Program-made: the position numbers and the translations under genes
Virus record (IMG/VR): IMGVR_UViG_3300045825_000423
Span: 1 to 27,479 of that record
DNA length: 27,479 nt
Strand: one strand, 5' to 3'
Origin: a virus
The notes under the pieces: model-generated
Database searches by the model: none
What the model saw: only the letters and a program-made list of their open reading frames with translations
What the model was told of the DNA's origin: nothing
Shown here: one piece after another, positions 1 to 27,479 of the stretch
Position numbering within the stretch: the stretch's first letter is position 1
Layout: the number at the start of each line of letters is the position of its first letter

Positions 1-120
1 TGTAAAGATAGTTGTTACTGTTCCTGTTCCATCTTTTGCAGTGTTTGCTGCTGTAATAACAGTTGAACCCCAATTTACTTTTGGTACCAATGTGTAGATA
101 GGTGCTGTATTTTGTGCCAT
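1..120 (-). CDS. Partial virion-associated protein, N-terminus only
   Basis: This leftward reading frame starts at ATG 120-118 and runs off the left edge, so only about 40 residues are visible. It begins MAQNTAPIYTLVPKVNWGST. An AAGGAG ribosome-binding site sits 8 bases before the ATG, which makes the start convincing. The Ala/Thr/Gly-rich opening resembles small structural proteins found near tail genes in many phages, but no domain can be named from this fragment. It is the next gene after the 726-aa fibre in the same transcriptional direction, so a virion or tail-associated role is inferred from position only. Confidence 0.7.
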   Translation of the reverse strand, partial: MAQNTAPIYTLVPKVNWGSTVITAANTAKDGTGTVTTIFT

Positions 121-130
121 TAAATTCTCC

Positions 131-2311
131 TTAGAATCCGTTTAATTTATTTACCATAGCTTGAACTTTTCCAAGCGTTAGTGTTGAGCTTACTTGTTCG
201 CAATCAGTTCCATCACAATATAATAAAACAATCCCTCTAATCACCGCTGGTTCAACTATAACGCTTCCGCCTGCTGCTGTTTTAAAGGTAACTGTAAAAT
301 TTCCTGTGGTTAAATTCTCAACAGTAAATGCTGCCATTGTGTCTGCTACAGTTATTACCACATTTGAAGTTAATGCTCCCACAACTTCGAATGATGTTGA
401 TTTATTTTGTGCTGCTGTTAAGGTAATATTTCCACCAGTAGTTGTAATTATTGTTACTAATGGTTTTAAATATCCACTACCAGCTAAACCTAAAGCTGAT
501 ACTGTTTTAACATTATCAGTTCCAGTATTTATTTCTGTGTTACTTGCTACAGGTACGTCACCTGTGTTAGTTCCAGACTGACTGCCTATAGTAGTTAGAT
601 TTGCATCTGTCACGAATCTTTTGTTTGTAGAATCAGTTATGTTAGCAGTTGTTGTTGTATCTGTATTTACAACATTTGAAAGTCCTACATCTGCTTTTAC
701 TATTCCAGTTGGAGTTGTAATATTTGGAGATGTTTTTCTAACAAAATCACCCGAACCAGTTCCAGTATACTCAGAACTTGTTAAGTGAAATCTTTCAGAT
801 GAATTTCCACCTTGAATTGTTGATAGATCATTATGTCTTGTAATTAATGGTGTACCTACTCTTGAATAGTGAGTATTTCCAGAATGAACAAGATGAACAT
901 TTACGTTTACTAATGAATTTGTAGTCGCTGAGAATTTAAATATTAGCTTATCAGTTGCACTTACTGTAAATGCAGGTTGAATTGTTGTTATTGGATATAA
1001 CATAACTGACATATCTACAATGTTTCCAGTTGTTACAGAAAACAATAAAGTTTCAGTTCCGCCAGTTGTTCTAGAGTATACATCAATTCCAAGAGATGTC
1101 GTTGCGGTATTTAAACTAACATATGTGAATATGTTGAAATTCCACTCACCAGCATCTATTGAAGATCCACCAACAGGAAGCTCAGATATATATCCTTCAA
1201 GTAATACAGTATTATTATTTACAGTTACAAATTCATCAACTTCGGCTACTGAGTCTGGAATTTTTTGCATTACATCGTATCCACTTATTCCAGAAGCAGT
1301 TGCAGTTAGAAAGTATTCCACTCCACCACCAGCACTTGTTGGAATAACTAATGTATCATTTATCCAATTAGCTCCATTATATTTTAATAACTGGTTAATT
1401 GTTGGTGATATAATAGATACATTTGATAAATCATCTATTGGCAGCGGAGCTGATGAAACAATTAGTCCTTTTGTATCATATGTTATTTTTGAGCTTGTTC
1501 CGGCTGTAATAGAAGTATTCTTGTCTAACTTTAAGTTTAGCGCAGTTTGCTGAGCTGTCGAAACTGGTTTGTTAGTATCGGAAGTGTTATCTGCGTTACC
1601 TAAACCAACTTGTACTTTTGTTACACTATGTGGATTAGAAGTGTTCCCCGTATGGGATATTAGATTAGAGTCTAATGCTCTACTATCTATATCAGTTTGT
1701 AATTCGTTATTTACAGATTGCTGATCTGTCGAAGATATATTTCCAGTTGGAGTATTTACTATTTTAGCAGCAGTATGAGTTCCTGTGGAAATATGAGTAT
1801 TTAAATTATTTTGTACTGAGGTAGCTGCACCTGTTGGATCAGCTCCTACATCAGTATTTGTCAATGTTATATTAGACGAAAGATCATAACCATTTACTGT
1901 TATTGTTTTGTCTGCTTTAAGATTAAGAGCTGTTTGTTGAGCAGTAGAAACTGGCTTATTTACATCGCTTGTATTATTAACATTACCTAAACCGATCATT
2001 GTCTTATCTATACCAGATACAGTTCCTGTAAATGTTGGCGATGCTAAATCTGCTTTTAAACCAAGTTTTGTGTCCGTGTCATTTCTTACTTCAACTATTG
2101 CGTTTTGTACATTGATTGATGTTATATCACCATCTGGGGTAAATGCCGTTGCACTTGCAACTGCTGCACCACCGAGAATCCAATCTGCAAATGAAGTTGT
2201 ACCAACTGAGAAAAACTCTTTATTTGTTGTTGTATTAATCCAGTGAATACCTGTTTCAGGAGGTGCTCCAACTGGATCTGTAGTCCTTCTAATTATATGT
2301 GGGTTATTCAT
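131..2311 (-). CDS. Tail fibre protein with collar-type repeats (726 aa)
   Basis: A probable receptor-binding or tail fibre subunit. The sequence is rich in Thr, Ser, Asn, Gly and Val and contains the widespread fibre repeat LGNVNNTSDVNKPVSTAQQ near residue 107, a second copy (LGNADNTSDTNKPVSTAQQ) near residue 237, and a degenerate third copy (VGLSNVVNT) near residue 545. A segment with FTGTVSG precedes the first repeat. These repeats are typical of trimeric beta-rich fibre shafts. The ATG overlaps the stop region of the upstream 64-aa gene (TAAATG) and has a GAGG ribosome-binding site, so the two are probably translationally coupled. It shares module types with the 1596-aa fibre at 5402-10192. 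Fibre identity is fairly secure; the receptor and the exact place in the virion cannot be read from the sequence. Confidence 0.85.
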   Translation of the reverse strand: MNNPHIIRRTTDPVGAPPETGIHWINTTTNKEFFSVGTTSFADWILGGAAVASATAFTPDGDITSINVQNAIVEVRNDTDTKLGLKADLASPTFTGTVSGIDKTMIGLGNVNNTSDVNKPVSTAQQTALNLKADKTITVNGYDLSSNITLTNTDVGADPTGAATSVQNNLNTHISTGTHTAAKIVNTPTGNISSTDQQSVNNELQTDIDSRALDSNLISHTGNTSNPHSVTKVQVGLGNADNTSDTNKPVSTAQQTALNLKLDKNTSITAGTSSKITYDTKGLIVSSAPLPIDDLSNVSIISPTINQLLKYNGANWINDTLVIPTSAGGGVEYFLTATASGISGYDVMQKIPDSVAEVDEFVTVNNNTVLLEGYISELPVGGSSIDAGEWNFNIFTYVSLNTATTSLGIDVYSRTTGGTETLLFSVTTGNIVDMSVMLYPITTIQPAFTVSATDKLIFKFSATTNSLVNVNVHLVHSGNTHYSRVGTPLITRHNDLSTIQGGNSSERFHLTSSEYTGTGSGDFVRKTSPNITTPTGIVKADVGLSNVVNTDTTTTANITDSTNKRFVTDANLTTIGSQSGTNTGDVPVASNTEINTGTDNVKTVSALGLAGSGYLKPLVTIITTTGGNITLTAAQNKSTSFEVVGALTSNVVITVADTMAAFTVENLTTGNFTVTFKTAAGGSVIVEPAVIRGIVLLYCDGTDCEQVSSTLTLGKVQAMVNKLNGF

Positions 2312-2506
2312 TTATTCCTCGTATAGTACAGAATGATTATCGCATAAAATTGTTGCTTTTGCAAATGGATCTTCTGGATTTGAATCCACTAGCATTTTTT
2401 TTATTATAGCACCTGCACTTACACTAAAAGATAAATCAACATCGTCACCTAAAGGTAATTCCCCCGGTACGTTATCAATTAATACTAATAATTTTCTTGT
2501 TGCCAT
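2312..2506 (-). CDS. Small conserved-type phage protein of unknown function (64 aa)
   Basis: A short leftward gene with an AAGGGA ribosome-binding site before ATG 2506-2504. The protein starts MATRKLLVLIDNVPGE and ends acidic. It has no membrane segment and no motif I recognise. Its stop codon abuts the start of the 726-aa fibre gene, and it lies one base after the end of the 140-aa gene, so it belongs to a tightly packed tail-gene operon. A small virion or fibre-assembly protein is plausible from position, but this is inference. Good start signals and close packing support it being a real gene. Confidence 0.65.
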   Translation of the reverse strand: MATRKLLVLIDNVPGELPLGDDVDLSFSVSAGAIIKKMLVDSNPEDPFAKATILCDNHSVLYEE

Positions 2507-2507
2507 T

Positions 2508-2930
2508 TTATCCCTTTAAAATTGGAGAACCTTTCATCATTAAAAATTTTGTAGAACTGTAAGGTTGCCCTAATCGTAAAACTACTCTACCAGCTACTTG
2601 AGAAATTGGAACAGTAGTTATTAATCCTTCTGTAATATCACTTAAATAGTAGTCTTTTGTAACGTCTAATCCAGTATAGATAGCTGCTGATACTCCTAAA
2701 ACTCTAACAGTACAGATATTTGTGGTTTGTTTTGATTCAACAATACCAATAACATTTGCTGTAGCAGATGAAGTAGCAATTGCGTTGTATGCTACACCTA
2801 AAGAGTCTAGATATACTGCTGCGCCTTCGAAAACTGTTGTATCACAAGCTACATTTGGAATTAATAAATCCATCGGAGGAGGAGTTACTAAATCTAAATT
2901 ACCAGTAAAAGGGTTAAGTTTAAAACTCAC
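2508..2930 (-). CDS. Hypothetical tail-region protein (140 aa), GTG start
   Basis: This leftward gene starts at GTG 2930-2928, which overlaps the TAG stop of the upstream 198-aa gene by one base. GGAG sits 6 bases upstream, so GTG is the likely start. The protein opens MSFKLNPFTGNLDLV and continues with a beta-rich, Val/Thr-rich body. The opening NPFTGNLDLV resembles small proteins seen next to fibre genes in many tailed phages. A short tail or head-decoration role is possible but not demonstrated. No catalytic motif, signal peptide or membrane segment is visible. Confidence 0.7.
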   Translation of the reverse strand: MSFKLNPFTGNLDLVTPPPMDLLIPNVACDTTVFEGAAVYLDSLGVAYNAIATSSATANVIGIVESKQTTNICTVRVLGVSAAIYTGLDVTKDYYLSDITEGLITTVPISQVAGRVVLRLGQPYSSTKFLMMKGSPILKG

Positions 2931-3526
2931 TATAATCTCCCTACAGACGTTAAAATAGCTTTAGAAGAATCTGTATAAGTTAATGTGATTGTAAATTGTG
3001 TAGTAGCTCCTAATTTGTAAACATAAATATCTTGTGTAGTATTGTAAGTAGCAGTGATAGAATCATAAGGTACACCTTGCGTAAGTGCTCCGGAAAAAGC
3101 TGTTACTGGAACTGGAGCTGCTCGTAATTGTGTATCTGTGAGTCCCCCGGTAACTTGCTGTATGGTTGGGAAATTAGTAACAGTTACGTTTGCTGCTAAC
3201 TGGCTCGGGGTTCCCCCGGCACCAGAGTTGCCGAATCCTGAACCTGCAATATCAATATATATACTTAACGAATCGTAAGTTATTACTTCTAAATCTAAGA
3301 AGTCAAAAAGTGCAACATCTATTAATTTGCTATTAGAACCAGTAACTGTGTTTATTAATTGGTAGTTATTTTGTCCTTGTATTCTGCCGTATACTGCTAC
3401 TAAATTGCTAGCTCCGGCATTTTCAACAATTACACGTATCTGTGAGTCATTTATAATATCAAAAACACCCAAAGTCCCGGAGGATATTGCTAGTTTTTTA
3501 ATACCAAATTTTCCAGAGTTCGCCAT
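2930..3526 (-). CDS. Hypothetical virion protein (198 aa)
   Basis: First gene downstream of the late promoter at 3548-3584. It starts at ATG 3526 and encodes a Ser/Thr/Gly-rich, beta-type protein with a Gly-rich hinge (GSGFGNSGAGG) near residue 115 followed by a stretch containing NVTVTNFPTIQQVTGG. That second pattern is common in phage structural and tail-adaptor proteins of unknown function. It heads a closely packed run of genes ending with the 726-aa fibre. I infer a tail or baseplate role from composition and position. No enzyme motif is seen. Confidence 0.7.
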   Translation of the reverse strand: MANSGKFGIKKLAISSGTLGVFDIINDSQIRVIVENAGASNLVAVYGRIQGQNNYQLINTVTGSNSKLIDVALFDFLDLEVITYDSLSIYIDIAGSGFGNSGAGGTPSQLAANVTVTNFPTIQQVTGGLTDTQLRAAPVPVTAFSGALTQGVPYDSITATYNTTQDIYVYKLGATTQFTITLTYTDSSKAILTSVGRL

Positions 3527-3547
3527 ATTATTTGTCCAGAAGTTATA

Positions 3548-3584
3548 CTATTATAAGTTGTTAAAAATAGGCTAATTTTGTGTA
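3548..3584 (-). promoter_or_regulatory. Phage late promoter element, copy 1
   Basis: Leftward element: TACACAAAA at 3584-3576, 12 variable bases, then TTAACAACTTATAATAG at the fixed offset shared by all nine copies. It starts directly at the stop codon of the 85-aa membrane protein gene and lies about 20 bases before the 198-aa gene. It should drive the last group of tail genes. Confidence 0.8.
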
Positions 3585-3842
3585 TTATTTAGTATCTATG
3601 GAAGTTCCCGATTTCGTTTGAAACTTTCTACCAAAATACAGTCCACACGATGCTAAAAAAAACTCAAAACTGCCGGCGCTGTTAACTTTAGACGTTACCA
3701 GACTCGCTAAAACGGCTATAGAGCTAACTACAACTAGGGTAGCAGAAATACTACCACGTTGTGAAATTGGATCTTTTACGACTAAAATTGGGAATCCAAA
3801 TTCGTTACCCTTCTGAATTAATTCTTTTATTTTTTCAAACAT
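3585..3842 (-). CDS. Small membrane protein, possible holin (85 aa)
   Basis: A short leftward gene with an amphipathic charged N-terminus (MFEKIKELIQKGNEFG), then PILVVKDPISQRGSISATLV, and two hydrophobic stretches at roughly residues 33-50 and 55-70, followed by a hydrophilic basic tail. This layout would suit a small inner-membrane protein. Small two-helix proteins late in phage operons are often holins, so a lysis role is possible, but nothing in the sequence proves it, and the endolysin lies far away in the rightward block. It follows HNH-1 with an 11-base gap and is followed immediately by late promoter copy 1. Confidence 0.65.
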   Translation of the reverse strand: MFEKIKELIQKGNEFGFPILVVKDPISQRGSISATLVVVSSIAVLASLVTSKVNSAGSFEFFLASCGLYFGRKFQTKSGTSIDTK

Positions 3843-3853
3843 AATCTAAGCCT

Positions 3854-4555
3854 TTAATATTGTTCATTTTTAAGTAGAGTATATATTTTTTTACATTTTG
3901 CAATAAACTTATCATATGGAATATCATTTTTAATTCTATTACATTCCCAACAGCAAGATACTGAATTTTCTAAAATATAGCCTTTTTTAGGGTATTTCTT
4001 GTCTACTCCATTATATTTAATCTTAGAAAATTTACTTTTATTACTTGATTCTTTAGTAGGAATCTCCCCGCAATAATGACAATTACCTTGTATTAATAGT
4101 TCGAACTGATCTTTAGTTAATTCAAATTTAACTTTATTTTTCTTAGCGTTAGACTGATAAGAAGTGTATATTTTATTTAGTCCCGATTTTGGGGCTATTT
4201 TATGTCTAACTAACATTTCTTCCGTATAATAATCAGTGGGTTTTATATTAAATTTAGTAAATAGGTTTGTCATTTTTCCATAACTTATTCCTAAAATATC
4301 CGGTAGTTCTTTTAATAATTTACCCTGTTTAATTAATTCAATTGCTTTAGTGGTAAAATCTAAATTTAAATGAGGTGCTCTATGATCTTTAAGCTTTCCA
4401 TCTAATAACCTATATGTGCGTTTTTTTACCGAAAATATTGTAGTATTAAAATCTTTTGCAATTTGAGTAAAAGAGTCTAATTTATTATATTTCTCTAAAA
4501 GTTGCATGTCTTCTTCCGGTGACCAGTATTTTCGTGCCTTATGTTTAATATCTAT
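3854..4555 (-). CDS. HNH homing endonuclease HNH-1 with N-terminal Myb/SANT-like HTH; AUA start inferred
   Basis: A probable free-standing HNH homing endonuclease. The first ATG is at 4507, but the open frame continues upstream and encodes KARKYWSPEEDMQLLEKYNK, the start of a Myb/SANT-like helix-turn-helix that an ATG 4507 start would truncate. GGAG (4565-4562) sits 6 bases before an ATA codon at 4555-4553, the exact place a start codon is expected, so I annotate from there. A second helix-turn-helix-like region (LLKELPDILGISYGKMTNLF) follows. The C-terminal half has CHYCG, GVDKKYP, GY and CCWECNRIK, the paired-cysteine zinc-binding pattern of one HNH subfamily. Late promoter copy 2 precedes it. 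It is probably a mobile insertion between virion genes. Confidence 0.8.
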   Translation of the reverse strand: MDIKHKARKYWSPEEDMQLLEKYNKLDSFTQIAKDFNTTIFSVKKRTYRLLDGKLKDHRAPHLNLDFTTKAIELIKQGKLLKELPDILGISYGKMTNLFTKFNIKPTDYYTEEMLVRHKIAPKSGLNKIYTSYQSNAKKNKVKFELTKDQFELLIQGNCHYCGEIPTKESSNKSKFSKIKYNGVDKKYPKKGYILENSVSCCWECNRIKNDIPYDKFIAKCKKIYTLLKNEQY

Positions 4556-4566
4556 ATTTAACTCCT

Positions 4567-4603
4567 ATACTATAAGTTGTTAAATATTATGGATTTTTAT
4601 GTA
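4567..4603 (-). promoter_or_regulatory. Phage late promoter element, copy 2
   Basis: Leftward element with the variant box TACATAAAA at 4603-4595, then TTAACAACTTATAGTATAG at the shared spacing. It starts directly after the TAA stop of the 139-aa gene, and the GGAG ribosome-binding site of HNH-1 begins right after the TATAG. Confidence 0.8.
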
Positions 4604-5023
4604 TTATTTGCAACGCTGTTGTAGCTTATACAGAAGAATTTCATTTTGATTTACCTGCTCACCTAAAAGCTGTATAGTTCCCTGAGTTATCCCCGGCTCT
4701 TTACACACTAATTCAATTTTAGCATTAATTGCTTTTAACTGCTGTAAACAATTTACCAGTAATGGTTTATTTTCTGCATTACCTTTTAGCGGGAGCGTTC
4801 CACATTTTTGTACGGCTTGTAACAATATTTGCTGTTCGTCCAGAGCTTCTGAACCTTTTAACCCTACAAATCTTTCTATAATATTATCGTAATCTCCGTT
4901 CATTTTACTGTAAAGGCTTCCTAACATTTCGTGGTCGGGAATAAATACTGCTTTTGAAACAATATGGTGAGCACAGTGTGAATACAATTCTAAACATTTT
5001 ACCAAAATCGCTAACTCTAACAT
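4604..5023 (-). CDS. Hypothetical helical protein (139 aa)
   Basis: A leftward gene starting at ATG 5023, preceded by AGGCGG. It lies one base after the preceding 125-aa gene. The protein is Leu/Gln/Glu-rich and mostly helical (for example QQILLQAVQKCG and INAKIELVCKEP), with six cysteines (for example KCLELYSHCAHH), no membrane segment and no motif I recognise. Its position right after the giant fibre and the 125-aa protein suggests a fibre-associated or chaperone-type role, but this is only inference from gene order. Its stop codon touches late promoter copy 2. Confidence 0.65.
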   Translation of the reverse strand: MLELAILVKCLELYSHCAHHIVSKAVFIPDHEMLGSLYSKMNGDYDNIIERFVGLKGSEALDEQQILLQAVQKCGTLPLKGNAENKPLLVNCLQQLKAINAKIELVCKEPGITQGTIQLLGEQVNQNEILLYKLQQRCK

Positions 5024-5024
5024 T

Positions 5025-5402
5025 TTAAACCGCCTGTAAAGCTGCTAGCTGAGCTTGTAATTCTAATATTTTTCTACCTTTTTCTTCCTGTAACACCTGA
5101 GCCGTTACATCTAAAAATTCTACTGTGAATCCCGGAATAATTTCCTGACTTGCTGGTATTCCCGGAATAGCATCGCTTCCCGGAATCATCGGAGAAACTT
5201 CATTTCCTTGCGCATCGAATACTGCTGGAGTAATTGCTACCGCGGGAACTGCTGGTATTTCTGCATGATTTATAATTTGCTGTACTGATCCCCAATTCTG
5301 TCCTGCGGTAACTTCGGATACGTATTGCTCTGCTAATTCTTGTGTTTCAAAATCACGCCATACAAATTGTCCTGAAGGCATGGTTAGCGTCATTCTAATC
5401 AT
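5025..5402 (-). CDS. Hypothetical fibre-adjacent protein (125 aa)
   Basis: The ATG at 5402 overlaps the stop of the 1596-aa fibre gene by one base (TAATG) and has a strong GGAGG 6 bases upstream, implying translational coupling to the fibre. The protein starts MIRMTLTMPSGQFVWRDF. The middle is Pro/Ala/Ile-rich, with repeated Pro-Gly and Pro-Ala steps such as IPGSDAIPGIPA, and the C-terminus is a short helix or coiled coil (LQEEKGRKILELQAQLAALQ). Such architecture fits a small tail-fibre assembly protein or fibre-tip chaperone, but I cannot name a family. Confidence 0.65.
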   Translation of the reverse strand: MIRMTLTMPSGQFVWRDFETQELAEQYVSEVTAGQNWGSVQQIINHAEIPAVPAVAITPAVFDAQGNEVSPMIPGSDAIPGIPASQEIIPGFTVEFLDVTAQVLQEEKGRKILELQAQLAALQAV

Positions 5403-8400
5403 TAGTAACCTCCAGATTTAATAATAGAGATATTTGCAGTTCCGTTTGTCCCTAAAGTTCCACCTGAAAACAATGTTGAAGCAGAAGATCTAATATCGAT
5501 GTAATCACCTTTAACTAACTTAACTGTTCCAGAACCAACACCATTTGTTGCATTTGAACAAATACCGATTGTTTTTAGTAAAGTTCCGTTTTTATAGGTA
5601 AGAATATTTGCTGAAGCATTTCCATTTCCTGCAAAACTTATTTGATAATACCCTGTACTCGGTGCCGTAAATTTCCAAGCGGTAGGCGAAGTTGTAACTG
5701 CTCCGTGAGTATCAAATTCCATACTGTCAAAGTTAATTGGAGTAGTTGTACTTGCTGTAAAGTTTGCACTTAACCAGTAACTCGCTGCTACTGTTTGTTG
5801 TGAAGGTATCGTTACAAGCGAAGGTGATTTTGAAGCGTTGAAAACGAAGTATCCTGTATTGTATACCGATGTTGCTAAATCTTGCCCTAGAAACCGTGTA
5901 GTGTTTGCAATAAATGCTGACCCGCCATCTAATGTTAAAATACCTGTTGTCTCGTTATAAAAAATCCGTGTTCCATTCTCTGTATTTGTGCTGTAAGCCG
6001 ACCAATCTATAGACATAGGTGTGGCTTTAGATACAGCAGCATAAGCATCAACCTGTTTTGACTTTAATCCTTTTCCAATAAAAACATCTACTCTTGTAGG
6101 AGAAGCGGCAGTTGAGTTAGCGGTGTATGCTCTAGAGAATAGCTGAATACCGTTTACATTCATACTTGAAATTGTTTGAGTTGGAGCAGAGGTCGCTATA
6201 ACCCAAGCAGAAGAAGTTGCTGCTATTGTATAAGTATTAAACGTCCCAATCGCATCCACAGCAGGATCGATAGCTGTACTTTTAAATACAAAAGACATTG
6301 TGTCTGAAGACACTTGCTGAGTAGGAGAAGCTGTAGCGTTGTTGTCTGCGGTAGCTAAGACCGTAATAGTTTGAGTACTTGTCGTGTTGAATCCGTTAGT
6401 AACTTTAAAAGTTTCCCCTGCATTTATTTGAAAGTTAGCAGAAACACTTGTGTTGTATCCAATTAATGCAAGTGAATTATTTGTGCCTACAGTTGTTGTG
6501 TTCTTTATAATTGTAGGTTGTACAGAGTTAGCTCCACTTGCCTGAAAAGCAGCAGTTATAGAAATGTTTGCAGCTTTTAAAGCCGTATAAATCCCTGTAG
6601 CAGAATCGTAAGAATATACCCCGTTATTTGTATTTGAAGTTAGTCCTCCTGTAATCGTAGCTACTCCAAAACTAGCTGTCTGTGATAGGAAAGAACTTTG
6701 AGTATCAGTAGTTTTCAAATTCACAAAACTCGTAACGTCTACTGAAGATAAATTCGGCTTCCCTACTTTTGAAATTGTGAATTGCGCCCCATTTGTTGTA
6801 GCACCTGTAGTGCTTCCGTCTGTATGAGGTCTAATAGTATCTCCAGTAACTAAATACCCCGTCCAACTTACTGAAGCTGTAAAGTTGGCTGCTGCTGTAG
6901 TATCTATCGCCAAAACCTCAGAAGTCGCACATGAGGCAATAGTTGTTGTGGGGGTTACTGTATTTTTTGTTAATCCTAAAAACCCCGTACTATTAAATTG
7001 ATCAGAGTAAGTTATTGTGTAAATACCTGAAGAGTTTACAGTAACACTAGCCCCCAATGTTGCAGAATCTGTATAAGTTACATCCGATCCTAAATTGTCT
7101 ACCGTATTTGTAAATCTTCTAATTTTTGTATTCGTTGACCCATAACCGTTTGCAGTATTTAATCTAACGCTACTATCCGACTGACTCCATTGTGGTAACA
7201 CGTTTGAAAAGTTAGCTGGGATTGAGGTTTCTGCCAGAGAGAGAACGAAGTTATTGAATGTATCAGAAGATGGAGGAGTAGAAGAATAGATTCTTATCTT
7301 ATCTCCAACTACAACATCAGTTGAGCCAGATACAAAAGCTCTAAATGCACCGGCACTTTGATTAAGTACTATTGACTCAGTAGAACTTGGTGCGCCTGTA
7401 AGAGATACTTGGTTTTTTGTAATACTTATATTTGTTGCAGAAGGAGTATTTAAGCTAGAATTTATATTTAACTTCCCAGCTTTCTTCATCGTTACAACAG
7501 TTCCATTAGCCGCTGTATTCACTACATCCCAAGCATCACCTTGAGTAATTGCTTGAGTGTCGAATTTTACAATTGCTGTATCTGTTGATCCTCTTGCAGA
7601 AGCTCCTTCAAAACGTAATTGGTGAGTTGGAATTGTTATTTTAGAATCTGTTGAAGGGTTGAGTTGTTTTAGGGAGCCTTGTTTTGAAACTCTTACTCTC
7701 ACTGGATTTAAGTTACCTGTACTTAAAGTTCCTTTTATTGTAATTAAATCTCCAGCATTTGCTAAAAACTGAGTCACTGACTCTATCCCAACATTGTTTG
7801 TCGCTGGAGTTGTAACGTAAGCGTCTCTTGTCACTCCGTTAACGTAAATATCCATCGCACTTAAAACTGCTCCATTGTTTGAAGCATTGGCTGTAACTGT
7901 AACTTGACCAGCAGTTAAAACGGTAATTACACCTGTAGATGTATTTACTGAAAAGTCAGATCCAATATTACTAGATACTGAATAACCTGTAGCTGTAACG
8001 ATACCTACTGCCGTAGCCCCTGTTAAATATAGTTCGCTATCACTCTGCTGAACTAATTGAGCTGTAGTAAGTGGGATTATTGTTGTGGTAGTTGTCGATG
8101 AAGTTAATCCTGTAATAGGCACGGAAGCAAAAAGATCAAATCCTGTTCCAGAAGAACCCAGATCATTTCCATTTCTTTTTGTTAACCCGTTAAATCCTCC
8201 ACCTTGTGAATCAAATGTCATATATGTAACAGATGGCTCAATTAATACACCCAATTGACCAGCGAATGAACCGGCTACCCCCATAACCCCAACTTTATGT
8301 ATGCTAGGTATTATTGGACTTGCAGCAGATGTTGCACTATTAGGAAGAGAAATTCTAGCTTCAGTTGCCGTAGTGGTTCCAAGTATCGCCTTTCCTCTAA

Positions 8401-10192
8401 TTTCATAATTAGCACCAACTTGTCTCCATTCAAATTCAACAGCAGTTGGAGTTCCAAATCCGGTAAATGCGGGAGTGTAACTTGCCCAATCGGTAGCATT
8501 AAAAGTTGTTTGAGAAATACTTGTGCTAGTTAAAGCTGTACTTGTTAATTGAACAACCACATCGTCAATATAAGATTCTGCATAAACTTCAACTACCGAA
8601 GAAATTGTCCAAGATAGGCTCAGACAGTTATTTGGTACATCAAAGCTGAATGTCTTTTTAGCATCTAAAGCTGAAATACGAATACCTGTAGAAACACCTG
8701 TAGCGTTTGCTGACATTGTTGCTGCAAGGGTAGCAGTATTTAATGCTGTAATTGTTGTTCCAACTGGAATAGCACTACCTGTAATTATTTGCCCTACCTG
8801 AAGCGTGTTAAAAGCTGATACAGTCATTCCCGTAAGTTGATTACTTGCATTAGCTGTTGTTGCTGTTAGCGCGGCAGAACCAGTAGCAATACTTTGTGAA
8901 GCTACTAAATTACTAGATGAAGTTTCATTATAAAATAATATGTTTAAATTTCCACTGGTAGCAGAGGATACCACATCTAAAATTACTGTGAGGTTTTTCC
9001 CTCGAAATTTTCTGTCTACTGCAATTACTTTCTTAAAAGATTTTATTGAAGTGGTATGTTGCAGGCGGAACGATTTTGTTCCGTGTAAAACTGGAGATGG
9101 AGATTCTATAATTTCTAAACCAGTTTGTGTATAATCTGTTAACGCGGAAAGATCTGCTTGGTCTGCAGAAAGAATATCTGCGTTACCAATTCCACCGCCT
9201 CCGCCTACTGCGGAAAGTGCTCCGGTTTTTACAACAAAAGTTTCTAAAGTATCTGTAGCAAAAACTAATTGCCCGTCTGCTGCAGTTAAAGCATAAGTCG
9301 TTAAATTAGATTTAGTATCTTTTTTCATATCTAAACGAGACGGTGTTACCAAACTCGCAGAAGTAATTGTCGGAGAAGTTCCAAATACATTAGCTCCAGA
9401 ACCTGTTTCGTCCGTAAGAGCTGTAGCAAGTTGAGCTGAGGTAAAACTACCCAAACTTGTAGCATTGCCAATTGAAGTTACGACACCTGTTAAATTAGCA
9501 TTAGTGGTTACCGTAGCTGCGTTACCGGAAATATTTGTTTGGTCACCAGTATTTGATCCAGTAGAAGTTCCTGAACCTGCTGGAGCACCTACCATAGCTG
9601 CTGTAATACCGCTTACTGTACCTGTAAAAGTTGGTGAAGCTATTGGTGCTTTTTCAGTATCTAATTCGTTTAAAGCTGCTTGTACTGTTGTAGCAGCAAT
9701 ACTGCCAGAGGGTACGTTCGAAATAGCAGAAGCTGCATGGGCACCGGTAGCAAGCCCTTTGTGTGTTTCAACATCTCCAGAAACTTCTTCTACTGCAGCC
9801 TGTACGTTTGTTGCCGCAATAGTTCCAGCCGGTGTAAAGGCAATTTCGTTTGCAGCATCTTTTGTTAAAAGTTGTGCGTCTACGTATGCTTTTGTGGCTT
9901 TTGCAGAAGGGATAGTATCGTCTAAAGCAGATACTGCGTTTAAGTCAGTATCAATTATTGCTGTTAACGCTGTCACGGGAACATTTGTAATTGTGTTACC
10001 TGCTCCAGAAATAGTTTTATTTGTAAGAGTTTGCGTTTGTGTATCTGTTACGATATTCCGCAAAGCAGCTTGAATATATAATTTTAAAGAATTTCCATTA
10101 CGGTAAATTACACCTTCTGAAGTGATATTATCTGCAGCTTGATCTTTAAAACCAACACCTGCATCAAAATATTTAAAAGTCTTGATTGCCAT
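5402..10192 (-). CDS. Giant tail fibre / receptor-binding protein (1596 aa)
   Basis: The largest gene in the window, starting at ATG 10192 with GGAG 7 bases upstream. The N-terminal 300 residues carry fibre modules seen widely in phages, including VQAAVEEVSGDVETHKG, VQAALNELDTEKAPIASPTF and FTGTVSGITAAMVG. The rest is a series of Ser/Thr/Asn-rich beta-sandwich-like modules, each with a sG-Y-x-I step and a GDxIxI step. Examples lie near residue 862 (LRFEGASARGSTDTAIVKF), residue 1015 (GYGSTNTKIRRFTN), residues 1157-1265, and the C-terminus (APSTGYYQISFAGNG). The repeated modules resemble C1q/TNF-like jelly rolls, which are common at fibre tips and suggest host-surface binding. I see no chaperone or autoprotease domain at the end. 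Confidence 0.85.
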   Translation of the reverse strand: MAIKTFKYFDAGVGFKDQAADNITSEGVIYRNGNSLKLYIQAALRNIVTDTQTQTLTNKTISGAGNTITNVPVTALTAIIDTDLNAVSALDDTIPSAKATKAYVDAQLLTKDAANEIAFTPAGTIAATNVQAAVEEVSGDVETHKGLATGAHAASAISNVPSGSIAATTVQAALNELDTEKAPIASPTFTGTVSGITAAMVGAPAGSGTSTGSNTGDQTNISGNAATVTTNANLTGVVTSIGNATSLGSFTSAQLATALTDETGSGANVFGTSPTITSASLVTPSRLDMKKDTKSNLTTYALTAADGQLVFATDTLETFVVKTGALSAVGGGGGIGNADILSADQADLSALTDYTQTGLEIIESPSPVLHGTKSFRLQHTTSIKSFKKVIAVDRKFRGKNLTVILDVVSSATSGNLNILFYNETSSSNLVASQSIATGSAALTATTANASNQLTGMTVSAFNTLQVGQIITGSAIPVGTTITALNTATLAATMSANATGVSTGIRISALDAKKTFSFDVPNNCLSLSWTISSVVEVYAESYIDDVVVQLTSTALTSTSISQTTFNATDWASYTPAFTGFGTPTAVEFEWRQVGANYEIRGKAILGTTTATEARISLPNSATSAASPIIPSIHKVGVMGVAGSFAGQLGVLIEPSVTYMTFDSQGGGFNGLTKRNGNDLGSSGTGFDLFASVPITGLTSSTTTTTIIPLTTAQLVQQSDSELYLTGATAVGIVTATGYSVSSNIGSDFSVNTSTGVITVLTAGQVTVTANASNNGAVLSAMDIYVNGVTRDAYVTTPATNNVGIESVTQFLANAGDLITIKGTLSTGNLNPVRVRVSKQGSLKQLNPSTDSKITIPTHQLRFEGASARGSTDTAIVKFDTQAITQGDAWDVVNTAANGTVVTMKKAGKLNINSSLNTPSATNISITKNQVSLTGAPSSTESIVLNQSAGAFRAFVSGSTDVVVGDKIRIYSSTPPSSDTFNNFVLSLAETSIPANFSNVLPQWSQSDSSVRLNTANGYGSTNTKIRRFTNTVDNLGSDVTYTDSATLGASVTVNSSGIYTITYSDQFNSTGFLGLTKNTVTPTTTIASCATSEVLAIDTTAAANFTASVSWTGYLVTGDTIRPHTDGSTTGATTNGAQFTISKVGKPNLSSVDVTSFVNLKTTDTQSSFLSQTASFGVATITGGLTSNTNNGVYSYDSATGIYTALKAANISITAAFQASGANSVQPTIIKNTTTVGTNNSLALIGYNTSVSANFQINAGETFKVTNGFNTTSTQTITVLATADNNATASPTQQVSSDTMSFVFKSTAIDPAVDAIGTFNTYTIAATSSAWVIATSAPTQTISSMNVNGIQLFSRAYTANSTAASPTRVDVFIGKGLKSKQVDAYAAVSKATPMSIDWSAYSTNTENGTRIFYNETTGILTLDGGSAFIANTTRFLGQDLATSVYNTGYFVFNASKSPSLVTIPSQQTVAASYWLSANFTASTTTPINFDSMEFDTHGAVTTSPTAWKFTAPSTGYYQISFAGNGNASANILTYKNGTLLKTIGICSNATNGVGSGTVKLVKGDYIDIRSSASTLFSGGTLGTNGTANISIIKSGGY

Positions 10193-10233
10193 TTACTGCT
10201 CCTATAGCATTTTGTTTTTTATTTAAAAACTAT

Positions 10234-10701
10234 TTATGAATTTAGTATACCGATGCCTCGAAATTTAATTAGCCCTACGTATCCAGTTCCCGAAATATTA
10301 GAGGATTTATATTGAACTTGTCCTGCGGGGGTAATATCTAAAATAATACCAGAGTCCCCGAAGCCTTCTAATTGTAGTATCCAATCTGTGTCTGTACGTA
10401 ATCCAGAAAGTACGAAAGATTCATATGATTTTGTAGTACCTGTAGTTCTGGAAACGCTTCCCTGAACTGAAAATGACCGTACGACTGCAGGATTAAATTT
10501 AAAATCTGGAATATCTGTAAAAGTTGAAATGTTGTTTTGAATTGTAGCGCCGGTTTCGAGAATATCGTTAGCGCCTTTTAGAGAGTTTAAAACTTTAGCA
10601 ACTTCGGAAAAATAATCAGTAAGGGAACTTCCCCACGGTGCAGGTTCACCCTCTACTGGAATATTAAAAGGGACGTTATTTACAGTTAAAATTATGGACA
10701 T
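10234..10701 (-). CDS. Hypothetical virion protein (155 aa)
   Basis: A leftward gene starting at ATG 10701 with GAGG upstream, directly below late promoter copy 3. The protein starts MSIILTVNNVPFNIPVEGE and contains DYFSEVAKVLNSLKGAN, then a beta-rich C-terminal half. This pattern, a short beta-strand opening followed by an amphipathic helix, resembles N-terminal regions of some phage tail-spike or fibre-adaptor proteins. A fibre-attachment role is therefore plausible, and it lies directly before the giant fibre with a 41-base gap. No catalytic residues are evident. Confidence 0.65.
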   Translation of the reverse strand: MSIILTVNNVPFNIPVEGEPAPWGSSLTDYFSEVAKVLNSLKGANDILETGATIQNNISTFTDIPDFKFNPAVVRSFSVQGSVSRTTGTTKSYESFVLSGLRTDTDWILQLEGFGDSGIILDITPAGQVQYKSSNISGTGYVGLIKFRGIGILNS

Positions 10702-10713
10702 GTTGAATCCTCG

Positions 10714-10750
10714 CTATATTAAGTTGTTAAATATAGGAGGATTTTGTGTA
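10714..10750 (-). promoter_or_regulatory. Phage late promoter element, copy 3
   Basis: Leftward element TACACAAAA (10750-10742), 12 variable bases, then TTAACAACTTAATATAG. The GAGG ribosome-binding site of the 155-aa gene follows within 2 bases. It lies shortly after the stop of HNH-2 and probably drives the 155-aa protein and the giant fibre group. Confidence 0.8.
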
Positions 10751-10756
10751 TTTTTG

Positions 10757-11326
10757 TTAGAGTTTACCCTTCTTTAAGTTGTCGATAGCCCATAGAGGTT
10801 GTAAATTAGTATAATGAGATAGTTTTACAAGATCTTCTTCTGTTTTGGCGGTGGAAATAGCTGTTTTGTGGTCTATGTGGATTTCCCCGGAATATACTTT
10901 ACCCCAAGTCATACCTTCGGTGAATAAGCTTTCGAAATATGACTTGAACTCTTCGGCGGTACATCCTAGGAATTCCATAGAAGATGTTTTCTTGAGGATA
11001 CCTTTATGGCGGAACATCATTCTAGTGCGGCTTCTATAGCGTTTTACCAATACGTAGAGGGGATCTGACTTCATTCTCTTATGATGACGTTCTAATTGAT
11101 ACTTATTAGCTCTTTCTACAAATTCAGGAGAATTTCTATACTCTTTTTTCTTTTGTAGAATCTTAGCTTTGTTTAAACTATAGTGTTCTTTATTTTGTTG
11201 CGAAGTTCTTCTGGGATGGGCAATTATAAAACATTCTTTACAATCATATCTATATTTATTAGATTCTTTTCTAAAATAAAAATCTTTTAAAGGCTTTTGA
11301 ATACTACAATGTGAACAGACTTGCAT
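10757..11326 (-). CDS. HNH homing endonuclease HNH-2 (189 aa)
   Basis: A probable free-standing HNH endonuclease. The N-terminus forms a zinc-ribbon-like unit with CSHC at residues 4-7 and CKEC near residue 30. The middle is strongly basic and helical (LERHHKRMKSDP). The C-terminus holds the HNH core IHIDHKTAIS followed by YTNLQPLWAIDNLKKGKL, matching the H-x-D-H ... N-L-Q-x-L-W-x-x-x-N-x-x-K pattern of phage HNH nucleases. ATG 11326 has GGAG 4 bases upstream, formed right at the end of late promoter copy 4. The gene sits between the major capsid gene and the next virion gene with a promoter copy on each side, which suggests a mobile cassette. Confidence 0.85.
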   Translation of the reverse strand: MQVCSHCSIQKPLKDFYFRKESNKYRYDCKECFIIAHPRRTSQQNKEHYSLNKAKILQKKKEYRNSPEFVERANKYQLERHHKRMKSDPLYVLVKRYRSRTRMMFRHKGILKKTSSMEFLGCTAEEFKSYFESLFTEGMTWGKVYSGEIHIDHKTAISTAKTEEDLVKLSHYTNLQPLWAIDNLKKGKL

Positions 11327-11339
11327 ATAACTCCATGCT

Positions 11340-11376
11340 ATACTATAAGTTGTTAATTGTAAAGGTTTTTAATGCA
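11340..11376 (-). promoter_or_regulatory. Phage late promoter element, copy 4
   Basis: Leftward element with the weakest first box (TGCATTAAA) but the invariant TTAACAACTTATAG at the same offset, followed by a second TATAG. It begins 2 bases after the U-tract of the capsid-gene terminator and leads into HNH-2. Confidence 0.7.
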
Positions 11377-11377
11377 T

Positions 11378-11405
11378 AAAAAAAGGGAGCCGAAGCTCCC
11401 TTTTT
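11378..11405 (-). terminator. Rho-independent terminator after the major capsid gene
   Basis: A perfect hairpin, GGGAGC-TTCG-GCTCCC on the minus strand (11400-11385), with a stable UUCG tetraloop, followed by seven T residues. The plus strand also has five T residues after the stem, so it could act in both directions. It ends the capsid transcript 30 bases after the stop codon and adjoins late promoter copy 4. Confidence 0.9.
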
Positions 11406-11434
11406 CTTAAGTTAGATTAGCTAACTAGTTGATT

Positions 11435-12682
11435 TTAGGGATGGGTTATTCCTGTAATAAGTAATGTTTTACCCGGAGCACGGCAAAAAAGAGCACTGTT
11501 CACGTAGCAACGAAGTTCGTAACCTGCGTTATTTGGAGCTTGAGTAAGGAAGTTGTCAGGAAGTCCCGGAAGCTGAAAAGTTATATCAGTAGAACCGATA
11601 CGTTTCATATCTTCAACTGCGAAGATATAAGCATAAGCTTCTTTACAGTAGATTGAAGATTGAACTTCAATTTTACCTGATTGACAAAAGAATTCAATTG
11701 CCATAGATCCGTTTTCTAATTTCTTAGTTGAGTAAGAAGAATCGAAACGTCTTAAAGCAGCTTGATCTTTCATTAAAGATGACCAAGTTTTTGGGTTAAC
11801 GATAGCGATTACATCTTTCTCTAAACCTTTTTCAGATGGACGAGCCATTGCTTTAATAAGTTTTTCGAAAGTTAATTCACCACCAGCATTAACAGTGTTA
11901 CCTTTCCATAATTCATACTGAGAAGCAGAAATTTCGAAAAGAGTTCCAGTATTAGCTAGAATTTCGTGTAGACCGATCATTTCTTTACCAGCAGCAGATC
12001 CACCAATTTGGTAAGCTCCAGCAGGAAGAATAACGTCAGTTGCTACAACACCAGCAGCCGCAGCGTCAGTTGTCATAGTGATTTTTTTAAGGTCAAAATC
12101 AGCTCCAGAAATTACGAAAGTTCCTCTCAATGTAGATTTTGCTGCATTGAAGATATCAACTTTCATATCTTTTGCTCCAGAGTAAATCCCCGGTGCCCAT
12201 TCAGCGTCAGCAATGGTTACTGCAGTAGTTACACAAGCAGAAACTTCACCGATGTTGTTACCACCGTACATTAACGATACTTCATGTTTTTTAGACATAG
12301 AATCTACCATTGCTTGTACAATGTATTTAGTAGCGTTTTCAAAAGATCTGTTATCTTTTGTATTTGCTGCTGCCAATAATTCGTAAGCGATTACTGATCT
12401 TAAAAGCATTTGAGAACCACGTACTCTAGCGTGTTTTACTACAGAAGAAATAGCGTCGTTAAGAGCGAATGCTCCGTCGTCACCGTCTGCATAAGTTACA
12501 CCGTGCTCTAATTGAAGAGCTAAAGGTTGAGAGAAAAAGTTACCCGGAGTTTTGTTTCTTTCCGCGAACTTGATGATACTTTGAAGTTTTGATTGAATAG
12601 GAATAAGTTCAATTACTGAATCCCCATACACTTCTTTTACTAAACCGTTTAATCGGGTTAGGTCTGCTGCTACTGCTGCCAT
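11435..12682 (-). CDS. Major capsid protein (415 aa)
   Basis: A probable major capsid protein of the tailed-phage type, which forms the icosahedral shell. The evidence is length, position downstream of scaffold and portal, and composition: an N-terminal helical region (IELIPIQSKLQSIIKFAE), then GNFFSQPLALQLEHGVTYAD, and a long alternating alpha/beta body ending with FCRAPGKTLLITGI. ATG 12682 follows an AAAGGA site. Its late promoter is copy 5, giving an untranslated leader of about 130 bases, much longer than for other late genes, and a strong terminator follows. Its own promoter and terminator fit a need for very high expression. The HK97 fold is assumed from what is known of tailed phages, not read directly. 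Confidence 0.85.
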   Translation of the reverse strand: MAAVAADLTRLNGLVKEVYGDSVIELIPIQSKLQSIIKFAERNKTPGNFFSQPLALQLEHGVTYADGDDGAFALNDAISSVVKHARVRGSQMLLRSVIAYELLAAANTKDNRSFENATKYIVQAMVDSMSKKHEVSLMYGGNNIGEVSACVTTAVTIADAEWAPGIYSGAKDMKVDIFNAAKSTLRGTFVISGADFDLKKITMTTDAAAAGVVATDVILPAGAYQIGGSAAGKEMIGLHEILANTGTLFEISASQYELWKGNTVNAGGELTFEKLIKAMARPSEKGLEKDVIAIVNPKTWSSLMKDQAALRRFDSSYSTKKLENGSMAIEFFCQSGKIEVQSSIYCKEAYAYIFAVEDMKRIGSTDITFQLPGLPDNFLTQAPNNAGYELRCYVNSALFCRAPGKTLLITGITHP

Positions 12683-12814
12683 TTGAAAATCCTTTGTTTA
12701 ATTTATAATAATAAGTTTAATTTAGTCTTGACTTTACGCTGTACTCGTAGTAGAATAGTATGTGGGCTTTTGCTTGCACTACGTTCTTTCTATTTTCCCC
12801 CGGAAATTCCAGAG
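12683..12814 (-). promoter_or_regulatory. Long 5' leader of the major capsid transcript
   Basis: About 130 untranslated bases lie between late promoter copy 5 and the capsid ATG. The 5' end can form a small hairpin (TTTCC-GGG-GGAAA on the minus strand, close to the transcript start), a feature that can protect mRNA from decay. The rest is AT-rich and ends in the AAAGGA ribosome-binding site. No ORF is visible. Confidence 0.45.
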
Positions 12815-12851
12815 CTACTATAAGTTGTTAAAATCTTACAAAATATGCGTA
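12815..12851 (-). promoter_or_regulatory. Phage late promoter element, copy 5 (capsid promoter)
   Basis: Leftward element with a degenerate first box (TACGCATAT) and the invariant TTAACAACTTATAGTAG at the shared spacing. It is the nearest promoter to the major capsid gene. The weaker first box is odd for what should be the most strongly expressed gene. Confidence 0.75.
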
Positions 12852-13166
12852 ATTTATGCACTATACTGCTAAATTGCCCGTAAAGCACCTTAAAATGATA
12901 CAAAATAGCTGTTTTATATCAAATAATACCACTATAATGTATATTTCGGCTATAATTTGCTATTTATTATACTTATATTAACTACAGTGTTAATTTGGGT
13001 AGAAATATTAGTGGAAAAAGGTAGTTTACATGTTTCTTACCGCCGAAACTACCAAAGGCTCTAGATTTTAACAGCATAGGTTATTTTATCCCGACCTCTC
13101 GCTATCTAGAATGTATCTCTTTTACGGAACCTCTTAGGGAATGCTCAGTTTTTGCATCCTTTCAAG
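12852..13166 (-). other. Non-coding region between HNH-3 and the capsid promoter, possible structured RNA
   Basis: About 315 bases with no convincing ORF. The half near HNH-3 is less AT-rich and has nested inverted repeats on the minus strand: TCTAGAT pairing with ATCTAGA across about 13106-13057, enclosing AGC/GCT and AGGT/ACCT pairs, and then GTAGTTT pairing with AAACTAC at 13021-13052. The half near the capsid promoter is very AT-rich, with several TATAAT-like hexamers. I could not fit it to a group I intron, tRNA or riboswitch. It may be the untranslated tail of the HNH-3 insertion. Confidence 0.4.
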
Positions 13167-13754
13167 TTATGGTAGCGTCCTACCAATCTGAATTAATTTA
13201 TTATTTTTACTACTATTCTCTACTTTAGTTAATATTTGTAAATTCCACGGTACATGTAGTCCACTTACTGTTTTACCCTGTAGAGGTATTATGTGATCGA
13301 CTTGATGTGATACTCCAGTATCTCTAGTGCGCTTAGCTGCTTCTATATAAAAGTCTTGTATTTTTTGTAGGTCATCTACAGTGAGCCATTTTGGAGTACA
13401 ATTTAACTTAGCAGTTCTACGTTTAGCATGATTATGATTCACTTTTCCGGGATTGGATTTTCTCCATTTTCTACAAGAGTTACTGACTTTTTCTGGGTTA
13501 TTCTTTAACCATTTTAATTTTAAAATAGATTGTGATTTAGAATTAATTATATTATAATCTTTAACTTTATCAGGATTGGATTTCTTCCACTGATTTGTAT
13601 AACCCCTAGTCTTATCTCTATTTGAATCTGCCCAAGCTTTAGCCTTTAGATTATGGCAAGATTTACAACTAGAATTTACACCGTCTTTAAAAGCAGTACT
13701 TTTGCCAAAAGATTCAATAGAAAGTGAATGCAGACATTTCTTACATATTCTCAT
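13167..13754 (-). CDS. HNH homing endonuclease HNH-3 (195 aa) with NP-K repeats
   Basis: A probable HNH homing endonuclease. The N-terminus has a zinc-ribbon pattern, CKKC at residues 4-7 and CKSC near residue 30. The middle contains several copies of a basic repeat (WKKSNPDKV, LKNNPEKV, WRKSNPGKV) that probably contact DNA. The HNH core is HQVDHIIPLQGKTVSGLHVP followed by WNLQILTKVENSSKNNKL. The only in-frame ATG at the N-terminus (13754-13752) lies inside late promoter copy 6, directly after TATAGT, and has no ribosome-binding site. The frame is intact. It lies between scaffold and the major capsid gene and looks like a late insertion. Confidence 0.85.
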   Translation of the reverse strand: MRICKKCLHSLSIESFGKSTAFKDGVNSSCKSCHNLKAKAWADSNRDKTRGYTNQWKKSNPDKVKDYNIINSKSQSILKLKWLKNNPEKVSNSCRKWRKSNPGKVNHNHAKRRTAKLNCTPKWLTVDDLQKIQDFYIEAAKRTRDTGVSHQVDHIIPLQGKTVSGLHVPWNLQILTKVENSSKNNKLIQIGRTLP

Positions 13755-13789
13755 ACTATAAGTTGTTAAATTTGAACAGTTTTTGTGTA
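13753..13789 (-). promoter_or_regulatory. Phage late promoter element, copy 6, overlapping the HNH-3 start codon
   Basis: Leftward element TACACAAAA (13789-13781), 12 variable bases, then TTAACAACTTATAGTATG. The final ATG is the start codon of HNH-3. It follows the scaffold terminator directly: the terminator U-tract runs into the first T of the promoter. Confidence 0.8.
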
Positions 13790-13790
13790 A

Positions 13791-13816
13791 AAAAGGAGCC
13801 GAAAAAGGCTCCTTTT
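13791..13816 (-). terminator. Rho-independent terminator after the scaffold gene
   Basis: A perfect 10-bp inverted repeat (AAAAGGAGCC and GGCTCCTTTT around a GAAAAA loop on the plus strand). On the minus strand the GC stem GGAGCC/GGCTCC is followed by a run of T. It lies about 40 bases beyond the scaffold stop and forms a terminator-promoter unit with late promoter copy 6. Confidence 0.9.
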
Positions 13817-13853
13817 GTTTATTTACTTTAATGTAATTTCAATAACTTAAGGG

Positions 13854-14783
13854 CTACCAATCGCTATCAAGGCGACGGCGTTGAACTGGAGTTTCTTTTT
13901 TTGCAGGAGATTTTGAGCCAGTATCTACAATTTTAGTAGCGGCACTTATTTTACCTCTCGCAGCTTGTATGCGGGAATTTCTAATTGCTTTTATTCTATC
14001 GGGGGATACTAATTCCTCCACATCCTCATCCTTTAAATTACCAAGCATTTCTTTTACATCACGGCGGTACATTTTATTTACAATAGGAGCTAAGTCTTTC
14101 ATACTTACGTCCACGCCATTTTCAAAAGCAATGCTAGCAAGCTGTGCCATTTTATTAATAATGTATGGTGATTTTGGTAAGCTTCCAGATTCGATAGCTT
14201 CCATAATTTCACCTTGAATATGTGCTTCAGCGTCAGCTTCTAATTTTTGCCTTTCTGAATTTTCTCTAGCTGTTTTCTCTTCATGTATTTTCTTTTCATA
14301 TTCTTCAAGTTTTGCTCTAGCTTTTTCTAATTCAATTTGTTCTGGAGATTTGCTAGCTTCTTCAATTTTTTGAGCTAGTATTTTATCTGCCATATCCTCT
14401 AGTTTTAAACCTAAAGCTGGATTGCTTAGAATTTTCATTGGATCATTTTTTAGCATTTGTAAAAACTGGTCCATTTCCTGTTCCATCTGAGCAATTTGCT
14501 TTTGACTACTAGCCGATTTTGACATAGCTTCTTGTGCTGCTTTTTCCATTTGAAAAGCTTTTTGTAATCTAGCTTTGTCGTTAATGTTAATTTTTTCTTT
14601 AGTAACTTTACCATTTACTTTTAGTTCAAATTCTTCTAACTTCTCTTCTAATGCTTTTAACTCTGCCACCGCTGCGGGAGACTGTTCCCCGGGAACTACT
14701 GACTGTTCTGCATCAAATTCTGCTGTTTCTTCTGGACTAAAATCCGCTGACGAGTCGATTGACCCTTCGTTTTCACCACTCAT
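13854..14783 (-). CDS. Capsid scaffolding protein (309 aa)
   Basis: A probable internal scaffold guiding procapsid assembly. The protein is acidic at the N-terminus (SADFSPEETAEFDAEQ), long and helical with coiled-coil heptads through roughly residues 40-190 (for example LEKARAKLEEYEKKIHEEK), and ends with a basic segment (PAKKETPVQRRRLDSDW). A charged helical rod with a basic C-terminal end is the usual layout for phage scaffolds, whose basic tail binds the capsid shell. It is encoded upstream of the major capsid protein, the standard order. GGAG lies 5 bases before ATG 14783. Late promoter copy 7 is 60 bases upstream and a terminator follows. Confidence 0.85.
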   Translation of the reverse strand: MSGENEGSIDSSADFSPEETAEFDAEQSVVPGEQSPAAVAELKALEEKLEEFELKVNGKVTKEKININDKARLQKAFQMEKAAQEAMSKSASSQKQIAQMEQEMDQFLQMLKNDPMKILSNPALGLKLEDMADKILAQKIEEASKSPEQIELEKARAKLEEYEKKIHEEKTARENSERQKLEADAEAHIQGEIMEAIESGSLPKSPYIINKMAQLASIAFENGVDVSMKDLAPIVNKMYRRDVKEMLGNLKDEDVEELVSPDRIKAIRNSRIQAARGKISAATKIVDTGSKSPAKKETPVQRRRLDSDW

Positions 14784-14843
14784 AAAATCTCCTAATTTAC
14801 CATCCTTTCGGGTAGGTTTAGTCGTAGGGCATTATTGCTTGCT

Positions 14844-14880
14844 ACACTTTAAGTTGTTAAAATTTAACAATATTTGTGTA
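14844..14880 (-). promoter_or_regulatory. Phage late promoter element, copy 7
   Basis: Leftward element TACACAAA (14880-14873), 13 variable bases, then TTAACAACTTAAAGTGTAG at the shared spacing. It drives the scaffold gene. It is back to back with a rightward sigma70 promoter whose -35 hexamer starts 4 bases away. Confidence 0.8.
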
Positions 14881-14883
14881 AAT

Positions 14884-14912
14884 TTGACAAGTGCGTCAAT
14901 TTGAGATAAGAT
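14884..14912 (+). promoter_or_regulatory. Sigma70 promoter for the lysozyme-like gene
   Basis: TTGACA at 14884-14889, a 17-base spacer, and TAAGAT at 14907-14912. A short inverted repeat (TTGAC at 14884-14888 and GTCAA at 14895-14899) overlaps the -35 and spacer and could be an operator. The expected transcription start falls at or within the ATG at 14918. Confidence 0.8.
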
Positions 14913-14917
14913 AAAGT

Positions 14918-15370
14918 ATGGACATACAAAAAACAGAAACACTACAAATTATACGGTATTTAGAATCTAATAATGGTAAATACACAAATCATAAATCTTC
15001 TGCTCAGGGGGAATACGGTATTATGCCTAAATTTCTAGCTGAAGCAAAAGCTGCTTTTAAATATAAAGATGTAAAACTAAATGAATATCAGAAAGCTTCT
15101 GTTGGGTATGATTATATTGTAAAAAGAATAGGTACAAATAAACCAGAACATGTTGCTTACGCTTGGTTAAATGGTGTAAATAAGTTAAAACCTATACCGT
15201 ACCGAAGACCTGATATTAAAAAACATTGGTATGTAAAAAGATTTAAGGCTTTAGCTTCTGTTTCAATTCCCAGAACTTTTTTTGATCTTCCGGCATTATT
15301 TCAGCATCGCCAAGTTCAGACGGTGTTATTGCCATCTTTGCCTCTCCGACTCCCGGCACAAAATCTGTAG
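14918..15370 (+). CDS. Transglycosylase/lysozyme-like protein (150 aa), isolated rightward gene
   Basis: The N-terminal 110 residues look like a lytic transglycosylase/lysozyme-fold domain: YLESNNGKYTNHKSSAQGEY, with Glu15 as the likely catalytic acid, then GIMPKFLAEAKAAF and a C-terminal AYAWLNGVNK and WYVKRFKAL. Such enzymes cut peptidoglycan glycan strands. The last 38 residues or so, after RFKAL, read through the antisense of the 255-aa gene's 3' end and look unlike a natural extension, so the original stop was probably lost. It is the only rightward gene in the virion block. No ribosome-binding site precedes ATG 14918, and the sigma70 promoter spacing predicts a leaderless mRNA. It may be an early-expressed cell-wall enzyme or an inserted moron-like gene. 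Confidence 0.75.
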   Translation: MDIQKTETLQIIRYLESNNGKYTNHKSSAQGEYGIMPKFLAEAKAAFKYKDVKLNEYQKASVGYDYIVKRIGTNKPEHVAYAWLNGVNKLKPIPYRRPDIKKHWYVKRFKALASVSIPRTFFDLPALFQHRQVQTVLLPSLPLRLPAQNL

Positions 15371-16010
15371 CTAGATCTGCCGCATCTCCTGCAGCTCCTT
15401 TAAAATCTCCAGCCATAGCTTTATTTCCCATTCCCAATGCTGCAGCTCCAATTCCTAAAGCTCCTACGGCGGGAAGTATTGCTCCTAATCCTAGTTTTCC
15501 GTTACGTAAAAGTTTTTGTAAAGCTTCCTTTTCAAAGAATCCTACTTTATGATGTCCACTAAAAGCTTCTTCTGCATTTTGTAATCCTGTGCCTTTTAGA
15601 AGATGTTTAACTTCTTCTAAAGGTACTCCAGATTTCATGCCCTTATTTAATACTTCGTCTGCGTGTCCTAATTCGTGTAACTTAGTTCCCATTTGTCTAT
15701 TTAATAATTCTGGATTTTCGTGAGGTAAATATATTTTATTCTCATCTAAATGATACATTCCATTTAAATTATCAGGAAGTTTAGTATACTCTGTAGGTAC
15801 TGTCTCTAATATTTTTTTATTTTCAAAAACATTTAAAGGAGAGTCATAATTTTGTTTTACGTGCTGCCCGAGAGCTGTACCAAGTTCATTTCGAATTGCT
15901 ATAGGATCTTTATTTCGTAATAAATCAGATACTGCGTCGTCGTCTCCGGCACCTAGATATTTTTTTAAATCTTCAAAAAGTTGTTGTCTTTTTTTTGGTA
16001 TTTCTGACAT
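15243..16010 (-). CDS. Probable ejection/internal virion protein with HELGH zincin motif (255 aa)
   Basis: Follows the 219-aa gene by one base and converges with the rightward lysozyme gene, overlapping it by 128 bases. Near residue 117 is MGTKLHELGHADEVLNKG, which fits the HExxH zinc-protease motif (H-E-L-G-H). A hydrophobic Gly/Ala-rich region follows (LPAVGALGIGAAALGMGNK), and a conserved-looking tail contains DLATDFVPGVGEAKMAI. Position after the portal and the membrane-active segment suggest an internal virion protein ejected with DNA, possibly one that cleaves host or virion proteins. The zincin call rests on a short motif, and the usual third zinc ligand is not obvious, so the enzymatic role is uncertain. 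Confidence 0.7.
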   Translation of the reverse strand: MSEIPKKRQQLFEDLKKYLGAGDDDAVSDLLRNKDPIAIRNELGTALGQHVKQNYDSPLNVFENKKILETVPTEYTKLPDNLNGMYHLDENKIYLPHENPELLNRQMGTKLHELGHADEVLNKGMKSGVPLEEVKHLLKGTGLQNAEEAFSGHHKVGFFEKEALQKLLRNGKLGLGAILPAVGALGIGAAALGMGNKAMAGDFKGAAGDAADLATDFVPGVGEAKMAITPSELGDAEIMPEDQKKFWELKQKLKP

Positions 16011-16011
16011 A

Positions 16012-16671
16012 TTAAAACTTCTTTACAGGTTTTACTTTATTTAGAAGGTTTTGTAAATCTGAGTATCTAGCAACTTCGTCTGCAGGTTCCCCGGGAAGAA
16101 GTTCTTTTGCTGGAGATTCTTGTAATTTATTTTTTAACTGTTCTCCAGAATATGCAGCATTTTGCATAGGAGATTGTGTCATAACTGGTTTTTCTATTTT
16201 ATCGCTACCTTTTCCAAGTTCGTCAGTTTGTAACATTCCTGTAGGATCTGCTGCGAAAGCGTCACCTTGCGATAATCCGTATGCAGCACCTGCAATTGGC
16301 AATGCGTGTCCTAAAACACCTAAAAGTGGAGCGAAGCTTTTTAAACCTCTTCGTAATCCACCAGATTCTGCAGCACTAGAAACAACTTTACCTATTTCAG
16401 GAGCTTCTTTTTCAATAAAAGAACCTAATGTTCCACCCTTCTCAACTACTTTTTCAGGTAAATCTAAAAGACCTTTAGAAGCATTTCTATTTTTAAAAGC
16501 GAAGGTAGCTTTTTTACCTAAGTCTGTTTTTAATTCTTGAGGAATACTACCCGCACCGTAAGCGTCGTTAATGTGATTTTTAATTTCACTGTGATCAGCT
16601 ACAGTGGCAGCTCCACTTTTTATTTTCTGTGAATAGTCTACTAATTTTTGTTTTAAATCATCATATCCCAT
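16012..16671 (-). CDS. Probable ejection/internal virion protein (219 aa)
   Basis: Starts at ATG 16671, directly at the portal stop codon. The protein opens MGYDDLKQKLVDYSQKIKSG. Near residues 113-135 it has a hydrophobic Gly/Ala-rich segment (APLLGVLGHALPIAGAAYGL), and the tail is rich in Pro, Gln and Lys, ending in LQNLLNKVKPVKKF. The general plan, a hydrophilic N-terminus, a central Gly/Ala-rich hydrophobic stretch and a KxK-rich end, is shared with the next gene (255 aa), so the two may be a divergent pair of internal or ejection proteins. No enzyme motif is visible. The assignment is by position and composition. Confidence 0.6.
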   Translation of the reverse strand: MGYDDLKQKLVDYSQKIKSGAATVADHSEIKNHINDAYGAGSIPQELKTDLGKKATFAFKNRNASKGLLDLPEKVVEKGGTLGSFIEKEAPEIGKVVSSAAESGGLRRGLKSFAPLLGVLGHALPIAGAAYGLSQGDAFAADPTGMLQTDELGKGSDKIEKPVMTQSPMQNAAYSGEQLKNKLQESPAKELLPGEPADEVARYSDLQNLLNKVKPVKKF

Positions 16672-18732
16672 TTATTGTCCCCTCTGTCCGGCTTGAATAG
16701 CTAGCATACTTTCTGGATCTGTTGCCTGAACCTGTGCGCCTTCTGGTACTCCCGGAATACTAGGTAATCTTGGAGCTGGCTGTCCCGGCATATTATTTGG
16801 ATCATTTTGCATTGGCGGTACAGCGTTAGCATCCTGATCTGGTTGTAAAGGTTGACCGTCCGGTCCTACTGGTCCCGGGGGAGGTGCTATAGGAGGTAAA
16901 ACTTGGTGTCCTAAAGCTTGTTGTACTGCTGGATCGACTGAGCGTGATAAATCTACGTGCTCCTGAATGTGTTGTAACACTGCAGCGTTTAATTCGTCGT
17001 TATCCCGAATATCTGGATCATCTAGTAAACTTGTATGATCTTTTATATGTTCAATATGGTCGTCAAAAGCAAAAGCTTTAACAGGAGTTCCTGCCATTAA
17101 CCTTTCATTTTCCATTTCCATCTGATTTAACTTTTTAGTAGCTTTGTCTGTAATGACATTTAGATTTCCAGTATTAATTAATTGTATAAAATTAGCTACT
17201 GAAAACTCGTCAGGTTTCATTTGCATTAATTGTTGAGCAATTTCCATTCTTCCCGCAGTAGTTTTAGCTAAAGGGTTACCAACGTCTACAATTACTCTAT
17301 TAACTTCTTGTAAATCATCAGATTTAAATTCTTTAAGGTATGCTTTGTTGTTTTTACCAATAATACTAGCTACCCTAGGCTCAGTAGCATAATCTTTTAA
17401 AATATCGATTAAACCGGTTCCTACGTCTTCTAGGAGGCATACGTATTGTTGCTGTAAGCCTGAAATAAACTGTACTGCCATAGATTGTACCATAGCCAGT
17501 GAAGTTCCGGACTTTAAATTAGCTTCTGGATTTCCCCGGGTAACAGAGTTAATTCCCGAGAGAGTTTCCATTAAATTTTCTAACATTTGAATTAATTGAA
17601 AGCTTTGCGGGGAAGTTCCTAAAAGTTGTAACACTTCTGGTTTTTCCAAACCTTCAATAATATTTAAGCCTCCGCCTAAATTTGACATTGATACGTTACT
17701 TCCCGTCTTTACGAAAAGGTTTTGTGTACCAAAAGCTACTTGATTTGAGAATACTGAAGTATAACAAGTATTAATAGCATCCTGAATAGGTAATAAGTCG
17801 AATATATTAGAATATCCCATTGCTGTACCTAAAATATCATTAGGAGACACCCGGTATACAGGTATTTGACGGTATGGTAAGGGTTGATCAGTTAAAACGC
17901 AATCTTCAGATACTAAAACTATTTCTCTACCATCGGGTACAGAATCAGTAGGCTTGTGGAAAAATGTAAATACTGGAATTTCTTCTGTAGCCATAGTTTT
18001 GTTAAAAACTAAACCTTGCCATTCGTCTTTTCCAGCTAATCCTAAAATTTCATCTTCAAATTCTGGAAACTTAGCAATAATATCATATCTATTTTTAAAT
18101 TCTACGGTAATTAGCCAATCGTGATTTTGATCTTGTTTTGATAAATCGTAAATAACTTCAAAAGGAGATAAGTTAGAAAAAGTAGCGTCACCTTCGCGTA
18201 TAATTACATCCTTTCCTTCTTCATCAGTATCTCGCTCAACTATTTTACCTTGCCCTTGGTCCCATGCTACTTTTACGTAACCTGCACCTAAAACAATAGC
18301 ATATTCTACTGCTGTAGAAATATATCGCTCAAGTCTTTTTTCTCTCATGTAATAATCTAGTAATCCTGAAGCTAATTGCGCTTGAATTAAAGATTTTGGA
18401 TCAGTATTTGCAGCTCTGGCATCGAAACTAGGTCTAGAAGCTAGAGTCATAGTTTTCATATGTTGAGCAATATTTCTAATGTGATTTATTGGTAAGTGAG
18501 AAAGTTCGCCTTGCTCCCCGCCGAAAGTAATTTGGTGCCCGCCGCCGAAAGTGTTATAATATGCTCCGTGGTATGCTGCCCAACAGTCTCTAAATTTCTG
18601 GTGAATACCTAAGCCACGAAGAGTTTGTGTAAAGGTTTCCACTTTATCCATAATTGTTACAGCTACTTCTTTACTGTCTTCTTTTGCGGCAAAATATTTA
18701 CTTTCAATTTTACGTTGAGTTGTGGATACCAT
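16672..18732 (-). CDS. Portal protein (686 aa)
   Basis: The dodecameric portal through which DNA enters and leaves the head. The assignment rests on length, position directly after the large terminase, and a sequence typical of podovirus-type portals: GQGKIVERDTDEEGKDV, an aromatic-rich region (VIYDLSKQDQNHDWLI), a long helix-rich crown region and NSVTRGNPEANLKSGTSLAM, which fits the stem/crown pattern in many portal families. The C-terminus is Pro/Gln/Ala-rich and low in complexity (PPIAPPPGPVGPDGQPLQPD). ATG 18732 has AAGGTG 6 bases upstream. Late promoter copy 8 lies about 25 bases upstream, so portal transcription can be set independently of the terminase. Confidence 0.85.
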   Translation of the reverse strand: MVSTTQRKIESKYFAAKEDSKEVAVTIMDKVETFTQTLRGLGIHQKFRDCWAAYHGAYYNTFGGGHQITFGGEQGELSHLPINHIRNIAQHMKTMTLASRPSFDARAANTDPKSLIQAQLASGLLDYYMREKRLERYISTAVEYAIVLGAGYVKVAWDQGQGKIVERDTDEEGKDVIIREGDATFSNLSPFEVIYDLSKQDQNHDWLITVEFKNRYDIIAKFPEFEDEILGLAGKDEWQGLVFNKTMATEEIPVFTFFHKPTDSVPDGREIVLVSEDCVLTDQPLPYRQIPVYRVSPNDILGTAMGYSNIFDLLPIQDAINTCYTSVFSNQVAFGTQNLFVKTGSNVSMSNLGGGLNIIEGLEKPEVLQLLGTSPQSFQLIQMLENLMETLSGINSVTRGNPEANLKSGTSLAMVQSMAVQFISGLQQQYVCLLEDVGTGLIDILKDYATEPRVASIIGKNNKAYLKEFKSDDLQEVNRVIVDVGNPLAKTTAGRMEIAQQLMQMKPDEFSVANFIQLINTGNLNVITDKATKKLNQMEMENERLMAGTPVKAFAFDDHIEHIKDHTSLLDDPDIRDNDELNAAVLQHIQEHVDLSRSVDPAVQQALGHQVLPPIAPPPGPVGPDGQPLQPDQDANAVPPMQNDPNNMPGQPAPRLPSIPGVPEGAQVQATDPESMLAIQAGQRGQ

Positions 18733-18757
18733 TTTAACACCTTTTTAGGATTACATG

Positions 18758-18794
18758 CTATAGTAAGTTGTTAAAAAATGAGTAAATTTGTGTA
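18758..18794 (-). promoter_or_regulatory. Phage late promoter element, copy 8 (portal promoter)
   Basis: Leftward element TACACAAA (18794-18787), 13 variable bases, then TTAACAACTTACTATAG. The stretch ACAACTTACTATAG matches the T7 promoter core ACGACTCACTATAG at 12 of 14 positions, the best match of the nine copies. It begins one base after the terminase stop codon. Confidence 0.85.
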
Positions 18795-18795
18795 T

Positions 18796-20235
18796 TTAAA
18801 GCTTCTTTCCGGGGGTTTTTTTGGAAAAAGGGTTAAACATTTCCTTCATGGATTTTTCAAACTCATTTTTAGGAGCATTTTTCTCCGTATTATCCCAAAG
18901 TGTACCTTCTGGGAGAAAATAACTGTTCGGGTACGGGTTTTTCTGAAAATTGATATTTCTAATCATATAAATTATAGCATCTGCCGCGTCAAAGTGACCA
19001 TTTTGTAAATCTCTATCAAATCCAGTACGTTTACTATTCCAAGTTGCATACTTTAAATGGTTTATTAAGTTTTTACAACGGGGATTAACAACTAACTTTT
19101 CTTGTTGAATTAAAAGTCGCACTTTACTGATTGCCGCTTCTTTATTATCCTTTGCTGTAGGCATAAAACTTAAATCGTGAGGAGCCATTGCAAGTTCATT
19201 TAAAAAGATAGGATTATTATTATCTGAAATTCTTAAATATGGTTTTTTTGCACCAAATAAATCTAATTCTTTAGCTTTTACCAGAGTTGTTAGAGAAGTC
19301 GTAGTTACTTTATTACCTTTTAGTAATATTTCATCTTCTATAATTACTTTCCCTTTAATAAAATCATAATATGCAAATAATACTGCGGTATAATCTCTAA
19401 AACCAATATCCATTGAAACATAGCTATCGTAAAACGCCGGTCGTTTGTGTTCACTTGTAATAGTAGCTAGCTTTTCCTCTGTTGCTTCTGGAAATACTGC
19501 GGATTCTTGGTCCGTGATCATTTCATTTAAAAATTCTCGGCGGAAATCTATAGAATCAAACCCGCCCATCTCTTCAGCAAAACCTTCTATATCTTCTTTG
19601 GTGTATCGAGGACACTGATAAATATCTTTTCTAAAAAGTGTACCATCAAATTCAGCTCTCTTAACAAATTCCCAATATTCGTGAGCTGCTGACTTCGGTA
19701 AAGTACTACAAAGTAGCATACTACCTTTTGTACTATTTAATTTAGGAGTTAATACAGATCTTAATCCATATTTTAAATCTGTCATAAATCCGCACTCATC
19801 TACAATAATTAAATGAGCTTTAGGTCCCCGCATTGCTTCAATTTCACCAGCATTAAATCCGGACATTTCTATTCGGGAACCATTCGGGTAAACGTACGCT
19901 GATTCCTGAGTCATATATTTTGGACGTAATTCTACTGGACAAGTTCTATGTAAATCTGTAAATGTAGATCTTACAATTTTCTTTGCTTGATTTAATCGGG
20001 GAGCAATATAACAAACAGTAATTCCCGGTCGAAGTCTACACTCCTGATCAGCAATAGTTAAAAGTCCAAATGACTTTCCCATCTGTCTAGCAAATACTGC
20101 AATGTGTCTTTTTCTTTTACTGGTTTTGTATTGAGTATAAACTTCTTTTTGGTTTACATCTAGAATAAAATCTACGATATTCCCCGATTCCCAGATTTGT
20201 CTACGAGCTTGAGTGGGGGTTAATATTGTGGACAT
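18796..20235 (-). CDS. terL: Terminase large subunit (479 aa)
   Basis: The DNA-packaging motor and nuclease. The ATPase half has a Walker A-like motif ARQMGKS at residues 49-55, Walker B LIIVDE at 142-147 and a coupling motif (LLCST) near 174-178. The C-terminal nuclease half has acidic residues in SMDIGFRD (Asp276), SDNNNP (Asp338) and HFDAADAI (Asp415 and Asp419), matching the RNase H-like terminase nuclease arrangement. Length is normal for the family. ATG 20235 overlaps the end of the upstream gene and has AAGG 6 bases upstream. The portal gene follows after a late promoter element, the classic packaging gene order. The gene is intact. Confidence 0.95.
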   Translation of the reverse strand: MSTILTPTQARRQIWESGNIVDFILDVNQKEVYTQYKTSKRKRHIAVFARQMGKSFGLLTIADQECRLRPGITVCYIAPRLNQAKKIVRSTFTDLHRTCPVELRPKYMTQESAYVYPNGSRIEMSGFNAGEIEAMRGPKAHLIIVDECGFMTDLKYGLRSVLTPKLNSTKGSMLLCSTLPKSAAHEYWEFVKRAEFDGTLFRKDIYQCPRYTKEDIEGFAEEMGGFDSIDFRREFLNEMITDQESAVFPEATEEKLATITSEHKRPAFYDSYVSMDIGFRDYTAVLFAYYDFIKGKVIIEDEILLKGNKVTTTSLTTLVKAKELDLFGAKKPYLRISDNNNPIFLNELAMAPHDLSFMPTAKDNKEAAISKVRLLIQQEKLVVNPRCKNLINHLKYATWNSKRTGFDRDLQNGHFDAADAIIYMIRNINFQKNPYPNSYFLPEGTLWDNTEKNAPKNEFEKSMKEMFNPFSKKTPGKKL

Positions 20236-20660
20236 TAATTACCTTCTGATTCTTCCTCTTCAGGAGTTTTTTGAAGTGCGATTTGAATTAATTCCTGCGG
20301 AGAAAGTTGCTTTAAAGCTTTATCTGTTTTCTTCTCTTTCTTTTCGTCTAATTCCTTACCTTTTGCAGCTAATAAAATCTTGGTGTAAGTTTCTAATATT
20401 TTAACTTCTTGGAAATCTAAAGGACCGCGTAAAGTTGCTTGGTAAAGTCTATTGATTTGTATTTTACAAATTTCTTCTTGTTCTGATTCCACATTTAATA
20501 TTGTAGCTTTGCTTGCTAATAAAGATTCTAGATGGGATACTTTAGCTTTTGCATCGTCTAACTGTTGTTTCATTACTCCAATAGTCATATACTGTTTATT
20601 TACATACTCTTGGAGATCTTTCAATGAAGAAAATTTAGTGAAATCTAATAAATTACTCAT
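20235..20660 (-). CDS. Probable terminase small subunit (141 aa)
   Basis: A helical, highly charged protein with a predicted coiled coil in the first half (VMKQQLDDAKAKVSHLESLL), a Lys/Glu-rich hinge (KELDEKKEKKTDKALKQLSP) and an acidic tail. It lies immediately upstream of the large terminase and its stop shares a base with the terminase start (TAATG), so the two are translationally coupled. Position and size fit a small terminase, which recognises viral DNA and stimulates the large subunit. I do not see a clear helix-turn-helix, so the call rests mostly on position. It starts at ATG 20660, which overlaps the previous gene's stop. Confidence 0.6.
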   Translation of the reverse strand: MSNLLDFTKFSSLKDLQEYVNKQYMTIGVMKQQLDDAKAKVSHLESLLASKATILNVESEQEEICKIQINRLYQATLRGPLDFQEVKILETYTKILLAAKGKELDEKKEKKTDKALKQLSPQELIQIALQKTPEEEESEGN

Positions 20661-21037
20661 TATTTTTTAGCTCCAAACTGCGTCTTAATATTTTCTGCAA
20701 TTTTTAAACTTTCTAAGTTCTTTTTAACTTCTAATATTTCCCCGCGAACTGCAGAGAACTCATCTTCATTTTTCTGAGAGATTTTCATATCACGTTGAAG
20801 TTTTAATAAAATAGATACCGGTCTATAACTCAGTAATACTAAAAGTACCGCTGCGTCGGGAAATCCTACCGGCAATAGAATTAGTTTTACTACAAATAGT
20901 AATAGTAAAAGGAAAAAAACATCGTTCTTTTTCATTAAAACATCCTGTTTAAAAAAAGAAAGTGCGTACTTCGTAACAGGCTTATGGAGTTTTAATCCGA
21001 TAGCATTCTCAAATGCCAATCCTTCTTGTTTCGGCAC
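20660..21037 (-). CDS. Membrane protein with C-terminal coiled coil (125 aa)
   Basis: The protein has a soluble N-terminal section of about 34 residues, a hydrophobic region (DVFFLLLLLFVVKLILLPVG and AAVLLVLLSY) that forms one or two membrane segments, and a charged helical C-terminus (ILEVKKNLESLKIAENIK). The long form starts at GTG 21037, only 6 bases downstream of late promoter copy 9. A shorter form starting at ATG 20935 (91 aa) has its own AGGA ribosome-binding site and begins just before the membrane region. I keep the longer frame because the first 34 codons look protein-like, but the short form is a real possibility. The role is unknown. Confidence 0.6.
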   Translation of the reverse strand: MPKQEGLAFENAIGLKLHKPVTKYALSFFKQDVLMKKNDVFFLLLLLFVVKLILLPVGFPDAAVLLVLLSYRPVSILLKLQRDMKISQKNEDEFSAVRGEILEVKKNLESLKIAENIKTQFGAKK

Positions 21038-21042
21038 ATTCT

Positions 21043-21079
21043 CTACTATAAGTTGTTAAATTGTTGAAATATTTGTGTA
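21043..21079 (-). promoter_or_regulatory. Phage late promoter element, copy 9
   Basis: Leftward element TACACAAA (21079-21072), 13 variable bases, then TTAACAACTTATAGTAG. It begins 2 bases after the stop of the GNAT-like gene and probably starts transcription of the membrane protein and terminase genes. It is the rightmost copy in the window. Confidence 0.8.
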
Positions 21080-21081
21080 GT

Positions 21082-21411
21082 TTACAAATCGTGGACGAAA
21101 TATAACATATTTCCATTACTAGACGAATATTTAAATCCTCCAGCTAGAATTACTTTTAAAGAAACGGTGACACCCGCAGCATCAGTACACGCACTAGTAA
21201 TAAGCTGAGTTGCTCCAGCATTTCTAGCTATATCGCAAACTTTATTATGTAAATCCCAAGCTACTCCAGACTTACGATAAGCTTTTTCAACGTACATATC
21301 TACTAAATAAAAAACATTACCATCAACTTGACGATAAGTAACAAAACCATGATCCAAAACTATTATTTCAGAACCTTCCCTCTCTTTAATATACTCAGCA
21401 TATAAATTCAA
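21082..21411 (-). CDS. GNAT-type acetyltransferase-like protein (109 aa)
   Basis: The sequence from residue 30 onward fits the GNAT N-acetyltransferase fold: beta strand LVDMYVEKAYRKSG (the K/R-x-x-G loop that binds acetyl-CoA pyrophosphate, here YRKSGVAWDLH), then helix VCDIARNAGATQLITSACT, and a final strand and helix (VSLKVILAGGFKYSSSNG). At 109 residues it is shorter than usual GNATs (about 140-160) but has the core. Start: TTG at 21411-21409 with GGAG 6 bases upstream; a nearby ATG TCT TGA reads only two codons. Substrate unknown. It is the first gene below the tandem sigma70 promoters and may modify a host or phage protein early in infection. Confidence 0.65.
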   Translation of the reverse strand: MNLYAEYIKEREGSEIIVLDHGFVTYRQVDGNVFYLVDMYVEKAYRKSGVAWDLHNKVCDIARNAGATQLITSACTDAAGVTVSLKVILAGGFKYSSSNGNMLYFVHDL

Positions 21412-21439
21412 GACATACTCCGGGCTTCAAAACTGTTTT

Positions 21440-21491
21440 GCTAAGCTACGTGTTTACGGCAAGTGTAGCCTAAAGCGGAACGCAGCTAAGC
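21440..21491 (-). promoter_or_regulatory. Long imperfect hairpin in the leader of the leftward transcript
   Basis: GCTAAGCTACG (21440-21450) and CGCAGCTAAGC (21481-21491) pair in 10 of 11 positions counting a G-U pair, around a 30-base loop that can form a small GGC/GCC stem. It lies about 30 bases upstream of the GNAT-like gene, inside the leader of the leftward sigma70 transcripts. GCTAAGC is also a direct repeat. It could affect mRNA stability or bind a regulator. Confidence 0.5.
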
Positions 21492-21499
21492 ATTCAGCC

Positions 21500-21527
21500 A
21501 TTATACATATAAAATGTATTTTGTAAA
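21500..21527 (-). promoter_or_regulatory. Second leftward sigma70 promoter with internal palindrome
   Basis: On the minus strand TTTACA (21527-21522), a 16-base spacer and TATAAT (21505-21500). A perfect inverted repeat (ATACAT and ATGTAT around 5 bases, 21503-21519) overlaps its spacer and -10, so it may be an operator. Confidence 0.65.
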
Positions 21528-21563
21528 GAACTATTTTAAAGTATTTTAAACTATTACTGTATT

Positions 21564-21592
21564 ATTATATACTAAACTACTAATATTGTCAA
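21564..21592 (-). promoter_or_regulatory. Consensus leftward sigma70 promoter
   Basis: On the minus strand TTGACA (21592-21587), a 17-base spacer and TATAAT (21569-21564): both hexamers match the bacterial consensus exactly. It reads toward the GNAT-like gene and the terminase-portal region, with an untranslated leader of about 145 bases. Confidence 0.85.
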
Positions 21593-21696
21593 GAAAATAA
21601 GACATATGTTCCGAAAGTGCGAGTTTATCTGATACTCCTTGCGGAGCATTTATGTACTATATTATATATTTTAATAAAAGTAAAGTAAAAAAAGAT
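21593..21696. other. AT-rich core between the divergent promoters
   Basis: About 100 bases between the leftward and rightward sigma70 promoters. It contains a short palindrome ACATATGT (near 21602-21609), a small hairpin CTCC-TTGC-GGAG (near 21636-21647) and an AT-rich run. No ORF is seen. It could hold binding sites for a regulator of both promoters. Confidence 0.5.
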
Positions 21697-21725
21697 TTGA
21701 CATGAAATTAATAGTATGTTAATAT
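21697..21725 (+). promoter_or_regulatory. Rightward sigma70 promoter
   Basis: TTGACA at 21697-21702, a 17-base spacer and TAATAT at 21720-21725. The predicted start near 21732 lies just before the hairpin and terminator in the leader, and reads toward the M15 peptidase operon. Confidence 0.85.
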
Positions 21726-21735
21726 TGTAAAATAG

Positions 21736-21750
21736 GACTCAGGAAGAGTC
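21736..21750 (+). other. Small leader hairpin with boxB-like dimensions
   Basis: GACTC and GAGTC around the loop AGGAA, a 15-base stem-loop with 5 bp and a 5-base loop, in the first bases of the rightward transcript. Its size resembles lambdoid boxB hairpins, but I see no boxA and no N-like protein, so the resemblance may be chance. Confidence 0.4.
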
Positions 21751-21759
21751 TGCTCCCTT

Positions 21760-21798
21760 GGGGCTATACATCTACCCCTCTTTGTATAGCCCCTTTTT
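21760..21798 (+). terminator. Rho-independent terminator/attenuator in the rightward leader
   Basis: GGGGCTATACA (21760-21770) pairs perfectly over 11 bp with TGTATAGCCCC (21783-21793) around a 12-base loop, followed by five T residues. It lies between the rightward sigma70 promoter and the first gene, so transcripts would stop here after about 65 bases unless read through. Confidence 0.85.
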
Positions 21799-21811
21799 AA
21801 ATTAGGATGAT

Positions 21812-22216
21812 ATGCTTTTAAAATTCAAAAAAGATGAAGTAATTCAGATCACTAATCATTTCACTACAAAAGAATTCGCTTGCCCTTGTAATAATTGCAC
21901 TGATAATTTTATTGAACGGGATTTAGTTGAAAAATTAGAAGAAATTAGAGTTTTAATTGGTCCTTTAAAAATTACTTCCGGATTCCGCTGCCCAGAACAC
22001 AATAAAGCTGTTGGAGGGGAACCTAATTCAGCTCACCAAAGCGGTTTAGCCGCTGACGTTCAGCCAATTCCAGTAAACATTGATGATTTAGATAAACTTT
22101 ATGATGCTTGCTTTGCGGCATTTGATAATATTGGTGACGGGAGACGTTTAAGATTTGTTCACGTAGATGTACGTCCAAAAAAACCAGATGGAACTAAGCG
22201 AACTTGGAGTTATTAG
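21812..22216 (+). CDS. Peptidase M15-type endolysin (134 aa)
   Basis: A likely cell-wall peptidase of the M15_3 (D-Ala-D-Ala/L-Ala-D-Glu carboxypeptidase-like) type. Characteristic zinc-binding residues are visible: SAHQSGLAADV (His75, Asp82) and FVHVDVRP (His117). An N-terminal segment NHFTTKEFACPCNNC fits the same family, and ITSGFRCPEHNKAVGG matches the conserved SGxR core. The length is full for a single-domain phage enzyme. There is no signal peptide, so release would need a holin. ATG 21812 has AGGA upstream. It is the first gene of the rightward block, and its stop overlaps the next gene by one base. Confidence 0.9.
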   Translation: MLLKFKKDEVIQITNHFTTKEFACPCNNCTDNFIERDLVEKLEEIRVLIGPLKITSGFRCPEHNKAVGGEPNSAHQSGLAADVQPIPVNIDDLDKLYDACFAAFDNIGDGRRLRFVHVDVRPKKPDGTKRTWSY

Positions 22217-22587
22217 TGTCAAAAATCTTTGATAGACTTGAGGATTACCCTAAGAAGGCGGGAGAGCAAGCTTTTAAAGAGGCTATATCACGCTTGCGCG
22301 ACACCTGTGGATTATCTCACGAAATGGCAGATACGATTGTTAGAGTTTTTGCAAAAGAACTTGCAGATTCTCTTGTTCAAAATAAAGTATTAGAAATTCC
22401 ACATATGGGAACTTTATATTATTTTAATAAAGTGCAGGGTGTTGGGATGGGATTCCGAGTAAGTCAAGATTATAAAGCAACAAGAAATAAAGGTGGAACA
22501 GATGAGAATAACTTTATCAGAGCAGTCGAAAAGTCTACTCCTAGAAGTACTAGAAGATCTGAGAACGATATCAAAACAGGCGAATGA
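22216..22587 (+). CDS. HU/IHF-like DNA-binding protein (123 aa), GTG start
   Basis: The central part (MADTIVRVFAKELADSLVQN followed by KVLEIPHMGTLYYF) resembles the HU/IHF fold: a helical dimer region, then the beta-strand step that in HU reads V-x-L-x-G-F-G-T-F, here LEIPHMGTLYYF. HU-like proteins bind and bend DNA. I place the start at GTG 22216-22218, which overlaps the M15 stop by one base and has GGAG 6 bases upstream; a TTG start at 22204 has no such signal. The last 40 residues are basic and overlap the next gene by 86 bases. The DNA-bending role is inferred from the motif only. Confidence 0.65.
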   Translation: MSKIFDRLEDYPKKAGEQAFKEAISRLRDTCGLSHEMADTIVRVFAKELADSLVQNKVLEIPHMGTLYYFNKVQGVGMGFRVSQDYKATRNKGGTDENNFIRAVEKSTPRSTRRSENDIKTGE

Positions 22588-22888
22588 TACAGAAGCTTTA
22601 CTAGACTATGAAAGATTAGAAGCGGCAATCCAAAAGCCTTATAAAAACATTAAGAAAAAAGATGCTAGCGCAATTTGGGATCTCGCAGATGCGGGGGAAA
22701 ATATGTGTAAAGGTATGCTTGAGAAAAATGAGAAGAATTATTTAGTTCCTAAAATTCAAGATACTATGAATGAATTTTTAGATGTTAAAAAAGAAATAGA
22801 AACTAGACTTATTGCTGTATTACCTAAACTTTCAGATAAAACTGCTGAAGCAATGAAATTAAATAAAGAGGAGGAATCTGATGTTTAG
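22502..22888 (+). CDS. Hypothetical helical protein (128 aa)
   Basis: Starts at ATG 22502 with an AAAGGTGG ribosome-binding site about 5 bases upstream; an upstream GTG at 22493 is less well placed. The protein is mostly helical and charged (SLLLEVLEDLRTISKQAND, MNEFLDVKKEIETRL), with no catalytic motif and no membrane segment. It overlaps the HU-like gene by 86 bases in a different frame, and its last bases overlap the start of the AAA+ gene. The tight overlap with two DNA/ATPase-type genes suggests a functional link, perhaps as a partner of the ATPase, but this is inference. Confidence 0.6.
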   Translation: MRITLSEQSKSLLLEVLEDLRTISKQANDTEALLDYERLEAAIQKPYKNIKKKDASAIWDLADAGENMCKGMLEKNEKNYLVPKIQDTMNEFLDVKKEIETRLIAVLPKLSDKTAEAMKLNKEEESDV

Positions 22889-23843
22889 ACAAGAAGATGA
22901 TAGTTTTATTCTTTCTACAAAAAAGAAAAAGACATTCTGGAAAGGGGGAACTCCCGAGGAAAGATCGGCTATTGTAAATGAGGCTATCGCTAAAAATCAA
23001 GAAGTAGAAATACGTTTTGATTTAGTATCAGTGGATACTGAAGAAGATGTAGAAGAGTGTAAAGTTACTCCGGGTATTTATAGACTTTTCCCGGGGAGCT
23101 ATTCAAAACCGGAATCTTTAGATAAGCAAAATATTATAGCTAGAAACTATCCTAGTTTTCCCGAAGCATTTAACGCTTTAGACGTTGAGTTAAACTGGTT
23201 TAAGGATAATGTTAACTTTTTTAGTGACATTGGTATTAGACGTTCTCGTAGCGTACTGCTCTGGGGACCTCCGGGATACTCAAAAACTGCAAAGATTCAC
23301 GATTTAGTATTAAAAAATCCTGATTTATTAGTTATTTTTATGGTATCTACTCCTAGTGCGCAAATGGTAGAAGCTTTAAATCAAATCAAACTAGATAAGT
23401 TAATTATTTTCGAAGAATTTGCTACTGCTGTAAATAACGATAGTAAAATTGCAAGTATGTTAAATTTTTTAGATGGTGACAATTCTCTAACAGATGCTTT
23501 TTTTATAATTACAACAAACCATCCTGAAATTATTCCTAGAAATATTCTACGCCCTAGCCGGGTAGATAAATTTATTAAAATAGATCGATTATCTCTAACT
23601 GATATTAGTAATTTTTTAAATTTTTACCTTAAAAGAGAAATTTTACCTGAGGAAATTGCTTTAATGAAGTCGCAATCCCTCGCTAATCTTCGGGAAATTT
23701 GTATTTCTAGTCTAAAAGAAAGTAAATCACTCTCGGAAGCTGTAAAATTATTGAAAACTAGAGAAGAATTGCTTAAAAAAGATTTTGCAAGTGAGAAAAA
23801 AGTAGGATTGGTAAATAATGATGACTATCCCGACGATTACTAA
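22881..23843 (+). CDS. AAA+ ATPase (320 aa)
   Basis: A single AAA+ module after an N-terminal segment of about 100 residues. Walker A is GPPGYSKT (129-136), Walker B is LIIFEE (174-179; the usual DE is EE), sensor 1 lies in FFIITTNHP (208-215) and likely arginine fingers are in RPSRVDK (224-230). The C-terminal helical domain follows (SLTDISNFLNFYLKREILP). The sequence resembles the ATPase core found in remodelling AAA proteins such as the FtsH/CDC48-like group, but there is no protease domain. ATG 22881 follows GAGGAGG, overlapping the previous gene. It may remodel a protein complex in phage replication or assembly. Confidence 0.85.
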   Translation: MFRQEDDSFILSTKKKKTFWKGGTPEERSAIVNEAIAKNQEVEIRFDLVSVDTEEDVEECKVTPGIYRLFPGSYSKPESLDKQNIIARNYPSFPEAFNALDVELNWFKDNVNFFSDIGIRRSRSVLLWGPPGYSKTAKIHDLVLKNPDLLVIFMVSTPSAQMVEALNQIKLDKLIIFEEFATAVNNDSKIASMLNFLDGDNSLTDAFFIITTNHPEIIPRNILRPSRVDKFIKIDRLSLTDISNFLNFYLKREILPEEIALMKSQSLANLREICISSLKESKSLSEAVKLLKTREELLKKDFASEKKVGLVNNDDYPDDY

Positions 23844-24027
23844 AGGGAATTGGGTAACGTCCAATTCCAGTTTGAAAATGAATATCTTAAAAATTCAATA
23901 TTCCAATACGGAATATGTGAAGTTTAAGGGTACTTTAACAAATAAGACTAATGGTATTGTTTACGAGACTGCTAATTATAAATTATATTATAAAAATATA
24001 AGTCATTGGGAGAAAGTCTTTGGCTAA
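23818..24027 (+). CDS. Small hypothetical protein (69 aa)
   Basis: Starts at ATG 23818, inside the end of the AAA+ gene in another frame, so the two overlap by 26 bases. The protein opens MMTIPTITKGNWVTSNSS and then becomes Tyr/Lys/Asn-rich and beta-like (YETANYKLYYKN). No domain is recognised, and a second ATG (LKMNILKI) exists. It ends by overlapping the metallophosphoesterase start by 8 bases. The compact packing suggests a real small gene, but the evidence is thin. Confidence 0.5.
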   Translation: MMTIPTITKGNWVTSNSSLKMNILKIQYSNTEYVKFKGTLTNKTNGIVYETANYKLYYKNISHWEKVFG

Positions 24028-24640
24028 ACCAACATTTTTGACGGCAGATTGGCATATTGGGCACGAAAACTCAATTAAATTTGATAATAGACCTTTTAAA
24101 GATCTAGAAGATATGCATAGAAATTTAATTATTAATTATAATAAGCAAGTTCCCGCTGACGGTATTTGTTATTTTTTAGGTGATGTTGTTACGCACGGAT
24201 CGGAGCTTTCCCGGTCAATTATTTCACAGCTAAATGGAACTAAGATATTAATTCGGGGAAATCATGATAAAGGTTTTGAAGCTTGCTATAATGCAGGTTT
24301 TGACGTTGTTTTAAATTCTGGAAGCCTTACAATTGCTAAAGAATTAGTTACAATGACGCACTGCCCGCTTCGAGGATTGTTTCGTGAGGATACAACTGGA
24401 ATGAAAGGTGGAGTTCCCGGGGAAAACTGGCATGGGGAAAATCGCCATCCTGATTTTAGTATTGAGGATTTCGGACAGTTCCATTTACACGGACACATCC
24501 ATTCGCCAAACGGCGGGAAGTCTCAGAAAATATTAGGAAGGCAATTCGACGTAGGTTTACCGGCAAATAAATATCGTCCAGTACACATTTCTGCAATTGA
24601 ATCTTGGATACAGTTAACAAAAAACTCGGAGAAAAAATGA
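24020..24640 (+). CDS. Metallophosphoesterase (206 aa)
   Basis: A calcineurin-like metallophosphoesterase with the full set of metal-binding motifs: DWHIGH (Asp10, His12), GDVVTHG (Asp55), RGNHDKG (Asn81, His82), MTHCPL (His114) and HLHGHIHS (His157, His159, His161). Phage enzymes of this family hydrolyse phosphoesters or cyclic nucleotides, sometimes acting on RNA or on defence second messengers, but the substrate cannot be read here. The start is TTG 24020-24022, with a GGGAG site about 10 bases upstream and overlapping the previous stop. Its stop overlaps the next gene (ATGA). The intact motifs make this one of the safest calls in the block. Confidence 0.92.
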   Translation: MAKPTFLTADWHIGHENSIKFDNRPFKDLEDMHRNLIINYNKQVPADGICYFLGDVVTHGSELSRSIISQLNGTKILIRGNHDKGFEACYNAGFDVVLNSGSLTIAKELVTMTHCPLRGLFREDTTGMKGGVPGENWHGENRHPDFSIEDFGQFHLHGHIHSPNGGKSQKILGRQFDVGLPANKYRPVHISAIESWIQLTKNSEKK

Positions 24641-24846
24641 TTTATATTATTATTTACTGCGTATCTTTATTTTTAACAGTATTTTTTGGAATACTTACTG
24701 TAGAAGGTATCGATAGTAAAGATAATTATATAAAAGACGAATCTCAGGGAGCTTTGATAAAATTAGCTATACTCCCTATAATTAATACCATAGCTTGTAT
24801 TATTCTCTTAAGTTCCTACTTAGCTTTTACATTAAAAAAAACTTGA
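24637..24846 (+). CDS. Small membrane protein with two transmembrane helices (69 aa)
   Basis: ATG 24637 overlaps the phosphoesterase stop (ATGA) and has CGGAG 5 bases upstream. The protein has two hydrophobic segments (IYIIIYCVSLFLTVFFGIL and LAILPIINTIACIILLSS) separated by a charged loop (GIDSKDNYIKDESQG). Two-helix proteins of this size close to an endolysin operon are often holins, so this is a holin candidate, but the type of protein is not defined by the sequence. A longer TTG start at 24604 is possible but poorly supported. Confidence 0.65.
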   Translation: MIYIIIYCVSLFLTVFFGILTVEGIDSKDNYIKDESQGALIKLAILPIINTIACIILLSSYLAFTLKKT

Positions 24847-24871
24847 CAGCCAAAAATAAATAGTGTAACAT
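24843..24871 (+). promoter_or_regulatory. Sigma70 promoter of the lipoprotein gene
   Basis: TTGACA (24843-24848), a 17-base spacer and TAACAT (24866-24871), overlapping the stop of the preceding gene. The predicted start is about 12 bases before the lipoprotein ATG, just at the AAGGAG ribosome-binding site, so the leader is minimal. Confidence 0.8.
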
Positions 24872-24889
24872 CCTAAATAAGGAGACACT

Positions 24890-25021
24890 ATGAAAATTTT
24901 ATTCATTGTTATTTTACTATCTCTAACAGCTTGCAGCAGTACACCTCTCACAAAAGAGGAAATTGCAGCCCGTGAGCAAAACCATAGAAATTTAAGACAA
25001 TTTCACCATAATCAGAATTAA
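24890..25021 (+). CDS. Small lipoprotein (43 aa)
   Basis: A short gene with an AAGGAG ribosome-binding site and ATG 24890. It begins MKILFIVILLSLTACSSTPL, with a hydrophobic stretch followed by the lipobox LTAC, so signal peptidase II should cut before Cys15 and a lipid would anchor it to the membrane. The mature part is only about 29 residues, hydrophilic and His/Gln/Asn-rich. Small phage lipoproteins are sometimes outer-membrane spanins or proteins that block superinfection, and this one has its own sigma70 promoter. Which of these applies is not shown. The stop lies 2 bases before the next gene's ATG. Confidence 0.8.
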   Translation: MKILFIVILLSLTACSSTPLTKEEIAAREQNHRNLRQFHHNQN

Positions 25022-25023
25022 TT

Positions 25024-25512
25024 ATGGAGCCTATTTATATTAATGGAATTTGTACTCATTATTCTGTATTTCCGGATGGGACTATTTTAAATTTTAAAAC
25101 TCAACGATATTTAAAAGCTCACTTAGATAAGTATGGATATAAAAGAGTAATTTTACACATAGAAGGTAAGCAGAAAAATATGTTCGTACATCAATTAGTT
25201 GCAAATGCTTATTTAGAAAATCCTGATAACTTAAAAATAATTAATCATTTAGATAATAATAGAACTAATAATTATTTGTATAATTTAGAATGGTCAACTG
25301 CTAAGTTAAATAACGATCATAAAGTTAAACAAAATAGACACGTAAAAGGTGAACAAATACAAACTGCAAAATTAACAAAAACTGAAGTTTTAAGCATTAG
25401 GTATGAGAGTAAATCTTACGGAACTTCTAATAGAGGATTAGCTATTAAATATAATGTTGACATAAGAGTAATTTGGCGTATAATAAAAAGAGAAACTTGG
25501 AAACACATTTAG
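25024..25512 (+). CDS. HNH homing endonuclease HNH-4 (162 aa)
   Basis: A classic phage HNH_3-type homing endonuclease. The N-terminus (YSVFPDGTILNFKTQRYLKA) fits a NUMOD4-like region. The catalytic core is MFVHQLVANAYLENPDNLKI followed by INHLDNNRTNNYLYNLEWST, with H-N-H residues in the usual places, and the C-terminus (LTKTEVLSIRYESKSYGTSN and RGLAIKYNVDIRVIWRI) is a DNA-binding helix-turn-helix. It has no clear ribosome-binding site of its own and starts 2 bases after the lipoprotein stop, so translation may be coupled to it. Unlike the other three HNH genes it is in the rightward block and is not flanked by late promoter elements. Confidence 0.9.
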   Translation: MEPIYINGICTHYSVFPDGTILNFKTQRYLKAHLDKYGYKRVILHIEGKQKNMFVHQLVANAYLENPDNLKIINHLDNNRTNNYLYNLEWSTAKLNNDHKVKQNRHVKGEQIQTAKLTKTEVLSIRYESKSYGTSNRGLAIKYNVDIRVIWRIIKRETWKHI

Positions 25513-25523
25513 AGGGAGAATTT

Positions 25524-26669
25524 ATGACACCAGTTCAATTAACATCGTACTTAACTACTATCTTCAAAAATAAAAGTAAACATACTTCATTTTTGTGGGG
25601 CGATCATGGGTTAGGAAAATCTACTATAGTTAAAACTGTAGCAAAAAAATTTGGCTATAAAGTTATCGACTTCCGAGTAGCACAGGTGGAGAGTATCGAC
25701 GTTGCGGGAATGTATTATCCTACAACAATTCACGGAGTTACTGCTATTGAAAATCTAGCACCGACTTATTATAGAGATATGGTAGAATCTGCATTAGCAA
25801 ATAATGGAGAATCTAAAATCTGTTTATTTTTCGACGAAATAAATATGGCACGTAGAGAAACTATGAATGCGTGTTTTGAAATGGTATTGGATCGTACTGT
25901 AAAAGGTAAAGTTATGCCAGACGACGTTATTGTAATATGTGCAGGGAACCCTGAAACAGATGATTACGATACAACTACAATGTCAGAATCTCTAAAAGAC
26001 CGTTTAGTACATGTTTATTTGGCTGCTGATAGAAATGATTTTACTTCTTGGGCATCTACTAATAATATTCACACAGATATTTTAGCATTTGCTAATAGTG
26101 GACATTTTGAATTTAGAGATTCAGGGTTCCGTGCTAAATTAAAGCCGTCCCCGCGCTCGCTTGCGAGACTTTCAGATATTTTAAATATGGAATTTAACAG
26201 AGCTGTGGAAGATGAAGTTATTCTCGGGGTACTCGGTGTGGAATTAGGTGTACAATTTATTAAAAATCGCCAAGAACCTGAAAAAGCTTTTACGGCTGAA
26301 GAATTAATGTCTTTTACAGAAGGATCTGAATCATTTAGACGTTTCAAATCTTATTGTAATCCTGAAAATACAAGGTTAGATATTTTAAATACCTCAGTAA
26401 CTGCTTTTGAGAATTATTTAGAAGTAAATAACACAGTTTTAACAGATTCTCAAGTTGATAGTATTGGTTTATTTATGATGGAAATTCCAGCAGAATTATT
26501 ATACAAGTTTTGGAAAAATATAGATATTAATTACGAAAAAACTTATAAGAGTATTTTAGCTATTGAGTCTCTTACTATTCCAATGTTTACAGGTAGACTT
26601 GCAGAATTAAAAACTAGAATTGAAAGCTTAGCTCCAGAAATTGAAAAGAAAACTGATGTTCCGTTTTAG
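25524..26669 (+). CDS. MoxR-type AAA+ ATPase (381 aa)
   Basis: A MoxR/AAA_5-like ATPase. Walker A is GDHGLGKST (26-34), Walker B is LFFDEINMA (101-109), sensor 1 sits in VICAGNPET (138-146) and an arginine is in SLKDRLVHV (near 160). Start: ATG 25524 with GAGGGAG upstream; an upstream ATG at 25473 in the HNH-4 region adds 17 residues with poor support. MoxR-type ATPases typically act with a VWA-domain partner to remodel or activate other protein complexes. The next gene here is exactly such a partner, so the two probably form one machine, although a structured spacer with a terminator separates them. Confidence 0.9.
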   Translation: MTPVQLTSYLTTIFKNKSKHTSFLWGDHGLGKSTIVKTVAKKFGYKVIDFRVAQVESIDVAGMYYPTTIHGVTAIENLAPTYYRDMVESALANNGESKICLFFDEINMARRETMNACFEMVLDRTVKGKVMPDDVIVICAGNPETDDYDTTTMSESLKDRLVHVYLAADRNDFTSWASTNNIHTDILAFANSGHFEFRDSGFRAKLKPSPRSLARLSDILNMEFNRAVEDEVILGVLGVELGVQFIKNRQEPEKAFTAEELMSFTEGSESFRRFKSYCNPENTRLDILNTSVTAFENYLEVNNTVLTDSQVDSIGLFMMEIPAELLYKFWKNIDINYEKTYKSILAIESLTIPMFTGRLAELKTRIESLAPEIEKKTDVPF

Positions 26670-26756
26670 TCCGACACAGACTTTAAATGTGCCCGAGCCG
26701 GACGGTGCCAATTGAAGGCATTCCCTCGACTGCGTTTATGCATCGGGGGATTTTTT
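26669..26756 (+). terminator. Structured spacer with rho-independent terminator after the MoxR gene
   Basis: The spacer after the MoxR stop holds three hairpins: GTCCG (26669-26673) with CGGAC (26699-26703), enclosing CACA/TGTG; TGCC/GGCA (26706-26720); and a terminator stem TCCCTCG (26722-26728) with CGGGGGA (26744-26750), extended by TGC/GCA, followed by six T. The terminator lies 11 bases before the next ATG. It could limit downstream expression or end a small RNA. Confidence 0.75.
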
Positions 26757-26767
26757 AAGAGGGAATT

Positions 26768-27479
26768 ATGACAGATAGAATTGAACAATCTCGTATACAG
26801 TTAATTAAAAATGAACCATTCTTTGGTAAAATTTTATGTATGTGTACAATTAAGGAAGATCTAAAATGCCCTACGGCTGGGGCAATGATTTCGAAAGAAG
26901 GTAAATTTAATATTATTTATAATAGACAGTTTATGGAAAAACTTTCTGATCAGCAAATGGTAGGTGTTTGGAAACATGAAGTTTGCCATCTACTTTTTAG
27001 CCATACAATGCAAAATAGAAAAAATAAAAGACGTTTAAATATGGCTATGGATATGGCAATAAATTCATATATTGGAAAAGATAATTTACCGGAAGGTGGA
27101 TTATTTGCAGAAGATAAAAACTTTCCAAAATTCCTCACCTCTGAGAATTACTATCACCTTTTAGGAGGTGACGAAAAAGACGAAACTGAGGAAGAATCCA
27201 GTTACGAATTTGACGACCACTCTGGATTGGAATCTCCAGAAATGGAAGCTGCCAGTAAAGAATTACAGAAAGCTATTTCAGAAGCTGCATCCCGTGAATC
27301 AGCAAAAGGATTACGCGCTGGGGACGTTCCGTTTCAAATGTTAAAAGATTTAGATATTGATATTTATTCTGATGGAACTTTAAGTTGGAAAACATTGTTG
27401 AGGAAATATGCAAAAAATACTCTTACAAATACTAAAGTATCTACCCGTAATAAACCTAATCGTCGTGTTGGGTTCAGTG
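26768..27479 (+). CDS. VWA-type metallopeptidase-like protein, partial (237+ aa)
   Basis: Starts at ATG 26768 with a GAGGGA ribosome-binding site and runs past the right edge, so the C-terminus is not visible. Near residues 70-79 it has KHEVCHLLFSH, the HExxHxxxxH zinc-binding motif (His70, Glu71, His74, His79). Later residues (ESSYEFDDHSGLESPEMEAA) are acidic and unstructured-looking, followed by a helical region (KTLLRKYAKNTL). Proteins with this N-terminal metallopeptidase-like domain commonly carry a C-terminal VWA-like domain (DUF2201-type) and pair with MoxR ATPases, as here. The VWA domain itself would lie beyond the edge, so that part is inferred from the family. Confidence 0.8.
   Translation, partial: MTDRIEQSRIQLIKNEPFFGKILCMCTIKEDLKCPTAGAMISKEGKFNIIYNRQFMEKLSDQQMVGVWKHEVCHLLFSHTMQNRKNKRRLNMAMDMAINSYIGKDNLPEGGLFAEDKNFPKFLTSENYYHLLGGDEKDETEEESSYEFDDHSGLESPEMEAASKELQKAISEAASRESAKGLRAGDVPFQMLKDLDIDIYSDGTLSWKTLLRKYAKNTLTNTKVSTRNKPNRRVGFS

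Follow-up and report, generated by a model that had tools for sequence, protein, structure and literature searches.

HNH endonuclease genes and putative late-promoter copies in terminator-promoter gaps of the structural gene region of a tailed-phage family

HNH genes and promoter copies of the window

The DNA analysed here (the window) comprises positions 1-27,479 of IMG/VR record IMGVR_UViG_3300045825_000423, a 27.5-kb virus record, the - strand of which carries terminase, portal, scaffold, capsid and tail genes. The nearest relative found was an 84.5-kb contig (L009) with a major capsid protein (MCP) 95% identical to that of the window, and the nearest isolate found was a Silvanigrella phage, in which the capsid and terminase proteins were approximately 25% identical. 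The window and its relatives represent a previously undescribed family of tailed phages of about 80 kb with almost no isolated members. Three HNH genes and nine copies of a putative late promoter were located among the following features.

3554..3584 (core 3554-3564), - strand: promoter copy 1, resident, before a 198-aa gene; core plus TACACAAA-like element; counterpart at L009 18565
3585..3842, - strand: 85-aa gene, present in L009 too (87 aa, 59%)
3854..4507, - strand: HNH-1, 217 aa, endonuclease VII/PacI-like HNH; PHROG 1035, 7.9e-17; PacI 3ldy, E 0.011
4573..4603 (core 4573-4583), - strand: promoter copy 2, before HNH-1; core plus TACACAAA-like element; no L009 counterpart
10234..10701, - strand: conserved 155-aa late gene ('dn'), downstream of the capsid gene; 25-72% identity by alignment
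10720..10750 (core 10720-10730), - strand: promoter copy 3, resident, of the 155-aa gene; one copy here in 25/29 empty-site relatives
10757..11326, - strand: HNH-2, 189 aa; PHROG 1035, 6.5e-12
11346..11376 (core 11346-11356), - strand: promoter copy 4, before HNH-2; exact core; missing from the L009 counterpart
11378..11407, - strand: capsid gene hairpin terminator, abutting copy 4; -18.9 kcal/mol, z -5.1
11435..12682, - strand: MCP gene; PHROG 14242 major head protein, 1.8e-21; 95% identical in L009
12821..12851 (core 12821-12831), - strand: promoter copy 5, resident, of the MCP gene; orthologous copy in the same place in L009, L010, L011 and L012
13022..13127, - strand: 106-nt noncoding element downstream of HNH-3; L009 8757-8862, 101/106 (95%) identical, against a median of 75% over aligned windows
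13167..13754, - strand: HNH-3, 195 aa; PHROG 1035 endonuclease VII, 1.2e-23; PHROG 26577, 1.7e-22
13759..13789 (core 13759-13769), - strand: promoter copy 6, before HNH-3; exact core plus TACACAAA element
13791..13816, - strand: scaffold gene hairpin terminator, abutting copy 6; -15.4 kcal/mol, z -6.9
13854-14783, - strand: scaffold gene
14850..14880, - strand: promoter copy 7, resident, of the scaffold gene; matched by copies at the scaffold gene start in L009, L010 and L012
16672-18732, - strand: portal gene
18764..18794, - strand: promoter copy 8, resident, of the portal gene; core plus TACACAAA-like element
21049..21079, - strand: promoter copy 9, resident, at the start of the terminase operon; core plus TACACAAA-like element

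All three HNH proteins matched the endonuclease VII-like HNH proteins of PHROG 1035, their N-terminal parts being distinct and their function predicted. HNH-3 consisted of a CxxC zinc-finger-like N-terminal part and a C-terminal HNH part (VDH...N...NK), and residues of putative catalytic type were visible in both HNH-2 and HNH-3; a phmmer search of HNH-3 against PDB gave no meaningful match. Each of the three genes is an ORF of its own in an intergenic region between conserved genes, outside introns and inteins, and Rfam detected no group I intron in the window. A fourth HNH gene (window 25024-25512, + strand; HNH_3 with NUMOD4) was located in the module of the other strand, without a late-promoter copy.

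The promoter core, TTAACAACTTA, occurred in nine exact copies, all on the - strand of the window (0.09 expected by chance), and an exact-match scan of the whole window found none on the other strand. In eight of the nine copies, the exception being copy 4, TACACAAA-like bases were located at 11 nt upstream of TTTAACAACTTA (0.02 expected), and most copies ran on into a TATAGT-like stretch shortly before the gene start; in copy 6, the TATAGT overlaps the first ATG of the HNH-3 ORF. Six copies were in front of conserved virion genes and three in front of HNH genes, the motif being confined to the structural strand, where it precedes terminase, portal, scaffold and capsid genes. Variants of the core were seen in relatives, namely TTAACAACTACTTATAG in L010 and L012, and TTAACAAATATA in L095. 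Based on position, strand and recurrence, we infer that the TTAACAAC/TATAGT sites are the late promoters of this family, and late transcription would initiate at the TTAACAACTTATAG sites.

Regarding the polymerase, a Pfam search of ten relatives for PF00940 (single-subunit RNA polymerase) gave no match, as did its control, and RNA polymerase was absent by Pfam from eight large proteins of G001, which contained instead a DNA polymerase A, a DnaB-type helicase and an RNR-like protein. A scan with the 16-mer TTAACAACTTATAGTA, a query too short to inform, returned 59 stretches. In addition, the capsid gene leader (window 12690-12820, - strand) contained a recurring short motif, roughly GACGTAGTGGCAAGCATTAGCCC, which was found in the window, L009, L010, L011 and L012.

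The arrangement described in the initial annotation, with HNH-2 between copies 3 and 4, HNH-3 between copies 5 and 6, and HNH-1 together with the 85-aa gene between copies 1 and 2, was exact. Hairpin folds confirmed that copies 4 and 6 adjoin strong terminators, which are the ends of the upstream MCP and scaffold genes, and the HNH genes do lie between essential late genes without breaking them, in gaps that have a terminator/promoter on one side and a promoter on the other. However, because 9 of the 20 late genes in the window begin with a promoter copy, HNH genes and promoters are only weakly associated within the window alone (p = 0.07 for the chance of three out of three), and support for it comes from the relatives. 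This count, and the fact that the MCP and scaffold genes are bracketed likewise, would also fit a reading in which the HNH genes lack a mobility function and count as ordinary accessory genes of the late region, each with its own promoter like every late unit of this phage, the bracketing reflecting one promoter per small operon.

Capsid-adjacent gaps in related phages

The gap following the MCP gene was surveyed in about 68 related phages, giving 29 empty and 39 filled gaps, with the window counted among the filled. Exactly one core was present in 25 of the 29 empty gaps, immediately before the 155-aa gene, with 0 cores on the other strand; the remaining ones comprised three with no core by regex (the core of L023 overlaps the called start codon) and one with two, neither of them near the MCP end. 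A bracketing promoter pair was found in 0 of the 29. In the 39 filled gaps, a core was located near the 155-aa gene in 20, near the MCP end in 15 and on both sides in 7 (window, L010, L011, L013, L095, L114 and L156), these regex counts being blurred by wide divergence and degenerate cores, with many gaps showing one copy or none. The motif was found within 150 nt upstream in only 13 of the 40 endonuclease genes detected in relatives. The bracketed form is common, not the rule, and the expectation that an empty site has one promoter copy and a filled site two was thus borne out for the empty sites, whereas only the seven bracketed gaps conform to it among the filled.

Three unrelated endonuclease classes occupy this one gap: 1) HNH genes in the window, L009, L010, L011, L095, L112 and L152, 2) GIY-YIG genes in L013, L014 and L168, and 3) large phrog_3339 homing endonuclease genes in L120, L142, L147 and L157. 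It also contained endonuclease/Mom fusions in L106 (2972-4318) and L122 (11302-12756), which match Mom-like DNA modification families, and in L108, L109, L110, L116, L118 and L119 an unrelated gene pair without nuclease signature (about 280 aa, with a signal-like N-terminus, and 82-93 aa), accompanied by late-promoter cores. No HNH gene was found in L012 in the region from the portal gene to the 155-aa gene.

The presence of non-nuclease genes with promoters in the same gap (L108, L109, L116 and L118) again agrees with the HNH genes being ordinary late accessory genes. However, the HNH genes are sporadic, with empty alleles in relatives not only in the post-MCP gap (29 empty, 39 filled) but also in the scaffold-MCP gap of L010, L011 and L012; unrelated homing endonucleases replace them at the same gap, and their divergence far exceeds that of their flanks. 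On balance, we regard the absence of a mobility function as improbable.

Relatives were mostly 40-70% identical, so that exact insertion junctions were visible in only a few pairs. In L142 and L147, the filled members of a near-isogenic pair with the empty L145, the terminator is followed by the phrog_3339 endonuclease gene and then by an unchanged promoter, TTTAACAACTATAAAAGT, and a conserved sigma70-like promoter (TTGAAA-17-TACAAT) for this gene lies directly behind the terminator; in L145, terminator and promoter are arranged likewise but no gene separates them. In the scaffold-MCP gap, the number of promoter copies was one with no HNH gene (L010 and L011), two with one HNH gene (window) and three with two HNH genes (L009). 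The clearest insertion was seen when L009 was compared with the window. The second HNH gene of L009 ends directly before AAATTACGCA...TTTTAACAACTTA, the MCP promoter matching window copy 5, and this resident promoter keeps its own AAATTACGCA element intact downstream of the promoter-plus-HNH unit. A crossover inside the promoter was rejected for this gene, since it would have moved the AAATTACGCA element to the other copy.

By ORF comparison, HNH-1 was absent from L009, and it seems to have taken the place of a 62-aa ORF instead of being cleanly inserted. L009 also has an HNH gene (1694-2335) that is missing from the window; it lacks a promoter of its own and overlaps both neighbours, a 141-aa gene and the large terminase gene. 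It was also noticed that the MCP gene is split near codon 50-70 in many relatives (L011, L014, L112, L121, L132, L134, L136, L145 and L147). The insert in the L011 MCP gene (497-2671) contains a GIY-YIG-like ORF and a group I intron (RF00028, 1279-1529), and the split gene of L014 is located at 9036-11068.

Sequence exchange and the role of the promoter copies

HNH-2 and its L009 counterpart were 73.5% identical over the last 115 aa and only 32% over the first 48 aa; the two genes occupy the same gap, and only that of the window carries its own promoter. The last 90 aa of HNH-3 were 54-55% identical to all three HNH-B genes of L009, though the flanking genes were 84-95% identical. HNH-3 shares the promoter and the 3' 106-nt element with its L009 counterpart, yet its catalytic part resembled that gene (54%) no more than it did the other two (55%), and matches to this part at the DNA level were found in Vibrio and Enterobacteria phages. 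Divergence between a conserved promoter and a conserved 106-nt element fits allele replacement between conserved edges.

The 106-nt element was found nowhere beyond the window and L009. A known RNA family was rejected for it, as the Rfam search returned no family. With TCTAGAT/ATCTAGA in one phage and TCTAGGT/ACCTAGA in the other, a compensated stem is suggested, in an alignment of two members.

The promoter skeleton before the portal, scaffold, MCP and 155-aa genes is common to the window, L009, L010 and L012, and the copies outside this skeleton accompany endonuclease genes, except for copy 1, the terminase-operon copy and a few tail-region copies. The promoter on the upstream side of an insert goes with the endonuclease and can be exchanged. 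Copy 6 matched the L009 copy at 8137 (familywise p 0.0002), and copy 4 was 97% identical over 38 bp to the copy before a different HNH gene of L009 (9131-9168; familywise p 0.04). The L009 copies at 7063 and 8137, 1.07 kb apart, were identical over 33 nt (familywise p 0.07), and the sequence downstream of the copy at 7063 matched its window counterpart, as if one copy had been overwritten.

Such identities raise the question of whether the promoter core itself is the recombination site and the endonuclease target, as the initial annotation had proposed, a copy being left on each side in a late version of the shuffling by PeSL elements, which are reportedly known from T4-like phages through Arbiol (2010) and Comeau (2014). 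The single copy in empty gaps and the two in bracketed ones agree with this proposal, as do the 7063/8137 identity and the match of copy 4 to the promoter of a different HNH gene. It is opposed by the resident promoter elements, which remain with the downstream gene, and by the bracketing copies at HNH/GIY sites, which were no more alike than random copy pairs of the same genome. Inserts without a promoter, endonucleases with a sigma70-like promoter and non-nuclease genes in the same gap likewise argue against the promoter as the site. For the repeat units as recombination site, these dissimilar copies and the intact resident promoter stand beside two spacer identities that are suggestive. Promoter target-site duplication at the HNH/GIY sites was rejected as well, since the bracketing copies were at or below the median within-genome similarity, with L011 only slightly above, and copies that are not unusually alike are not a duplicated target. 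On balance the proposal is not supported, and we consider it highly unlikely.

A milder form of exchange may be envisaged, in which the terminator-promoter gaps are general landing pads and local exchange relies on homology between the promoter copies of about 33 nt, reshuffling promoters, endonuclease N-termini and catalytic halves as separate modules, with the 106-nt element closing the HNH-3 module; we offer this tentatively, as a possibility that is doubtful.

Free-standing endonucleases and comparison with known systems

Taken together, HNH-1, HNH-2 and HNH-3 are probably free-standing homing-type endonuclease genes that reside in terminator-promoter gaps and often bring along a late promoter that can be exchanged, their cutting and spread being judged from protein family and distribution. 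In such a gap, an essential late gene has ended with its terminator and the resident promoter of the following one is still to come, so that an insert breaks no gene and usually leaves the downstream promoter intact. Since it lies behind a terminator, the insert needs its own transcription, and each HNH gene of the window has acquired an extra late-promoter copy at the 5' side, in some cases joined to the start codon. Judging by the junctions, it is more likely that the unit was inserted as a whole, with the resident promoter left intact downstream of it. The proteins would cut the DNA of phages that do not have them, the probable targets being conserved genes of the flanks such as MCP, and would spread by double-strand-break repair with the flanking genes as homology.

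The survey of about 68 related phages shows which positions of an essential late operon tolerate selfish endonucleases, namely those behind a terminator and ahead of the next promoter, with a capsid-adjacent gap filled repeatedly by unrelated endonucleases. It also provides natural empty/filled pairs for the study of homing (L145 versus L142/L147, and L012 versus L010), and defines a probable late-promoter motif for this family, of which hardly any member has been isolated.

The resemblance to PeSL elements suggested in the initial annotation held for the layout, in that a terminator and a promoter adjoin in the gap (copies 4 and 6), as promoter and stem-loop do in PeSLs, within intergenic gaps that gain and lose small genes. 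It did not extend to the promoters, which are late here and located in the structural-gene region, whereas PeSLs have been described as early-promoter/stem-loop units implicated in gene shuffling (PMC4503421). The resemblance is therefore one of layout only.

T4 has 12 free-standing endonucleases between conserved genes, some promoter-less and others with middle or late promoters, and its segD adjoins major capsid gene 23 (PMC2988022). Similar to the seg and mob genes of T4, the family described here carries HNH or GIY-YIG genes in the spaces that separate conserved genes of the phage, some with their own promoter and some without, and the HNH genes are oriented as their neighbours. In T4, promoters displaced from downstream genes are often inside the endonuclease ORF, whereas here the resident promoter is usually outside and downstream of the insert; unlike in T4, the extra promoter belongs to the class that also serves the essential neighbours. 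By this analogy, the present genes would work like the free-standing endonucleases of T4 and resemble PeSLs in layout only. What is distinctive here is the late promoter class, the intact resident promoter and the reuse of one capsid-adjacent gap by several endonuclease classes.
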